DNA from: Sinorhizobium terangae
Lineage (GTDB): Bacteria; Pseudomonadota; Alphaproteobacteria; Rhizobiales; Rhizobiaceae
Direction: 5' to 3'
NCBI RefSeq assembly: GCF_009601505.1
Contig: NZ_WITC01000085.1
Coordinates: forward strand, 124,001-188,000
DNA length: 64,000 nt
Part shown: positions 1-64,000 of the stretch, piece by piece
How the letters are laid out: each line of letters starts with the position of its first letter
Position numbering within the stretch: position 1 is the stretch's first letter
Program-made: the position numbers and the translations under genes
The notes under the pieces: generated by a model
The model's input: the letters and a program-made list of their open reading frames with translations, nothing else
What the model was told of the DNA's origin: nothing
Databases searched by the model: none

Positions 1-170
1 TAGGGAAAACCGGAACCGTCCTGGACGCCATATTCCTCGAAGGCGAAGACGTTGCCATCAGATGAAAATCCGATCGGCTGCAAGGCGGCAAAGTCTCCTG
101 CACGCGCCTCGGCGGTCACAATCGTCGCTGCTGCCAGAAGTGTTGTGGTGATTGCCGCCCGCACACTCAT
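1..170 (-). CDS. DUF2259 family secreted protein, N-terminal fragment
   Basis: Only the first 56 codons lie in the window; the gene runs off the left edge. Translation starts [20 protein letters not shown] and continues into [18 protein letters not shown]. This gives a Sec-type signal peptide with probable cleavage near ARA-GD, followed by a start resembling the DUF2259 family of predicted secreted proteins (recognition from memory). The ATG overlaps the rpe stop by four bases (ATGA), so it is probably translationally coupled to rpe. The function of the family is unknown to me. Confidence 0.7.
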
Positions 171-844
171 CCGCGCGCCTTCTCCGCGGATTTGCGGATC
201 GCCTCGATCGCCGCGCGATAGGTCTCGACGGAATCGCCCTTGAATACGGCCGAGCCCGCAACCAGGACATTGGCACCGGCCTTGACTGGCAATGCAGCCG
301 TCTCCGGCGTGATGCCGCCATCGACCTCGATCTCGATCGGCCGGTCGCCGACCATCGCCTTGATTCGTCGGATCTTCTCCTCGGTGGCGTGGATGAACTT
401 CTGTCCGCCGAAGCCCGGATTGACCGTCATCACCAGGATCAGATCGACTGAGTCCAGCACATATTCGATAGCGCCTTCCGGGGTGGCTGGATTGAGCGAG
501 ACGCCAGCCTTCTTGCCAAGCGACTTCACGATCTGCAGCGACCGGTGCAAATGCGGCCCAGCCTCGGCGTGCACCGTCAGGATGTCGCAGCCGGCCTTGG
601 CAAAAGCTTCGAGATAGGGATCGGCGGGCGAAATCATCAGATGGCAGTCGAAGGTCGCATCCGTATGGGGACGCAGCGACTTGATGACGTCCGGGCCGAA
701 GGTGATGTTCGGTACGAAATGGCCATCCATGACGTCGAGATGGATCCAGTCGGCGCCGGCTTCGACGACATCGCGAACCTCCTGGCCGAGCTTGGAGAAG
801 TTGGACGCCAGGATCGATGGGGCAATGCGGATGGGATGGGTCAT
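167..844 (-). CDS. rpe: Ribulose-phosphate 3-epimerase
   Basis: This 225-residue TIM-barrel enzyme interconverts ribulose-5-phosphate and xylulose-5-phosphate in the pentose phosphate and Calvin pathways. Family signatures are present: [10 protein letters not shown] at the N terminus, [19 protein letters not shown] with the metal and catalytic residues, [16 protein letters not shown] and EVDGGI near the C terminus. The start at [10 protein letters not shown] gives the usual family length. The frame stays open upstream to an ATG at 976, but that would add a non-homologous extension. The stop overlaps the start of the DUF2259 gene, suggesting a two-gene transcript. Confidence 0.97.
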
Positions 845-991
845 GACAGGCTCCGATGTTTTCCGGGCCATAGCATCCCGGTAACGCGCAAACAACATCC
901 GCAGGAAGCCGTGGCTCAGCGCCTGATCGATTCTAGTAAGTGGAGAGGCGGCATGCAGGCGGAAAGCCGCACACATTCTTCCTCATCCGCT

Positions 992-1990
992 CTATTGCGA
1001 CCAGGACGGCTTCGTATCGTTGTCGGCCGCAACAGCATCGTGAACGCCGCGTGCGATCGCACGCGCCATCGTCGATGCAGCGGCCGCGCCAAGATCGATG
1101 AAATCTTCAAGCAGAGGCGCCTTGCCGCTCGCTCCGGTCGCCAGTGCGAAGATAAGATCACCGTCAAGCGGCGTATGCGACGGCCAGAGCGCGCGAGAAA
1201 AGCCGTCATGGGCGGCGATGGCCAGCCGCTTCGCCTCAGCCTTGCTGAGCACCGCATCGGTGGCGATGACGGCGATCGTCGTATTCGCAGCGGCCGCTTG
1301 CTTCTCGCGGAACTTGAGGCGGGGCAGCGCCGCATCCTGCGGCATGGGGACCGGATAGCCGAGCCCGCCGAACTCGCCGTCAAGCTCGAAGGGCGCGGCC
1401 CAGAAATGGCGCGTGCCGCCGATCGTCGCCGAGCCGAGCGCATTGACGGCGACGAGTGCGCCGATCGTGATGCCATTGGCGAGCACCGTCGATGCCGAGC
1501 CGAGGCCGCCTTTGAAGGTAGCGGTCAGTGCGCCCGTACCGGCACCGGCGGTTCCGGTCAGGAATGTAGCACCGGCTGCGCGCACGGCATCGTAACCAAG
1601 GTCGCGATAGGGCGAAAAGCGTCCCCAATTCTTGTCGCCGCCATTGACGAGATCAAAGAGAATTGCCGCCGGGACGATCGGAATGCGGTGGGGGCCGACC
1701 GCAAAACCGCGTCCCATTTCCCGGAGCGCGGCCTGTACCCCGGAGGCTGCGTCCAGACCGAAGGCCGAACCGCCGGAAAGCACGAGGGCGTCAACCGTCT
1801 GGACGGTATTTTCCGGTGCGAGCAGATCGGTCTCCCGCGTGCCCGGCGCACCGCCGAGGACTTGAACCGCTGCCGTTACCGGCTGCTCGCAAAGCACGAC
1901 CGAGACACCGGACTTCACCCGGTGGTCTTCGGCGTTGCCGACCAAGAGACCCGCGACATCGGTAATCAGATTGTTCGGACCCTTGCGCAT
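992..1990 (-). CDS. P1 family peptidase (DmpA / S58, L-aminopeptidase-like)
   Basis: This 332-residue Ntn-hydrolase-like aminopeptidase resembles DmpA and BapA. In that family the precursor cleaves itself before a Ser or Thr, which becomes the new N-terminal nucleophile. The likely site is Gly186-Ser187 in ALGSATIGGTRHFW. Other family motifs are LITDVAGLLVGNAED at the N terminus, LSGGSAFGLDAASGV, and LDGDLIFALATG near the C terminus. No signal peptide is visible, so it is probably cytoplasmic. Its ATG overlaps the stop of the upstream periplasmic binding protein by one base (TGATG), indicating cotranscription and perhaps a peptide or amide uptake and hydrolysis role. The substrate cannot be told from sequence. 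Confidence 0.88.
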   Translation of the reverse strand: MRKGPNNLITDVAGLLVGNAEDHRVKSGVSVVLCEQPVTAAVQVLGGAPGTRETDLLAPENTVQTVDALVLSGGSAFGLDAASGVQAALREMGRGFAVGPHRIPIVPAAILFDLVNGGDKNWGRFSPYRDLGYDAVRAAGATFLTGTAGAGTGALTATFKGGLGSASTVLANGITIGALVAVNALGSATIGGTRHFWAAPFELDGEFGGLGYPVPMPQDAALPRLKFREKQAAAANTTIAVIATDAVLSKAEAKRLAIAAHDGFSRALWPSHTPLDGDLIFALATGASGKAPLLEDFIDLGAAAASTMARAIARGVHDAVAADNDTKPSWSQ

Positions 1991-3078
1991 CAGTCAGCAC
2001 CGCCTTCGCCCGTGGCGGCGACGAAATGGCCATCCTGCCATTCCATCAGCCGATAGGGTGTGGCGGTCCTCTCATGGCTCCCGTTGAACTTTATCGGCCC
2101 TAGGATCGTTGCAAAAGGCCCTTTCAGCAGGGCTTCGGGAAGCGCGCTGCCGTCCTTGGCAGCCTGGTCCTTCGCCTGTTCGAGCAGCGACATGGCGGCA
2201 AAGGCCGGCAGGACATAACCCTCGGGCTCGATTCCGATTGCGCGCATCGCCTTGGCGACGGCTTCGGCGTCGCTCGACCGAGACGCCTCTGGAACCGTCA
2301 CGGCAAGCACTCCGTTCTCGAGGGGAACATCAAGATCGGCGGCATTTAATACGTCGCCGCCGAGCAGGGTTATCGCGACCTTTTCAGCCTTCGCGTCACG
2401 CGCGATCACGGCGGTGTCGTAGCGGTCGCCTCCGGTAAAGATGTGAGTGGCGCCGCTCTTCGCCAATCGACGCACGAGGCCAACCTGCTGTTCCTGCGCC
2501 GGACGATAGGTGTCGGTGAAGACGGGTGTCACGCCGATCTCGGCAAGGGCGTTCCGAACGCTTTCGACAAGCTCCCGACTATGGATCGTACCGTCGTCAA
2601 TGAGCGCGAGCGGTTTGCCCTTCCAACTCGCGACGATCACGTCGGTGATCGCGGCAGCTTCGGCCTTTCCACTCGGCGCCAACCGGAAAAACGGCCAATT
2701 CTTCTTGAGCGCGTCCTCCATCAGGATATCGGAGCGGACGCTAAGCGTGATGGCGGGGATGCGAGCCTCGGCCAGGGCGGGCAGGGCCGCCTCGAGGCTC
2801 TCCGTGCAGAGAAAGCCGATCGCAGCCTCCGCGCCGCTCGCTAGCAACGCCTTCGTCAGCGCCTCGCCGCCAGCGGGATCGCAGCTTTCGGCGATCGGGA
2901 CAATCTGGCTTCCACGATCGTCCGCCTGAAAAGCGGCGCCGTCCACCATCTGCTTTCCAAGCGTGGCGAAAGGCCCTTCGGTCGGAGCCACGACGGCAAC
3001 TTTCAGGCCCGCGGCAAGGGCAGGGGAAGCCGAGATCAATCCGGCGACGACGATGCTCTTAACAATCAATCTAAACAT
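1990..3078 (-). CDS. Periplasmic substrate-binding protein, type I fold (branched-chain amino acid ABC type)
   Basis: This 362-residue exported protein begins MFRLIVKSIVVAGLISASPALA, a clear signal peptide with probable cleavage after ALA. The mature part (LKVAVVAPTEGPFATLGKQM onward) has the two-lobed Peripla_BP_6 pattern of LivJ-like receptors, including TSHI-like central strands and a closing segment GPIKFNGSHE. A more upstream ATG exists at 3093, but the one at 3078 places the signal peptide properly. No permease or ATPase genes lie beside it in the window, so it is either an orphan receptor or serves a distant transporter. It is coupled to the P1 peptidase downstream. The ligand is unknown. 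Confidence 0.82.
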   Translation of the reverse strand: MFRLIVKSIVVAGLISASPALAAGLKVAVVAPTEGPFATLGKQMVDGAAFQADDRGSQIVPIAESCDPAGGEALTKALLASGAEAAIGFLCTESLEAALPALAEARIPAITLSVRSDILMEDALKKNWPFFRLAPSGKAEAAAITDVIVASWKGKPLALIDDGTIHSRELVESVRNALAEIGVTPVFTDTYRPAQEQQVGLVRRLAKSGATHIFTGGDRYDTAVIARDAKAEKVAITLLGGDVLNAADLDVPLENGVLAVTVPEASRSSDAEAVAKAMRAIGIEPEGYVLPAFAAMSLLEQAKDQAAKDGSALPEALLKGPFATILGPIKFNGSHERTATPYRLMEWQDGHFVAATGEGGAD

Positions 3079-3237
3079 GTATTTTTCCCGCAACGACGCA
3101 ATCTTTTAAGGATGTGTTTCTCTCCGTCAAAGGAAAAGATCGCACCGCAGGAGCTCGTCATTCCGTTCACGCCATGACTATGCCGCTGCTTCGCAAGAAT
3201 CTCGCACGGCCGGGTTTCATATTTTCCGTGAGAGTCT

Positions 3238-3765
3238 ATGTATGTGCAAGACATCGATCCGGAGCGAGATGTGTTGGAGAAGACCCGACTGGACCCGATA
3301 AGTTACCGCGACGCGATGAGCCGCATGTCCGCTCATGTGCAGCTCATCACCACGGCCGATGGGCGTGCGCGGCGCGGCGTCACGATCACGGCGTCCTGCT
3401 CCGTGTCTGACGATCCTCCGACGATCCTTGCCTGCCTCAATGCCGCAAATCCGCGCAACGATATCTTTGCTCGCTCCGGTGCTTTTGCGCTCAACGTGCT
3501 TGGCGAGCCGCACAAGGCGCTGGCACATGCTTTCTCCGGCCGCGATCAGCTCGACATGGACCGCCGTTTCGCGCTCGGCCAATGGACGCAGCTTGCCACC
3601 GGCGCGCCCATCCTCACCGACGCCGTCGTCGCCTTCGATTGCCGCCTCATCGAGGTCAAGATCATGGCAACCCATCTCATTCTCTTCGGCGAAGTCGTCG
3701 ACCTGCGCCTGGGGGAAAAGCAGCCGCCGCTCATTTATGTGGACCGGGGATACCACACGCTATAA
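3238..3765 (+). CDS. Flavin reductase family protein (FMN-binding split barrel)
   Basis: This 175-residue protein matches the flavin reductase-like FMN-binding domain family (DIM6/NTAB, related to RutF, HpaC and ActVB). Recognisable parts are the start YRDAMSRMSAHVQLITTADG, the FMN-phosphate segment GVTITASCSVSDDPPTILAC, FALNVL in the middle and the closing PPLIYVDRGYHTL. Such enzymes reduce free FMN or FAD with NAD(P)H and supply a partner monooxygenase. No monooxygenase is adjacent. It starts 24 bases before moxR and heads the dense plus-strand run to 8981, so it may be cotranscribed. The start follows a GTGAGAG-type ribosome site. RutF is possible, but no rut genes are seen. Confidence 0.85.
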   Translation: MYVQDIDPERDVLEKTRLDPISYRDAMSRMSAHVQLITTADGRARRGVTITASCSVSDDPPTILACLNAANPRNDIFARSGAFALNVLGEPHKALAHAFSGRDQLDMDRRFALGQWTQLATGAPILTDAVVAFDCRLIEVKIMATHLILFGEVVDLRLGEKQPPLIYVDRGYHTL

Positions 3766-3789
3766 GTTTTCTTCGGCCACGGAGGAAAC

Positions 3790-4719
3790 ATGGCGAAACA
3801 CGAAACGGGAAAGCTGCCGCAATCCATCGATGAAACGCTGGCAATGCTGGAGGCGCAGAATTACCTCGCCGGTACCCAGCTTGCGACCGTGCTTTTCCTG
3901 GCCCTGAAAATGAAGCGCCCGCTATTTCTGGAAGGCGAGGCGGGCGTCGGCAAGACGGAGATCGCCAAAGTCCTTGCCCGTTCGCTCGATCGCCCGCTTA
4001 TCCGGCTGCAATGCTACGAAGGGCTCGACGTCTCCTCCGCCGTCTATGAATGGAACTATCCGGCGCAGATGTTGGAGATTCGCCTTTCGGAGGCGGCCGG
4101 CATGGCCGATCGTCCAAGGATCGAGGGCGACATCTTCTCCGAACGCTTTCTCATCCGCCGCCCGGTGCTTCAGGCGATATCCGCCGGCACGGGTCGGTCT
4201 CCAGTATTCCTGATCGACGAGCTTGACCGCACCGACGAAGCTTTCGAGGCTTTTCTTCTGGAAGTGCTTTCTGATTTTCAGGTCACCATCCCGGAACTCG
4301 GAACGATCAGGGCGGACGAGCCGCCGATCGTCATCATCACGACCAACCGCACCCGCGAAATTCATGATGCGTTGAAGCGACGCTGCCTTTACCACTGGGT
4401 CGACTATCCGAAGGCGGCACAGGAACTGGAGATCATCCGGCGCAAGGTACCCGGCTGCAACGCCACTCTATCGCGGGAAATCGTCGCCTATGTCCAAAAA
4501 CTGCGGGCGATCGATCTATTCAAGAACCCCGGCGTTGCAGAGACGATCGACTGGGCGACAGCGCTCACCGAACTCGACCGGCTGGCGCTTGATCCGGAAA
4601 CGATCGCCGACACGCTCGGCACTTTGCTCAAATACCAGGACGATATCGCCCGGATCGAGGGCGCGGAGGGGCGCAAGCTGCTTGCCGAGGTCAAGGCCGA
4701 ACTCCTGGCGCAGGGCTGA
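3790..4719 (+). CDS. MoxR family AAA+ ATPase (CoxD-like)
   Basis: This 309-residue MoxR-type AAA+ ATPase has a Walker A motif GEAGVGKT at residues 49-56, a Walker B motif VFLIDELDR at about 139-147, and sensor-type IITTNRTREIHDALKRRC with an arginine finger region. MoxR ATPases work with vWA-domain proteins as chaperones that mature metalloenzymes. CoxD of the CO dehydrogenase cluster helps build the Mo-Cu site. The vWA gene follows after five bases and XdhC and MobA-like genes come next, so a role in molybdenum hydroxylase maturation is inferred. No hydroxylase structural genes lie in the window. Confidence 0.9.
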   Translation: MAKHETGKLPQSIDETLAMLEAQNYLAGTQLATVLFLALKMKRPLFLEGEAGVGKTEIAKVLARSLDRPLIRLQCYEGLDVSSAVYEWNYPAQMLEIRLSEAAGMADRPRIEGDIFSERFLIRRPVLQAISAGTGRSPVFLIDELDRTDEAFEAFLLEVLSDFQVTIPELGTIRADEPPIVIITTNRTREIHDALKRRCLYHWVDYPKAAQELEIIRRKVPGCNATLSREIVAYVQKLRAIDLFKNPGVAETIDWATALTELDRLALDPETIADTLGTLLKYQDDIARIEGAEGRKLLAEVKAELLAQG

Positions 4720-4724
4720 CCGTC

Positions 4725-5981
4725 ATGGTGGGCAAGAGCGTTGATCGAACGGCAGTTTCTCCGATCGCACCTAGCGACGGCAAGCTTGCTGACAACATCG
4801 TCTTCTTTGCCCGCGCCCTTCGACGGGCGGGAATGAGAATTGGTCCCGCCGCCATTGCCGACGCCATCGACGCCGTCACTTTGATCGGGATCGGCTCGCG
4901 CAGCGAATTTTATGCTGCCCTTCAATGCACCTTCGTCAAGCGCCATGAGGACCAGGTTCTGTTCGACGAAGCGTTCAACCTGTTCTGGCGCTCGCGAGAC
5001 CTCGTCCAAAAGATGATCGCGCTCCTCTCGCCGGTCGCACCGGGGCGGCAGGGTGGAGATCGGGCCAGGCGCGCCGGCGAGGAGCGCCTCCGCGAGGCGC
5101 TTCTCGCCGGCGGGGACGACTCCCGTTCGCCCCGCGACGAACCGGAAATCGAAGTCGATGCCCGCCACACGGTCTCGGGTCGCGAGCTTTTCCGCAAGAC
5201 GGATTTCGCACAGATGACCACAGCGGAGATCGCCGAGGCGAGGAAAGCCCTGTCATCGCTGATATTACCGATGGATCGGGTGCGGACCCGCCGCTTTCGC
5301 GCCGCCCATCGGCCGGTGCGGATCGATCCGCGCGCCACCATGCGCGATGCGATGCGCTTTGGCGGCGAATTGATTCTGCCGCGCTTTCGCGAGCCGCGCC
5401 TTGTTCATCCGCCGCTCGTCGTGCTTGCCGATATTTCCGGATCGATGAGCCAGTACACGCGGATTTTCCTGCATTTCCTGCACGCATTGACGGAACAGCG
5501 GCAACGCGTTCATACGTTTCTCTTCGGGACGCGGCTGACGAATGTTACGCGCCAGATGCGCCACCGCGATCCCGATGAAGCGCTCGACGAATGCGTGGCG
5601 GCGGTCAATGATTGGTCCGGCGGCACCCGCATCGGCGAAACGCTTCACGAATTCAATCGGCGTTGGTCGCGCCGGGTGCTTGGGCAGGGCGCCATCGTCC
5701 TCCTGATCACCGACGGCCTCGAGCGCGACGATACGGCAGAGCTCGAAGTCGAGATCGATCGCCTGCATCGCTCCTGTCGGCGCCTGGTCTGGCTCAACCC
5801 GCTCCTGCGCTTCGACGGCTTCGAAGCACGCGCCCGGGGCGTCAGGGCCATGCTGCCGCATGTTGACGAATTCCGGGCGGTGCACAATCTTGAGTCTGTG
5901 GCCGAACTGGTGAAATCGCTGTCCGGTCAGGGTGCGCAAGGCGCCGATCCGCGGCGCTTCCTGCATATGCGCGCGGCATGA
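4725..5981 (+). CDS. vWA domain protein (CoxE-like), partner of MoxR
   Basis: This 418-residue protein has a poorly conserved N-terminal half with a charged linker at about residues 105-145 and a C-terminal von Willebrand A domain at about 228-400. The MIDAS motif is intact: D236-I-S238-G-S240 after LVVLA, then SGGTRIGE for the second metal loop and LITDGLERDD for the third. This is the CoxE family, which pairs with MoxR/CoxD ATPases. No signal peptide or membrane segment is seen, so it should be cytosolic. It starts five bases after moxR and ends where the XdhC segment begins. Function is inferred from context and family. Confidence 0.9.
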   Translation: MVGKSVDRTAVSPIAPSDGKLADNIVFFARALRRAGMRIGPAAIADAIDAVTLIGIGSRSEFYAALQCTFVKRHEDQVLFDEAFNLFWRSRDLVQKMIALLSPVAPGRQGGDRARRAGEERLREALLAGGDDSRSPRDEPEIEVDARHTVSGRELFRKTDFAQMTTAEIAEARKALSSLILPMDRVRTRRFRAAHRPVRIDPRATMRDAMRFGGELILPRFREPRLVHPPLVVLADISGSMSQYTRIFLHFLHALTEQRQRVHTFLFGTRLTNVTRQMRHRDPDEALDECVAAVNDWSGGTRIGETLHEFNRRWSRRVLGQGAIVLLITDGLERDDTAELEVEIDRLHRSCRRLVWLNPLLRFDGFEARARGVRAMLPHVDEFRAVHNLESVAELVKSLSGQGAQGADPRRFLHMRAA

Positions 5982-6004
5982 GACACAAACAACTGGTAGC
6001 CAAT

Positions 6005-6337
6005 ATGTCTAAAGAGCCCAACATCCTCGACCCGCTGGAGATCGCGGAAACCTGGTGCGGTGACGGACGCAACGTGGCGCTTGCGACGGTCATAGAAACC
6101 TGGGGTTCAGCACCGCGACGGGTCGGCAGCCATCTGGTGATCGACGACGAAGGAAACTTCCAGGGATCCGTCTCCGGCGGATGCGTCGAAGGCGCTGTCA
6201 TCGCCGAGGCAATGGAGATCATCGAGTCAGGAATACCCAAAATCCTCGAATTTGGCGTCGCCGACGAGACCGCATGGCGCGTCGGCCTTTCCTGCGGCGG
6301 CCGCATTCGGGTCTATGTCGAAAGAATCGACGGCTGA
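6005..6337 (+). CDS. XdhC/CoxI family protein, N-terminal (first) domain as a separate gene
   Basis: This short protein of 110 residues carries only the XdhC_CoxI domain: VALATVIETWGSAPRRVGSH, SVSGGCVEGAVI and GLSCGGRIRVYVE. XdhC-type proteins bind molybdenum cofactor and insert its sulfurated form into xanthine dehydrogenase-like hydroxylases. The partner Rossmann domain is encoded by the next gene two bases downstream, so the usual two-domain protein is split into two genes. An alternative ATG at 5978 overlaps the vWA stop (ATGA) and would add nine residues (MRHKQLVAN). I prefer 6005 because SKEPNILDPLEIAETW is where homology should start, but 5978 is possible. Confidence 0.85.
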   Translation: MSKEPNILDPLEIAETWCGDGRNVALATVIETWGSAPRRVGSHLVIDDEGNFQGSVSGGCVEGAVIAEAMEIIESGIPKILEFGVADETAWRVGLSCGGRIRVYVERIDG

Positions 6338-6339
6338 CG

Positions 6340-7047
6340 ATGGAACGCACAACCCTCAAAGCAATCAATGCGGCGCGTGCCGCGCGACGCGCGGCTGTCG
6401 TCGTCACCGATCTTTCGGACGGCGCCAGTCAGGTCTTTCTGGAAGGCACAAGCTTTCCGCAGGAATGGGAGAGCCTGATCGTCGACGCGTTGCGTTCAGG
6501 ACGCGCCGGCATTGCGGCGGTAGAAGGACGGTCGCTTTTCATCAATGCTCATATGCCGCCCCCGCGCATCGTTGCGATCGGTGCCGTTCACATCTCCCAA
6601 GCGCTTGCCGACCTGGCGGCGGTCGCCGGATTCGACATGACGATCATAGATCCGCGCACAGCGTTCGCGACAGCGGAGCGGTTCAGTGCTGTCGAACTCC
6701 TGGCGGAATGGCCGGAAGACGTTCTGCCATCGAGGCCGCTTGACCGCTACACGGCACTCGCCGCACTCACGCATGATCCGAAGATCGACGACTATCCGAT
6801 CCGGACGGCACTGGAAGCGGGATGCTTTTACGTGGGCGCGCTCGGCAGCCGCAAGACCCATGCGGCACGCGTCGAAAGATTGGGACAAGCAGGCGTGCCT
6901 CAGGACGCCATTGGCCGGATCAAAGCTCCGATCGGCCTCGACATCGGCGCGGCGAGCCCCTCCGAAATCGCTGTCGCCGTCCTGGCCGAGATCATCGAAG
7001 CCATGCGCCGCCGCGATCCTACCGGCCGGGTAGGAGGTGCAAGATGA
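6340..7047 (+). CDS. XdhC family protein, Rossmann (C-terminal) domain as a separate gene
   Basis: This 235-residue protein matches the XdhC Rossmann-type half. It has an N-terminal segment of about 70 residues, then PRIVAIGAVHISQALADLA, a dinucleotide-fold glycine-containing loop, DPRTAFATAERF, and the signature FYVGALGSRKTHAARVERL followed by PIGLDIGAASPSEIAVAVLA. It presumably works with the small XdhC domain just upstream in loading sulfurated molybdenum cofactor. Its last four bases overlap the start of the next gene (ATGA), indicating translational coupling. No structural hydroxylase is next to it. Confidence 0.88.
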   Translation: MERTTLKAINAARAARRAAVVVTDLSDGASQVFLEGTSFPQEWESLIVDALRSGRAGIAAVEGRSLFINAHMPPPRIVAIGAVHISQALADLAAVAGFDMTIIDPRTAFATAERFSAVELLAEWPEDVLPSRPLDRYTALAALTHDPKIDDYPIRTALEAGCFYVGALGSRKTHAARVERLGQAGVPQDAIGRIKAPIGLDIGAASPSEIAVAVLAEIIEAMRRRDPTGRVGGAR

Positions 7048-8660
7048 AGTTCGGTCCCGTAAAGCTCGCCGATGCCGAAGGCGCTGTTCTAGGTCACGCA
7101 GTAAAAGCCGAGGCGCAGCGGTTACCGAAAGGTCACCGGCTAAGCCGAACGGACATCGCAACGCTTGCTGAAGCCAACATCGAAGAGGTCGTCGTTGCCC
7201 GGCTCGATGCGGATGACCTGCTCGAAAACGAGGCGGCCGCACGCATCGCAGCGGCGATTGCGCCCGACCACCTGCGTTTCTCACCAGCAGCGACCGGTCG
7301 GGTGAATGTCTACTCCACCGTCTCGGGTCTTTTCGTCGCAAATCGCGCCATCGTCGACCGCCTGAATCGGATCGATCCGGCGATCACGCTCGCCTGCCTC
7401 GCCGATCACACGGCGGTCGCAACGGGCGACATGGTGGCGACGATCAAGATCATTCCGCTGGCAGTACCGGAGCAGTTCGTCGAGCAGGCGGAGAATATGC
7501 TGCGGGCGGAGGCAGCCTTTGAGGTAAAACCCTTCGTGCCGCATCGCGCGGCGCTGATCGCAACCGAGTTGCCATCGCTGAAGCCGCAGGTCATGGACAA
7601 GACCCATACGGTTCTCGCTGCCCGACTTTTGCGCTCTGGAAGCCATCTCGTCACGGAACGCCGCGTGGCGCATAGGGAAGGCGCCGTCGCCGCTGCCATC
7701 GCCGATCTCGAGCCGGACCATGACCTGATCGTTGTCTTCGGCGCTTCCGCCGTCGCCGATCCGGACGACGTGATTCCGGCGGCAATCCGCAGCGCTGGCG
7801 GAGTCGTCGAACAGGTCGGAATGCCGGTCGATCCGGGCAATCTTCTGGTTCTGGGTAGGATCGGCGAAATTCCCATCGTTGGCGCACCAGGTTGCGCACG
7901 CAGTCCCAAAGAGAACGGATTTGACTGGATTCTCGACCGCCTGCTTGCCGGCGAATGGCCGAATTCCGAGGACATAACCGGCCTCGGTGTCGGCGGCCTG
8001 CTAACCGAAATCCCAACGCGGCCGCAACCGCGGGAGCAAACCGCCAGTCCGCCGCGAGGTCCGGCACGGATCGTCGTTCTGGCTGCGGGGCGTGCAAGCA
8101 GGATGGGTGCGAGCGGCGGTCACAAGCTCTTGGCCGAGTTTGACGGCGTTCCTTTGGTGCGGCGTACGGTCGAAACGGCACTTGCCGCCGATGCCGGGAA
8201 GGTGGTGGTGGTAACCGGACACCGCGAAAGTGATATTCGCGCCTCGCTCGCCGGCCTGCCTGTAACGCTTGTCTCCAATCCGGACTATGCGGCCGGCATG
8301 GCATCTTCGCTCGTGGCAGGCGTATCCGCGCTCGGGCCAGAGGCAGGCGGCGTGCTCGTGATGCTGGCGGACATGCCGGGCATTACTGGCGACCATCTGC
8401 GCAAGATGATCGAGGTCTTCGACAACGAGGGCCGCCAAGCCGTCGTGCGCGCAGTCTCGGAAGGTCAGCGCGGCAATCCCGTCATTCTGCCGCGAGAGAC
8501 TTTCTCAGCGGTCAGGCAGCTCGTCGGCGATGTCGGAGCACGGCATATCGTCGAACGGTGCGGGCTCCCGGTCATCGACGTCGAGCTCGGCGAGGCGGCG
8601 CGTCTCGACCTCGATACCCCGGAAGCGATCATCGCTGCAGGCGGCGTACTGAAGGAATGA
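7044..8660 (+). CDS. Molybdopterin-binding domain / MobA-like nucleotidyltransferase fusion
   Basis: This 538-residue two-domain protein has an N-terminal half (about 1-330) resembling molybdopterin-binding MoeA/MogA-type proteins, with HDLIVVFGASAVADPDDVIP and GAPGCARSPKENGFD. After a Pro/Arg-rich linker near residue 340 comes a MobA/MocA-type nucleotidyltransferase: IVVLAAGRASRMG, then HKLLAEFDGVPLVRRTVE, VMLADMPGI and RGNPVILPRETF. The C-terminal domain resembles MocA, which makes molybdopterin cytosine dinucleotide, the form used by CO dehydrogenase-like hydroxylases. This fits the coxDEF/XdhC context. It is coupled to the upstream XdhC gene by a four-base overlap. Confidence 0.88.
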   Translation: MKFGPVKLADAEGAVLGHAVKAEAQRLPKGHRLSRTDIATLAEANIEEVVVARLDADDLLENEAAARIAAAIAPDHLRFSPAATGRVNVYSTVSGLFVANRAIVDRLNRIDPAITLACLADHTAVATGDMVATIKIIPLAVPEQFVEQAENMLRAEAAFEVKPFVPHRAALIATELPSLKPQVMDKTHTVLAARLLRSGSHLVTERRVAHREGAVAAAIADLEPDHDLIVVFGASAVADPDDVIPAAIRSAGGVVEQVGMPVDPGNLLVLGRIGEIPIVGAPGCARSPKENGFDWILDRLLAGEWPNSEDITGLGVGGLLTEIPTRPQPREQTASPPRGPARIVVLAAGRASRMGASGGHKLLAEFDGVPLVRRTVETALAADAGKVVVVTGHRESDIRASLAGLPVTLVSNPDYAAGMASSLVAGVSALGPEAGGVLVMLADMPGITGDHLRKMIEVFDNEGRQAVVRAVSEGQRGNPVILPRETFSAVRQLVGDVGARHIVERCGLPVIDVELGEAARLDLDTPEAIIAAGGVLKE

Positions 8661-8663
8661 AGA

Positions 8664-8981
8664 ATGGACAATGCCGCGATCGAGGAAACGTTCGAAACGC
8701 TGGGACCGGTGACGATCCGCCGCATGTTCGGCGGCAAAGGCATCTATTTCGAAGGCGTGATCTTCGCGCTCGAGGTCGACGGCGAAATCCTACTCAAAGG
8801 CGACACCGAATCGGCACCGGAATACGAGCAGGCAGGCTGCCGCCAATGGGAGTATGAGGGGAAAGGCAAGCCGGTGAAGATGCCCTACTGGAGCATTCCT
8901 GATCCGGCGCTCGACGATCCGGACGAGATGGCCCGGTGGGTGAGGATTGCCTATGCGGCAGCGCTCAGAACGAGAAAATAG
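8664..8981 (+). CDS. TfoX/Sxy N-terminal domain protein
   Basis: This 105-residue protein matches the stand-alone TfoX N-terminal domain: LGPVTIRRMFGGKGIYFEGVIFA followed by VDGEILLKGD and a YWSIPDPALDDPDEMARWV tail. It begins three bases after the stop of the Mo-cofactor fusion gene, so it is the last gene of that operon. TfoX domains are linked to competence control in Haemophilus, but small alphaproteobacterial versions have no established role. A regulatory role here would be speculation. Confidence 0.85.
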   Translation: MDNAAIEETFETLGPVTIRRMFGGKGIYFEGVIFALEVDGEILLKGDTESAPEYEQAGCRQWEYEGKGKPVKMPYWSIPDPALDDPDEMARWVRIAYAAALRTRK

Positions 8982-9013
8982 GGTGGTGCAGCCGAACTGA
9001 TGAGGCCAGCAGC

Positions 9014-9421
9014 TTAGCCAAGAGCCCGAACGGCATCGGCGGCGAAACGCGACAGCGGCTGGGGCAGGGCGGAGAGATCGAACCAGCCGATGTCGGAGAG
9101 CTTGTCAGGTTCGGTGAGACGCGGCTCGCCTGAAAAATCGTCCGTCACGTAGATCAGCGAGATCCAGTGCTGCTGGTCGGCCTCGATCACCTGCTCGCTG
9201 ATGCAGAGAAAGCGGGTCGAATGGATGGAAAGTCCGCTTTCCTCTTCCGCCTCCCGCCGCGCCGCATCCTCAGCGCACTCCATATGGTCGACCTTGCCCC
9301 CGACGATGTTCCAGTGACCCGCCTCTGGTGCCTTGAGGCGCCGGCAAAGCAGGATCTTGCCTTCGCGCATGATGGCGAGGCCGCAGCCAACACCGGGGAA
9401 ATCGATGCCGGGAAGAGCCAT
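9014..9421 (-). CDS. Nudix hydrolase
   Basis: This protein of about 135 residues contains an intact Nudix box, G-K-V-D-H-M-E then seven residues then REAEEESG, which fits GX5EX7REUXEEXGU. Nudix enzymes cleave nucleoside diphosphates linked to another moiety. The substrate is not predictable, although GKILLCRRLKAPEAGHW resembles MutT/ADP-ribose type members. The ATG at 9421 gives MALPGIDFPGVG. An alternative TTG at 9436 overlaps the helicase stop in a TTGA arrangement and would add MTSGP, hinting at coupling. The gene follows the helicase on the minus strand. Confidence 0.9.
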   Translation of the reverse strand: MALPGIDFPGVGCGLAIMREGKILLCRRLKAPEAGHWNIVGGKVDHMECAEDAARREAEEESGLSIHSTRFLCISEQVIEADQQHWISLIYVTDDFSGEPRLTEPDKLSDIGWFDLSALPQPLSRFAADAVRALG

Positions 9422-9432
9422 CGGGCCGGAGG

Positions 9433-10941
9433 TCAAGCCTTGCCGGCGATCAGCATGAAGGCGGGGATCTCGTCGCCGAAACCGACCGGCGTCGGACCGT
9501 CGTCATGATCGCGACGATGCCGGTTGCGGCGGTCGCGATTGTCGTCATTGGCGGCATTCTGCGCACGGCCCGGCCGATCGTTGCGGCTGGCATGGCCACG
9601 CCCGTTGTCTGCATTGCGTTCCGGTTTCACCGCGCCCGCCCTTTCCGCGACTGGTTCGAGTTCAGCCGCACTATCCGCATAGGCGGTATCGGATCTATGA
9701 TCGGAACGGCCCTTGCCGGAACGTTCCACATCTTTTTTGCGATCCTTGTGGCGATCGCGGCCACGATCCTTGCGGCCGGCATCGTGGCTTTCCATCGGCT
9801 CCGGGAGCTCGGAAAGGTCACCGTTCAGCCACTCGACCTTCTGGCCGATCAGCTTCTCGATGGCGTCGGCGAACTTCGTGTCGCGCCTCGTGACAAGCGT
9901 GAAGGAGGCGCCGGAACGTCCCGCTCGTCCGGTGCGGCCGATGCGGTGAACATAATCTTCCGCGTGAATCGGGACGTCGAAATTGAAAACATGGCTGACG
10001 TCCGGAATATCCAGGCCGCGCGCCGCGACATCCGAAGCAACGAGCAGCTTGATATTGCCGTCCTTGAAATTGGCGAGCATCGTCATGCGCGAGCGCTGGT
10101 CCATGTCGCCATGCAGTGCGCCGACGGAGAAGCCGTGGCGATCGAGCGAACGGAAGAGATCGGCGACATCCTTCTTGCGGTTGCAGAAGATGATTGCGTT
10201 CTTCAATTCGTCCTGGGCGCGGATCAGGTCGCGCAGGACGGCGCGTTTCTCATAGTCCTTGGCATGTGAGGCAACGAACCGCTGCGTCACGGTGTTCGCG
10301 GTGGAGGCGGGACGGGCGACCTCCACACGCTCCGGATTCTGCAGGAATCGGTCGGCAAGCTTCTGGATTTCCGGCGGCATCGTCGCCGAGAAGAACAGCG
10401 TCTGGCGCGTGAAGGGAATGAGCTTCGCGATGCGTTCGATGTCCGGGATGAAACCCATGTCGAGCATGCGGTCTGCTTCATCAATGACGAGGATCTCAAC
10501 GCCTGACATCAAAAGCTTGCCACGCTCGAAATGGTCGAGCAGACGGCCGGGGGTGCAGATCAGCACATCGGCTCCACGCTCGAGCTTGCGGTCCTGTTCG
10601 TCAAAGGAAACGCCACCGATCAAAAGCGCGATGTTGAGCTTGTGGTTCTTGCCGTACTTGTCGAAGTTTTCCGCGACCTGTGCGGCGAGTTCACGCGTCG
10701 GCTCGAGGATCAGCGTGCGCGGCATCCGGGCGCGGGCGCGACCCTTTTCCAGCAGCGTCAGCATCGGCAGAACGAAGGACGCCGTCTTGCCGGTTCCGGT
10801 CTGTGCAATGCCCAAGATGTCGCGGCGCTGCAGCGCCGGAGGGATGGCCCCAGCCTGGATCGGTGTAGGAGTTGCATAGCCCGCGTCGGTAACGGCGGAG
10901 AGAACTTTTTGGCTCAGGCCAAGGTCAGCAAAATTTGTCAA
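9433..10941 (-). CDS. DEAD-box RNA helicase (RhlE-like)
   Basis: This 502-residue ATP-dependent RNA helicase has all core motifs: TPTPIQ near residue 25, AQTGTGKT at 46-53, PTRELA, DEAD at 154-157, SAT at 185-187, ARGLDIP and HRIGRTGRAG. The core of about 375 residues is followed by a C-terminal tail of about 125 residues that is rich in Arg, Lys, Asp and Asn and low in complexity, as in many RhlE/CsdA-like proteins where it aids RNA binding. Translation appears to start at a TTG (MTNFADLGLS), with no ATG nearby in frame. The Nudix gene follows directly. The likely role is RNA remodelling in ribosome assembly or cold response, inferred from family. Confidence 0.95.
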   Translation of the reverse strand: MTNFADLGLSQKVLSAVTDAGYATPTPIQAGAIPPALQRRDILGIAQTGTGKTASFVLPMLTLLEKGRARARMPRTLILEPTRELAAQVAENFDKYGKNHKLNIALLIGGVSFDEQDRKLERGADVLICTPGRLLDHFERGKLLMSGVEILVIDEADRMLDMGFIPDIERIAKLIPFTRQTLFFSATMPPEIQKLADRFLQNPERVEVARPASTANTVTQRFVASHAKDYEKRAVLRDLIRAQDELKNAIIFCNRKKDVADLFRSLDRHGFSVGALHGDMDQRSRMTMLANFKDGNIKLLVASDVAARGLDIPDVSHVFNFDVPIHAEDYVHRIGRTGRAGRSGASFTLVTRRDTKFADAIEKLIGQKVEWLNGDLSELPEPMESHDAGRKDRGRDRHKDRKKDVERSGKGRSDHRSDTAYADSAAELEPVAERAGAVKPERNADNGRGHASRNDRPGRAQNAANDDNRDRRNRHRRDHDDGPTPVGFGDEIPAFMLIAGKA

Positions 10942-10991
10942 AGGGAAAACTGTTTCCGTTCCGGTTCAATAGAACACTGATCGATCGATGG

Positions 10992-11016
10992 AAAATGCGC
11001 CACCACGTGGCGGCGC
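10992..11016 (-). terminator. Probable intrinsic terminator for the M23 peptidase gene
   Basis: Read on the minus strand, arms of ten bases (GCGCCGCCAC and GTGGTGGCGC, one mismatch) form a hairpin followed by ATTTTCC. It lies between the end of the M23 gene and the start of the helicase gene. The U-tract is short, so strength is uncertain. Confidence 0.5.
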
Positions 11017-11138
11017 TCTTAAGCCGAAAGGCGCCGAAAGTCAAGAAATCCAGCACGTTGAAGCTGTGAAAGGTAAACGAGTGCGAATCTTCCCATTTCT
11101 TGTCAAGCGGAAGGAGACGGTGCTGGCGCCTGTAAACA

Positions 11139-12467
11139 TCAATCCATCAGGCCCGCGAGCTTCGTTCCGGCGCGAAGAAACCGCACCGGATCGACGGCGC
11201 GGCCATTCAGGCGAACTTCGTAGTGCAGGTGCGGGCCGGTCGACCGCCCCGTACTTCCGGACTTGGCGATGACGTCGCCTGCTCGCACATGGTCTCCGAC
11301 ATTGACGAGAATGACCGACAGGTGGGCATAACGGGTCACGACTCCGTCGCCATGATCGATCTCGACCATGTTGCCGTATCCGCCCGTCGGCCCGGCCGTG
11401 GTGACTGTCCCGCCAGCAGCAGAGCGAATGCGCGTGCCGATCGATGTCCGAAAATCGATGCCCGCGTGGAGCGCCAGCCGACCGAGAAACGGATCCAGCC
11501 GGTTGCCGAAATTGCTGGTGACGTCAATGGTAGGCGCAGGACTTTGGAGCGGCAGCTTGCGGGCGGCGTCGCGGGTTTTCTCCAATTCCAGAAGCGCGCT
11601 ATCGAGCGCAACAAGCGACTTTCCGAACGAATCTTCATCCTGCGGTTCGACGAACGGCCCACCGATCGCGCTTCCATCGGCGTCGCTAGCAGAAGCCTCC
11701 GCGGAACCGGCTGGCAGCGTGACGCCGGTGCGTTCCACGATCGTCCTGATCGCTTCGGATGTTCGGGTCGCGCTGCTCGTCAGATGTTCCATGCGTGCCA
11801 TCTGATCGCGTTCGACATCCTTGAGCGAAAGCGTGATCTTGGAAAAATTCCGGTCCGCTCGATCCGAAAGGGTTTCCTTTTCGCCACTTTCGGGCGAGGC
11901 AGGTGCATAGGCGAGGGCGCCGAGACGCGTCGGCGTTGCGCCGGCTTCCCCGTTAAGGCCCATGATTTCTTCGATTGCTTCCACCCCACCGTTCGCATCC
12001 GCAGGCTTTTCGAGGGCGAGGGGGTCAATTACAGGAGATGTGCCCTCACCGAGATCTTCGGAAGTATCAGCACTTGCCGCCAAAGCACCAAACTTGTCGC
12101 TGCGCGACCATAGCGCCGACTGTTGCTCCAGGAGTTTCTCGACCTTCTCCTCGACCACCTGCTGGTCCAGCAACTGCCGACTCGTAACCCGGTCCACTTG
12201 CGCCCTGAGCGCGGTGATCCGGTCTTCGTATTCATGTTGCATGCGAGCCTGGCGAGCGATCGTGCCGCCGATCAGGTCGTCTCTCAGGACGAGATAGGTG
12301 GTAGCCGCCAGATAGCCGACGCTGAAGATCCCGACGACGGATGTAACAAGCGCCGCCATCCATGGGCGAACGGTCATGTGCCGCACCTTATCGCCGCTCG
12401 CCAGGATAAGCACATGACTTTGCCTGCGCTTTCGAAAGGCGCCGTCTGCCGAACGAACAGTCACCAC
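11139..12467 (-). CDS. Membrane-anchored M23 metallopeptidase (LytM-type peptidoglycan endopeptidase)
   Basis: This 442-residue protein has a cytoplasmic N terminus, one transmembrane segment at about residues 35-60 (MAALVTSVVGIFSVGYLAAT), a periplasmic coiled-coil region, a variable linker and a C-terminal LytM domain. The zinc ligands are intact: HAGIDF (HxxxD) and HLHYEV (HxH). It should therefore be an active endopeptidase cutting peptide cross-links, unlike EnvC-type activators. I chose the GTG at 12467, which follows GGCTGGGGGT. The frame stays open to a TTG at 12536. It resembles rhizobial M23 proteins involved in polar growth such as RgsM, but I cannot assign it as that orthologue. 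Confidence 0.88.
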   Translation of the reverse strand: MVTVRSADGAFRKRRQSHVLILASGDKVRHMTVRPWMAALVTSVVGIFSVGYLAATTYLVLRDDLIGGTIARQARMQHEYEDRITALRAQVDRVTSRQLLDQQVVEEKVEKLLEQQSALWSRSDKFGALAASADTSEDLGEGTSPVIDPLALEKPADANGGVEAIEEIMGLNGEAGATPTRLGALAYAPASPESGEKETLSDRADRNFSKITLSLKDVERDQMARMEHLTSSATRTSEAIRTIVERTGVTLPAGSAEASASDADGSAIGGPFVEPQDEDSFGKSLVALDSALLELEKTRDAARKLPLQSPAPTIDVTSNFGNRLDPFLGRLALHAGIDFRTSIGTRIRSAAGGTVTTAGPTGGYGNMVEIDHGDGVVTRYAHLSVILVNVGDHVRAGDVIAKSGSTGRSTGPHLHYEVRLNGRAVDPVRFLRAGTKLAGLMD

Positions 12468-12557
12468 ATCACCCCCAGCCGGATGCGAAATAACTCGCGT
12501 TGCCCGGGAGCGATTACACTTTATTAGGGTTAACAAACCATTGAGCGTTGATCGGTG

Positions 12558-13385
12558 TCAGATGTTGGTGGACGCCGTCATCGAGCGGTAGAAGGATGGC
12601 GTCAGACCGGCTTCCGCACGCGCAACGTCATTGAACGGAGCCTTCAGCGGTCCGCGAAAATTTGCTCGCACGAGTGCCTGAAACGTTGCGGCCGGATCCT
12701 TCTTTTGCCGGGCGCAAAGGAAGCGGAACCATTTTGCACCGACGGCGACGTGGCCCTTTTCGTCCTCGTAGATCACATCGAGAACGGAGGCACTCTCGTG
12801 GTCGCCCGTTTCGCGCATTTTCGCCCGCAGGGGCGGCGTGACGTCGAGCCCGCGGGCTTCGAGTATGAGCGGCACGACGGCAAGGCGCGCGGTCAGGTCG
12901 TTCCGCGTGTCGTGCGCCGCCTGCCACAGGCCGTCATGCGCGGGCAGGTCGCCATAGTCCGCGCCGAGGTCGTTCAGCCTTTGCCGCACCATGCGGAAGT
13001 GTTTCGCCTCCTCGAAGGCGACCTGCATCCATCCGTCGAAGAAAGAATTGGGCACCGGTTCCGAGGCAAAGCGCGCGACGATATCGAGCGCCAGGTCGAC
13101 GGCGTTCAATTCGATGTGGGCGATCGCATGGAGGAGGGCGATGCGCCCTTTCAACGAGCCGAGCGAGCGCCGCTTCACCTGGGTCGGCGGCGTGAGCACG
13201 GGTCTTGCCGGACGGCCTGGCCGCTCCGGAACCGCACGATCCAGCGGGGAGCGCAATGACAGCTTTCTTCCCTGCCAACGCCGAGCCGCCTCCTGCGCGA
13301 GCTCTGTCTTTTGGTGGAGATCCGCTGAGCGAATCGCCTCGATGGCAGCGCCTCGCAGGCTGTGGAACTGCGGAAGCTTGGTCAT
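12558..13385 (-). CDS. DUF455 family ferritin-like protein
   Basis: This 275-residue protein matches the DUF455 ferritin-like family. Helix-bundle carboxylate and histidine ligands are visible in LLHAIAHIELNAVDLALD, FEEAKHFRMVRQRL, EARGLDVTPPL and YEDEKGHVAVGAKWF, giving the repeated E..H pattern of a di-iron centre. Its function is unestablished; it could be a di-iron oxidase or an iron-storage relative. It lies 16 bases downstream of the peroxiredoxin gene on the same strand, suggesting a shared transcript and a link to oxidative stress. I used the ATG of MTKLPQFHSLRG as start. Confidence 0.88.
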   Translation of the reverse strand: MTKLPQFHSLRGAAIEAIRSADLHQKTELAQEAARRWQGRKLSLRSPLDRAVPERPGRPARPVLTPPTQVKRRSLGSLKGRIALLHAIAHIELNAVDLALDIVARFASEPVPNSFFDGWMQVAFEEAKHFRMVRQRLNDLGADYGDLPAHDGLWQAAHDTRNDLTARLAVVPLILEARGLDVTPPLRAKMRETGDHESASVLDVIYEDEKGHVAVGAKWFRFLCARQKKDPAATFQALVRANFRGPLKAPFNDVARAEAGLTPSFYRSMTASTNI

Positions 13386-13401
13386 CCATCGCTCCTTCGG
13401 T

Positions 13402-13869
13402 TCAAAGCGCCTTTGCGGCGGCCAGAACCTCGCTCGCATGACCTGCAACCCTGACCTTTTCCCAGACCCGGTTGATCGTCCCGTCCGGGTTTATCAGGAA
13501 CGTCGTGCGTTCGACGCCCATGTATTTGCGCCCATAGAGGCTCTTTTCCACCCAGACGCCATACGCATTGACGACGTTCTTCTCTTCATCCGCCGCCAGC
13601 GTGACCGTCAAATTGTGCTTCTTGGCGAAGCGATCGTGCTGTTTGACCGAATCGGGCGAGAGCCCGATCAGAGCAACGCCGGCGGCTTCGAATTCGGCGG
13701 CAAGGCCAGAGAAGGAGATCGCTTCCTCGGTGCAGGCCTTGGTATCGTCCTTGGGATAGAAAAAGAGCACCACCGGCTTGCCGCGATGAGCGGAGAGCGA
13801 GATCGCCCCGCCGCCGTCGCGAGGAAGCTCGAAGTCGGGCGCGACATCACCTGGTCCCAATCGTGCCAT
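13402..13869 (-). CDS. bcp: Thiol peroxidase of the Bcp/PrxQ type, 1-Cys form
   Basis: This 155-residue peroxiredoxin reduces hydroperoxides with thioredoxin or a similar donor. It has VAPDFELP, then FFYPKDDTKACTEEA with the peroxidatic Cys46, and the active-site Thr and Arg in ERTTFLINPDG. Cys46 is the only cysteine, so the resolving cysteine found five residues later in E. coli BCP is absent. This is a 1-Cys version needing an external thiol. It leads a probable operon with the DUF455 gene. The region upstream holds a RIME-like repeat. Confidence 0.94.
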   Translation of the reverse strand: MARLGPGDVAPDFELPRDGGGAISLSAHRGKPVVLFFYPKDDTKACTEEAISFSGLAAEFEAAGVALIGLSPDSVKQHDRFAKKHNLTVTLAADEEKNVVNAYGVWVEKSLYGRKYMGVERTTFLINPDGTINRVWEKVRVAGHASEVLAAAKAL

Positions 13870-14286
13870 GATTTAACCTTTCTTACGCCAAGTTTTGCAG
13901 ACATTCGGCAGCTACTGCATGTTTCCTCAAATCGGAGCCGATTTAAAACATGCGGCGATTCAAAGTGCTACAGCGTCCTTTTGCGCGTCTGACGAGACGC
14001 GCGGCGCTGTAGGGCATATCGAAAATCGACGGCGGCCGTCCAGCGGATTTGTGATAGATTTGACAGGTGGCGGACGGCTCCTTCGGCTAGGAGGTTGGTC
14101 GGCGCGTCGTCGTGCAAAAACTGGGGCGATAGCGAGCCTTTCCACAGCATCGGCAGGGACGCGTGGTGACTTGGCTCGACGAATTGTGATCTACATGGGT
14201 GAACAAAGGGTCCGGCCCTCGCGCGCGGCGACTGGCCTTACAAGGAAATTTGCAATGCCGCACTTAGGCGGAGGGCGCCGGCGCCG
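13870..14286. other. Intergenic region between bcp and the AsmA-like gene
   Basis: About 420 bases without a credible gene. It holds the RIME-like palindromic repeat at 13911-14012 and must contain the divergent promoters for bcp and the AsmA-like gene. No clear sigma-70 boxes could be assigned. Open frames here are arginine-rich and look non-coding. Confidence 0.6.
13911..14012. repeat. RIME-like intergenic palindromic repeat, copy 1
   Basis: About 102 bases made of two palindromes. The first pairs GCATGTTT and AAATCG with CGATTT and AACATGC. The second pairs CTACAGCG and GCGCGTCT with AGACGCGC and CGCTGTAG. A related copy lies at 38250-38356. Two linked palindromes of about 105 bases fit the rhizobial RIME1 elements as I remember them. 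Confidence 0.75.
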
Positions 14287-17200
14287 ATGAGCGATATCCG
14301 CGGCGAAAGGGTCTGCTTTCGCAAGGAAGACATCGTCGCGCTGCACGAGCTGCCTTCGGCGCAAGCCCACGATCCGGTCATCGTGCATGCGCCTCGGCCG
14401 GGCGGCGCGCTGCGTTTTCTCGGCAAGATCATACTGTGCTGCTCGCTGCTCGCTTTCGTTGCCGTGGCGTCCCTTGTCGCGGTTATCGAAACCGGCCTGG
14501 TCGACGGGCCGCTCAACACACGGGCACGCACGGCGCTGAACGCTGCTCTTGGCGAAAACTATAATGCCGATGTCGAGAGCACCGTGATCCGCATGACGAG
14601 CGGCGGCGCGCTTGCGCTGAAGGCGCGCGGGGTGACGCTCAAGGAAAGCGGGTCGGGTCGCCACCTCGCTAAGCTCGGCGCAATTTCGATAGCGCTCGAC
14701 CCGTTCTCTCTGATGACCGGACGCATAGCCGTGTCGCGGCTCGAGGCGGAAGAAGGCGAACTCGACACGGGCCTGCTGCCACGCGGCGAACCTATCGACC
14801 TCACGACGATCCGAATCGCGGATGTCGGCGAAGCGCTCGAGAAGTTGTTCGCCCAGGCGGACCGCCTGTCGCGACTGACTGCGGGCAGGGCGACACAAAC
14901 CGTGCTGCTCTCGGATTTCAGCCTATCGGTCACAGGGTCGCGTGGTCGCGCCGTTCCCGTCGAAGTGAAAACGCTCGAGTTCACCCACGACCCCAATAGC
15001 TCCATGCGCGTCGATGGAATCGTTGCGATCGACGGCATCGAAGCGCAATTGACCGCCAAGGCCCTCGGTGAGAACGGCCGCATCGGTGGCTTCGAGGGGA
15101 CCGTCAGCGCTTTGCCGCTCGCTCCCTTTCTCTATCACGGCAAATCGGGAAACGAGGAAGCCTTCGGCGTCGAGGCGGCGGCGGACGTCAGCCTGAAAGC
15201 CAGCCGTGCGGCTGACGGCCAGAAGCCGGCGCTGGAAGTCAGCGTCAGGACAACGCAAGGTTCGTTTCATGCGGGGGGCCTTGTTTCCGCTCTCAACCCG
15301 TCCGACCTGAACGTCTCCTATGATTTTGACCGCGCCTCGGTCGAAATATTGCCGTCCGTCGTCAAGATCGGACGCTCGAGCTTTCCTTTCACGGGCGCCC
15401 TCATCGATCTCGACAAGGTTGCAGAGGCCAGCCCTAAGGGCTTCGCCGTCGACCTTCTCTTGAGGAATGCGAACTCGGACCCCGAAGACATCCAGGAAAA
15501 ACCGCTTGCCTTCGACGCCAAGGCAAGCGGACGCTTCGAGGCAGACAGTCACCGGCTTATTTTCGATCAGCTGGCGATATCGAGCCCACTTGGTTCCATG
15601 GCCGGTTCGCTTTCGGTCGCCTTCGGCAAGACGTCGCCGCAGATCAGCTTCGTCGCGCTCAGCGATCAGATGCATTCCACCGCGGTCAAACAATTGTGGC
15701 CTTGGTGGCTCGCCAAAGGAGCGAGACGGTGGGCGATAGGCAATCTCTTCGGCGGGACTGTGAGCGACGCGCGGATCGAGGTTTCGATACCCGAGGGACG
15801 GATCGCCAATAACCAGGGCGAGCTTAGGCTCGACGAGCGCGAGCTCAACATCAACTTCGCCATTGAAGACACCCGCATCAACATCGCCGGGGAGATTCCG
15901 CCGCTTCGCGACACATCGGGGCGTTTCAAGCTCAGCGGCGAACGCATGGTCGTCGACGTCGGAAAGGGGGCCGCCTATTTCCCATCCGGCCGCTCCGTCG
16001 CCTTGAACGGGGGCGACTTCGTCATACCCGACGTCTATTCGAAGCCGCTGATGGCGGAAATGAAGATCGAGGTCGGCGGGCAAGCCGACGCGATTGCCGA
16101 GCTTGTCGCCTACAAACCGATCCGTGCCCTCCAGAAGACGCCATTCGTGCCGGAGGATTTCACCGGGCCGATGACAGCCCTGGTGGGCGCGCGGTTCGGC
16201 CTGATTTCGGACCAGAAGCCCCCTTCGCCTCTCTGGCAGGCGGAGATGCAGCTACAGGACGTGACGATTAACAAGCCCATTTCCGGTCGTTCCATCGCCA
16301 ACCTGGCGGGCACCATGCGGATCGACAACACCCGGGCGGTGCTTGAGGCCGATGCACTGATCGACGGTTCCAAGATGCGGATCGCACTGACCGAGCCGGT
16401 TGACAGCAAGGCAAACGTGAAGCGAACACGCGAGATCTCGGGGACGCTCGACGACGCCGCCAGGCGGAAGATCGCTCCGGCCTTGTCCGGCATCGTCAGC
16501 GGGCCGGTCGGCGTCGACGTTTCGCTTGCCGAAGACGGCAGCCAATCCGTCAAGGCGGACCTCGGCAAGGCGTCGCTGTCGCTGCCCTGGATCGGGTGGA
16601 GCAAGGGGGCCGGAATCCCTGCAAGAGCCCAATTCGCGGTCAAGGCAACAGACGGCGTGACGGAGGTCGGCGATTTCAATATCGCCGGCGACGGGTTCGG
16701 CGCCGCCGGTCGCCTGCGTGTCGATGACTCGGGCCTGGCATCGGCTGAACTGAACGATGTGCGCCTTGCAAGCGGAGACAATTTCTCCGTCACGATCGAT
16801 CGCAACAAGGGCGGTTATGATGTTGGCTTGACCGGCCGAGCTGTGGACATAAGGCCGGCGCTGGTGCGAGTGAAATCCGGATCCGGTTCATCTGACAGCG
16901 GCAATATCACGCTCAATGCCCGGCTTGACGATGTCACGGGATTCAACGGCGAAGTCCTGTCCAATGTGCGCTTCTTGTATGCGGCTCGCGGGCAACAGAT
17001 CGACGACATCGAACTTTCGGCTGTGACCGGAAGCGGGCAAGCGGTTGTGGCCAAGATGGCAAAATCCGGCGCCGACAACATACTGGAACTGACCACCGGC
17101 GATGCAGGCTCGCTGGCGCGTTTTGCCGATATCTACCGCAACATGAGCGGCGGCCTCATGAATCTGAGGTTGCGCGACCGTGGCGCACGTTCGTGGCGCG

Positions 17201-17673
17201 GTGCTGTTGATGTACGGAAATTCTCACTCGTCGGCGAACAGCGGCTCCAATCCATGGTCTCGACTCCGGCAGGAGAGGATGGCCGCAGCCTCAACCAGGC
17301 CGTTCGCCGCGATATCGATGTGAGCACCGCGCAGTTCGACCGGGGCTTCGCTCAACTCTTCCTGGATCAGGGTACGATCCGCGTCGAAAGCGGCGTCCTG
17401 CGCGGCGTCGATGTAGGGGCGACGTTCCAGGGCACCGTCCGCGACGCACGAGACCGAATGGACATGACGGGCACGTTCATGCCGGCCTACGGCCTGAACC
17501 GTTTGTTCGGCGAACTGCCTCTGATCGGAGTCCTGCTCGGCAACGGCCGTGATCGCGGCCTGCTCGGCATCACCTTCAAGCTGACCGGCCAATTCACGCA
17601 ACCGCAGCTGACGATCAACCCGTTGTCGATCATCGCGCCGGGCGTGTTCCGCAACATCTTCGAGTTTCAGTAA
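14287..17673 (+). CDS. Giant AsmA-like / YhdP-like (DUF3971) envelope protein
   Basis: This 1128-residue protein has a short cytoplasmic N terminus, one transmembrane anchor at about residues 42-67 (FLGKIILCCSLLAFVAVAS) and a very long periplasmic part of repeating beta-strand segments. The end has the AsmA C-terminal pattern with DVSTAQFDRGFAQLFLDQGT, MTGTFMPAYGLNRLFGELPL and LTGQFTQPQLTINPLS. This matches the YhdP/DUF3971 group of AsmA-like bridges thought to carry phospholipids between inner and outer membranes. It stands alone, facing tyrS tail to tail. The outer-membrane lipid transfer role is inferred from family. Confidence 0.9.
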   Translation: MSDIRGERVCFRKEDIVALHELPSAQAHDPVIVHAPRPGGALRFLGKIILCCSLLAFVAVASLVAVIETGLVDGPLNTRARTALNAALGENYNADVESTVIRMTSGGALALKARGVTLKESGSGRHLAKLGAISIALDPFSLMTGRIAVSRLEAEEGELDTGLLPRGEPIDLTTIRIADVGEALEKLFAQADRLSRLTAGRATQTVLLSDFSLSVTGSRGRAVPVEVKTLEFTHDPNSSMRVDGIVAIDGIEAQLTAKALGENGRIGGFEGTVSALPLAPFLYHGKSGNEEAFGVEAAADVSLKASRAADGQKPALEVSVRTTQGSFHAGGLVSALNPSDLNVSYDFDRASVEILPSVVKIGRSSFPFTGALIDLDKVAEASPKGFAVDLLLRNANSDPEDIQEKPLAFDAKASGRFEADSHRLIFDQLAISSPLGSMAGSLSVAFGKTSPQISFVALSDQMHSTAVKQLWPWWLAKGARRWAIGNLFGGTVSDARIEVSIPEGRIANNQGELRLDERELNINFAIEDTRINIAGEIPPLRDTSGRFKLSGERMVVDVGKGAAYFPSGRSVALNGGDFVIPDVYSKPLMAEMKIEVGGQADAIAELVAYKPIRALQKTPFVPEDFTGPMTALVGARFGLISDQKPPSPLWQAEMQLQDVTINKPISGRSIANLAGTMRIDNTRAVLEADALIDGSKMRIALTEPVDSKANVKRTREISGTLDDAARRKIAPALSGIVSGPVGVDVSLAEDGSQSVKADLGKASLSLPWIGWSKGAGIPARAQFAVKATDGVTEVGDFNIAGDGFGAAGRLRVDDSGLASAELNDVRLASGDNFSVTIDRNKGGYDVGLTGRAVDIRPALVRVKSGSGSSDSGNITLNARLDDVTGFNGEVLSNVRFLYAARGQQIDDIELSAVTGSGQAVVAKMAKSGADNILELTTGDAGSLARFADIYRNMSGGLMNLRLRDRGARSWRGAVDVRKFSLVGEQRLQSMVSTPAGEDGRSLNQAVRRDIDVSTAQFDRGFAQLFLDQGTIRVESGVLRGVDVGATFQGTVRDARDRMDMTGTFMPAYGLNRLFGELPLIGVLLGNGRDRGLLGITFKLTGQFTQPQLTINPLSIIAPGVFRNIFEFQ

Positions 17674-17752
17674 GGCGAGCGGCCTCGATCCCGGCGCTGG
17701 TGAGGCGGATCCACCGAGTTGCTGTGGTCCGCGGCAGATGCAAACGCGGACG

Positions 17753-17778
17753 GGATGGGAAGCTGCACGCTCCCATCC
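17753..17778. terminator. Hairpin between convergent AsmA-like gene and tyrS
   Basis: Perfect eight-base arms GGATGGGA and TCCCATCC flank a ten-base loop in the 140-base gap between two convergent genes. There is no long T-run on either side, so it may terminate weakly or only mark the 3' ends. Confidence 0.4.
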
Positions 17779-17813
17779 TGTTCAAGAACGCTTCGGCTTC
17801 CACTCCGAGGGGC

Positions 17814-19064
17814 TCAGGCCAGCCGCACGAGGATATGCTTTTTCTTGCCGAGCGACAGCTTGATGACGCCGTCGGCGATGTCGTCATAAGCAACGACGCG
17901 ACGTTCGTCGCTGATCGCTTCGTCGTTGATTCTCACGGCACCGCCCTGGACGTGGCGCCGCGCTTCGCCGTTCGAAGCGGCAAGGCCGGCGCGCACGATG
18001 AGCGTCAGCAGGCCGACGCCGGCTTCGAGTTCGGAGGCGGGGACCTCGATCGACGGCAGGTTCTCGGCAAGCGCGCCTTCCTCGAAGGTCTTGCGCGCCG
18101 TTTCGGCTGCCTGCTCGGCCGCCATGCGCCCGTGCAGCATGGCGGTGATTTCCGTCGCGAGAATCTTCTTGACCTCGTTGATCTCGGAGCCGCCGAGCTG
18201 CGCCAGACGATCGATCTCCGTCATCGGCAAGGTCGTGTAGAGCTTCAGGAAGCGCACGACGTCCGCATCCTCGGTATTGCGCCAGTACTGCCAGAAGTCG
18301 TAGGCGCCGAGCATATCGGGATTGAGCCAGACGGCACCGGTGACAGACTTGCCCATCTTGGCGCCGGATGCGGTTGTCAGAAGCGGCGAGGTGAGGGCGT
18401 AGAGCTGCGGCGTGCCCATGCGGTGGCCGAGATCGATACCATTGACGATGTTGCCCCATTGGTCCGAGCCGCCCATCTGCAGCCGGCACCCCGTCCGCTT
18501 GTGAAGCTCCACGAAGTCATAGGCCTGGAGGATCATGTAGTTGAATTCGAGAAACGAAAGCGACTGTTCGCGATCAAGTCGCATCTTGACGCTGTCGAAC
18601 GACAGCATGCGGTTAACCGAGAAGTGGCGGCCGACATCACGCAGGAATTCGAGGTAGTTTATGCCAAGCAGCCAGTCCGCATTGTTGATCATCAATGCGT
18701 CCGTCGGCCCTTGGCCGTATTTCAGGTAATTGGAGAATACAGTCTTGATGCTGGCAATGTTGGCCGCGATCGTCTCCGGCGTCATCAGTTGCCGCGCTTC
18801 GTCCTTGAAGGACGGATCGCCGACCATGCCAGTGCCACCGCCCATCAGCGAGATCGGTCGGTGGCCGGTCGCCTGCAGCCAATGCAGCATCATGATCTGA
18901 ATGAGACCACCGGCGTGGAGGCTTGGCGCGGTGGGATCGAAGCCGATATAGGCAGTCACGGTTTCCGTACGGAACAGTTGGTCGAGCCCGGCGTCATCGG
19001 AGGTCTGATGGATGAAACCGCGCTCGCTGAGGGTATGGAGGAAATCGGACTTGAACTCGGACAT
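17814..19064 (-). CDS. tyrS: Tyrosyl-tRNA synthetase
   Basis: This 416-residue class I aminoacyl-tRNA synthetase charges tRNA-Tyr. The HIGH-type signature is in [18 protein letters not shown], the tyrosine pocket in [21 protein letters not shown] and [12 protein letters not shown], and the KMSKS loop is KMGKS in [14 protein letters not shown]. The C terminus carries an S4 RNA-binding domain ([22 protein letters not shown]). Length is normal. It is divergent from anmK. Confidence 0.97.
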
Positions 19065-19235
19065 GACCTGTTTCTTTCGGCTGGGTAGGACGTCTGCGGG
19101 CGGCGTTTATCATTGTTTTATCGAAAGTGCACGTTTTTGGTTGGCGGGCATTTTGTTATGAACGCACTGGCGGAACGAGGACTGGTGCGCTCGGTTTCTG
19201 CCGACATCGATCGAGGCACGCGCGCGGAGAAATCA

Positions 19236-20411
19236 ATGGGCAAGCTCTTGACGGCAATCGGCTTGATGAGCGGCACGAGCATGGACGGCATCGACGTTGC
19301 GCTGCTCCGGACCGACGGCGAGAACGTCGTGCAGCGTGGCCCCTCGGCCGGATACGCCTACGACGCGCGTTTCCGGGCGCGCCTGAAGCAGGGACTTGAT
19401 GACGCGAGATCGATTGCCGTACGGACGGAAAGGCCGGGGGAACTCGCTCAACTGGAGCGAGACCTGACGCTGCGCCACGCGGAAGCAGTCGAATCATTCC
19501 TACATGAAAACAATCTGTTGCCTGAGAATATTGATGTAATAGGTTTCCACGGACAAACAGTCCTGCACCGCCCGGACGAGGCATTGACCGTGCAGATCGG
19601 CGATGGAGACTTGCTGGCGCGCGAAACACAAATCGACGTCGTCTACGACATGCGGGCCAACGACATGGTCCATGGCGGCCAGGGAGCGCCGCTCATTCCG
19701 GCCTACCACGCTGCTCTGGCGAACGGCTTGTCGGAAAAACAAGAGATCGATGCGCCGGTCGTCTTCGTCAATATCGGCGGTATCTCCAACCTCACATTCG
19801 TTGGCGCCGGCCGGCGGATCGTCGCCTATGACAGCGGTCCCGGCAATACGCTGATTGACCAGTGGGTGGAGGCCCACGCCGGTATCCCCTATGACCAGGG
19901 CGGCATGATCGCAAGCGAAGGCACGATCGTGCCAGAACTCGCCGATCGGTACCTTTCTCATCCATTCTTTACCGCTGAGAAACGCCGCTCCCTCGACCGA
20001 AACGACTTCACGCCGCCCTCGGGCGCCGACGCAAGCCTGGCAGACGGCGCTCGCACACTCGCCTACGTCACCGCGGCAGCAATCGTGAAATCGGCAGGGC
20101 ATCTTCCGGAGGCCCCGGCCACCTACGTCATCTGCGGCGGTGGCCGCCTCAACCAGACCATCATGAAGGATTTGACAAGACTCGCCGGCGCGGTGCACGG
20201 CCGGGTGCTTGCCGCTGAAGCACTGGAACTGAACGGCGACTCGATGGAGGCCGAAGCGTGGGCCTATCTGGCGGTGAGATCACTGCGCGGCTTGCCGTTG
20301 ACCTATCCCGAAACGACCGGCGTCGATCGCCCTGTAAGCGGGGGTCGATTTGCATCGAAGTCGGTAGATATCGAGGCTCAGCAAGCGACAAGGCAGGTCG
20401 AACTGCCCTGA
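19236..20411 (+). CDS. anmK: Anhydro-N-acetylmuramic acid kinase
   Basis: This 391-residue enzyme phosphorylates and opens 1,6-anhydro-MurNAc during peptidoglycan recycling. Family motifs are [21 protein letters not shown] (ATP-binding loop), [37 protein letters not shown] and [15 protein letters not shown] start at the ATG of [13 protein letters not shown], which follows GGAGA. In-frame ATGs upstream would add a non-homologous N terminus. The C terminus extends about 20 residues past the usual end. It is divergent from tyrS. The recycling role fits the lytic transglycosylase and M23 genes elsewhere in the window, but there is no operon link. Confidence 0.96.
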
Positions 20412-20531
20412 CAGCACATTTTTCCTTGATTTGCTCTAATTGTTTCTTTGCACTCCGCCGGTAGGATAGCTCGGTGTGTGAGATTTATGCGGATCCGTGA
20501 TTCGCAGTCGGAACTCTTCGGAAGCTGTCGA

Positions 20532-21731
20532 ATGGGTGGTGCGATTTCCCTTCTGGCCGTGAATTTCATCGTCGCCCAGATCTTTGCGGTCGCATTTCTT
20601 ATCATCGCGGCAAAGAGTCGTTCGGGCCGACCAGCGATCTGGATCGCTGCCTGCTTCGTTGTCGCTTCCCTGTCGGCGGTGTTTGAGGCCGTTCTGCCCT
20701 TCAGCGCTTTTCCGCGCCTCTTCGCGATAGCGGCGTTCGCCAGCGTCCTCGGGGGCTTCAGCCTGCTCCGCGTGGGACTTGGACTGCATTACGACGTGCC
20801 GGTTCGGCCGGCGCTGCTTGCCGCTTTCTTCATCGCTTCGGTCATCGTCGATCTCGTGATCTACGACCTTCCGCGCGGCACCTTCCAGCATGCCTTCTTT
20901 TACCAGATGCCGTTCTTCCTCATTCAGGCGTGGTCCGCCTCAACGATCGTCCGGTCGCGGCGGCAAAATTACGCGGACCGCACGCTGCTCTGCCTTCTGG
21001 TGCTGAGCGCGATCTACTATCTTGCGAAGATCTACGCCGCAGTGGCGGCGGGCTCCGGAAGAACGGCGGCCGATTATGTCTCCAGCCCGTTTGCGCTGAT
21101 TTCGCAGGCTCTTGGCGCCATGCTGATCGTCGGAACCGGCCTGGCGATGCTCGGCGTCATGGTGAAGGATATCATCGACGACGCGCGGGCGAGTTCTGAA
21201 ATCGACGCCCTCTCTGATCTCTACAATCGCCGGGGCTTCGTGGAGCGTCTTGCTCCGATGCTGGAAAGACGCGGCACGGTCAATCCCGGCGCGCTCATCC
21301 TTACTGACCTCGACCATTTCAAGCAGGTGAACGACAGTTACGGCCATCATGCCGGGGACGAGGTGATCCGGCGGTTTTCGCGCCTTCTTCGCGATCTGAT
21401 GCCGAGCCGCGCCGTTGCCGGGCGCCTCGGAGGGGAAGAATTTGCCGTCTTTCTTCCCCTGACGGATTTATCGGAGGCGCGTGTCCTCGCCCATGGCATC
21501 CGCGCGGCGATGGCCTCAATGCAGATTAACGGCCTGCCTGAAAAGGCGACGGTTACCGCCAGCTTTGGCGTCGCGGCGGTTGCCGTAAACGAGCCGCTCG
21601 AACTGGCCATGCAAAGAGCCGACAAGGCGCTCTATGCCGCCAAGGCCGCCGGACGGAACAGGGTGGAGTGTGCCGAAGCGCCGGCAGACGTCGTCAAGCC
21701 TGCAGTGCCGCATTGGGTTGGACGAAGCTAA
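20532..21731 (+). CDS. Membrane-bound GGDEF diguanylate cyclase
   Basis: This protein of about 399 residues has several N-terminal hydrophobic helices (about seven in residues 5-215, starting ISLLAVNFIVAQIFAVAFLI) and a C-terminal GGDEF domain from DALSDLYNRRGF to the end. The active-site motif is GGEEF within RLGGEEFAVF, consistent with cyclic-di-GMP synthesis. The inhibitory RxxD site expected five residues before it is not present (the segment reads PSRAVAGR). I chose the ATG after GGAAGCTGTCGA. An upstream ATG at 20487 is possible. No EAL domain is present. The membrane part is a probable sensor of unknown signal. Confidence 0.9.
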   Translation: MGGAISLLAVNFIVAQIFAVAFLIIAAKSRSGRPAIWIAACFVVASLSAVFEAVLPFSAFPRLFAIAAFASVLGGFSLLRVGLGLHYDVPVRPALLAAFFIASVIVDLVIYDLPRGTFQHAFFYQMPFFLIQAWSASTIVRSRRQNYADRTLLCLLVLSAIYYLAKIYAAVAAGSGRTAADYVSSPFALISQALGAMLIVGTGLAMLGVMVKDIIDDARASSEIDALSDLYNRRGFVERLAPMLERRGTVNPGALILTDLDHFKQVNDSYGHHAGDEVIRRFSRLLRDLMPSRAVAGRLGGEEFAVFLPLTDLSEARVLAHGIRAAMASMQINGLPEKATVTASFGVAAVAVNEPLELAMQRADKALYAAKAAGRNRVECAEAPADVVKPAVPHWVGRS

Positions 21732-21833
21732 AGCACGTCGCATTCGATTGGAGCCATGCGACGTGCTTTATTTTATTGCTTTCAGTGATGTCGTTGTCCC
21801 GAAACCGCACCACACTTTCGGGCGACATGCGCT
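21729..21833 (+). repeat. Double-hairpin intergenic element / terminator after the GGDEF gene
   Basis: The first hairpin has perfect 15-base arms, TAAAGCACGTCGCAT and ATGCGACGTGCTTTA, followed by TTTTATTG, so it can act as an intrinsic terminator for the GGDEF gene whose stop it overlaps. A second hairpin follows (CCCGAAA at 21798 and TTTCGGG at 21816, then CGACATGC). Composite structures of this form are common between rhizobial genes as far as I recall. Confidence 0.65.
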
Positions 21834-21901
21834 AGACGCCACGTCTCAGTGCGTCCTCGCACGCTGAACTGCACGCGAGGACGATTCGGCCCGCCGCTAT
21901 G

Positions 21902-22579
21902 TCAGCGAATGCGCTTGGCGGCCGGTTCCGGCGTCAGCTCGCCGTTGAGGCGGCGATCGAGATAGTCCTCGCACTCGGCCATCAGAGTCTCGATCTGGCC
22001 GTTGAAGAAGTGGTTGGCGCCCGGCACGGTCCTGTGGGTGATCAGGATGCCCTTCTGCGCCTTCAGCTTGTCGACGAGACCGTTGACGTCCTTCTCGGGG
22101 GCCACCTTGTCGGAATCGCCGTTGATGATCAGGCCGGACGAGGGGCAAGGGGCGAGGAACGAGAAGTCATAGATGTTCGGCTGCGGCGCGACCGCCATGA
22201 AGCCTTCGATTTCCGGGCGGCGCATCAAGAGTTGCATGCCGATCCAGGCGCCGAAGGAGTAACCGGCAACCCAGCAGCTTTTCGAATCTGGATGCAGGCT
22301 CTGCACCCAGTCGAGCGCAGAGGCGGCATCGGAAAGCTCGCCGGCACCATGGTCGAACTCGCCCTGGCTGCGCCCGATGCCGCGGAAATTGAACCGGAGC
22401 GTCGTGAACCCGCGCTTCTGAAACATGTAGAAAAGCTGGTAGACGATCTGGTTGTTCATCGTGCCGCCGAACTGGGGATGCGGGTGCAGGATGATGGCTA
22501 TCGGGGCGCTCTTCTGCTTCGAAGGCTGGTAGCGACCTTCCAGCCGACCAGCTGGACCGTTGAAGATAATCTCGGGCAT
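21902..22579 (-). CDS. Alpha/beta hydrolase
   Basis: This 225-residue cytoplasmic hydrolase has the nucleophile elbow GYSFGAW, an oxyanion-side loop HPHPQFGGTMNN, a conserved strand TLRFNFRGIGRSQG, the aspartate region INGDSDKVAPE and the catalytic His in VPGANHFF. It resembles the small dienelactone hydrolase/CocE-like group often annotated only as alpha/beta hydrolase. The start MPEIIFNGPAGRLEG gives the compact family form; the frame continues upstream without homology. The substrate is unknown. It is divergent from the iron-sulfur cluster, with about 220 bases between. Confidence 0.88.
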   Translation of the reverse strand: MPEIIFNGPAGRLEGRYQPSKQKSAPIAIILHPHPQFGGTMNNQIVYQLFYMFQKRGFTTLRFNFRGIGRSQGEFDHGAGELSDAASALDWVQSLHPDSKSCWVAGYSFGAWIGMQLLMRRPEIEGFMAVAPQPNIYDFSFLAPCPSSGLIINGDSDKVAPEKDVNGLVDKLKAQKGILITHRTVPGANHFFNGQIETLMAECEDYLDRRLNGELTPEPAAKRIR

Positions 22580-22803
22580 TGGCTCTCCGGGAATGTTTCT
22601 GGTTCTAATTGCGGTTTCAGTGCCGATCTTGTCTTGACGAAAGCAGTCAGCTTTTCTAAAACCTAGTTTAGAACCGTTCAAAACTTCGGTGCGGGCATTC
22701 CGCCTTGTGCTTCGTCTCATAAGGCAAGCGACGCGGAAAATTCAAGGAAAATGCAACGGCACCGATTGTAACGGCCGAGCCGCTTGTCCTAACGAAAGAA
22801 ACG

Positions 22804-23970
22804 ATGTCGGGATCGCGCATTTATATGGACTGGAACGCCACGGCGCCGCTTCTCACTGAAGCGCGCGAGGCCCTCCTGTCGGCGCTCGATCAGGTCGGCA
22901 ATCCGTCGTCGGTTCACGGCGAGGGCAGGGCGATACGCACGCTTGTCGAAAGCGCCCGGCGTGATGTCGCCGCGCTTTGCGGCGCACAACCCGCCTCGGT
23001 CACCTTCACCAGCGGCGCGACCGAGGCCGCTAATATGGTGCTGACCCCGGATTTCCGAATGGGACGGACGCCGCTCAGGATCGCCAAGCTCTACGCCTCG
23101 GCGATCGAGCATCCGGCAGTCCGCGAGGGCGGACGTTTCGCGCGCGAAGATGTTTGCGAGGTGCCGGTGACGAGCGCCGGCGTCGTCGATGGTGCCGCGC
23201 TGGATGCACTGCTTGCCTCCCATGATCGCGAGGCCGGGCTGCCGATGGTCGCCGTGATGCTTGCCAACAACGAGACAGGCATCGTCCAGCCTATCGCCGA
23301 GGTCGCCGCCATAGTGCGCGCCCATGGCGGCCTCCTTGTCGTCGATGCCGTGCAGGCGGCGGGACGTCTGCCTTTGTCGATCGAAGCGCTTGGTGCCGAC
23401 TTCCTCATCGTCTCTTCGCACAAGATCGGCGGGCCGAAAGGCGCGGGCGCACTTGTCGCGCGTGGTGAAGTCATGATGCCTTCGGCGCTGATCCGTGGCG
23501 GCGGGCAGGAGAAAGGTCACCGTTCGGGTACTGAAAATGCGCCCGCACTTGCCGGCTTTGGAGCGGCGGCCCGGGTGGTTGCCGGTAACATAGACGGACG
23601 GATTACGGCCGTTGCCGCTTTGCGCGATCGGCTCGAAGCCGAAATGCAGTCGTCGGCGCCGGATGTAGTGATCCACGGACGCGATATTGCTCGCATCGGC
23701 AACACGACCTTTTTCACGCTTCCGGGCCTGAAAGCTGAAACCGGCCAGATTGCCTTCGATCTCGAAGGCGTGGCGCTTTCGGCGGGATCGGCCTGCTCCT
23801 CCGGCAAGGTCGGGCAGAGCCACGTGCTGACAGCTATGGGTTACGATCCTCGCCAGGGCGCATTGCGTATATCAATCGGCGAGACAACGACGGAGGCCGA
23901 AATCGAGCGTTGCGCGGCTGTCTTCGCGAAGGTGGCGGCCCGCCGGCGCTCAACCGGAAAGGCCGCATGA
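22804..23970 (+). CDS. Cysteine desulfurase, IscS/NifS type
   Basis: This 388-residue PLP enzyme releases sulfur from cysteine as a persulfide. It has the N-terminal YMDWNATAPL, FTSGATEAANMVL, the PLP lysine in VSSHKIGGPKGAGALVARG, RSGTENAPALAGFG and the catalytic Cys loop SAGSACSSGKVGQSHVL, typical of group I (IscS/NifS) enzymes. It is the first gene of the cluster, 151 bases before sufB, while a group II SufS lies further along. The two enzymes may share or split sulfur supply. It could also serve tRNA thiolation. Confidence 0.93.
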   Translation: MSGSRIYMDWNATAPLLTEAREALLSALDQVGNPSSVHGEGRAIRTLVESARRDVAALCGAQPASVTFTSGATEAANMVLTPDFRMGRTPLRIAKLYASAIEHPAVREGGRFAREDVCEVPVTSAGVVDGAALDALLASHDREAGLPMVAVMLANNETGIVQPIAEVAAIVRAHGGLLVVDAVQAAGRLPLSIEALGADFLIVSSHKIGGPKGAGALVARGEVMMPSALIRGGGQEKGHRSGTENAPALAGFGAAARVVAGNIDGRITAVAALRDRLEAEMQSSAPDVVIHGRDIARIGNTTFFTLPGLKAETGQIAFDLEGVALSAGSACSSGKVGQSHVLTAMGYDPRQGALRISIGETTTEAEIERCAAVFAKVAARRRSTGKAA

Positions 23971-23991
23971 GGCAAAACGTTGAAGGAATTT

Positions 23992-24011
23992 GCGGAAAAG
24001 CAAATTTCCGC
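23992..24011. promoter_or_regulatory. Inverted repeat between the desulfurase gene and sufB
   Basis: Arms GCGGAAA and TTTCCGC with a six-base spacer sit about 110 bases before the sufB ATG. It could be a weak terminator for the desulfurase or an operator for the suf genes. I could not match it to a known RirA, IscR or Irr site. A TTGACA hexamer at 24077 lies downstream but lacks a good -10 at normal spacing. Confidence 0.3.
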
Positions 24012-24121
24012 TTGGCAAATGGGGTGAAAAGCGCCTTTTAGCCATTACATAAGCGGTGCGCAAAGTTTGCATCGTGTTGACAAGCTGCCGGACCTTGGAT
24101 CCGGCAAGATTGGAGAACGAC

Positions 24122-25591
24122 ATGCCTGCCGTGCAGGAAACCATTGATCAGGTCCGCAAGATCGACGTGGACCAGTATAAATACGGCTTCGAAACGCATA
24201 TCGAGATGGAAAAGGCGCCGAAAGGCCTTTCCGAGGATATCATTCGTTTCATTTCGGCCAAGAAGAACGAACCGGAGTGGATGCTGGAGTGGCGTCTTAA
24301 CGCCTATCGCCGCTGGCTGACCATGGACGAGCCGAGCTGGGCGCGTGTCCGCTACCCGAAGATCGACTTCAGCGACATCCACTACTACGCTGCGCCGAAG
24401 AGCATGTCGGGGCCGAGGTCGCTCGATGAGGTCGATCCGGAACTGCTCGCGGTCTACGAGAAGCTCGGTATCCCGCTCAAGGAACAGGAAATCCTTGCTG
24501 GCGTTCAGAAGTCGAAGATCGCCGTCGACGCGGTGTTCGATTCCGTCTCGGTCGTCACGACCTTCAAGGAAGAGCTGAAGAAGGCCGGCGTGATCTTCAT
24601 GTCGATCTCGGAAGCGATGCGGGAGCATCCGGACCTGGTGCGGAAATATCTCGGCACGGTTGTGCCGCAGTCGGATAATTTCTATGCAACGCTGAACTCT
24701 GCCGTCTTCACCGATGGTTCCTTCGTCTACGTACCCAAGGGCGTGCGGTGCCCGATGGAGCTTTCGACCTATTTCCGCATCAACGAGCGGAACACCGGCC
24801 AGTTCGAGCGCACGCTGATCATCGCCGACGAGGGCGCCTATGTGTCCTATCTCGAGGGCTGCACCGCACCGCAGCGCGACGAGAACCAGCTTCATGCGGC
24901 GGTCGTCGAGCTGATCGCGCTCGATGACGCCGAGATCAAGTATTCGACGGTGCAGAACTGGTATCCGGGCGACAAGCATGGCAAGGGCGGAGTCTACAAC
25001 TTCGTCACCAAGCGCGGCGATTGCCGCGGCAAAAATTCGAAGATTTCCTGGACGCAGGTGGAAACCGGTTCGGCGATCACCTGGAAATATCCGTCCTGCA
25101 TCCTGCGCGGCGATGGCTCGCGCGGCGAGTTCTACTCGATCGCCGTCTCCAACGGTCACCAGCAGGTCGACTCCGGCACCAAGATGATCCATCTCGGCAA
25201 GAACACGTCGAGCCGCATCATCTCCAAGGGCATCGCCGCCGGCGTTTCGGACAACACCTATCGCGGTCAGGTTTCAGCCCACCGCAAGGCGGAGAACGCC
25301 CGCAACTTCACCCAGTGCGACTCGCTCTTGATCGGCGACAAGTGCGGTGCCCATACGGTGCCCTATATCGAGGCGAAGAACTCGACGGCGCAGTTCGAGC
25401 ACGAGGCGACGACGTCCAAGATTTCCGAGGACCAGCTGTTCTACTGCCTGCAGCGCGGCATTCCGGAAGAGGCGGCGATCGCGCTGATCGTCAATGGCTT
25501 CGTCAAGGAAGTCATTCAGGAGCTGCCGATGGAATTCGCCGTCGAGGCGCAGAAGCTGATTGGCATCTCGCTGGAAGGCAGCGTGGGCTAA
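24122..25591 (+). CDS. sufB: Fe-S cluster assembly protein SufB
   Basis: This 489-residue scaffold subunit of the SufBCD complex builds Fe-S clusters in the cytosol. Family features include [37 protein letters not shown], the C-terminal catalytic area [21 protein letters not shown] with conserved Cys, and [18 protein letters not shown]. The start at [14 protein letters not shown] follows TGGAGAACGAC. sufC, sufD and sufS follow in the same direction. Length matches family. Confidence 0.97.
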
Positions 25592-25667
25592 CACCTCGAC
25601 CTGATTATCGAAAAGCGCGCGGGACTTGCGCGCAAAGACTATTCGCTTCCCAAGAGGACGATTGAAA

Positions 25668-26423
<756 letters not shown>

Positions 26424-26445
26424 CGCCTGTTGAAGGAGTGTTCGA

Positions 26446-27723
26446 ATGAATATGCAACAGGCCATCAAGATGACGGCTGCCGAAACCGCGCTGGTCGATG
26501 CCTATACCGCGCAGATCGGTGATCTGCCCGGCGACGGAGCGGTGCTGTCGCTCCGCGACACGCTCGTCCACGAACTGAGGACGGCGGGGCTGCCGACACG
26601 TCGCATCGAGTCATGGCACTATACGGACCTGCGCACCTTGCTACGCACGGTACCTGCCGCCGATCCGTCAGCCTTTGCCGACAGGGTCGATGCCGTCGTT
26701 CCGGGTTCGTCCGTTCTTCCGGTTCGCAGCGGCCAGGCAGACCTCAAGGGCCTTCCCGAGGGTGTGACGGCGCGCTCCTATACCGACAGCCTGATTGACG
26801 GTTCGGCTGTTGCCGGCCTTGCCGTGCTCGGCTCGGATGATGCAATCGGCCGGATCAATGGTGGGCTGGTTCGCGGCGGTCTCGAAATCGAGATTGCGGA
26901 AGGGGCCGAACTTGAAGCGCCACTCGAGATTCAGGTCGTCCAGAGCCACGGCCAGACGCACACGCGCTTTCCCGTGGCCTTCGGCGCCGGCTCCAAGGCT
27001 ACGGTGATCGAACGGCATCTGTCGACAAACGCGGAGCCAAGCTTCGTTTCGTCGGTGAGCGACGTCACGCTCGCCGAGGGTGCCGACGTGATCTGGATCA
27101 TCGTCCAGCAGCAGGGCGCGGACGATACGCATCTCGGCCAGATCCGCTTCGACCTCGGCAAGAACGCGAAGCTGCACCTCTTCGTCATCAATGCCGGCGG
27201 CAAGCTGGTGCGCCAGGAAATCCACGGCAAGGCGAGCGGCGAGGGCGCCGATCTGACGCTGCGCGGCATCAACCTGCTCGGCGGCGACAGCCACACGGAC
27301 GTGACCTTCACGCTCACCCATGACGTGCCGCACACCACGTCGAGCGAGATCATCCGCAACGTCGTTTTCGACCGGGCGAAGGGCGTATTCCAGGGCAAGA
27401 TCCTGGTCGCCAAGGACGCGCAGAAGACGGACGCGAAGATGGCCTGCAATACGCTGCTCTTGTCCGACGATGCCGACATGTCTTCAAAGCCGGAGCTCGA
27501 AATCTTTGCAGATGACGTGCAGTGCGGTCACGGTGCGACGGTCGCCGACATCGACCACACACAGCTCTTCTACATGCTCGCTCGGGGCATCCCGGAGAAG
27601 AAAGCGCGCGCGATGCTCGTCAACGCCTTCGTCGCCGAGATCGTCGAAGAGCTTGAAGACGACGAGGAACTGGTCGAGGCGCTGGAAGGCATAATCTCGG
27701 CCTGGCTGGAAAAACACGCCTGA
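26446..27723 (+). CDS. sufD: Fe-S cluster assembly protein SufD
   Basis: This 425-residue paralogue of SufB pairs with it in the SufBC2D scaffold. The N-terminal half is variable. The C-terminal beta-helix has LRGINLLGGDSHTDVTFTL, RAKGVFQGKILVAKDAQKTDA, SSKPELEIFADDVQCGHGAT and the SufD-type ending LFYMLARGIPEKKARAML. Start MNMQQAIKM follows GAAGGAGTG. The gene lies 13 bases before sufS. Confidence 0.95.
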   Translation: MNMQQAIKMTAAETALVDAYTAQIGDLPGDGAVLSLRDTLVHELRTAGLPTRRIESWHYTDLRTLLRTVPAADPSAFADRVDAVVPGSSVLPVRSGQADLKGLPEGVTARSYTDSLIDGSAVAGLAVLGSDDAIGRINGGLVRGGLEIEIAEGAELEAPLEIQVVQSHGQTHTRFPVAFGAGSKATVIERHLSTNAEPSFVSSVSDVTLAEGADVIWIIVQQQGADDTHLGQIRFDLGKNAKLHLFVINAGGKLVRQEIHGKASGEGADLTLRGINLLGGDSHTDVTFTLTHDVPHTTSSEIIRNVVFDRAKGVFQGKILVAKDAQKTDAKMACNTLLLSDDADMSSKPELEIFADDVQCGHGATVADIDHTQLFYMLARGIPEKKARAMLVNAFVAEIVEELEDDEELVEALEGIISAWLEKHA

Positions 27724-27736
27724 TTGGACGAAGGAT

Positions 27737-28978
27737 ATGGAACATATCGTGCCGGTGCCGGCCTATGACGTCGAAGCCATCAGAAAGGATTTCCCGATCC
27801 TTTCGCGGACGGTCTACGGCAAGCCGCTTGTCTATCTCGACAATGGCGCATCGGCACAGAAGCCGCAGCTCGTTATCGATGCCGTGGCCCATGCCTATGC
27901 CAATGAATACGCCAACGTCCATCGCGGCCTGCATTTCCTGTCGAACGCCGCAACGGAAGCCTATGAGGCGGCGCGCGAGAAGGTTCGCCGCTTTCTGAAC
28001 GCGCCATCGGCCGACAATATCATCTTCACCAAGTCCTCGACCGAAGCGATCAATGCGGTCGCCCACGGCTACGGCATGCCGAAGCTCGGGGAGGGCGACG
28101 AGATCGTGCTCTCGATCATGGAGCACCACTCCAACATCGTTCCCTGGCATTTCATCCGTGAGCGCCAGGGTGCGAAGCTCGTGTGGGCGCCCGTCGACGA
28201 CGACGGCGCGTTTCACATCGAAGATTTCGTCAAATGCCTGACGGAACGGACAAGGCTCATTGCCATCACGCACATGTCGAACGCGCTCGGCACGGTCGTA
28301 CCGGTGAAGGAAATCTGCCGCATCGCACGCGAGCGCGGCATTCCGGTGCTGGTCGACGGCAGCCAAGGTGCGGTGCATATGCCGGTCGATGTTCAGGACA
28401 TCGATTGCGACTGGTACGTGATGACCGGCCATAAGCTTTACGGCCCGTCTGGTATCGGCGTGCTCTACGGCAAGATGGATCGCCTGAAGGAGATGCGTCC
28501 TTTCATGGGGGGCGGCGAGATGATCGAGGAGGTGACCGAGGACCGCGTCACGTACAACGACCCGCCGCACCGCTTCGAGGCCGGCACGCCGCCGATCGTG
28601 CAGGCAATCGGCCTCGGCTATGCGCTCGATTATATGGAAAAGGTCGGCCGGGAAGCGATACGCGCCCATGAGGCAGATCTCACGGCTTACGCGCGAGAGC
28701 GGCTGTCATCGATCAATTCGCTGCGGGTCTTCGGCGACGCGCCTGGCAAGGGCAGCATCTTTTCCTTCGAGATTGCCGGGGTCCATGCCCACGACGTTTC
28801 GATGGTGATCGACCGCGCCGGCGTTGCCGTCAGGGCCGGAACACATTGCGCGCAGCCGCTCTTGAAACGGTTCGGCGTCACCTCCACATGCCGTGCGTCC
28901 TTCGGCCTCTACAATACCCGGGCCGAAGTCGATGCGCTCGCGGATGCGCTGGACCACGCTCGGAAGTTTTTCGCGTGA
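27737..28978 (+). CDS. sufS: Cysteine desulfurase SufS
   Basis: This 413-residue group II cysteine desulfurase is the sulfur donor for SufBCD. It has DNGASAQKPQLVIDA, HRGLHFLSNAAT, MEHHSNIVPW, the PLP lysine in MTGHKLYGPSGIGVLYG and the catalytic Cys in RAGTHCAQPLLKRFG. It normally acts with SufE; no sufE is in the window. Together with the IscS-type enzyme at 22804 the cluster holds two desulfurases. Confidence 0.96.
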   Translation: MEHIVPVPAYDVEAIRKDFPILSRTVYGKPLVYLDNGASAQKPQLVIDAVAHAYANEYANVHRGLHFLSNAATEAYEAAREKVRRFLNAPSADNIIFTKSSTEAINAVAHGYGMPKLGEGDEIVLSIMEHHSNIVPWHFIRERQGAKLVWAPVDDDGAFHIEDFVKCLTERTRLIAITHMSNALGTVVPVKEICRIARERGIPVLVDGSQGAVHMPVDVQDIDCDWYVMTGHKLYGPSGIGVLYGKMDRLKEMRPFMGGGEMIEEVTEDRVTYNDPPHRFEAGTPPIVQAIGLGYALDYMEKVGREAIRAHEADLTAYARERLSSINSLRVFGDAPGKGSIFSFEIAGVHAHDVSMVIDRAGVAVRAGTHCAQPLLKRFGVTSTCRASFGLYNTRAEVDALADALDHARKFFA

Positions 28979-29076
28979 ACGCACGCTGCAAAGCGTCTGT
29001 TCAAAACATGGATTGCCGCAGGTTCTTGCCGTAAAGGTGTGGCACACTTTCGCGGAGCCTGCTCAGGGAGACGGAC

Positions 29077-29457
29077 ATGAGTCTGGACGCAACGCAAGAA
29101 AAGATCGATGTCCGCGAAGGCATCGTTCACTCGGCCATCCCGGCCGAGGAATTGGCGCGCCTTAGCGACGACATCATCGGGGCGCTCAAGACAGTCTATG
29201 ATCCGGAAATCCCGGCCGATATCTTCGAACTCGGTCTTATTTACAAGATCGACATCGAAGACGACCGGATGGTGAAGATCGAGATGACGCTGACCGCTCC
29301 TGGCTGCCCCGTTGCGGGTGAAATGCCGGGCTGGGTCGAGAACGCCGTCGGCGCCGTCGAGGGTGTTTCTGGCGTCGAGGTGACGATGACCTTCGATCCT
29401 CCGTGGACGCCGGATCGCATGTCGGAAGAAGCACAAGTCGCGCTCGGCTGGTACTGA
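29077..29457 (+). CDS. sufT: SUF system protein SufT (DUF59 / MIP18 family)
   Basis: This 126-residue DUF59 protein has the core YDPEIPADIFELGLIYKIDI and the reactive Cys segment TAPGCPVAGEMPGW, ending in FDPPWTPDRMSEEAQVALGWY, which is the usual SufT C terminus. SufT helps Fe-S maturation or carrier transfer. Placement between sufS and sufA supports the call. The start follows CAGGGAGACGGAC. Confidence 0.94.
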   Translation: MSLDATQEKIDVREGIVHSAIPAEELARLSDDIIGALKTVYDPEIPADIFELGLIYKIDIEDDRMVKIEMTLTAPGCPVAGEMPGWVENAVGAVEGVSGVEVTMTFDPPWTPDRMSEEAQVALGWY

Positions 29458-29546
29458 GCCATATTGATCCGTTAAGATACGGGCATTACATTAGATTCTG
29501 GAAAGCGCCGGGCCTTTACCCCGGTGACGTGAAGGAGATAAAGTCG

Positions 29547-29939
29547 ATGGGCTTTGCCGTAATGAGCCTGACCGATGCGGCCGCCGGCCGCGTGCGGGCG
29601 ATCGTCGAGCATGCGGGAGGCGATGCCAAGGGCATTCGCCTCAGCATCAAGAAGGGCGGTTGCGCCGGCATGGAATATGCCGTCGATCTCGTGACCGAAC
29701 CCAACGCCAAGGACGATCTCATCGAACATCTCGATGCAAAGGTCTGGGTCGCGCCCGAAGCCGTCCTTTACCTGCTTGGCACTCAGATGGATTTCGAAGT
29801 GACGCCGCTCCGCTCCGGCTTCACCTTTAACAATCCCAACCAGACGTCGGCCTGCGGCTGCGGCGAGTCCGTCGAACTCAAGCCGGCCGACCTTGCTGCA
29901 CTGGCCGCCAGCGGCGAGGCGGTCGTTCGCGCGAACTGA
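29547..29939 (+). CDS. sufA: A-type Fe-S carrier SufA/IscA
   Basis: This 130-residue A-type carrier delivers Fe-S clusters to target enzymes. The three conserved cysteines are present in GGCAGMEYAVD and TSACGCGESVEL. The start MGFAVMSLTDAAAGRV follows GAAGGAGATAAAGTCG, 89 bases after sufT. A strong bidirectional terminator follows at 29963, closing the suf transcript. Confidence 0.94.
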   Translation: MGFAVMSLTDAAAGRVRAIVEHAGGDAKGIRLSIKKGGCAGMEYAVDLVTEPNAKDDLIEHLDAKVWVAPEAVLYLLGTQMDFEVTPLRSGFTFNNPNQTSACGCGESVELKPADLAALAASGEAVVRAN

Positions 29940-29962
29940 CGTTTTGCAAATGCAATGAATTT

Positions 29963-29992
29963 AAAAAAGCCCGGTTTCAGACGGGCTTTTTC
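29963..29992. terminator. Bidirectional terminator between sufA and gcvP
   Basis: The stem AAAAAGCCCG / CGGGCTTTTT has an eight-base loop and runs of A before and T after, so it works in both directions for the convergent sufA and gcvP transcripts. Confidence 0.9.
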
Positions 29993-30056
29993 GTTTCATC
30001 GCATTGTCGTTTGATGTGTCGGCGGGCGTGCACGAGGCACGCCCCGCCGCCTCACA

Positions 30057-32921
30057 TCATTCCGCCGCTTCCGCGTAGCTTTCGATTGGCGGGCAGGTGC
30101 AGACAAGGTTACGGTCGCCGTACACATTGTCGACACGGTTGACCGGCGACCAATATTTGTCGACCCGGAAGGCGCCCGGCGGGAAGCAGGCCTGCTCGCG
30201 CGAATAGGGCCGGTCCCAGTCGCCAACGAGGTCTTCCACCGTATGCGGCGCGTTCTTCAGCGGATTGTTGACCTTGTCCATCCGGCCCTCCTCGATGGCC
30301 CGGGCCTCCTCGCGGATAGCCAGCATCGCATCGCAGAAGCGGTCGAGTTCGGCCTTGGTTTCCGACTCGGTCGGCTCGATCATCAGCGTGCCGGCAACCG
30401 GCCAACTCATGGTCGGCGCATGGAAGCCGCAGTCGATCAGACGCTTGGCGACATCGTCGACGGTTACGCCTGCGCTGTCGGCGAGCGGACGCGTGTCGAT
30501 GATGCATTCATGCGCGACACGGCCCTTAGCCGACTTATAGAGCACGTCGTAGGCACCCTTCAGCCGCGCGGCGATATAGTTGGCGTTGAGGATCGCCACC
30601 TTGGTTGCCTGGGTCAGGCCCTCGCCACCCATCATCAGGCAGTAGCTCCAGGAAATCGGCAGGATCGAAGCCGAACCGAAGGGAGCCGCGGACACCGCGC
30701 CCTCATGGCCATCCGTTTCCGGATGGCCCGGAAGGAAGGGAGCAAGATGCGCCTTCACGCCGATCGGCCCCATGCCCGGGCCGCCGCCACCATGCGGAAT
30801 GCAGAAAGTCTTGTGCAGGTTCAGGTGGCTGACGTCGGAGCCGATGTCGCCCGGCCGGGCAAGGCCGACCATGGCATTCATGTTGGCGCCATCCAGATAG
30901 ACCTGGCCGCCGTGCTTGTGGACGATTTCGCAGACTTCCCGCACGTTTTCCTCGAACACGCCATGCGTGGACGGGTACGTGATCATGCAGCAGGAGAGAT
31001 TGTCGGCATATTGCTCGGCTTTAGCACGGAAATCGTCCATGTCGATTTCGCCGATGTCGCTGACCTTGACGACCACCACCTTCATACCAGCCATCTGTGC
31101 AGAGGCCGGGTTGGTGCCGTGCGCCGAGGTCGGAATGAGGCAGACGTCGCGATGGCCGTTGCCGTTGGCGATGTGATAGGCGCGAATCGTCAATAGTCCG
31201 GCGTATTCACCTTGCGCACCCGAGTTAGGCTGCATCGAAATCGCGTCATATCCGGTGACCGCGCAAAGTTTTTGCGACAGGTCCTCGATCATGTGGCGAT
31301 AGCCGAGCGCCTGGTCCGCCGGAGCGAAAGGATGAATTTCGGAAAACTCCGGCCAGCTGATCGGCAACATTTCCGCCGTTGCGTTGAGCTTCATCGTGCA
31401 GGAGCCGAGCGGGATCATCGCCCGGTCGAGCGCGAGGTCGCGGTCCGCGAGACGGCGGATGTAGCGCGTCATCTCGCTTTCGGCGCGGTTCATGTGGAAG
31501 ATCGGGTGGGTCAGGTATTCGCTGGTGCGCAGCAGCGGCTGCGGCAGGCGATAGCCCGGCTCGAAATCTTCCACCTTGAAATCGCCGCCGAAGGCGCGCC
31601 AGACAGCTTCGAGCGTCACCGGCCGCGAACGCTCGTCAAGGCTGATGCCGATTTTCGTGTTGCCGATCTTGCGAAGGTTCACTTCCTCGGCCACCGCCGT
31701 CTTCAGGATAATGCCCTGCAGCTTGCCGACCTCGACCGTGATCGTATCGAAGAAGACATTCGGCTCAACCGTGTAGCCAAGCTTTTCCAGCCCCATGGCG
31801 AGACGCACCGTCTTCTGGTGAACGCTTTGCGCAATCGCCTTGATGCCCTGCGGGCCGTGGAAAACGGCATACATCGACGCCATCACAGCAAGCAGCACCT
31901 GCGCCGTGCAGATGTTGGACGTCGCCTTTTCGCGGCGAATGTGCTGTTCGCGCGTCTGCAGCGACAGACGGTAGGCGCGATTGCCGCGCGAATCGACCGA
32001 AACGCCGACAAGCCGGCCCGGCATCGAGCGCTTGTAGGCATCCTTCACCGCCATATAGGCCGCGTGCGGACCGCCATAGCCGACTGGGACGCCGAAGCGC
32101 TGCGTCGAGCCGATGGCGATATCGGCGCCCATCTCACCTGGCGACTTCAGCAGCGCCAGCGCCAGCGGGTCGGCCGCGACGGCGGCGATCGCACCCTGCT
32201 CATGCAGCGTGGCGATCAGCGTCGTGAAATCGCGAACATGGCCATAGGTGCCCGGATACTGGAAGATCGCGCCGAAGACATTGGCGGCATCGAGATCCGC
32301 GAAGGGATCGCCGACGACGACCTGCCACCCGAGCGGCGCGGCACGGGTTTTCAGGAGCGCGATCGTCTGGGGGTGGCAATTCTCGTCGACGAAGAAGGTC
32401 TTCGCCTTGGATTTCGCAACCCGCTCTGCCATGGCCATGGCTTCCGCAGCCGCCGTTGCCTCGTCGAGCAGCGAAGCATTGGCGACATCGAGGCCGGTCA
32501 GGTCGCAGACCATGGTCTGGTAATTGAGCAGCGCCTCGAGCCGGCCTTGGCTGATTTCGGGCTGATAGGGCGTATATGCCGTGTACCAGGCGGGATTTTC
32601 CAGAATGTTGCGCTGGATGACCGGCGGCGTGATCGTGCCGTAGTACCCCTGGCCGATCAGCGAGACAAGTTTCTGGTTGCGGTTCGCCGTTTCGCGCAGC
32701 TTGTCGAGCGCCTCGCGCTCGGTCATCGCCGTGCCCCAGACGAGCGGTGTCTTCTGGCGGATCGCGGGCGGAACCGTATCGTCGATGAGGGCGTCAAGGC
32801 TCGGATAGCCGACGACCTTCAGCATCTCCTCCATTTCCGCGGGCGACGGGCCGATGTGGCGCCGATTGGCGAAGTCGTATGGCTTGTAATCCGTAAAAGT
32901 GAAGTCCTTGGGCATGCTCAT
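30057..32921 (-). CDS. gcvP: Glycine dehydrogenase (decarboxylating), P protein
   Basis: This 954-residue PLP enzyme decarboxylates glycine and loads the aminomethyl group on lipoyl-GcvH. It is the full-length fused form (alpha and beta halves joined), with RHIGPS near the N terminus, [20 protein letters not shown], a duplicated aminotransferase fold and the PLP lysine in [19 protein letters not shown]. The ATG overlaps the gcvH stop by one base (TGATG). It is the last gene of the gcvT-gcvH-gcvP operon and is controlled by the upstream glycine riboswitch. Confidence 0.98.
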
Positions 32922-33283
32922 CAGGCGACGAGCTCCTTATAGGCCGCTTCGTCGAGAAGGGCATTGGCGGCGCTCGGATCGGCGAGCTTCAGCTTAAAGA
33001 ACCACGCGGCTCCCTGCGGATCGCTGTTGACGAGCGACGGATCGTCGACGATCGCCTGGTTGACCTCGACGATCTCCCCGTCGAGCGGACAATAGACGTC
33101 GGAGGCTGCCTTCACGGATTCGACGGTAGCGGCCGAATCGCCCCTGGCGAAGGAGGCACCGGCTTCCGGCAGTTCCACGAAGACGAGATCGCCGAGCTGT
33201 CCGGCTGCGTGCTCGGTGATGCCGACGGTCGCGACGTCACCTTCGATCTTCAGCCACTCGTGTTCCTCGGTGAATTTCAGCAT
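32921..33283 (-). CDS. gcvH: Glycine cleavage system H protein
   Basis: This 120-residue lipoyl carrier shuttles the aminomethyl group between the P and T proteins. The lipoylated lysine is Lys58 in [13 protein letters not shown]. The start [12 protein letters not shown] follows GGAGAGAGCGCCC. It sits 16 bases after gcvT and overlaps gcvP by one base. Confidence 0.97.
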
Positions 33284-33299
33284 GGGCGCTCTCTCCTGA

Positions 33300-34439
33300 T
33301 CAGCGTTTGTAGGTTTGTTTCACAAAGGGCAGGGCGGTGACGGTGAGCGGCAGATATTTGCCCCGCACCTCTGCGTAAAGCTTCGTGCCGTTACCGGCTT
33401 GGGCGGCGTCGACATAGCCCACGGCAACCGGCCCATCGACGCTCGGGCCGAAGCCGCCGGAGGTAACGGCGCCCACGGCTATCTTGCCTTCGGCGTCCGC
33501 AAAAACGTTCGCACCGCCACGAACCGGCGCGCGGCCTTCCGGTTTTAAACCGACACGGCGGCGCTTGGCGCCATTGGCGAATTCGGCGAGGATGCGCTCG
33601 GCACCCGGGAAGCCGCCGGCGCGAACGCCGCCCGAACGGCGGCTCTTCTGGATCGCCCATTCGAGCGCGGCCTCGACCGGGGTCGTGCCGGTGTCGATGT
33701 CGTTGCCATAAAGACAAAGACCCGCCTCAAGGCGAAGCGAATCGCGCGCGCCGAGACCGATCGGCATGACGTCCGGATGTTCGAGCAGGCGCTGGGTAAC
33801 ATCGACCGCCGACGTGACTGGAATGGAAATCTCAAAACCATCTTCGCCGGTATAGCCGGAGCGGGAAATGATGCAGGCCACGTCGTGGAGGTCGGCTTCG
33901 GCCACATCCATGAAACGCATGGAGGCTACGTCTGCCCAGAGTTCGCAGAGCACTGCTTCTGCGCGCGGCCCCTGCAGCGCAACCAGCGCACGGTCGTCGA
34001 GCATCGTGACCTCGCAAGTATCGCCGAGGCCCTTCTTCAGGTGCTCGAAATCCGCGTCCTTGCAGGCGGCATTGACAACAAGGAAGAGATGATCGCCGAG
34101 ATTGGTGATCATCAGGTCATCGAGGATACCGCCTTCATCATTGGTAAAAAGGCCGTAGCGCTGGCGGCCCTCCGCTAGGCCGAGAACGTCTACCGGCACC
34201 AGCTTTTCGAGCGCCAGAGCCGCGTCCTCGATACGACCAGACCTCGGCCGAACGATGATCTGGCCCATGTGCGACACGTCGAAGAGGCCCGCCGCGGCCC
34301 GGGTGTGCAGGTGTTCCTTGAGCACGCCTTCCGGGTATTGCACCGGCATGTCGTAGCCGGCAAAGGGCACCATGCGCGCACCGAGCGAAAGGTGCAACGC
34401 GTTAAGCGGCGTGTGCTTCAAATGGGAAATATCTTCCAA
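33300..34439 (-). CDS. gcvT: Glycine cleavage system aminomethyltransferase, T protein
   Basis: This protein of about 379 residues transfers the methylene group to tetrahydrofolate and releases ammonia. It has [30 protein letters not shown], the folate-site region [37 protein letters not shown] and [20 protein letters not shown]-type endings. No ATG lies near the homology start. A TTG (giving [13 protein letters not shown]) sits six bases after GGAGG and is the best start. A frame open to 34724 runs through the riboswitch and should not be used. Confidence 0.94.
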
Positions 34440-34508
34440 ATCCGGCCTCCAGGTCTGGCGCATCCTGCGCCGGCTCACACTACCGGCGTCAAACGCCGAG
34501 AAATTTGA

Positions 34509-34660
34509 GCCCCCTCTGTCCCTTTGCCTGAGATTGTTATCCCTTCGGCGAGCGCGAACGCTTCTCTCCAGAGTCCTACCGGTATCTTGCTGGTCCTTTG
34601 GCCTGAGAGTTTCCGGGGCGGTTGCTCCTTCGGCACCGGATTGAACCGGTTTCTCCCAAC
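34509..34660 (-). promoter_or_regulatory. Tandem glycine riboswitch upstream of gcvT
   Basis: On the minus strand two glycine aptamers follow one another. The first runs from GGGAGAAACCGG through GGTGCCGAAGGAGCAACC to AACTCTCAGGCCAAAGGACC. The second runs from CTCTGGAGAGAAGCG through GCCGAAGGGATAACAATC to CTCAGGCAAAGGGACAGAGG. These are the conserved cores of the RF00504 family. About 70 bases with small GC hairpins (for example GGCGTTTGACGCC) separate the second aptamer from the gcvT start and probably form the expression platform. Cooperative glycine binding should turn on gcvTHP. Confidence 0.95.
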
Positions 34661-34830
34661 GAGATCGTCTCCAGATAACGGCGAAGCCCAGAACTTGGCA
34701 AGAGCCTATGTCGCGACCGAACATATTTTTGTCGCGGAGGCTTCATCACCACTGCTCGCTACGTGCGGCAATTCGGCCTTTGCAATTCTAGTCGGCTAGG
34801 GATAACGAATTGGCTGACCAAGAGGGAACC

Positions 34831-35241
34831 ATGGCAAGGCGCGTGGACAAATGGCGGGTTGCGGTGCGGATGCTCGCCGCCTTTGCGCTCGTTTTCCTGT
34901 CTTTCGCCCACAAGCCGGCTGTCTCGAAGACACTGGGCCCAGCGGCGGCTGCCGACTACCTGCTGCCCGACGGTACGTTCGCGGATATCTGCTTCGGCAC
35001 GGACGGTGTCAATCATGATGCCGGGCAGCAGGGCAAAGCGCCGAACATCGCCCCCGTGTGTGAAGCCTGTCGCCTGGCCGGATCGGTGCTGCTGCCGGCG
35101 CCACCCCAGGAAAGCACTCCCGCAGAAAACGGCAACTGGCTTGCCAAGGCAGCGGTCATCAAGACCGAAGCGGCTCTTACCCCATTGCGGCTGCTACCGC
35201 CGTCACGTGGTCCGCCAACATCTGTCGTAACCTTTTCCTGA
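34831..35241 (+). CDS. Exported DUF2946-like protein, probable copper-related
   Basis: This 136-residue protein has an N-terminal signal-like segment (VAVRMLAAFALVFLSFAHKP) and a mature part with DICFGTDGV then PVCEACRLAGSVLLPAP. A Cys loop followed by CxxC resembles the DUF2946 family often found with copper genes. It is 80 bases upstream of a PCu(A)C copper chaperone, so copper binding or delivery is inferred. The ATG used follows AGAGGGAACC. An upstream TTG at 34810 would add seven residues. Confidence 0.6.
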   Translation: MARRVDKWRVAVRMLAAFALVFLSFAHKPAVSKTLGPAAAADYLLPDGTFADICFGTDGVNHDAGQQGKAPNIAPVCEACRLAGSVLLPAPPQESTPAENGNWLAKAAVIKTEAALTPLRLLPPSRGPPTSVVTFS

Positions 35242-35321
35242 CGCATATCATTTTTCATTCTGCCGCAAATGCGGTGCTCACCACAGAGGGCCAGAGGCCC
35301 GCGTGGTTCGGAGATTACGAC

Positions 35322-35900
35322 ATGACGAAGACAAAACTCACCCTGCTTGCCGCCAGCCTGACACTTGTCGCCGCAAGCATGGCGCAGATGGCAGCCGCGG
35401 GCCAGAGCACCCATGCTCTCAAGAGCCCGGCACCGACCGTGACGCTCGCAAGCAGCACACAGGGACACGATGAGCATGACAGCCACCAGACGGCCGGCGC
35501 TCCGGTCGAAGTCGGCGACCTCGAAATTTCCGGCGGTGCCGTCAAGTCGATGCTGCCCGGCGCGAAGGTCGGCGGTGGCGGCCTTGTCGTCAAAAACACC
35601 GGCAGCGCCGACGATCGACTTCTGGCCGTCGAAAGCCCGGCAGCAGGACGCGTCGAGATGCATGAAATGAAGATGGAAAACGACGTCATGAAAATGCGCA
35701 GGCTCGAGGACGGCGTCGCGATCCCGGCAGGCGCGACGGTCGAGCTCAAGAGCGGCGGCCTGCATTTGATGTTCATGGAGGTGAAGAAGCCCTTTGCGGA
35801 GGGCGACACCGTGCCCGTGACGCTCACCTTCGAAAAGACCGGCAAGGTCGATTATGTGCTGCCAGTCGGCGCAGCTGTTGGTGGCCACGAGCACAACTAG
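35322..35900 (+). CDS. Periplasmic copper chaperone PCu(A)C
   Basis: This 192-residue exported protein of the DUF461/PCu(A)C family delivers Cu(I) to cytochrome oxidase. The signal peptide is MTKTKLTLLAASLTLVAASM onward. The domain begins VEVGDLEISGGAVKSMLPGA, and the copper motif is visible as MHEMKMENDVMKMR then GGLHLMFMEVKKP. Two extra His-rich stretches occur, GHDEHDSH after the signal peptide and GGHEHN at the end, which could add metal binding. It follows the DUF2946-like gene, forming a likely copper-handling pair. Confidence 0.9.
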   Translation: MTKTKLTLLAASLTLVAASMAQMAAAGQSTHALKSPAPTVTLASSTQGHDEHDSHQTAGAPVEVGDLEISGGAVKSMLPGAKVGGGGLVVKNTGSADDRLLAVESPAAGRVEMHEMKMENDVMKMRRLEDGVAIPAGATVELKSGGLHLMFMEVKKPFAEGDTVPVTLTFEKTGKVDYVLPVGAAVGGHEHN

Positions 35901-36011
35901 CGCGAGATGCACTCACGTGCGTTCGCGCAGCAGCTCTATCTGCTTGTTTTTGCGGCATTTGTGCGACGTCAGCTGATTCCACCTGACTGCAAAATGCTCA
36001 AAGATCGTCCG

Positions 36012-36317
36012 TCACGATCCCTGGATGAACTGATCAAGGATCGTGGCGATCTCGTCATCGCCTTCCTTCTCATCGCCGGCGGTTTCCTCCTGCCGGCTTT
36101 CCTGCTTCTCGCCGCGTTCATCGTCCTGCATGTATTCGAGATAGCGGCGCAGCGCTTCGGCCTGCGTCTCTTGCGGCGGGCGGCCATCGGCGCTGATCAG
36201 CATCAGCCCTAGCGGCAGGGCGCCCTTGACCTTCGCAATCGGCGCTGGCGCGGGCTGTTCCTGCCTGCGCACCGAAAGCAGCGGGATCGCCTCGTCGGTC
36301 GGGCCATCGCCACGCAC
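36012..36317 (-). CDS. Hypothetical protein with unclear start (possible frameshift upstream)
   Basis: From a GTG at 36317 the frame gives 101 residues ending in an acidic, Glu/Asp-rich tail (EYMQDDERGEKQESRQEE, then DDEIATILDQFIQGS). The same frame stays open to 36428 with protein-like sequence (DEAEYLDPVVSISATTAAYA) but contains no ATG, GTG or TTG there. A purine-rich site (GAAGAAGGA) precedes TTG-TTG at 36435/36432 in the neighbouring frame. This suggests a start there and a one-base shift near 36410-36430, either a real mutation or a sequence error. No family is recognised. It is probably cytoplasmic. Confidence 0.45.
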   Translation of the reverse strand: MRGDGPTDEAIPLLSVRRQEQPAPAPIAKVKGALPLGLMLISADGRPPQETQAEALRRYLEYMQDDERGEKQESRQEETAGDEKEGDDEIATILDQFIQGS

Positions 36318-36627
36318 GCGGGCGGACGGCTTGACGGCTTCCGCCGCGTATGCCGCCGTCGTCGCGGAGATGGAGACAACTGGGTCAAGATATTCCGCCT
36401 CATCGGCGCCCGTGCGCCTTTTCGAACCTCAACAATCCTTCTTCTGTGCCAGATTTCGCTTGCGAGGCGGTGAAATCGGGCCAGCGGATTTTATGCAAAT
36501 CTTAACGTTTGCAGCGAGTTGAACGGCGCATCGCAAAAAATTCCGCTGCGCTGTCGGCAGGTTATCCGCCAGGTCGTCCTTGAGGCATGACCCGTCGCCT
36601 TGGCGACCCCCAATCGGAGGATGAGAC

Positions 36628-37569
36628 ATGCCGAAGACAACCCTGATCACTCTGATCGTCGCGGCGATAGGCGCATTTTGCACGCCCGCGATGAGCGCTG
36701 CCGAGGAGGTGATAATGGAGCAGGCGGCAACGCCGGCGCCGACGAAGAGCGGACACGTCACCATCAACGGCATCAACTACTATTACCAGGTCTATGGCGA
36801 GGGCGAACCGGTGCTGCTTCTTCACGGTGGTCTCGGGATCATCGAAATGTTCGGACCGAATCTCGCGAAACTTGCCGAGACCCGCCAAGTGATCGGCGTC
36901 GATCTCCAGGGCCACGGCCGCACGCCCCTCGGAGATCGCCCGATCGATCTCGTGGCGATGGGCGCGGACATGAGCGCCCTCGTCAAGGAGTTAGGCTACG
37001 AACAGGTCGATGTGCTCGGCTATTCGATGGGCGGCGGCGTCGCTCTGCAGATGGCAGCGCAGGCGCCCGAGAGCGTGCGGCGGCTGGTGCTCGTTTCGAC
37101 ACCTTACGCCAAGGATGGCTTCTATCCGGAAATGATCGCAGCGCAGGCCCAGGTCGGCGCCGGCGCGGCTGAGATGATGAAGGAAACGCCGATGTACAAG
37201 TCTTACGCCGCGGTTGCGCCGGACGTATCGGAATTCCCGAAACTGCTCGACGCGATGGGGGATCTGATGCGGCGCGACTACGACGGATCCGCAGCCGTGG
37301 CCAAGCTCACCATGCCGGTTATGCTCATTTATGGCGACAGCGATATGTTCCGGCTGGAGCACGTGGTCGCTTTCTATCACAAGCTTGGCGGTGGCCTGAA
37401 GGATGCCGGCTGGATGCGCGAGAACATGTCGAAGAACCGGCTGGCGATCCTGCCCGATCTCACCCATTACGACATCTTCGTCTCGCCGAAGCTCTTCGAA
37501 ACGGCCTTGCCATTCCTCAATGGCGAGAGCGGCGCAAAGAGCTGGGCGGAGCAGGTCGAGGGGAAATAG
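36628..37569 (+). CDS. Secreted alpha/beta hydrolase
   Basis: This 313-residue hydrolase has an N-terminal signal peptide (ITLIVAAIGAFCTPAMSAAE). The catalytic layout is LLLHGGLG (oxyanion hole), GVDLQGHGRTPLG, nucleophile elbow LGYSMGGGVAL, aspartate region LIYGDSDMF and histidine in LPDLTHYDIF. This is the broad esterase/epoxide hydrolase-like group; the substrate is unknown. The start follows CGGAGGATGAGAC. It stands alone between the hypothetical gene and the micro-lipoproteins. Confidence 0.9.
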   Translation: MPKTTLITLIVAAIGAFCTPAMSAAEEVIMEQAATPAPTKSGHVTINGINYYYQVYGEGEPVLLLHGGLGIIEMFGPNLAKLAETRQVIGVDLQGHGRTPLGDRPIDLVAMGADMSALVKELGYEQVDVLGYSMGGGVALQMAAQAPESVRRLVLVSTPYAKDGFYPEMIAAQAQVGAGAAEMMKETPMYKSYAAVAPDVSEFPKLLDAMGDLMRRDYDGSAAVAKLTMPVMLIYGDSDMFRLEHVVAFYHKLGGGLKDAGWMRENMSKNRLAILPDLTHYDIFVSPKLFETALPFLNGESGAKSWAEQVEGK

Positions 37570-37746
37570 GCATTACAGTCGGGCGGCCCGCCGCGACGGT
37601 CCGCCTCATGCGCCCGTAAATATTTCTATACCTTCGGTTGAGCAACAGAGTACAATCACAGCCGCGATGAAGAAAAGGCCGCCAGATCCTGCGCAAACGC
37701 CAGAGCATCGGGGGACGCCACTTCAGCCAGGAAAGGACGAAGGTCT

Positions 37747-37884
37747 ATGCGCGTGATCGTGTTGTTGGTAGCGCTTTCTGCACTATGCGCGTGCTCACAA
37801 ACCTCAAGGTCGACCATGGTCGACCGGTACGAACGTGGGGAGGGGGACTACTATCCGGGCATCGTGCCGCCAACCCCATTCTAG
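37747..37884 (+). CDS. Micro-lipoprotein A (45 aa), tandem paralogue
   Basis: This short gene encodes 45 residues: a signal segment MRVIVLLVALSALCAC with a lipobox ending at Cys16, then SQTSRSTMVDRYERGEG and the tail DYYPGIVPPTPF. The ATG follows GGAAAGGACGAAGG. A paralogue with the same layout lies 235 bases downstream at 38119. Both share ACSQT after the lipobox and GEG(D/E)YY(P/Q)GIVPP at the end. At DNA level they share GCGTGCTCACAAACC. It is predicted to be a lipid-anchored envelope peptide. Function is unknown. Confidence 0.7.
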   Translation: MRVIVLLVALSALCACSQTSRSTMVDRYERGEGDYYPGIVPPTPF

Positions 37885-38118
37885 GACGCTGCCTATATTC
37901 ACGTCAGGTAATGAACAGGAGCCGCACCGGTCGGGTTCCTGCCGCGCCTGCAGGACGGTTCGCTTGCCGCAGCGGTGACACCTTGCCGGCCAATTCCCAT
38001 CTCGCCGATAGCCGTGCACACACGAAAGATTGGGTTGCGATCATCGGTGGGGAATTGATCCCGCGCCATTGCCGGAATATCAATGATCGTCAATCCGTTA
38101 GCAAAAAGTACGAGGCCT

Positions 38119-38229
38119 ATGCGCAAGATCCTATTGTTGCTCGCAGTCGCCGCTCTCGCTGCGTGCTCACAAACCGTTCACGTTGGAGGCGAAGGGGAAT
38201 ACTACCAGGGCATCGTTCCGCCGCGGTGA
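38119..38229 (+). CDS. Micro-lipoprotein B (36 aa), tandem paralogue
   Basis: This 36-residue gene begins MRKILLLLAVAALAAC, a classic lipoprotein signal with lipobox LAAC (Cys16), followed by SQTVHVGGEGEYYQGIVPPR. The ATG follows CGAGGCCT. It is a shorter version of the gene at 37747 that lacks the nine-residue middle part. Conservation of signal peptide, lipobox position and the YY.GIVPP tail between copies argues that both are translated. A RIME-like repeat begins 21 bases after the stop. Confidence 0.7.
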   Translation: MRKILLLLAVAALAACSQTVHVGGEGEYYQGIVPPR

Positions 38230-38249
38230 TTATCGGAAATCGCACTGAG

Positions 38250-38356
38250 GCTACTGCATGTTTTCTTAAATCGTACCCCGATCTAAGGAAAAAACATGCA
38301 GCAATTCAAAATGCTACAGCGTCCTTGCGGGTCCGATTAGGCGCTCGGCGCTGTAG
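38250..38356. repeat. RIME-like intergenic palindromic repeat, copy 2
   Basis: This element of about 107 bases is related to 13911-14012, with the same order: CTACTGCATGTTTTCTTAAA, a central palindrome ending AAACATGCAGCAATTCAAA, then GCTACAGCGTCCTT and GCGCTCGGCGCTGTAG. The stems have diverged more than in copy 1, but the outer sequences are kept. Confidence 0.75.
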
Positions 38357-38420
38357 GTCGAGATGGCGCGACCTTGGCAAGGCGGGAGGCGTCCGAGGCC
38401 TGCCCCGGCACGAGGTTGTC

Positions 38421-38461
38421 ACCCATGTCTTAGGTACGTTCTGTTACCTATGTCTTCGGTA
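38421..38461. repeat. Short direct repeat beside tRNA-Ala
   Basis: Two 16-base units, ACCCATGTCTTAGGTA (38421) and ACCTATGTCTTCGGTA (38446), match at 14 of 16 positions with a 25-base period. They end 16 bases before the 3' end of the tRNA gene. They may be a remnant of a mobile element end, but no transposase is present. Confidence 0.4.
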
Positions 38462-38477
38462 TGGACAAGACAAGGCT

Positions 38478-38553
38478 TGGTGGAGTCGAAGGGATTCGAA
38501 CCCTCGACCTCCGCAGTGCGATTGCGGCGCTCTCCCAACTGAGCTACGACCCC
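38478..38553 (-). tRNA. tRNA-Ala (anticodon CGC)
   Basis: The 76-base minus-strand sequence folds as a cloverleaf: acceptor GGGGTCG / CGACTCC with encoded ACCA, D arm GCTC-AGTTGGGA-GAGC, anticodon stem CCGCA / TGCGG with loop ATCGCAC (anticodon CGC), and T arm GAGGG-TTCGAAT-CCCTT. The acceptor contains the G3:U70 wobble pair that identifies alanine tRNAs. It reads GCG codons. Confidence 0.95.
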
Positions 38554-38787
38554 ATTAGCTGAAGTGTATAAGAGAAATCCGCGGGGCACGCCAGTACCTG
38601 TGCACGCGTCGACGCCGTAAATCTCGGCGTCCTGATTTGGAAGTGATGCCTTTCGGCTCAGTTCTTGTCGAGTTTCGGAAAGGCGGAGATACTCGTCCGA
38701 AGGAACATCGCGACCAGCATCGCCTGCTACGGCGCGCGAGACGAAGGCGAGCTCGATCGATCGGCTCACCAAGAGACGCTTTGATGC

Positions 38788-39255
38788 TTACGACTTGGGT
38801 GACGGCCAATCAGAGAGCAAGGTGATGCCGAACCTTGGCGAAGCCTCGCGCAGGCGCTCGATCTCCTCGGACGTCGGCGGTCCTGCGACTTCGCCCTGTT
38901 GAAGTTCGTGGCCGGCTTCCTCGATAAACCGTTCGAACAGGGCGGGGGTCCCGATCAAGATGTATCTGCAAGGATTGCCGCTCATGTTCATAAGCTGGTG
39001 CGGAATGCTGCGTGGTAGGAAGATGCTCTCGCCTGCTGTCAGCCGTCGAGGCTGGCCGTCGATCACCGCAGTCAATTCGCCTTCGATGATATAAACCGTC
39101 TCGTCGTCCTTGGCGTGGACATGGATCGGCGTCCTCGTGTTTCCATCGCTGTTGTTCTCGAAAAGGCAGAACTGTCCCGCTGTCTGTTCTCCGGAGAGCA
39201 GGCGTTTCATGACGACGCCTGCAAGAACGAACTCTTTGCTGTCAATAGCGCTCAT
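38788..39255 (-). CDS. Cupin domain protein
   Basis: This 155-residue single-domain cupin has metal ligands in PIHVHAKDDETVYIIEGELTA (HxHx4E type) and IPHQLMNMSGNPCRYILIG. It belongs to the small quercetin dioxygenase-like/RmlC-like group, where enzyme or sensor roles are not predictable. The start MSAIDSKEFVLAGV follows GGAAAGGAAACGACA. It is monocistronic on the minus strand. Confidence 0.88.
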   Translation of the reverse strand: MSAIDSKEFVLAGVVMKRLLSGEQTAGQFCLFENNSDGNTRTPIHVHAKDDETVYIIEGELTAVIDGQPRRLTAGESIFLPRSIPHQLMNMSGNPCRYILIGTPALFERFIEEAGHELQQGEVAGPPTSEEIERLREASPRFGITLLSDWPSPKS

Positions 39256-39423
39256 TGTCGTTTCCTTTCCAGGATTCGCGCACATTAGGGGCGGGAGCTC
39301 CATTCAGCGAGTTTCGGACAAGGAAGCATTTGTTGCCGGCGCAGGCGGTGCAAGTCCTTTCCCGGGGTCGCTCGATATTCGTCACAGCGAATAATCTGCA
39401 CCAAAGATGCGGTATAACGCATA

Positions 39424-39450
39424 AGAGCGGCCAAGTGGCCGCTCTCTTTT
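39424..39450. terminator. Hairpin downstream of nrdJ
   Basis: Perfect nine-base arms AGAGCGGCC / GGCCGCTCT with loop AAGT. The T-rich side (CTTTTCTG) lies on the plus strand, while nrdJ reads on the minus strand, where TTATGCG follows. It is most likely still the nrdJ 3' end. Confidence 0.5.
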
Positions 39451-39487
39451 CTGTCTTCTTCTTCCGCGAGGCCCAGGCAATCGGGAC

Positions 39488-42400
39488 TCAGCTGCACCCG
39501 CTCGTCGCGCCGCACGTGTCGCACTTCTCACACGTACCATTCCGGACCATCGTGAAGTTCTGGCACTCGGAGCACATGTTGCCGGTGTAGCCCTGCATGA
39601 TCGAACGGGCGCGGCGTTCGGCTTCGACCTTCTTGGCGTCGGCTTTTGCCGAAGCGGCTTCGGCAGCGGCCTTGTCGGAGAAGAGGGCGGTTACGTCCTG
39701 CTCGGATTCGGCCGCGATGTCCTCGGCAAGCTCGGCGGCCCGCTCTTCATAGTCGCGCTTGAAAGCCAGGACTTCCGATGTAGCGGCAGCTATCGCCGGT
39801 TCCAGCTTGCGGGCGGCGTTGCCGGCGATCGAGGTGACCGTGGCACCACCGGACGCCCGCGCCGGTGCGGCGGTCGAGGCGCCCTTCGGCTCGGAGAGCT
39901 GGCGATCGGCCGTGCCGCCGACGATGGTCGGCTTGTAGCCGCGGGTCCAACCGGTCGATACAAGGTTGGTCTTGCCTTCCTGAATGCCGCGACCGAGTGC
40001 GGTATTGCCGAAGTCGGAGGTATCAACATGGGCAAGGTCGTGGCGGCCGAGATAGGAAACGGCGAGTTCGCGGAAGACGTAGTCGAGGATCGACGTCGCA
40101 TTCTTGATCGCATCGTTGCCCTGGACCATGCCGGCGGGCTCGAACTTGGTGAAGGTGAAGGCCTCCACATATTCTTCGAGTGGCACGCCATATTGCAGGC
40201 CGAGCGAGATGGCGATGGCGAAGTTGTTCATCATCGCCCGGAAGGCGGCACCTTCCTTGTGCATGTCGATGAAGATCTCGCCCAAGCGGCCATCGCCGAA
40301 TTCGCCGGTGCGGAGGTAGACCTTGTGGCCGCCGACGATCGCCTTCTGGGTGTAGCCCTGGCGACGGTTCGGCAGTTTTTCACGGGCGCGGACGACCTTT
40401 TCGATCACGCGCTCGACGATCTTCTCGGTGACGGCGACTGCCTGGGCGGCGGCCGGCGCCTGCATGAGCTCTTCGATCGCTTCCTCTTCCTCGTCATCCT
40501 CGATCAGCGAGGCGTTCAGCGGCTGCGACAGCTTCGAACCGTCCCGATAGAGCGCGTTCGCCTTCAGCGCCAGCTTCCAGGAGAGCATATAGGCGTTCTT
40601 GCAATCCTCGACGGTGGCCTCGTTCGGCATATTGATCGTCTTCGAGATCGCGCCGGAGATGAACGGCTGGGCGGCCGCCATCATGCGGATGTGGCTCTCG
40701 ACCGAAAGATAGCGCTTACCGATCTTGCCGCAGGGATTGGCGCAATCGAACACCGGCAGGTGCTCGGCCTTCAGGAACGGTGCGCCTTCGAGGGTCATCG
40801 CGCCGCAGACATGGATGTTGGCGGCTTCGATGTCCTTCTTCGAAAAGCCCAGGTGCTCGAGCAGGTTGAAGTCCATCGAGGCAAGCTGCTCGTCGGTGAC
40901 CTTCAGCGTGCCCTTGAGGAAATCGGCGCCGAGCGTCCACTGGTTGAACACAAACTTGATGTCGAAGGCGGCCTTCAGCGCAGCGTTGACGGCCTCGATT
41001 TTCTCATCGGTGAAGCCCTTGGTCTTGAGCGTCGTCGGGTTGATCGCCGGCGCCTGGTTGAGGTTGCCATGGCCGACGGCGTAAGCCTCGATCTCGGCGA
41101 TCTGGCTTTCCGAGTAGCCGAGGGTGCGCAGCGCTTCCGGAACGGCGCGGTTGATGATCTTGAAGTAGCCGCCGCCGGCGAGCTTCTTGAACTTGACCAG
41201 CGCGAAGTCAGGCTCGATGCCGGTGGTGTCGCAATCCATGACGAGGCCGATCGTGCCGGTCGGCGCGATAACCGTTGCCTGAGCATTGCGGTAGCCGTGC
41301 TTCTCGCCAAGCTCGACGGCCTTGTCCCAGGCGCTCTTGGCGTGGGCGATCAGGTCCTGGTCCGGGCAATCGGCATGGACGAGTGCCACCGGGTTCACCG
41401 ACAGGCTCTCATAGCCCGTGGTTTCGCCGTGAGCCGCGCGACGATGGTTGCGCATGACGCGCAGCATGTTGTCGCGGTTCGGGGCAAAGCTCGGGAAGGG
41501 ACCGAGCTTTGCCGAGATTTCGGCCGAAGTAGCATAGGCGATGCCGGTCATGATCGCGGTCAGCGCACCGGCGATGGCACGGCCTTCGGCTGAGTCATAG
41601 GGGATGCCGGACGACATCAGCAGGCCGCCAATGTTGGCGTAGCCGAGGCCGAGCGTGCGGTATTCATAGGAGAGCTCGGCGATCTCGCGTGACGGGAACT
41701 GCGCCATCATCACCGAGATTTCAAGAACGATCGTCCAGAGGCGGACGGCATGTTCGTAATCGCCGATGTTGATCCGCTTGGTGGCGGCATCCTTGAACTG
41801 CATCAGGTTCAGCGAGGCGAGGTTGCAGGCCGTGTCGTCAAGGAACATGTACTCCGAGCACGGGTTCGACGCGCGGATCGGGCCGGCAGCCGGGCAGGTG
41901 TGCCAGTCGTTCATCGTCGTGTTGAAGTGCAGACCCGGATCGGCCGACGCCCAGGCGGCGTAGGAGATCGATTCCCAAAGGTCGCGGGCCTTCAGCGTCT
42001 TCAGCACGCGGCCATCCTTGCGGGCGGTCAGGCTCCACTCGCCATCGGCCTCAACGGCACGCAGGAAATCGTCCTTGATCGAGACGGAGTTGTTCGAGTT
42101 TTGGCCGGAGACCGTGAGATAAGCTTCCGAATCCCAGTCCGTGTCGTAGGTCTTGAACTCGATGTCCTTGTAGCCCTGGCGCGCGAACTGGATGACGCGC
42201 TTGACGTAGTTTTCCGGAACCAGCGCCTGCTTGGCGGCGCGGATCTCGCGCTTCAGCGCCGGGTTCTGCTTCGGGTCGAAGCAGGCGTCGTCGGTGCCGT
42301 CGCAATTGACGCAGGCCTTCATGATCGCCTTCAGGTGCTTCGCGACGATCTTGGAGCCGGTGACGAGGGCGGCGACCTTCTGCTCTTCCTTGACCTTCCA

Positions 42401-43285
42401 GTTGATGTATTCCTCGATATCCGGATGGTCGATGTCGACGACGACCATCTTGGCGGCGCGGCGGGTCGTGCCGCCCGACTTGATGGCGCCGGCAGCGCGG
42501 TCGCCGATCTTCAGGAAGCTCATGAGGCCGGAGGACTTGCCGCCGCCCGAAAGCTTTTCGCCTTCGCCGCGCAGATGCGAGAAGTTGGAGCCGGTGCCGG
42601 AGCCGTATTTGAAGAGGCGCGCCTCACGCACCCAGAGGTCCATGATGCCGCCCTCGTTGACGAGGTCATCGGCAACGGACTGGATGAAGCAGGCATGCGG
42701 CTGCGGGTGTTCGTACGCGGATTTCGATTTCGTCAGCTTGCCGGTGAAGGGATCGACATAGAAGTGACCTTGGCCGGGGCCGTCGATGCCGTAGGCCCAG
42801 TGCAGGCCGGTGTTGAACCATTGCGGCGAGTTCGGCGCGACGCGCTGGGTAGCGAGCATATAGGCGAGTTCATCACGGAAAGCGGCCGCATCTTCTTCCG
42901 TATCGAAATAGCCGCCCTTCCAGCCCCAATAGGTCCAGGTGCCCGCCAGGCGATCGAAAACCTGGCGTGCATCCGTTTCGGAGCCATACTGTTCATCCTT
43001 CGGCAATGCTTTCAGCGCATCCGTATCGGGGACCGAGCGCCACAGGAAGGAGGGGACGTCGTTTTCCTCGACACGCTTCAGCTTGGCCGGCACGCCCGCC
43101 TTGCGGAAATACTTCTGCGCGAGGATGTCCGCGGCAACCTGGGAGAACTGCGCGGGGACATCGATGTTCTCGAGGCGGAAGACGATCGACCCATCCGGGT
43201 TCTTGATCTCACTCGTCGCCTTGCGGAAATCGATCTCGGCGTAGGCGGATTGCCCAGCCTTTGTGAAACGGCGTTCGATCTTCAT
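39488..43285 (-). CDS. nrdJ: Vitamin B12-dependent (class II) ribonucleotide reductase
   Basis: This 1265-residue adenosylcobalamin-dependent enzyme converts ribonucleotides to deoxyribonucleotides. It has the substrate-site motif [60 protein letters not shown] and a C-terminal zinc-ribbon region CSECQNF...[13 protein letters not shown]. Large NrdJ proteins of this kind are the main reductase in rhizobia, making growth cobalamin-dependent. A pair of NrdR boxes at 43400-43446 lies upstream and predicts repression by NrdR. It is monocistronic. Confidence 0.97.
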
Positions 43286-43387
43286 TGTCCCGTGTCCTTT
43301 GTTGCCATGCGCCTAGGCGCAAATATCCCCGCCCGGCCGCGAGGTACCGCAGCCAGCTCCAGCTTCCGTCATTTGAAGGAAACCCAT

Positions 43388-43471
43388 ATGCCCTGGGTCA
43401 TCCTGTATCTTGTGGTGATGCTGGCTGCAAACACTAAATATAGTATTAACAAGTCATTTATGCCAGCCTGA
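43388..43471 (+). CDS. Possible 27-aa hydrophobic microprotein overlapping the NrdR boxes
   Basis: ATG follows GAAGGAAACCCAT, a good ribosome site. It translates as MPWVILYLVVMLAANTKY then SINKSFMPA, a single hydrophobic helix with a polar tail. It lies divergent to nrdJ and on top of the operator pair, so it may be chance. There is no family match from memory. Confidence 0.25.
   Translation: MPWVILYLVVMLAANTKYSINKSFMPA
43400..43446 (-). promoter_or_regulatory. Pair of NrdR boxes upstream of nrdJ
   Basis: Box 1 (43431-43446), read on the minus strand, is ATACTATATTTAGTGT, 14 of 16 matches to the NrdR consensus as I recall it. Box 2 (43400-43415) is weaker, about 11 of 16 read on the plus strand. 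Their starts are exactly 31 bases apart, the three-turn spacing typical of NrdR sites. Confidence 0.8.
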
Positions 43472-44016
43472 ATGTTGTCCCGGCGGCCCGAAAATCGCGC
43501 AAAACTACCTTGGCGCGGCCACACGGATCATCCGTGCCGATCGCATGCCAGGACCGACGATTTAGGGGGATGAACCGGCCTCTTAACTTCCCGGTCCGCC
43601 GCCGTCGCAACGTGAAATCCATTAACCGTGAATCGGCGCGGGGCGTCAAGGGGTGGTTTGTGACGGAAGTTTGAGCGCTATATGTTGTGTGGACCGACTG
43701 TGGAAAACGGGGACATTGGTCAATCCGTTGAAAATCAGGGACTTCAGAACGTTGCCTGCGACAATGCGGCAACGGCAGGCGCAAGATCAAATTTTTCAAG
43801 GGTAAAAAAGCAGATGAAGGCCATGCCCTAGCGCTACCCGCGATTGCAAAGACCGTCTGGATGTGACGCGCGCCTGGTGATTCGGCTATGCAGCGACTTG
43901 GACGGGGCCGCTCCGCGCTCATTGAGAGGTCGCCACCACATCCAGCGTCATCGTGGCGGGCCTCGGCCGCCACGAACCAAGCTATGTTCGGCGTTCAGCG
44001 TGGCGGCGGAGCAGGG

Positions 44017-44820
44017 CTAGCTCACCCGCTTCTGCAATTCCCTTGCGCCATTCGGCGCGTTGACCTTGCCCGACGTAATGAAGAAGGCAAAAACGTCGCG
44101 GGGCGTCTTATCGGCCTTACGATCCGGCGCACTCTTTTCGAGCCCCTCCGGCTCGCCGCCCGCCGCAAAGGTTTTCAGCCGCTCGGCCCAGAGATCCAGA
44201 CCCTCGGACGGATAACAGGTCTTTGTGTCATCGCGGCCTCTCTGCAGCCTCGCATAGACGAAATCCGCGGTGACGTCGGCGAGCATCGGATAGTCGGCAT
44301 GTTCGGCGAGCACGACGGCCACGTTGTATTTGTTCAAAAGCTCGATGAAGTCGGGCGCCTGGAAGGACGGGTTGCGAACCTCGACCACATGGCGAAGTTT
44401 TAGCCCGTCCTGTTTTTCGGGAAGGAGCTTGAGAAATCCTTCGAAATCGTCCGGCTCGAATTTCTTGGTTGGCGCGAACTGCCAGAGAATAGGGCCGAGG
44501 TGGTCGCCCAGTTCGGTCAGCCCCTGGGTCAGGAATCTCTCCATCGATTCACCGGCTTCCGCGAGTACCTTGCGATTCGTCACAAAGCGGCTGGCCTTCA
44601 GCGAAAAGACAAAACCGTCCGGGACTTCCGCCGCCCATCGCGCAAAGGTTTCCGGCTTCTGCGAGCTGTAATATGTGCCGTTGATCTCGATCGTGCGCAG
44701 TTCCTTGCCGGCGAATTCAAGCTGCCGCTTCTTCGGGAGGTCGGAAGGATAGAAGGTGCCTTCCCAAGGCTCGAAGGTCCAACCGCCGATGCCGACGCGG
44801 ATTTTACCGGATTGTGTCAT
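44017..44820 (-). CDS. DUF72 (YecE-like) protein
   Basis: This 267-residue TIM-barrel protein of the DUF72 family begins IRVGIGGWTFEPWEGTFYP and has EINGTYYSSQKPETFARWA, FSLKASRFVTN, ILWQFAPTKKFEPDDFEGFL, VEVRNPSF and the end YFITSGKVNAPNGA-like. The biochemical role is unestablished. The start follows GGAGGAGACG. It lies 190 bases downstream of uvrA on the same strand and may be cotranscribed with it. Confidence 0.92.
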   Translation of the reverse strand: MTQSGKIRVGIGGWTFEPWEGTFYPSDLPKKRQLEFAGKELRTIEINGTYYSSQKPETFARWAAEVPDGFVFSLKASRFVTNRKVLAEAGESMERFLTQGLTELGDHLGPILWQFAPTKKFEPDDFEGFLKLLPEKQDGLKLRHVVEVRNPSFQAPDFIELLNKYNVAVVLAEHADYPMLADVTADFVYARLQRGRDDTKTCYPSEGLDLWAERLKTFAAGGEPEGLEKSAPDRKADKTPRDVFAFFITSGKVNAPNGARELQKRVS

Positions 44821-44830
44821 CGTCTCCTCC

Positions 44831-45013
44831 TCAAGGCCCGTCCGGGCGATTCATTTTGCCTGCCGCCAAGCGACTCGGCGACATCGCGCAGTCAGCGTCG
44901 CCGCTCCCGGTCAGCATGGCCACCTGTTTCCGGGCAAGCATCGGTCCCAACGGAGCACCGCCTACCGCGTTCCCGGTATCGTCGGAGATGCAAAGCGGCC
45001 GCGAGCCGGTCAC
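44831..45013 (-). CDS. Possible small ORF coupled to uvrA (60 aa)
   Basis: A GTG start overlaps the uvrA stop (GTGA) and the frame runs 60 codons to ten bases before the DUF72 ATG. The translation [19 protein letters not shown], then [19 protein letters not shown], matches no family I know. The tight fit between two same-strand genes supports it. The lack of homology and of hydrophobic or catalytic features argues against it. Confidence 0.3.
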
Positions 45014-47931
45014 TCCGCCGCCTCGACCTTCTTCACCGGCCGGCGCTCCAACAGCTCTTTCAGGAATTGTCCGGTGTAGGAGCGGGGCTCCTTCACAACG
45101 TCTTCAGGCGTACCCTTGGCAATCACTTCACCGCCACCGTCGCCGCCTTCGGGGCCGAAGTCGATGATCCAGTCGGCAGTTTTGATGACTTCCAGATTGT
45201 GCTCGATGACCACGACCGAATTTCCCTGGTTAACGAGCTCATGCAGAACTTCAAGAAGCTTCGCTACGTCGTGGAAATGCAACCCTGTTGTCGGCTCATC
45301 GAGGATGTAAAGCGTGCGGCCGGTCGAACGCTTGGACAGTTCCTTGGCCAGCTTCACGCGCTGCGCCTCGCCGCCCGAAAGCGTGTTTGCCTGCTGGCCG
45401 ACCTTGATATAGCCGAGGCCCACTTGGTTCAGCGTCACGAGCTTGTCGCGCACGGACGGAACGGCCGAAAAGAATTCGACGCCTTCCTCGACCGTCATGT
45501 CGAGAACGTCGGCGATCGACTTGCCCTTGAAATGCACGTCCAGCGTTTCGCGATTGTAGCGCTTGCCGTGGCAGACGTCGCAGGTAACATAGACGTCCGG
45601 GAGGAAGTGCATCTCGATCTTGATGACGCCGTCGCCCTGGCAGGCTTCGCAGCGGCCGCCCTTGACGTTGAAGGAGAAGCGCCCAGGCTGGTAGCCACGC
45701 GCCTTCGCCTCGGGAAGTCCTGCGAACCAGTCGCGAATCGGTGTGAAGGCACCGGTATAGGTCGCCGGGTTCGACCGGGGCGTGCGGCCGATCGGCGACT
45801 GGTCGATATCGATCACCTTGTCGATATGCTCGAAGCCGTCGATCCGGTCGTGTTCTGCCGGGTTCTCGCGTGCGCCCATGATGCGGCGGGCGGCCGCCTT
45901 GTAGAGCGTTTCGATGAGGAAGGTCGACTTGCCGCCGCCCGAAACGCCTGTCACCGCGGTGAAGACACCGAGCGGGATCGAGGCGGTAACATCCTTCAGG
46001 TTGTTAGCCCGCGCGCCTACTACCGTGATTTCCTTCTTCTTTTTCGGCTTTCGCCGCTCGCTCGGAACGGCAACGGCGAGTTCGCCGGAAAGGTATTTTC
46101 CGGTAAGCGATTTCGGATTGGCCATGATGTCGGACGGGGCGCCTTCCGCGACAATCTCGCCGCCGTGGATGCCGGCCGCCGGACCGATATCGACGACGTA
46201 GTCGGCCGTCAGGATCGCGTCCTCGTCATGCTCCACGACAATGACCGTATTGCCGATGTCACGCAGATGCCGGAGCGTGTCGAGCAGGCGGGCATTGTCT
46301 CGCTGATGCAGACCGATCGAGGGCTCGTCGAGCACATAGAGCACGCCTGTCAGTCCGGAACCGATCTGGGAGGCAAGCCGGATGCGCTGACTCTCGCCAC
46401 CGGAGAGCGTCCCGGAATTGCGTGAGAGACTGAGATATTCAAGCCCGACATCGTTCAGGAAGCGCAGCCGCTCGCGGATCTCCTTGAGGATGCGCACGGC
46501 AATCTCGTTCTGCTTGGCGTTGAGGTGCTCCGGCAAGGCATCGAACCAGTCGCGGGCGACGCGGATCGACATGTCCGTGACCTCGCCGATGTGCAGCTTG
46601 TTGATCTTGACGGCAAGCGCCTCCGGCTTCAGCCGATAACCGGCACAGGCCGGGCAGGGGGCTGCCGACATGAAGCGCTCGATCTCCTCGCGCGCCCATG
46701 CGCTGTCGGTCTCCTTCCAACGGCGTTCGAGATTGGGCACGATGCCTTCGAAGGTCTTGGTGGTGTTGTAGGAACGCGCACCATCCACATAGTGGAAGAC
46801 GATCTTCTCCTCCGTACCATGCAGGATGGCTCGCTGCGCCTCGTCGGACAGTTCGCTCCAGCGGTTGCCGAGCTTGAAATCGAAGGCCTTGCCCAGCGCC
46901 TCCAGCGTTTGATTGTAGTAGGGCGAGGACGATTTTGCCCAAGGCGCAATCGCGCCGTCGCGCAAGGTCCGGTTCGGCTCCGGGACAATCAACGCTTCGT
47001 CGATCTTCTGCTGGCTGCCGAGCCCATCGCAGGTCGGGCAGGCGCCGAAGGGGTTGTTGAAGGAAAAGAGCCGCGGCTCGATCTCCGGAATGGTGAAGCC
47101 GGAGACGGGGCATGCGAATTTTTCCGAAAACAGCACCCGCTCGTGCGTCTCGTTCAGGGACTTGTTGGCGGAGCCGCCAGCCGCGGTTTCCTCCGGCAGC
47201 AGGGGCTTGTCAGCGAATTCGGCGATCGCCAGGCCATCGGCGAGCGTCAGGCAGGTTTCAAGGCTGTCGGCAAGACGTGTAGAGAGGTCGGGCCTCACCA
47301 CAACGCGGTCGACGACCACATCGATGTCGTGCTTGTACTTCTTGTCGAGCGCCGGCACGTCGGCGATTTCATAGAACTGGCCATCCACCTTGACGCGCTG
47401 GAAGCCCTTCTTCATCAGCTCGGCGAGTTCCTTCTTGTACTCGCCTTTACGGCCGCGCACGAGCGGCGCGAGGATATAGAGCCGCGTGCCTTCGCCGAAC
47501 TCCAGCACGCGATCGACCATCTGACTGACAGTCTGGCTCTCGATCGGCAGGCCGGTGGCGGGCGAATAGGGCACGCCGACGCGTGCGAAAAGCAGGCGCA
47601 TATAGTCATAGATCTCAGTGACGGTGCCGACCGTCGAGCGCGGGTTGCGCGAGGTCGTCTTCTGCTCGATCGAAATCGCCGGCGATAGGCCATCGATCTG
47701 GTCGACATCCGGCTTCTGCATCATTTCCAGGAACTGGCGCGCATAGGCCGAAAGACTCTCGACATAACGACGCTGGCCTTCGGCGTAGATCGTATCGAAG
47801 GCGAGCGAGGATTTGCCGGATCCGGAAAGCCCTGTCATCACGATGAGCTTGTTGCGCGGCAGATCAAGGTCGATGCCCTTGAGATTGTGCTCACGCGCAC
47901 CGCGAATGGAGATGGTCTTGAGTTCGCTCAT
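45010..47931 (-). CDS. uvrA: Excinuclease ABC subunit A
   Basis: This 973-residue damage-sensing ATPase of nucleotide excision repair has two ABC modules: Walker [14 protein letters not shown] near the N terminus and [10 protein letters not shown] in the second half; signatures [12 protein letters not shown] and [15 protein letters not shown]; and zinc fingers [10 protein letters not shown] and [10 protein letters not shown]...[10 protein letters not shown]. It is divergent from ssb, with a LexA box at 48058 between them, predicting SOS induction. Length is normal. Confidence 0.98.
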
Positions 47932-48032
47932 CGGAAGCCAGCTTTTACATGTCGTTGAAAGCCTCCTATGTAATGACGACTACGCCCATGTCGAGGCGCA
48001 ATCGGCAAGGAGGCGGCGCAATTGCGATTCGG

Positions 48033-48061
48033 TTGACAGGATAATAGGGAAATATTAGAAC
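48033..48061 (+). promoter_or_regulatory. Predicted sigma-70 promoter of ssb
   Basis: TTGACA at 48033-48038 is followed by 17 bases and TAGAAC at 48056-48061. The -10 hexamer overlaps the LexA box, so LexA would block this promoter directly. Confidence 0.65.
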
Positions 48062-48072
48062 AAAAAAAGAAC
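48058..48072. promoter_or_regulatory. LexA (SOS) box between uvrA and ssb
   Basis: GAACAAAAAAAGAAC is a perfect GAAC-N7-GAAC direct repeat, the alphaproteobacterial LexA site (GTTC-N7-GTTC on the other strand). It sits in the 283-base divergent region and can control both genes. Confidence 0.9.
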
Positions 48073-48214
48073 AGATGGCAGAGGTAATCTCACAAATCGC
48101 TGTGGATTATCCGCGATGCGGGGCGTATCAACGGCGGCGGGCCGCTAAGATACGCGTTCTTGAAATTTTGGAGAGCCGGGCCGGCGGTTCGGCGGAAAGC
48201 ACGGGAAAAGCGAT

Positions 48215-48733
48215 ATGGCTGGTAGCGTCAACAAGGTGATCTTGATCGGAAATGTCGGGGCCGACCCGGAAATCCGGCGCACGCAGGATGGCCGCCCGAT
48301 CGCCAACCTGCGCATCGCCACCTCGGAAACCTGGCGCGACCGCAATAGCGGCGAGCGTCGCGAGAAGACGGAATGGCACACGGTCGTCGTCTTCAACGAA
48401 GGCCTCTGCAAGGTGGTCGAGCAATATGTGAAGAAGGGCGCGAAGCTCTATATCGAAGGCCAGTTGCAGACGCGCAAGTGGCAGGACCAGAACGGCAACG
48501 ACCGCTATTCGACCGAGGTGGTGCTGCAAGGCTTCAACTCGACGCTGACGATGCTGGACGGGCGCGGCGAGGGCGGCGGCTCCGGTGTCAGCCGTGGCGG
48601 CGGCAACGACTATGGTGGCGGCTACGAGGACTACGACCAACCGCGCCAGTCGTCGGGCGGACGCTCCGGCGGCCAGGGCGGTCAGAGCGGCGGCAACTTC
48701 TCGCGCGATCTCGACGACGACATTCCGTTCTGA
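48215..48733 (+). CDS. ssb: Single-stranded DNA-binding protein
   Basis: This 172-residue SSB has an N-terminal OB fold ([59 protein letters not shown]), a Gly-rich flexible linker of about 50 residues, and the conserved acidic tip DLDDDIPF that recruits repair and replication proteins. It is divergent from uvrA and probably SOS-controlled. A strong terminator follows at 48778. Confidence 0.97.
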
Positions 48734-48777
48734 TGCTTGGTCGCTTTCACGAGCGGCTCATGCTTTGCTGAAACGGG

Positions 48778-48805
48778 AAAGCCAGTCCCCGGGGACTGGC
48801 TTTTT
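48778..48805. terminator. Intrinsic terminator between ssb and marC
   Basis: AAAGCCAGTCC / GGACTGGCTTT with a CCGG centre, followed by TTGCG and preceded by A residues. It suits ssb and probably also serves the opposite strand downstream of marC. Confidence 0.85.
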
Positions 48806-48915
48806 GCGTTTTTGACGGTCATCGTGGTTGTAGCCGGCAGTGGCGGTGCAATTGACGACCTCGGCGCGCCACCTCGCGGCTCTGCCAGCCTTCGATTCAT
48901 CCACGCGAAGACGTG

Positions 48916-49545
48916 TTAAGCCAAGAAAGCCGACTTCACGCCGTCGACGACGAACTGCACTGCCAACGCCGCCAGGATGACGCCAAGGAGACGCGTGAGG
49001 ATCGCTCGTCCTGTCACCCCGAGAAAGCGGTCGATGCGGTCGGCGATCACAAGCGCCAGAAACAACAGCACCATCGACGCGGCGATGACAACGAGAAGCT
49101 GGATGCGGTCGATGACGGAGGGAAACGAACTGCCAAGCAGGATCGTGGCCGAAATTGCTCCCGGGCCGGCGATCAAAGGTAGGGCGAGGGGGAAGACTGC
49201 GATGTTGTGTATATGGTCCTTGGTCACTGCAGCTTCGCCGGTCTTTTCCTTCCGTTCCTGACGTCTCTCGAAGATCATTTCGAACGAGATCCAAAAGAGG
49301 AGCAGACCGCCCGCAATGCGGAAGGCGCCGATCGAGATGCCGAGCAGGCCGAGAATTCCGTCACCGAAGAGGGCGAAGGCGGCAAGAATAAAGAAGGCTA
49401 TCATCGAGCCGCGGGTGGCGACTTGAAACCGCTCCTGGCGGCTCAAACCCACGGTAAGACTTAAGAAAATCGGCGCAAGACCGGGCGGATCGAGCGTAAC
49501 GAGCAGAGTCGTCAGCGCATTGATCAAAAGATCGACATTGAACAT
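48916..49545 (-). CDS. MarC family integral membrane protein
   Basis: This 209-residue inner-membrane protein has about six hydrophobic helices. It begins MFNVDLLINALTTLLVTLDP, has the family motif DPPGLAPIFLSLT and a second-half IAGPGAISATILLG. MarC family members (UPF0056) were once linked to multiple antibiotic resistance, but their function is not established. The start follows GAAGGGGATACGG. The open frame upstream is not coding. Confidence 0.92.
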   Translation of the reverse strand: MFNVDLLINALTTLLVTLDPPGLAPIFLSLTVGLSRQERFQVATRGSMIAFFILAAFALFGDGILGLLGISIGAFRIAGGLLLFWISFEMIFERRQERKEKTGEAAVTKDHIHNIAVFPLALPLIAGPGAISATILLGSSFPSVIDRIQLLVVIAASMVLLFLALVIADRIDRFLGVTGRAILTRLLGVILAALAVQFVVDGVKSAFLA

Positions 49546-49873
49546 CCGTATCCCCTTCCGGATTGCTACCCCAGGTTTTCCTGGTGGTGGATGCATTGTT
49601 AGGCAAGCGCGGCGATCTTGGAAAGGGGCGGCTAGCCAAAGGTCGATCAATGGCTTAAACCGTTTTGGGCGCACGGACTGTGGCCTCGATGCCAGGGACA
49701 TAAGCGCGCGTAGGCGGCTTGCGCAGATATCACAGAGATTTCCGCGCAAATGCCCTAGAAAAGCCTGTTCTGGCGGCAAAAGACTGTTCACAACCAACTG
49801 CAAAAATTGGCGCTTAGAGCCGCATTCGGCTATAAAAAAGCCGACTGATTCTGAACAAAGATCGTGATCAACA
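49546..49873. other. Intergenic region between marC and gyrA
   Basis: 328 bases without a gene. An inverted repeat TCGGCT (49826) / AGCCGA (49839) lies about 30 bases before the gyrA start, and may affect gyrA translation. It must hold promoters for marC and gyrA, but I could not assign boxes confidently. Confidence 0.5.
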
Positions 49874-52654
49874 TTGACTGAACAAAGCAATCCCGGCGGC
49901 GGAAAAACTCCGCCAGGCATCGAGCCGATTTCCATCATCGAGGAAATGCAGCGGTCCTATCTCGATTACGCCATGAGCGTGATCGTTTCCCGTGCGCTTC
50001 CCGACGTGCGCGACGGTCTGAAACCCGTTCACCGGCGCATCCTCTACGGGATGAGCGAGCTCGGCATCGACTGGAACAAGAAATACGTCAAGTGCGCCCG
50101 CGTCACCGGCGACGTGATGGGTAAATATCACCCGCACGGCAACATGGCGATCTACGACGCATTGGCGCGCATGGCGCAGGACTGGTCACTCAGATTGCCG
50201 CTGATCGACGGGCAGGGCAATTTCGGATCCGTCGACGGCGATCCGCCAGCGGCCGAGCGTTATACCGAGTGCCGGCTGCAGAAGGCGGCCCATTCCCTGC
50301 TCGACGATCTCGACAAGGAAACGGTCGATTTCCGCGACAACTACGACGGCACGCTGCATGAACCCGTCGTCGTCCCGGCAAAGTTTCCGAACCTCCTGGT
50401 CAACGGCGCAGGCGGCATTGCCGTCGGCATGGCGACAAACATCCCGCCGCACAACCTCGGCGAAGTCATCAACGGCTGCATCGCGCTGATCGACGATCCA
50501 GCGATCGAACTGCCGGACCTGATGCAGATCATTCCCGGGCCGGATTTTCCGACCGGTGCGCTGATCCTCGGGCGCTCGGGCATTCGCCAGGCTTACGAGA
50601 CCGGCCGCGGCTCCGTCATCATGCGCGGACGCGCCCATGTCGAACCGATGCGCGGCGATCGCGAGCAGATCATCATCACCGAGATCCCCTACCAGGTGAA
50701 CAAGGCGACAATGATCGAAAAGATGGCCGAGCTGGTGCGCGAGAAGCGCATCGAAGGCATCTCGGACCTGCGCGACGAATCCGACCGCCAGGGCTATCGC
50801 GTCGTCATCGAACTGAAGCGCGACGCCAATGCCGAGGTCATACTCAACCAGCTCTACCGCTATACGCCGCTGCAGACCTCGTTCGGCTGCAACATGGTGG
50901 CGCTCAACGGCGGCAAGCCGGAGCAGATGACACTGCTCGATATGCTCCGCGCTTTCGTGTCCTTCCGCGAAGAAGTCGTTAGCCGGAGAACAAAATACCT
51001 GCTGCGCAAGGCGCGCGAGCGCGCGCATGTGTTGGTCGGCCTCGCGATCTCGGTTGCCAACATCGACGAAGTCATCAAGCTAATCCGCCACGCGCCGGAT
51101 CCGCAGACGGCACGCGAGCAGTTGATGGAGCGCCGTTGGCCGGCGCATGACGTCGATGCGCTGATTCGTCTGATCGACGATCCGCGTCACCGCATCAACG
51201 TAGACGGAACCTACAACCTCTCGGAAGAGCAGGCCCGCGCCATCCTCGACCTGCGCCTGCAGCGCCTGACCGCGCTTGGCCGAGATGAAATCGGCGACGA
51301 ACTCAACAAGATCGGCGAGGAAATCAAGGACTACCTCGATATCCTCTCCTCGCGCTTGCGCATCATGGCGATCGTCAAGCAGGAACTGGAAGCCGTCCGT
51401 GACGAGTTCGGAACGCCGCGCCGCACCGAGATCGCCGAAGGCGGTCCGGATATGGACGACGAAGACCTCATCGCCCAGGAAGACATGGTCGTGACCGTGT
51501 CCCATCTCGGCTATATCAAGCGCGTGCCGCTGACGACCTATCGCGCACAGCGTCGCGGCGGCAAGGGACGCTCCGGCATGGCGACGCGGGACGAGGATTT
51601 CGTTACCCGGCTATTCGTTGCAAACACTCATACGCCGGTGCTGTTCTTCTCGTCGCGCGGCATCGTCTACAAGGAGAAGGTCTGGCGGCTGCCGATCGGC
51701 ACGCCGCAATCGCGCGGCAAGGCGCTGATCAACATGCTGCCGCTCGAACCCGGCGAACGCATCACCACGATCATGCCGCTGCCTGAGGACGAAACGACCT
51801 GGGAAAACCTGGACGTCATGTTCTCGACCACGCGCGGCACGGTCCGCCGCAACAAGCTCTCGGACTTCATCCAGGTCAATCGCAATGGCAAGATCGCGAT
51901 GAAGCTCGATGAGGAGGGCGACGAAATCCTGTCGGTCGACACTTGCACCGAGCTCGACGACGTGCTGCTGACGACGGCGCTCGGCCAATGCATCCGCTTC
52001 CCTGTCTCCGACGTGCGCGTCTTCGCCGGCCGCAATTCGATCGGCGTACGCGGGATTTCGCTCGGCGACAACGACCGGATCATCTCGATGGCGATCGTCG
52101 GCCATGTCGATGCCGAGCCCTGGGAGCGTGCGGCCTATCTGAAACGTGCCGCGGCCGAGCGGCGTACGACGAACGGCGAGGAAGAGGAAATCGCATTGGT
52201 CGGCGAAGAGGTCACCGACGGCGGCGAACTCTCCAACGAACGCTACGAGGAACTGAAAGCACGCGAGCAGTTCGTGCTGACGGTCTCCGTGAAAGGCTTC
52301 GGCAAGCGTTCGTCCTCCTACGATTTCCGCACATCCGGCCGTGGCGGGAAAGGCATTCGCGCCACCGACACGTCGAAGACGTCGGAAATCGGCGAACTGG
52401 TCGGCGCATTCCCGGTCGAGCTCAATGATCAGATCATGCTCGTCTCCGACGGCGGTCAGCTCATACGCGTGCCCGTCAACGGCATTCGTCTCGCCAGCCG
52501 CGCGACCAAGGGCGTTACGATCTTCTCGACGGCCAAGGATGAAAAGGTCGTCTCGGTCGAGCGGATCAGCGAGCCGGATGGCGAAGACGAAGTTGTGGAA
52601 GCGGCGCTTGGCGAAGTTATCGCGCCGGAGCCACCTGAAGCTTCTGAAGACTGA
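49874..52654 (+). CDS. gyrA: DNA gyrase subunit A
   Basis: This 926-residue type II topoisomerase subunit breaks and rejoins DNA. It has [28 protein letters not shown], the catalytic Tyr130 in AAERYTE, and a C-terminal beta-pinwheel domain with the GyrA box QRRGGKG. The start is a TTG ([10 protein letters not shown]), with no better ATG upstream. In the quinolone pocket, [13 protein letters not shown], the position of E. coli Ser83 is Met91, Asp82 is Asn90, and Asp87 is kept as Asp95. A terminator follows at 52672. Confidence 0.97.
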
Positions 52655-52671
52655 TTTGCCTACGAGACTTG

Positions 52672-52698
52672 AAAGCCCGCCCTTGCCGGCGGGCTTTT
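52672..52698. terminator. Bidirectional terminator after gyrA
   Basis: AAAGCCCGCC / GGCGGGCTTTT hairpin with a six-base loop, between the convergent gyrA and the LysR gene. Confidence 0.9.
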
Positions 52699-52719
52699 CG
52701 TTGACCTCCATCCGTTGCG

Positions 52720-53610
52720 TTATTGCCGGATATAGGCTTTCAGTCCCTTGGCCAGCGCGTCAAAGGTGACACGGCAGCGCGGGCTTGCACGCAGGTTTTC
52801 GTGCATCACGAGCCAGGTTTCGAGCTTCATCTCGAAGGCGTCGGCAAGCACATGGACAAGCTCAGGATCGCGGATTGCAAGGGCGTTCTGGCAAATGCCT
52901 ATGCCGAAGCCGGCGCGTATCGCCGCAAGCTGCGCGACATTGCTGTCGGTCTTCAATGCAAAGCGCGCTGACGGTAAGCTCGGCGTCCTTGCCATGATGG
53001 CGCGGATTGCGGCGGTTTGCCGATCGAAACCGATCAGACTGTGGCGGGAGAGATCATCGATTGTTTCAGGCACGCCGCGCCTGTCGAGATAGGCCCGATG
53101 CGCGTGAAAGCCGAGCGGCACCGCGCCGATATGGAGAGCGACCAACGCATCCTGTTCCGGCCTGACCATACGCACGGCGATATCGGCCTCCTGGCGCAAA
53201 AGATCCTCGACGGCATCCGATGCGGAAAGCTCGATGGAGAGGTCCGGATATTCCCGGCTGAGTTCGGCAAGGATCGGCGGCAAGACCTCGACGCCGATCA
53301 CCTCGCTGGCGCTGATGCGCACGGTTCCGCCAATCGCGCCATGCTGGCCGGAGGCGGCACGAAGCAGGGCGGAGGAGGTGGCCGCCATGGTCTCGGCATA
53401 GGGCTGCAGTTCCATGGCTGCATCGGTTGGCAGCAGCCCCTGCGGCGAGCGCGTGAACAGCGTGAAACCGAGGATTTCTTCCAACGCGTCGATGTGACGG
53501 CCGACGGTCGGCTGCGTCAGCCCAAGCTCGCGCGCCGCCGCCGACAGCGACCCTTCGCTCAGCACCATCAGAAAGGTGCGGTAAAAATCCCAGCTCGGCT
53601 CAGTGTTCAT
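52720..53610 (-). CDS. LysR family transcriptional regulator
   Basis: This 296-residue protein has an N-terminal winged helix-turn-helix (FYRTFLMVLSEGSLSAAARELG, LTQPTVGRHIDALEEILG) and a LysR substrate-binding domain starting GTVRISASEVIGVEVLPPIL. It is divergent from the NAD-dependent epimerase-like gene 92 bases away and probably regulates it. An ATG at 53631 would add seven residues. The effector is unknown. Confidence 0.92.
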   Translation of the reverse strand: MNTEPSWDFYRTFLMVLSEGSLSAAARELGLTQPTVGRHIDALEEILGFTLFTRSPQGLLPTDAAMELQPYAETMAATSSALLRAASGQHGAIGGTVRISASEVIGVEVLPPILAELSREYPDLSIELSASDAVEDLLRQEADIAVRMVRPEQDALVALHIGAVPLGFHAHRAYLDRRGVPETIDDLSRHSLIGFDRQTAAIRAIMARTPSLPSARFALKTDSNVAQLAAIRAGFGIGICQNALAIRDPELVHVLADAFEMKLETWLVMHENLRASPRCRVTFDALAKGLKAYIRQ

Positions 53611-53702
53611 AAATTTAAGTATAGCTGTCATAACTATTTAGACAATTCCGTTTGGCGCCGAAGCCGGCGATCTTCGATCCATCCAAGACGATGGAGAGAA
53701 AA

Positions 53703-54725
53703 ATGACGGAAACGCAGAACAAGACAGGAACTGTCCTCGTGCTGGGCGCAACCGGCGGAATAGGTGGCGCGGTCGCCCGCGGTCTTCACCTTCGCCGGTG
53801 GACGGTCCGGGCGTTGAACCGGGACGCAGCGAAGGCGTCCAGAAAGGCACCGGCCGTCGAATGGATCCAGGGCGACGCAATGAACGCCACAGACGTGAGA
53901 GCTGCGGCCGAGGGCGCGTCCGTTATCATCCACGCGGTCAACCCGCCCGGCTATCGCGACTGGGGCAAACTCGTATTGCCGATGCTCGATAACACGATCG
54001 CCGCTGCCAAGGCCGTCGGTGCCCGCATCGTCTTGCCCGGCACGATCTACAATTTCGGGCCAGACGCCTTTCCCGTACTCGACGAAGATGCACCACAGAA
54101 CCCACGGACGGAAAAGGGCTCCATCCGCAAGGAAATGGAAGCAAGGCTGAAGGCTGCGTCCGAAGCCGGTGTTCGTGTGATCATTCTGCGGGCAGGGGAC
54201 TTCTTTGGTCCTGGCGCCGCCAACAACTGGTTTTCCCAGGGACTGGTGAAGCCAGGGAAACCGCTTACGGCGATCAGCTATCCGGGGAAGAAGGGAATTG
54301 CCCACCAATGGGCCTATTTGCCGGACGTCGCGGAGACGATGATCCGATTGATCGAGCGGGCGGAAAGCCTTCCGCCATTTGCGGCCCACCATATGCGCGG
54401 CTTCTTCGATGACGACGGCACCAAGATGATTGCGGCGATCCGGCGCGCTGTCGGGAATCCTGATCTCAAGGTCAAAAGCTTCCCCTGGTGGTTCGTGTCC
54501 CTTGCGTCACCCTTCGTGCCGCTCTTCAAGGAGCTCAAGGAAATGCGCTATCTTTGGCGTGAGCCGCTCGAGATGCGCAACGACCGGCTGATCGCCACGC
54601 TCGGCGACGAGCCACAGACGGCGACAGACGACGCGGTTACAGCAACTCTCGCCTCGCTCGGTTGCCTGCCGAGGGACCTCGGAAGGCAGCCGTCGAACGT
54701 TGCTCCGGTGCGCCGCGAAGCCTGA
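53703..54725 (+). CDS. NAD(P)-binding epimerase/reductase-like protein (atypical SDR)
   Basis: This 340-residue Rossmann protein begins TGTVLVLGATGGIGGAVARGL, a GxxGxxG cofactor loop, then AVEWIQGDAMNATDVRAAAEG. The active-site region holds LPGTIYNFGPDAF rather than a clear YxxxK. It belongs to the NAD-dependent epimerase/dehydratase or NmrA-like extended SDR group. The start follows GGAGAGAAAA. The divergent LysR regulator suggests induction by a small molecule. The substrate is unknown. Confidence 0.87.
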   Translation: MTETQNKTGTVLVLGATGGIGGAVARGLHLRRWTVRALNRDAAKASRKAPAVEWIQGDAMNATDVRAAAEGASVIIHAVNPPGYRDWGKLVLPMLDNTIAAAKAVGARIVLPGTIYNFGPDAFPVLDEDAPQNPRTEKGSIRKEMEARLKAASEAGVRVIILRAGDFFGPGAANNWFSQGLVKPGKPLTAISYPGKKGIAHQWAYLPDVAETMIRLIERAESLPPFAAHHMRGFFDDDGTKMIAAIRRAVGNPDLKVKSFPWWFVSLASPFVPLFKELKEMRYLWREPLEMRNDRLIATLGDEPQTATDDAVTATLASLGCLPRDLGRQPSNVAPVRREA

Positions 54726-54728
54726 GAG

Positions 54729-55718
54729 TCAGTTCTTGAAAACGACGCAGGCGCCGCCGCTCTTGCGAATGGCGGCGCAAAGCTCGTTTGCCTCGGCGCG
54801 CGTCTGCCGGCCGATGCGGGCCGCGTACCGTCTTCTCGCTCCAAAGGCGCCGTTTCGCTCCCGCACGAGGACTGCCTTTTCGGTGTTGATTGGCGCCGGC
54901 AGTCTCTTCACTGCGTGCAAGAACAGCCGCTGCGCACCGGATTTCTGATAATGCGCCGAGAGCTGGACGCCCCAGGGCGCCCAGACGGCCTCGTCGGCTA
55001 TGACGAGCTCGCGCAGCCGCCGGGTATTGGCCAGCGCGACGCAGCCATCCAGGAAGCTCTTATCCTTGTCGAGCTCAAGATTGAGCAACTTTGGTGGATT
55101 GTCGCGCCAGTCTTCGACAGGATAAGCTGTGATCGCCAAAACGTAGTCGCGCGTCTCGTAGGGCAGCCGGTCATTTTCGAGGAAGCGCTCAAGGCCCGCC
55201 TCGCCAGCATTGTAGGCCGCCGCGGCAAAGCCAAGATTGCCATAACGCGACTTCAGCTCACTTAGATACTCCGCCGATTTCCCGAGTGCCGCCACAGCAT
55301 CGAAGCTGTCCGACAAGCCGCGCAGCTTTGCCGTTGCCGGCATGAACTGGGCAATTCCCTCCGCACCCTTCGGACTGATGGCGTCCGGCTGAAAAAGGCT
55401 TTCGCGCCAGATCAACCGCGCGAAGAAGGGGGCGGGCAGGTCGTTTGCCTCGGCGTAGTGCTCAATGATGCCGCAGACATCTCGGGCAAAATTATCGGGG
55501 CTGATGCAGAGACGAAGAGACGGGTTTGCTGCGGAAATGCCCGAATAGAGACACTTTCGCGGAGGAACCGGCGGCGCATCGGTGCGGGCCTCCGCATCTC
55601 CGGAGACGGCAGCGCAGAACCCCGCGGCGACCGACAACGCGGCGCCGGCAGCGCGCGCCAGACGTCCCATTCGGTTGCCCCAGATGCGGCATCTGCGCGC
55701 TCGGCTCTGTTCGACCAT
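54729..55718 (-). CDS. Lytic transglycosylase (SLT domain)
   Basis: This 329-residue exported protein has an N-terminal signal segment (LARAAGAALSVAAGFCAAVS), then an SLT domain with the catalytic Glu in LIWRESLFQPDAISPKGAEG, IAQFMPATAK and AAAYNAGEAGLERFL. Such enzymes cleave peptidoglycan glycan strands, giving anhydro-muropeptides of the kind AnmK recycles. The start at 55718 follows GAGGAGCCGC; an ATG at 55757 lies further upstream. It meets the epimerase-like gene tail to tail with three bases between stops. Confidence 0.9.
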   Translation of the reverse strand: MVEQSRARRCRIWGNRMGRLARAAGAALSVAAGFCAAVSGDAEARTDAPPVPPRKCLYSGISAANPSLRLCISPDNFARDVCGIIEHYAEANDLPAPFFARLIWRESLFQPDAISPKGAEGIAQFMPATAKLRGLSDSFDAVAALGKSAEYLSELKSRYGNLGFAAAAYNAGEAGLERFLENDRLPYETRDYVLAITAYPVEDWRDNPPKLLNLELDKDKSFLDGCVALANTRRLRELVIADEAVWAPWGVQLSAHYQKSGAQRLFLHAVKRLPAPINTEKAVLVRERNGAFGARRRYAARIGRQTRAEANELCAAIRKSGGACVVFKN

Positions 55719-55790
55719 GCGGCTCCTCGGTGACGAACGAGTGAGCATACATAGCATCTTCGCCGATAACGAAAAACAGCGAAGACAATC

Positions 55791-56300
55791 TCAGGTCGGC
55801 GAACCGGTGCGCAGGGTCAGCTGCATGAAGGTCAGATCGAGCCAGCGGCCGAATTTCGTACCGACTTCCTTCATGTGTCCGGTCTGCTCGAAGCCCAACT
55901 GCTCGTGCAAACGGATCGAGGGGAGGTTGCTCGATTCGATCCCAGCGACCATCACATGCTTGCCAAGTGCCTCGGCGCGCTCGATGAGCGCAACCATCAA
56001 CGCCCGGCCGATACCGCCTCCGCGCCGGTCGCTGCGCACATAGACCGAATGCTCGACCGTGTGGCGATAGCCGTCGAAAGCACGCCATTCACCGAAGGAG
56101 GCATAGCCGATGACGTCGCCCGCGTCTGAGACGGCAACGAGCACAGGAAAACCGGCCGATGTTCGTGCCTTGAGCCATGCAGCACGATTGGCGATATCCA
56201 CGAGCGTTTCGTTCCAGATCGCTGTCGTGTTCGCCACCGCATCGTTGTAGATATCGCGAATGGCTTCGAGATCGCCGTCGGCCGCATCTCTGATCTGCAT
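55791..56300 (-). CDS. GNAT N-acetyltransferase (phosphinothricin acetyltransferase-like)
   Basis: This 169-residue GNAT enzyme has IRDAADGDLEAIRDIYNDAV, TAIWNETLVDIANRAAWL, the acetyl-CoA loop DRRGGGIGRALMVALIERA and LHEQLGFEQTGHMKEVGTKFGRW. This matches the PAT/MnaT group that acetylates phosphinothricin, methionine sulfone or related amino acids. The start follows GGGAGAGCAAC. It is monocistronic. The natural substrate cannot be settled from sequence. Confidence 0.9.
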   Translation of the reverse strand: MQIRDAADGDLEAIRDIYNDAVANTTAIWNETLVDIANRAAWLKARTSAGFPVLVAVSDAGDVIGYASFGEWRAFDGYRHTVEHSVYVRSDRRGGGIGRALMVALIERAEALGKHVMVAGIESSNLPSIRLHEQLGFEQTGHMKEVGTKFGRWLDLTFMQLTLRTGSPT

Positions 56301-56495
56301 GTTGCTCTCCCTGACTGCTCTCGATCAACAGCGCAGCGACACGACGCCATCGAGAACGCAGTGAGCTTTAGCGGTTCAGTGTAGCCGCGGCAATCTCCGC
56401 AATGGCGAGCGGACGTTCGGCACTTTCGCCTTCCTCCAGAAACCAGGCAGAAAGGGGCCCCGCGTTTCACGGAACCCCTAATCCAGGCTTAGGCC

Positions 56496-57617
56496 TCAAG
56501 CCACCTGATCAAGCAGCGGATAGTCAGTGTATCCCTTGGCGCCGCCACCGTAGAAGGTCGCCTGGTCAGGCGCATTGAGCATTGCACCGTCCTTAAGCCG
56601 GCGGACGAGATCGGGGTTGGCAATAAAGGGCTTGCCGAAAGCGACCAGATCGGCCTCACCACTTTCGACGGTTCTGACGGCAAGTTCGCGGTCATACCCG
56701 TTGTTCGCCATCCACGCAGACTTGCCGCCGGCGGCGGCGTAAGCAGCTCGGAGACCGGCGTAATCGAAGGGGCGATCGCCCTGCTGATGATCGCGTGCCC
56801 CGCCTGTCGCACCTTCGACGATGTGAAGATAGGCAAGCGGATAGCGAGCAAGCTTTTCCACCACGTAGGTGAAGAGCGCCTGCGGTTCCGGGTCAAAGGC
56901 ATCATTGGACGGCGTGACCGGCGAAATACGGATGCCGACGCGCCCCGCGCCGATCTCCTTCGTGATCGCATCAACCACCTCGAAGAGGAAGCGCGCGCGA
57001 TTCTCGATCGAGCCGCCATAGGCGTCGGTGCGCTTGTTGGAACCGGAGCGAAGGAACTGGTCGATCAGATAACCGTTTGCGGCATGGATTTCGATGCCGT
57101 CGAAGCCGGCATCGATCGCGGCGCGTGCGGCTTTGCGGTAGTCTTCGACGATACCGGCAATTTCCGCCAGGTCCAGCGCGCGAGGCTCGGACGTCTCCGC
57201 GAAGCTGCCAGTTCCGTCTCCATTGACAAGATAGGTCTTCGACTTTGCCCGAATCGCCGACGGAGCCACGGGCTGACCGCCATTTGGCTGGAGAGATGTG
57301 TGCGAGATGCGACCGACATGCCACATCTGGACGACGATCTTGCCGCCAGCCCTATGAACTGCCTCCGTCACCTTGTGCCATCCTTCGAGCGCCTCGGGCG
57401 TATAAAGACCCGGAACGTCCGCATAGCCTTGCCCCTGATGCGTGATCGCTGTCGCTTCCGTAATCAGCAGGCCGGCGGAAGCGCGCTGCTCATAGTAGGT
57501 TACGTTCAGCGTATTCGGGACCGCTTTCGGTGAGCGATTGCGGGTAAGCGGAGCCATCACCACCCGGTTCTTGAGCGTGATGTCACCGATCGTAATCGGG
57601 TCGAAGAGAGAAGCCAT
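56496..57617 (-). CDS. Old yellow enzyme family NADH:flavin oxidoreductase (NemA-like)
   Basis: This 373-residue FMN enzyme reduces activated alkenes and similar electrophiles. It has the N-terminal LFDPITIGDITLKNRVVMAPLTRNRS, WHVGRISH, the active-site EIHAANGYLIDQFLRSGSNKRTDAYGGS and an FMN-phosphate site GKPFIANPDLVRR. It follows an ArsR repressor gene by 64 bases in the same direction. By analogy to NemR-NemA, the pair could sense and detoxify reactive electrophiles. That link is inference. Confidence 0.93.
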   Translation of the reverse strand: MASLFDPITIGDITLKNRVVMAPLTRNRSPKAVPNTLNVTYYEQRASAGLLITEATAITHQGQGYADVPGLYTPEALEGWHKVTEAVHRAGGKIVVQMWHVGRISHTSLQPNGGQPVAPSAIRAKSKTYLVNGDGTGSFAETSEPRALDLAEIAGIVEDYRKAARAAIDAGFDGIEIHAANGYLIDQFLRSGSNKRTDAYGGSIENRARFLFEVVDAITKEIGAGRVGIRISPVTPSNDAFDPEPQALFTYVVEKLARYPLAYLHIVEGATGGARDHQQGDRPFDYAGLRAAYAAAGGKSAWMANNGYDRELAVRTVESGEADLVAFGKPFIANPDLVRRLKDGAMLNAPDQATFYGGGAKGYTDYPLLDQVA

Positions 57618-57681
57618 GAAAATGTCCTTTCCGTTTCGGTTGAGACTTGGGAGAAAGTGAGGCTTGGGAGGACGAATGCCG

Positions 57682-57972
57682 TCAAAGATTGCCGATAGCC
57701 TTCAGGAACTCGGCGATCGTTTCCTCGTTGCGCTTGTAAAAAACCCACTGGCCAACACGGCGGGTCGTGACCAAGCCGGCGCGCTGGAGCACGGCGAGGT
57801 GAGACGACACAGTCGATTGCGACAGTCCGCAACGTTCGAATTGCCCGGCACAGACACCCATTTCAAGAGGATGCTCCTGACCGGAAAAATGCACCTCCGG
57901 CTCCTTCAGCCATGTGAGGATTTCCATGCGGGCCGGATGCGCCAACGCCTTCAGGATCTCGTCTTTGTCCAT
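57682..57972 (-). CDS. ArsR family transcriptional repressor
   Basis: This 96-residue winged-helix protein has ALAHPARMEILTWLKEP and the recognition helix CGLSQSTVSSHLAVLQRAGL, then WVFYKRNEETI. The classic metal-binding ELCVCDL of ArsR is not present. Instead Cys occurs in EMGVCAGQFERCG, just before the recognition helix, so a thiol-based or other sensing mode is possible. A palindrome upstream (57995-58014) is a likely operator. It heads the operon with the old yellow enzyme gene. Confidence 0.92.
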   Translation of the reverse strand: MDKDEILKALAHPARMEILTWLKEPEVHFSGQEHPLEMGVCAGQFERCGLSQSTVSSHLAVLQRAGLVTTRRVGQWVFYKRNEETIAEFLKAIGNL

Positions 57973-57994
57973 GATAAATCGCCTTACCTGGTTA

Positions 57995-58014
57995 TATCAA
58001 TATATGTATCGATA
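57995..58014. promoter_or_regulatory. Palindromic operator candidate of the ArsR gene
   Basis: TATCAATATATGTATCGATA has arms TATCAAT and ATCGATA with one mismatch, 22 bases before the ArsR ATG. Size and AT-richness fit ArsR-family operators. Confidence 0.6.
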
Positions 58015-58140
58015 AAGTTCGATATACAAATCACATGCCCGTGATTTTGCGGAGTGCCGTGAAAGGAGTCGCCAAGCACACCTTTCCAACGCCAGGGCAC
58101 CCCCCTTTGCGTCGATCTGAAATCACGCTGTTTCAACGGC

Positions 58141-58254
58141 AAAAAAAGAGGGCCACAAGAAAACTTGGGCCCTTACAGTTGTGAAGGTTTCAAACCTCCA
58201 GAGGGGAACAGCTGCTGCGGCGGCTGGGAGGAGAATGCCGCCATATGCATCAGC
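58141..58254 (-). ncRNA. Trans-acting sRNA of the alpha-r14 (suhB) type, copy 1
   Basis: This predicted transcript of about 114 bases starts at GCTGATGC. A first hairpin pairs GGCGGC with GCCGCC and exposes TCTCCTCCC, an anti-Shine-Dalgarno motif, in its loop. A middle section has TTCCCCTCTGGAGG. It ends in an intrinsic terminator AGGGCCCAAG / CTTGTGGCCCT plus a T-run. Architecture and CUCCUCCC motif match the rhizobial alpha-r14 family (which includes NfeR1/Smr14C2, from memory). Such RNAs bind ribosome sites of many ABC-transporter mRNAs. Confidence 0.85.
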
Positions 58255-58261
58255 CAAAAGG

Positions 58262-58290
58262 GATATGGGGAGCGCAAGGGCGGCTTTCAA
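58262..58290 (-). promoter_or_regulatory. Promoter of sRNA copy 1
   Basis: On the minus strand TTGAAA (58285-58290) is separated by 17 bases from CATATC (58262-58267). Seven bases lie before the proposed start G of GCTGATGC. Confidence 0.7.
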
Positions 58291-58341
58291 TAGCGCGCTC
58301 CTGCGTTTTTCTCAACTGACGGCTGTGACCAAACGGCAGGC

Positions 58342-58460
58342 AAAAAAAGAGGGCCACAAGAAAACTTGGGCCCTTGTAGTTGTGAAGGTAATAAGAACCT
58401 CCAGAGGGGAACAGCTGCTGCGGTGGCACTGGGAGGAGAAGCCACCAAAGATGCATCAGC
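58342..58460 (-). ncRNA. Trans-acting sRNA of the alpha-r14 (suhB) type, copy 2
   Basis: This predicted transcript of about 119 bases is parallel to copy 1. The terminator region (34 bases) is identical. The loop motif TCTCCTCCC is identical. The first stem is GGTGGC / GCCACC instead of GGCGGC / GCCGCC, a compensatory change that preserves pairing. It lies 87 bases upstream of copy 1 and has its own promoter. Confidence 0.85.
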
Positions 58461-58467
58461 TGGGTTT

Positions 58468-58496
58468 GGTATGCTGTTTTTTTGGGCGTGCAGCAA
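58468..58496 (-). promoter_or_regulatory. Promoter of sRNA copy 2
   Basis: On the minus strand TTGCTG (58491-58496), 17 bases, CATACC (58468-58473), then seven bases to the proposed start. Spacing is identical to copy 1. Confidence 0.7.
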
Positions 58497-58667
58497 TCAT
58501 TTAATATGCATGACAGCCATGCCGTGCGCGCATTCCTGCACATTTTTGCAGCGCACAATGCTTCCAATCTACAGAGACCTTCTTCCGCGTTAGAATATAT
58601 CTTTCTGAAACAAAGACTTACGAACGCACTGAGCAATTGCCCAGAATTCAAGCAACTGAAGCAGCCG

Positions 58668-59576
58668 TCAAAAATTCCAGTTGCGCGCCTTGGCAACGAT
58701 ATAGTCACGGAAGACTTTCAGCTTCGCTGCATTCTTCATTTCGTCCGGATAGCAGAAATAGGTGTCGAAAGAGGGGATATCCGCGCTGATCGGGAGCTGA
58801 ATGAGCCCCGGGTCGCGGCCGACGATGTAGTCGGGAAGCATGGCAATGCCGATTCCGAGCAGGCAGGCGCGCTTGATCGAGGTCTGGCTGTTGATCTGCA
58901 AATGCGAGATCCGCGGATTGTCGTGATCGCGTCCGGCGATCTCCAGCCAGTTCACATCGAGCAGGTAGTTTGGCGCGGGCTCACCGAAGGTGATGATCCG
59001 ATGATTGTCCAGATCCTCGACGGACTGGGGCTCACCGTGTTTGTTGATGTAGGAGGGGGCGGCATACACATGCATGTGCACCGTGAAAAGCTTGCGCTGG
59101 ATCAGATCCGACTGCTGCGGCTGGCGCAGCCGGATCGCGCAATCGGCGTGCCGCATGTTCACATCGAGCTCTTCATTGTCGAGAATGAGCTGGACTTGCA
59201 CGTCGGGGTGCAGCGACATGAACTCTTGAACCTTGTCGGTCAACCAGCCCTGGCCAAGGCCGACCGTGGTGGTGATGCGCAGTTTGCCGGTCGGTTTGTC
59301 GGTCGTCTCGGTCAGTTGCACCTTGACGCTCTCAAGCTTCATCAGCACCTCGTGCGCAGTGCGGTATAGAATCTCACCCTGTTCTGTGAGAATCAGACCG
59401 CGCGCGTGGCGATGAAAGAGCTTGATGCCGACGTCCTGTTCGAGCGAACTGACCTGACGGCTAATGGCCGATTGCGAAAGATGGAGTTTGTCTGCCGCAT
59501 GCGTGAACGAGCCTGCCTCGGCCGCCGCATGAAATATGCGCAGTTTATCCCAGTCTAACGACATGAATGCCCCCAT
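58668..59576 (-). CDS. lsrB: LysR family redox-responsive regulator LsrB
   Basis: This 302-residue LysR protein has an HTH in FHAAAEAGSFTHAADKLHLSQSAIS and a ligand domain beginning KLRITTTVGLGQGWL. Position beside trxB and lrp-lps matches S. meliloti lsrB, a regulator of oxidative stress and symbiosis genes. With the start MGAFMSLDWDKL the cysteines fall at 146, 238 and 275. Cys146 and Cys238 agree with redox-active positions I recall for LsrB, supporting this start. An in-frame ATG four residues later is an alternative. Confidence 0.9.
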   Translation of the reverse strand: MGAFMSLDWDKLRIFHAAAEAGSFTHAADKLHLSQSAISRQVSSLEQDVGIKLFHRHARGLILTEQGEILYRTAHEVLMKLESVKVQLTETTDKPTGKLRITTTVGLGQGWLTDKVQEFMSLHPDVQVQLILDNEELDVNMRHADCAIRLRQPQQSDLIQRKLFTVHMHVYAAPSYINKHGEPQSVEDLDNHRIITFGEPAPNYLLDVNWLEIAGRDHDNPRISHLQINSQTSIKRACLLGIGIAMLPDYIVGRDPGLIQLPISADIPSFDTYFCYPDEMKNAAKLKVFRDYIVAKARNWNF

Positions 59577-59683
59577 AAACGACCACTCCCGGGGAACTGT
59601 GTAATCGTCCTCCGGTTGTGGCTGATGCATCTGTTCCCACGCGAGACGCGGCGCCTTGCGGCGCGCGCCCCGATTCGCAGCTT

Positions 59684-60658
59684 CTATTCGGCTGCAATTG
59701 CGACGGGCATATGACCCGCCAGATATTTCTCCGCCTCGAGCGCCGCCATGCAGCCCATGCCGGCGGCCGTGACTGCCTGGCGATAGACGTCGTCGGTGAC
59801 ATCACCGGCAGCAAACACGCCTGCGACATCGGTTGCCGTCGAGTCCGGTGCGGTCCAGAGATAGCCGTTCGGCTTCTGGCGAAGCTTGCCCTTGAACAAC
59901 TCCACCGCCGGCGCATGGCCAATCGCGACGAAAACACCATCGGTCACCATGTCCGTGGTTTCGCCGGTCTTGGTATTGCGAAGCTTCACGCCGTTGACCG
60001 AAGCAGGCATCGGCGGCTTTGCGGGCGTGCCGAGATATTCGACGACCTCGTGGTCCCAGATGACCTTCACGTTCGGCTTGGCGAAAAGACGCTCCTGAAG
60101 GATCTTTTCCGCCCTGAATGCGTCGCGGCGGTGAACGACGGTGACGGTCTTTGCCAGGTTCGAAAGGTAGAGCGCTTCTTCCACGGCGGAATTGCCGCCG
60201 CCGACGACGATCACATCCTTGTTCCGATAGAAGAAGCCATCGCAGGTGGCGCATGCCGAAACCCCGAAGCCCATGAAGGTCGGCTCCGTTTCGATGCCCA
60301 GCCACTTCGCCTTGGCGCCGGTAGCAATGATCAATGCGTCCGTGGTCCAGTCGTTACCGCTATCGGTCTTGATGCGAAAGGGACGGACGGAAAGATCGAC
60401 ATCGGTAACGAGGTCATTGACGATCTCCGCGCCGACGTGCGTCGCCTGCTTCAGCATCTGTTCCATCATCCAGGGGCCCTGGACCGGATCGGCGTAGCCG
60501 GGATAATTCTCCACGTCGGTGGTGATCATCAATTGGCCACCCTGTTCCATACCTGCGATCAGCACCGGCGACAGCATGGCGCGTGCCGTATAGATCGCCG
60601 CAGTATAGCCAGCAGGGCCGGAGCCGATAATCAGCACTTTGGTATGGCGGGCGGTCAT
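59684..60658 (-). CDS. trxB: Thioredoxin reductase
   Basis: This 324-residue flavoenzyme reduces thioredoxin with NADPH. It has the FAD loop VLIIGSGPAGYTAAIYTARA, the redox pair Cys136-Ala-Thr-Cys139 in GVSACATCDGFFY, the NADPH loop VVGGGNSAVEEALYLS and the C-terminal FAD motif GVFAAGDVTDDVYRQAVTAAG. It lies upstream of lsrB in the same direction with 107 bases between them. Thioredoxin supply links it to the peroxiredoxin and nucleotide genes. Confidence 0.97.
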   Translation of the reverse strand: MTARHTKVLIIGSGPAGYTAAIYTARAMLSPVLIAGMEQGGQLMITTDVENYPGYADPVQGPWMMEQMLKQATHVGAEIVNDLVTDVDLSVRPFRIKTDSGNDWTTDALIIATGAKAKWLGIETEPTFMGFGVSACATCDGFFYRNKDVIVVGGGNSAVEEALYLSNLAKTVTVVHRRDAFRAEKILQERLFAKPNVKVIWDHEVVEYLGTPAKPPMPASVNGVKLRNTKTGETTDMVTDGVFVAIGHAPAVELFKGKLRQKPNGYLWTAPDSTATDVAGVFAAGDVTDDVYRQAVTAAGMGCMAALEAEKYLAGHMPVAIAAE

Positions 60659-61194
60659 GAACGTGTCCTTGAAAGGCCGGAGAGCCGAGGCAGCATTATC
60701 CGGTTCCGTGGTTATTGGCAAAATATTGCCTTACTTTAGGTATTCACCGCTCGTACTTTCAAGGGTGCGGCCGCCGATACACACAAGTGCTTGGGGCAGG
60801 GGCAGCGTTTTGGCACCAGATCGGGCATTTTTGCATCGTTTTCGACGCATCGGCCGACCACGGTGTGCGATTCCGCCGCAACGGCAATCCGCTGTGTTTG
60901 CGCCGCCACCGTCCTGAAGGCGCAGCCCGAAGGTTTTTGTGCATGCGGCAGTGAGTGCTCTCGTTTTGGCGTCACGTTGCATGCTACTCACCGGAGCGAA
61001 ATTAGCCGCTTGCAGGAACGGCGGACCTGTCGCATTCGTGGCGACGGCGCTATCGTCCGCTTGCAGCTTGAAGCGGCGATTGGCGCTACATTCGTCAGGG
61101 CAGTTGCGGCGGGGACGGCCCGATACTGTCGACGATCCTGCTGGCGGGCATATAAGGCCTCCTCGCCAAGGCCGACAATTGGGGATGCTAGGCA
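60659..61194. other. Divergent intergenic region trxB-lrp
   Basis: 536 bases with no credible gene; frames on both strands lack homology and look random. It must hold promoters for trxB and lrp. No strong sigma-70 boxes, terminators or operators could be identified. Confidence 0.6.
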
Positions 61195-61665
61195 ATGGTC
61201 ATACGCGTCGAGCTCGATGCCATCGATATGAAAATACTGCGCGAACTGCAGAGCAACGGCCGGATGACGAATGTCGAGCTCGCCGAGCGCGTGGGCATCT
61301 CGGCGCCTCCTTGTCTGCGCCGCGTCCGTAAGCTGGAGGAATCAGGTGTCATTCGCGGCTACCGCGCATTGCTCAACGCGTCGGCGCTCGGCTACGACCT
61401 CGTTGCCTTCTGTATGGTCGGCCTCAAGCATCAATCGGATGCGAATCTCAAAGCATTCGCCGCCCGCACCGCATCATGGCCGCTCGTCCGCGAGGCCTGG
61501 ATGGTCTCGGGCGAATCCGACTTTCTGCTGCAGTGCGTAGCCGAGAACCTTGCGAGCTTCCAGGATTTCGTTATTGAGGAACTGACGGCAACCGACAATG
61601 TCGACACGGTACGCACGATGCTGACGATCCGCCAGGTGAAGGACGCGTGCCAGGTGGAAATCTAG
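61195..61665 (+). CDS. lrp: Lrp/AsnC family transcriptional regulator
   Basis: This 156-residue protein has an N-terminal HTH (DAIDMKILRELQSNGRMTNVELAERVGIS, PPCLRRVRKLEESGVIRGY) and a C-terminal RAM/AsnC sensor domain (AFCMVGLKH..., EAWMVSGESDFLLQCVAE, VRTMLTIRQVKD). In S. meliloti an lrp gene sits just before lpsC, as here. It likely regulates amino acid related genes. Whether it controls the lps genes is unknown. Confidence 0.92.
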   Translation: MVIRVELDAIDMKILRELQSNGRMTNVELAERVGISAPPCLRRVRKLEESGVIRGYRALLNASALGYDLVAFCMVGLKHQSDANLKAFAARTASWPLVREAWMVSGESDFLLQCVAENLASFQDFVIEELTATDNVDTVRTMLTIRQVKDACQVEI

Positions 61666-61808
61666 CCGTGCGGCCGGCGTTCGCCTCGTTCAGCCTGCGG
61701 CCCCTGTAGGAAATTGCTCGTGAAAACATGCTCCCCATCGGGGAAAATGCCGGAATGTTTCGTAAGCTGGCGCGGCTCGTTTCGCAAACAGCTTGAAAAG
61801 GCATCGGC

Positions 61809-62621
61809 GTGACCTCCAAGCTTCCGCTTTCCGCTTTCATCATCTGCCTCAATGAAGAAGGCTATCTGGGCAATTGCATCGAAAGCCTCGATCAATGCGC
61901 CGAGATCGTCATCGTCGATTCGGGCTCGACCGACGGCACGGCGGCTCTGGTGCAGTCCTATATCGACAGGGGCTGGCCGATCCGATTCCTGTATGAGCCG
62001 TGGCGCGGCTATGCAGGACAGAAGCAGTTCGCGCTCGAGCAATGCAGCCAGCCTTGGTGCTTCAATATCGATGCGGACGAAAGGCTGGATGCGCCGCTGC
62101 GCAAGCTTTTGCCGGAGCTTCTCCAAGCCCCAGCGGACACGGTGGGATGGCGCGTTGCGCGACGACCTTACCTTATCGGCTACGGCTATACACCTACAAA
62201 GGTGCATGAGCGGCGGAACCTGCGCCTGATCCGCGGAGGCAGGGGGCGATACGATCTCAGTCAGAAGGTACATGAAGGAATCGTACCGGACGGCAAGGTC
62301 GAGAACGCCCGCTCCGGAAGCCTTCTTCATTTCCGGCCGCTGTTGATGGATGAGCAGATCCTTAAGGAAAACAAGTACTCGAGCCTGAAAGCCGACCAGC
62401 AGTTTGAAGCAGGCAAGCCGCCCAGGTCCTACAAGCTCGTCTTCGGTCCACCGCTTTATTTCTTTCGCCTCTATTTTCGCAACGGCCTTTGGCGCTGCGG
62501 CCTGTCGGGCTTCATCGAGGCCATGACAGGCGCTGTCTATTCTTTTCTGACGGCGGCCAAGATGTATCAAAGGCACGCGCTCAAGGCACGGCCGAATACC
62601 GACGACGCGCTTTCCCACTAG
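61809..62621 (+). CDS. lpsC: Family 2 glycosyltransferase, LPS core (LpsC-like)
   Basis: This 270-residue GT2 enzyme has FIICLNEEGYLGNCIESL, the nucleotide-binding VIVDSGSTDGTAALV, YEPWRGYAGQKQFAL and the DxD-type NIDADERLD. It resembles the LgtF/WaaE group adding core sugars to LPS. It starts with GTG after AAAGGCATCGGC. Gene order lrp-lpsC-lpsD-lpsE supports the name. It probably works at the inner membrane face. Donor and acceptor sugars are not determined. Confidence 0.85.
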   Translation: MTSKLPLSAFIICLNEEGYLGNCIESLDQCAEIVIVDSGSTDGTAALVQSYIDRGWPIRFLYEPWRGYAGQKQFALEQCSQPWCFNIDADERLDAPLRKLLPELLQAPADTVGWRVARRPYLIGYGYTPTKVHERRNLRLIRGGRGRYDLSQKVHEGIVPDGKVENARSGSLLHFRPLLMDEQILKENKYSSLKADQQFEAGKPPRSYKLVFGPPLYFFRLYFRNGLWRCGLSGFIEAMTGAVYSFLTAAKMYQRHALKARPNTDDALSH

Positions 62622-62663
62622 CGCCATTCCGGGAAGGGTGATCCAAGCCTCGAAAGGTAACCC

Positions 62664-63689
62664 ATGAAGGTCATGCATATTCATTTCGGCAAGGAAGGCG
62701 GAGCAGAACGATTCTTCGTCAACCTCATCAATGCCCTGTATGACAGGGGCGTCGAACAACGCGTGCTCATCCGGCCCGACCGCAGTTGGCGCAAGGATAT
62801 CGAAGGCAGTGCGACGGTTTACGAAGGTATCTTCCGCAGAATATCGCTTTCGCGCTTCCTTCTGCATTGGCGGATGCGGCGCATTCTTCGCGAATTCCGG
62901 CCCGACGTCATCATGGCATGGCAATTGCGGGCAAGCCGTTTCATGCCGGCATACAAGGGCGCCCTGCGCATATCTCGCCTCGGCGATTATCCCGAGCATC
63001 TCGGCTACTATACCAATGTGGAGACGCTGGTTTGCATCACCCCGGACATGGCCGCGAAGGTTCGCGAGCTCGGATGGAAGCGCGGGATCGAAGTCATTGC
63101 GAACTTCACCCGCGCGATACCGGTCGCTCCAATCGCACGCGACGAGATGCAGACACCGGCGGACGCATTCGTAGTCGTCGGCATGGGTCGGTTCGTCAGG
63201 CGCAAGGGTTTCGACGGGCTTATCCGTGCGATCGAGAAGGTCGATGGCGCCCACCTTTGGCTCGTCGGAGATGGGCCGGAGCGTGAGCGGCTCGAGGGCC
63301 TGACGGACGAGTTGGGCCTTCGCGACCGCGTCCGGTTCACGGGCTGGCAGACCAACGCCTACGGCTATCTCGCTGCCGGTGACGTCTTCGTCATCAATTC
63401 TTCGCATGAGCCGCTCGGCAACGTCTGCTTCGAGGGCTGGGGCGCCGGGAAGGCGACGATCTCATCGCGCGCGGAGGGGCCGTCCTGGGTGATGACGGAC
63501 GAAGTCGACGCGCTGATGGTGGACCGCGGCGACGACGACGGCCTGGCAAACGCAATCCGTCGACTACGCGACGATCCGGAGCTTCGGGAAAGATTGAGTG
63601 TCGGCGGCCGCGAAACATTGCGCACGCGCTTTTCCGAGCAGGCGATCACCGACGCCTATCTCGAACTCTTCTCCAGGGGCGCAGAGTAA
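62664..63689 (+). CDS. lpsD: Family 4 glycosyltransferase, LPS core (LpsD-like)
   Basis: This 341-residue GT4 glycosyltransferase has the acceptor-side start MKVMHIHFGKEGGAERFFVN, donor-side VVGMGRFVRRKGFDGLIRAI, LWLVGDGPERERLEGL and the EX7E-type motif EPLGNVCFEGWGAGK. The start follows CGAAAGGTAACCC, 42 bases after lpsC. The next gene begins three bases after its stop and is a paralogue. It adds a core sugar during LPS assembly. Confidence 0.86.
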   Translation: MKVMHIHFGKEGGAERFFVNLINALYDRGVEQRVLIRPDRSWRKDIEGSATVYEGIFRRISLSRFLLHWRMRRILREFRPDVIMAWQLRASRFMPAYKGALRISRLGDYPEHLGYYTNVETLVCITPDMAAKVRELGWKRGIEVIANFTRAIPVAPIARDEMQTPADAFVVVGMGRFVRRKGFDGLIRAIEKVDGAHLWLVGDGPERERLEGLTDELGLRDRVRFTGWQTNAYGYLAAGDVFVINSSHEPLGNVCFEGWGAGKATISSRAEGPSWVMTDEVDALMVDRGDDDGLANAIRRLRDDPELRERLSVGGRETLRTRFSEQAITDAYLELFSRGAE

Positions 63690-63692
63690 GCA

Positions 63693-64000
63693 ATGAAGAT
63701 CATGCACTTCCATTTCGGCAAGGATGGCGGCGCCGAGCGTTTCTTCGTCCATCTCGTCAACGCGCTTGCCGAGCGCGGTGTGAAGCAGACGGCCGTCATC
63801 CGACCGCAGCGTATCTGGCGCCCGGAGATCGAAGGCGCAACCAGGATTGTGGAAAGCCATTTCCGAAACCTGTCGCTCGATCGCCTGCTCCTGCCGCGCA
63901 GGGTGATGCACATGGCAAGGCGCGACCGGCCGGACGCGCTGATGGCTTGGGCACCACGCGCCAGCGAACTGATGCCGGCCTACAAGGGCTGCATCAAGAT
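63693..64000 (+). CDS. lpsE: Family 4 glycosyltransferase, LPS core (LpsE-like), 5' part
   Basis: The first 102 codons are in the window; the gene continues past the right edge. The start MKIMHFHFGKDGGAERFFVH is nearly the same as LpsD (MKVMHIHFGKEGGAERFFVN), and LMPAYKGCIKI matches LpsD's FMPAYKGALRI, so the two arose by tandem duplication. Spacing of three bases indicates cotranscription. Name is from gene order in S. meliloti. Confidence 0.8.
   Translation, partial: MKIMHFHFGKDGGAERFFVHLVNALAERGVKQTAVIRPQRIWRPEIEGATRIVESHFRNLSLDRLLLPRRVMHMARRDRPDALMAWAPRASELMPAYKGCIK

Follow-up and report, generated by a model that had tools for sequence, protein, structure and literature searches.

Two short open reading frames (ORF1 and ORF2) in a 64,000-nucleotide stretch of the Sinorhizobium terangae genome (contig NZ_WITC01000085.1; the whole stretch is called the window here) are real: they are conserved micro-genes for predicted lipoproteins that annotation easily misses. 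Their tails represent one copy of a wider tyrosine motif that is found in small exported proteins genome-wide, a family that, as far as the database and literature searches go, is apparently undescribed. The two frames of 45 and 36 amino acids and their common layout are present in the ORF list and the translations exactly as claimed in the original prediction, with Cys16 in a lipobox, ACSQT and GEG[DE]YY[PQ]GIVPP near the end of both. The locus comprises the following features:

37623-37658, + strand: mostly conserved block upstream of ORF1, likely the promoter region; CGGTTGAGC...GTACAATC, also given as GGTTGAGC...GTACAATC (alignment of 14 of 29 loci).
37730-37743, + strand: predicted ribosome-binding region of ORF1, GGAAAGGACGAAGG (sequence and alignment).
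37747-37884, + strand: ORF1, predicted lipoprotein of 45 aa, MRVIVLLVALSALCACSQTSRSTMVDRYERGEGDYYPGIVPPTPF; predicted mature peptide CSQTSRSTMVDRYERGEGDYYPGIVPPTPF; orthologues in 29 of 32 Sinorhizobium genomes; pN/pS 0.37.
37747-37791, + strand: predicted signal peptide of ORF1, residues 1-15, ahead of Cys16, box L-C-A-C (alignment; model helix 2-20).
37837-37884, + strand: C-terminal motif of ORF1, GEGDYYPGIVPPTPF; pN/pS of the tail 0.21 versus 0.47 for the middle.
38050-38099, + strand: conserved block upstream of ORF2, likely its own promoter; TTGATC (38055-38060), 17 bases, TATCAA (38078-38083).
38119-38229, + strand: ORF2, predicted lipoprotein of 36 aa, MRKILLLLAVAALAACSQTVHVGGEGEYYQGIVPPR; predicted mature peptide CSQTVHVGGEGEYYQGIVPPR; 30 loci; pN/pS 0.23.
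38188-38229, + strand: C-terminal motif of ORF2, GEGEYYQGIVPPR; pN/pS of the tail 0.13.
38245-38311, no strand assigned: palindromic intergenic element after ORF2, possible 3' end; role putative.

Upstream of the pair lie a PCuAC copper-chaperone gene (35274-35900; Pfam) and an alpha/beta hydrolase gene (36628-37569; Pfam Abhydrolase_1, signal peptide recognized by eye). Downstream of ORF2, a tRNA-Ala is encoded on the opposite strand (38478-38553), and in Rfam this tRNA alone reached the gathering score. A 17-base piece of the palindromic element is repeated at 13945-13961 with 2 mismatches. An alternative start of ORF2 at 38083 would give 48 amino acids; however, this start codon shares bases with the conserved promoter-like TATCAATG, and some orthologues do not keep its frame. 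In another frame, a 257-aa ORF (37785-38558, + strand) overlaps both genes and ends antisense to the tRNA-Ala (RRDSNPRPPQCDCGALPTELRPH); as a gene, it was judged spurious by eye.

The expected conservation of the reading frames in relatives was confirmed, as both ORFs are present in 29 of the 32 Sinorhizobium genomes (own included). A search of 60 genomes with ORF1 resulted in 39 matches at E values up to 1, consisting of all 32 genomes of the genus and seven others, the latter at E 0.056 or worse. Two genomes (G021 and G029) carry the ORF2 type only, and longer relatives were the only matches in G009 (70% complete). ORF1 is identical in sp. IC4062 and sp. MPMI2T. Spacing of the two ORFs is loose, with gaps from 137 to 922 bases across loci. 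The family-wide search of 297 genomes confined full-length matches to Sinorhizobium (g1) and Ensifer (g95) and revealed no full-length homologue outside these two genera; other hits (E 3e-4 to 0.009) were partial and mostly covered the signal-peptide end. An ORF2-like gene is present in the Ensifer genomes that were read, and some Ensifer genomes encode extra lipoproteins ending in GGDGGFYAGAVAPR or GDGDYYHGIVAPR. Among 16 chosen representatives, M1, R2, L7, L13, C16, G31, G33, Y35, Y36, G38, P41 and P42 are invariant; in the fuller set, P41 is replaced by S or A in two ORF2 copies (L023 and L028).

Substitutions accumulate at third codon positions in both genes. Differences per codon position were 0.256/0.144/0.455 for ORF1 (28 distinct sequences) and 0.142/0.056/0.388 for ORF2 (30 distinct sequences). 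The pN/pS ratios (0.37 and 0.23 for the whole of ORF1 and ORF2) were 0.40/0.29 for the signal, 0.47/0.36 for the middle and 0.21/0.13 for the tail, and are descriptive values from a simple count over all pairs, with related pairs not independent and no multiple-hit correction. Stops in the two other forward frames occur in 23 and 5 of the 28 ORF1 sequences and in 7 and 14 of the 30 ORF2 sequences. Since these frames are often stop-free, an open frame of such length is unremarkable, and the coding case rests on the substitution pattern because openness by itself proves nothing. The codon statistics indicate that both peptides are under selection, the tail most strongly. Selection on the peptide across the duplication, as originally proposed, is thus backed by orthologues in two genera and by the codon statistics, including pN/pS.

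Both genes are preceded by conserved blocks. The block upstream of ORF1 is less well kept in L023 and L027. In the block upstream of ORF2, GAATATCAATG is invariant in the 14 aligned loci (of 29), and TTGATC was seen in 13 of these 14, lying beyond the aligned stretch in L028. Its sigma assignment was made by eye, and a strict scan for consensus sigma-70 promoters flagged neither ORF. Most orthologues carry GGAAAGG as ribosome site before the 38119 start; the window has GCAAAAAGTACGAGG, which is weaker. From these sequences, we infer that ORF1 and ORF2 are probably transcribed separately, each from its own promoter.

The lipoprotein signal claimed for the two peptides is consistent with a conserved lipobox and predicted export: R2, a Leu-rich h-region and L-x-[AGS]-C are found in 29 ORF1 and 30 ORF2 sequences. 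The pattern used for the lipobox required the Cys, and the copies initially missed (seven of ORF2) were recovered with a looser pattern. Searches of Pfam, NCBIfam, PHROGs and PDB sequences gave no convincing match. The Pfam model LPAM_1, with only 18 positions, scored ORF2 at 15.1 bits against a gathering cut-off of 20 and did not hit ORF1. The best PDB-sequence match was a viral capsid (E 0.2), which we took as chance.

The tail of ORF1 and ORF2 is one copy of a wider motif, G-[DES]-Y-Y-x-G-[IV], in small exported proteins of the genome. In the siblings, it is located at the predicted mature N-terminus, at the C-terminus or at both; copies often lie around a TGS[IV] linker, and the genes are often in tandem. 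At the DNA level, the pattern [GDE]-x-YY-x-G-[IVM] resulted in 17 matches in the own genome versus 3 for the reversed control. Twelve of these, one of them stop-interrupted, map to small proteins that have a signal peptide or lipobox. These proteins occupy six loci: the ORF1/ORF2 pair, two further pairs, a lipoprotein of 63 aa that ends in NGSYYKGIFRE, and two others. The remaining five look like chance and fall in larger proteins, identified by eye as a LacI-like regulator, a membrane protein of 515 aa, a glutamine synthetase-like protein and two more. The first member of the two-motif pair carries DSYYPGIDP at its predicted mature N-terminus and GEGDYYRGIVPPTP at its end, and one member of another pair has GGSYYEGVS and GGDGEYYQGISR. 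In 14 relatives of the two-motif protein, ADSYYxG, TGSI and GxGxYYxG[IV]VPP are kept and the linkers vary.

A number of observations concern the two-motif locus itself. In L033 of the own genome (G000:C60, around 16543-16608), the second two-motif protein has a TAG stop straight after the C-terminal YY; in its counterparts at 11 related loci, the frame continues into the usual tail. The linker of the second two-motif protein is made up of a variable number of VDPxPTGS[VI]Y-like repeats (L058 3085-3474, L063 1864-2307, L059 3066-3449). The gene order CreA-like, motif gene(s), methyl-accepting chemotaxis protein and SCO1 is shared by the own genome and a distant genus (L232, L227 and L218; partly by eye), and the locus of S. 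meliloti Ak57 is flanked by CreA, CheW and SCO genes (identities partly by eye).

Altogether, we collected 194 motif copies in 135 distinct exported-looking proteins. Of these copies, 117 end within 8 residues of the C-terminus, 58 start within the first 45 residues and 19 lie in between, which describes a set gathered by the motif itself, orthologues included, so that the evidence on motif position comes from loci selected by the motif. At the position of the first tyrosine, 96% of the copies have Y and 4% have F (the second Y and the G were fixed by the search pattern). Of the 74 collected proteins longer than 70 aa, 55 contain TG[SA][IVL]. ORF1 and ORF2 share with the group an export signal (by eye and by a simple pattern) and [GD]-x-YY-x-G-[IV] in the mature chain, and have a single motif copy without a TGSI linker between copies. 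The TG[SA][IVL] linker thus marks the longer soluble type and not the whole motif group.

Within the Rhizobiaceae, the motif is restricted to a few genera, which suggests an accessory role. Eight or more matches to G-x-YY-x-G-[IVM] were found in five of 121 genomes: two of Sinorhizobium (own 12, G015 8), one of Ensifer (G125 14) and one each of two other genera (G101 14, G034 11). The remaining genomes had at most 5 matches, and counts for single genomes are noisy, because two genomes in which the true pattern counted 2 and 0 reached 10 with the reversed control. No excess was detected in 143 other Alphaproteobacteria (up to 4 matches per genome, controls up to 9). A profile built from the secreted siblings hit 20 of the 297 family genomes, spread over 9 of 109 genera. 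The strong hits are in g1, g95, g71, g99 and g4, and in g71 and g99 the genes form tandem arrays of five or more. Weak hits in g97, g79, g32 and g48 (E 6e-5 to 5.5e-4) were without a short ORF of this type and were not counted. L262 (g99) had no short ORF under the same filter, yet its genome gave four profile matches; G129 of the same genus had only 2 pattern matches and is outside the 20, so members of this genus may be without the motif family. Relatives are located on plasmids in Pseudorhizobium flavum, Rhizobium sp. Q54 and Neorhizobium galegae. On the P. flavum plasmid (L221 4578-9754), the motif gene has a divergent two-component system on one side and genes for TolC, copper oxidase and plastocyanin on the other.

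What do these peptides do? Two independently transcribed micro-genes would give rise to small lipoproteins, which cleavage by SPase II would convert into peptides of 30 and 21 residues, anchored by lipid and for the most part disordered. In E. coli, a serine after the lipidated cysteine directs a lipoprotein to the outer membrane, and by this rule both peptides, with serine at this position, would be sent there. Their most constrained part is the C-terminal G-x-G-[DE]-Y-Y-x-G-[IV]-V-P-P. The AlphaFold2 models show no usable fold: mean pLDDT was 52 in one sibling, and residues 21-45 of ORF1 had block means of 50-57. These low values are weak evidence for disorder because the alignments were shallow (14 and 13 rows). 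Sequence and model together suggest that the constraint sits in tag and export and not in a recognizable fold.

The motif would most likely be a short docking signal, read by one envelope partner, either a protein or a polymer. The lipoproteins would then act as membrane-anchored monovalent ligands, and the secreted siblings as bivalent or trivalent ligands able to bridge. A docking motif fits best, since many exported peptides with little else in common carry one short tag at one end or the other, and its occurrence in so many other exported proteins makes binding of the tail to an envelope partner more likely. We give roughly even chances to the idea that ORF1 and ORF2 yield disordered, lipid-anchored peptides, the docking motif of which is read by an envelope partner that the soluble siblings also use; the present analysis revealed no such partner. 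A more speculative picture, which we regard as doubtful, makes them the anchored single-motif arm of an undescribed envelope system of Rhizobiaceae, in which a dedicated receptor in the periplasm or outer membrane would read the YYxG[IV] tag on numerous small disordered exported proteins and soluble proteins with two or three tags would cross-bridge receptors under envelope or metal stress.

With the motif, what was an isolated curiosity becomes a family, namely many exported proteins of plant symbionts and their relatives which carry one short tag and are hypothetical or unlisted in the records examined. The shared tag offers a handle on the envelope interaction, using a peptide pull-down with GGEGEYYQGIVPPR and YY-to-AA mutants, and would let gene finders call very small lipoproteins that are otherwise missable.

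The constancy of the first tyrosine and the two- or threefold repetition of the motif in siblings would also suit modification or cross-linking of the tyrosines by an enzyme, or recognition by an envelope protease, with the peptides as precursors of matrix or signal and not as ligands. We consider this unlikely. No candidate modifying enzyme was seen to recur beside the inspected loci, which is weak evidence because the neighbours were judged by eye on their first 75 residues.

A link to copper is rather improbable in our view, although the neighbourhood points to it. Here, the motif proteins would serve periplasmic copper or cuproprotein handling, as small exported accessories beside copper chaperones and cupredoxins. 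The sole PCuAC match of the own genome is 1.9 kb before ORF1, and the sole match is also near in G017, G022 and G125 (0.9, 1.9 and 3.1 kb). The own genome and G125 each have a single SCO1 match, at distances of 3.5 and 4.1 kb to the two-motif locus. A third motif gene has a Copper-bind (pseudoazurin-like) gene 2.7 kb away, and on the P. flavum plasmid the motif gene is upstream of the TolC, copper oxidase and plastocyanin genes. We mapped four copper families in six genomes (G000, G017, G022, G125, G101 and G034) and found 3 of 6, 2 of 4, 2 of 4, 3 of 9, 0 of 4 and 1 of 2 motif loci within 5 kb of a copper gene (binomial values 2e-5, 0.0014, 0.0015, 9e-5, 1 and 0.018), and 3, 2, 2, 2, 0 and 0 within 4 kb. 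These counts cover pattern matches whose context was read, which sets aside as loci four matches in G017, two in G022 (5680 and 5851 kb), two in G125 (C2, 760 and 2117 kb) and four in G101; matches that on reading proved to be in larger or unrelated frames were also omitted. However, the proximity was noticed first and then tested post hoc on the same loci, and the genomes are not independent because the Sinorhizobium and Ensifer loci are largely orthologous. Furthermore, two later G101 loci (C22 and C42) are on contigs without a copper match, and other genes lie in between in Sinorhizobium, with no shared operon. The motif itself offers no Cys, His or Met as ligand, and no copper gene was named near the Rhizobium sp. 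Q54 gene or seen by eye near that of Neorhizobium galegae. Given the post hoc test, the non-independent orthologous loci and the lack of a shared operon in Sinorhizobium, we treat the copper link as a lead only.

That the ORFs are small RNAs or intergenic DNA open by chance is very improbable: they are short, other frames are often open as well, the conserved upstream blocks would equally fit an RNA gene and translation in the source strain is predicted from sequence alone, but the excess of third-position substitutions, the low pN/pS in both ORFs and paralogues of the same peptide elsewhere argue against it. Equally hard to credit are lysis-type lipoproteins such as Rz1 spanins or entericidins, whose size fits and to which weak PHROGs matches point (Rz-like spanins, E 0.05 and 0.075 for ORF2 and 0.37 for ORF1): the spanin matches span residues 1-25 at most, the best one (E 0.05) only residues 1-19, the top PHROGs match overall is phrog_6716 (function unknown; E 0.0048, ORF1 residues 1-28, mainly the signal region), no Rz-like gene was seen by eye in the ORF list of the window, and entericidin is absent among the Pfam and NCBIfam families listed at E values up to 10, a range in which HMMER filters drop most matches above about 0.1.

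In comparison with known systems, we are aware of no entericidin-family lipoprotein with a YYxGIVPP tail. Members of that family, e.g. Agrobacterium Atu8019, are likewise tiny lipoproteins of Rhizobiaceae envelopes, and Atu8019 is reported to have a role in OMV docking (PMC7296081). In agreement with the assertion that the genes are unannotated, neither ORF lies under any of the 3239 listed features of S. meliloti Ak57 (CP090106.1), a single record from a collection with known gaps in its gene tables. In Ensifer sp. PDNC004, one relative carries the annotation 'hypothetical protein'. A Ribo-seq and MS census of S. meliloti (2023) reports 48 novel small proteins, two of which have an SpII site and are regarded as probable lipoproteins (PMC10117765). 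ORF1 and ORF2 could be these two; the passages available name neither a sequence or locus for the two candidates nor a motif family. Six motif peptide strings retrieved no bacterial envelope protein among the matching literature titles, and a search for literature on tyrosine-rich exported proteins of Sinorhizobium found none. The closest likeness is to the GxYYxG[IV] exported proteins, a grouping made in the present analysis, with members in Sinorhizobium, Ensifer, Pseudorhizobium, Rhizobium sp. Q54 and Neorhizobium galegae that are named 'hypothetical protein' where listed. They share with ORF1 and ORF2 the motif, the predicted export and a closely similar C-terminal copy, whereas the siblings mostly have SPase I-type signal peptides, a length of 75-150 aa, two or more copies and often the TGS[IV] linker.
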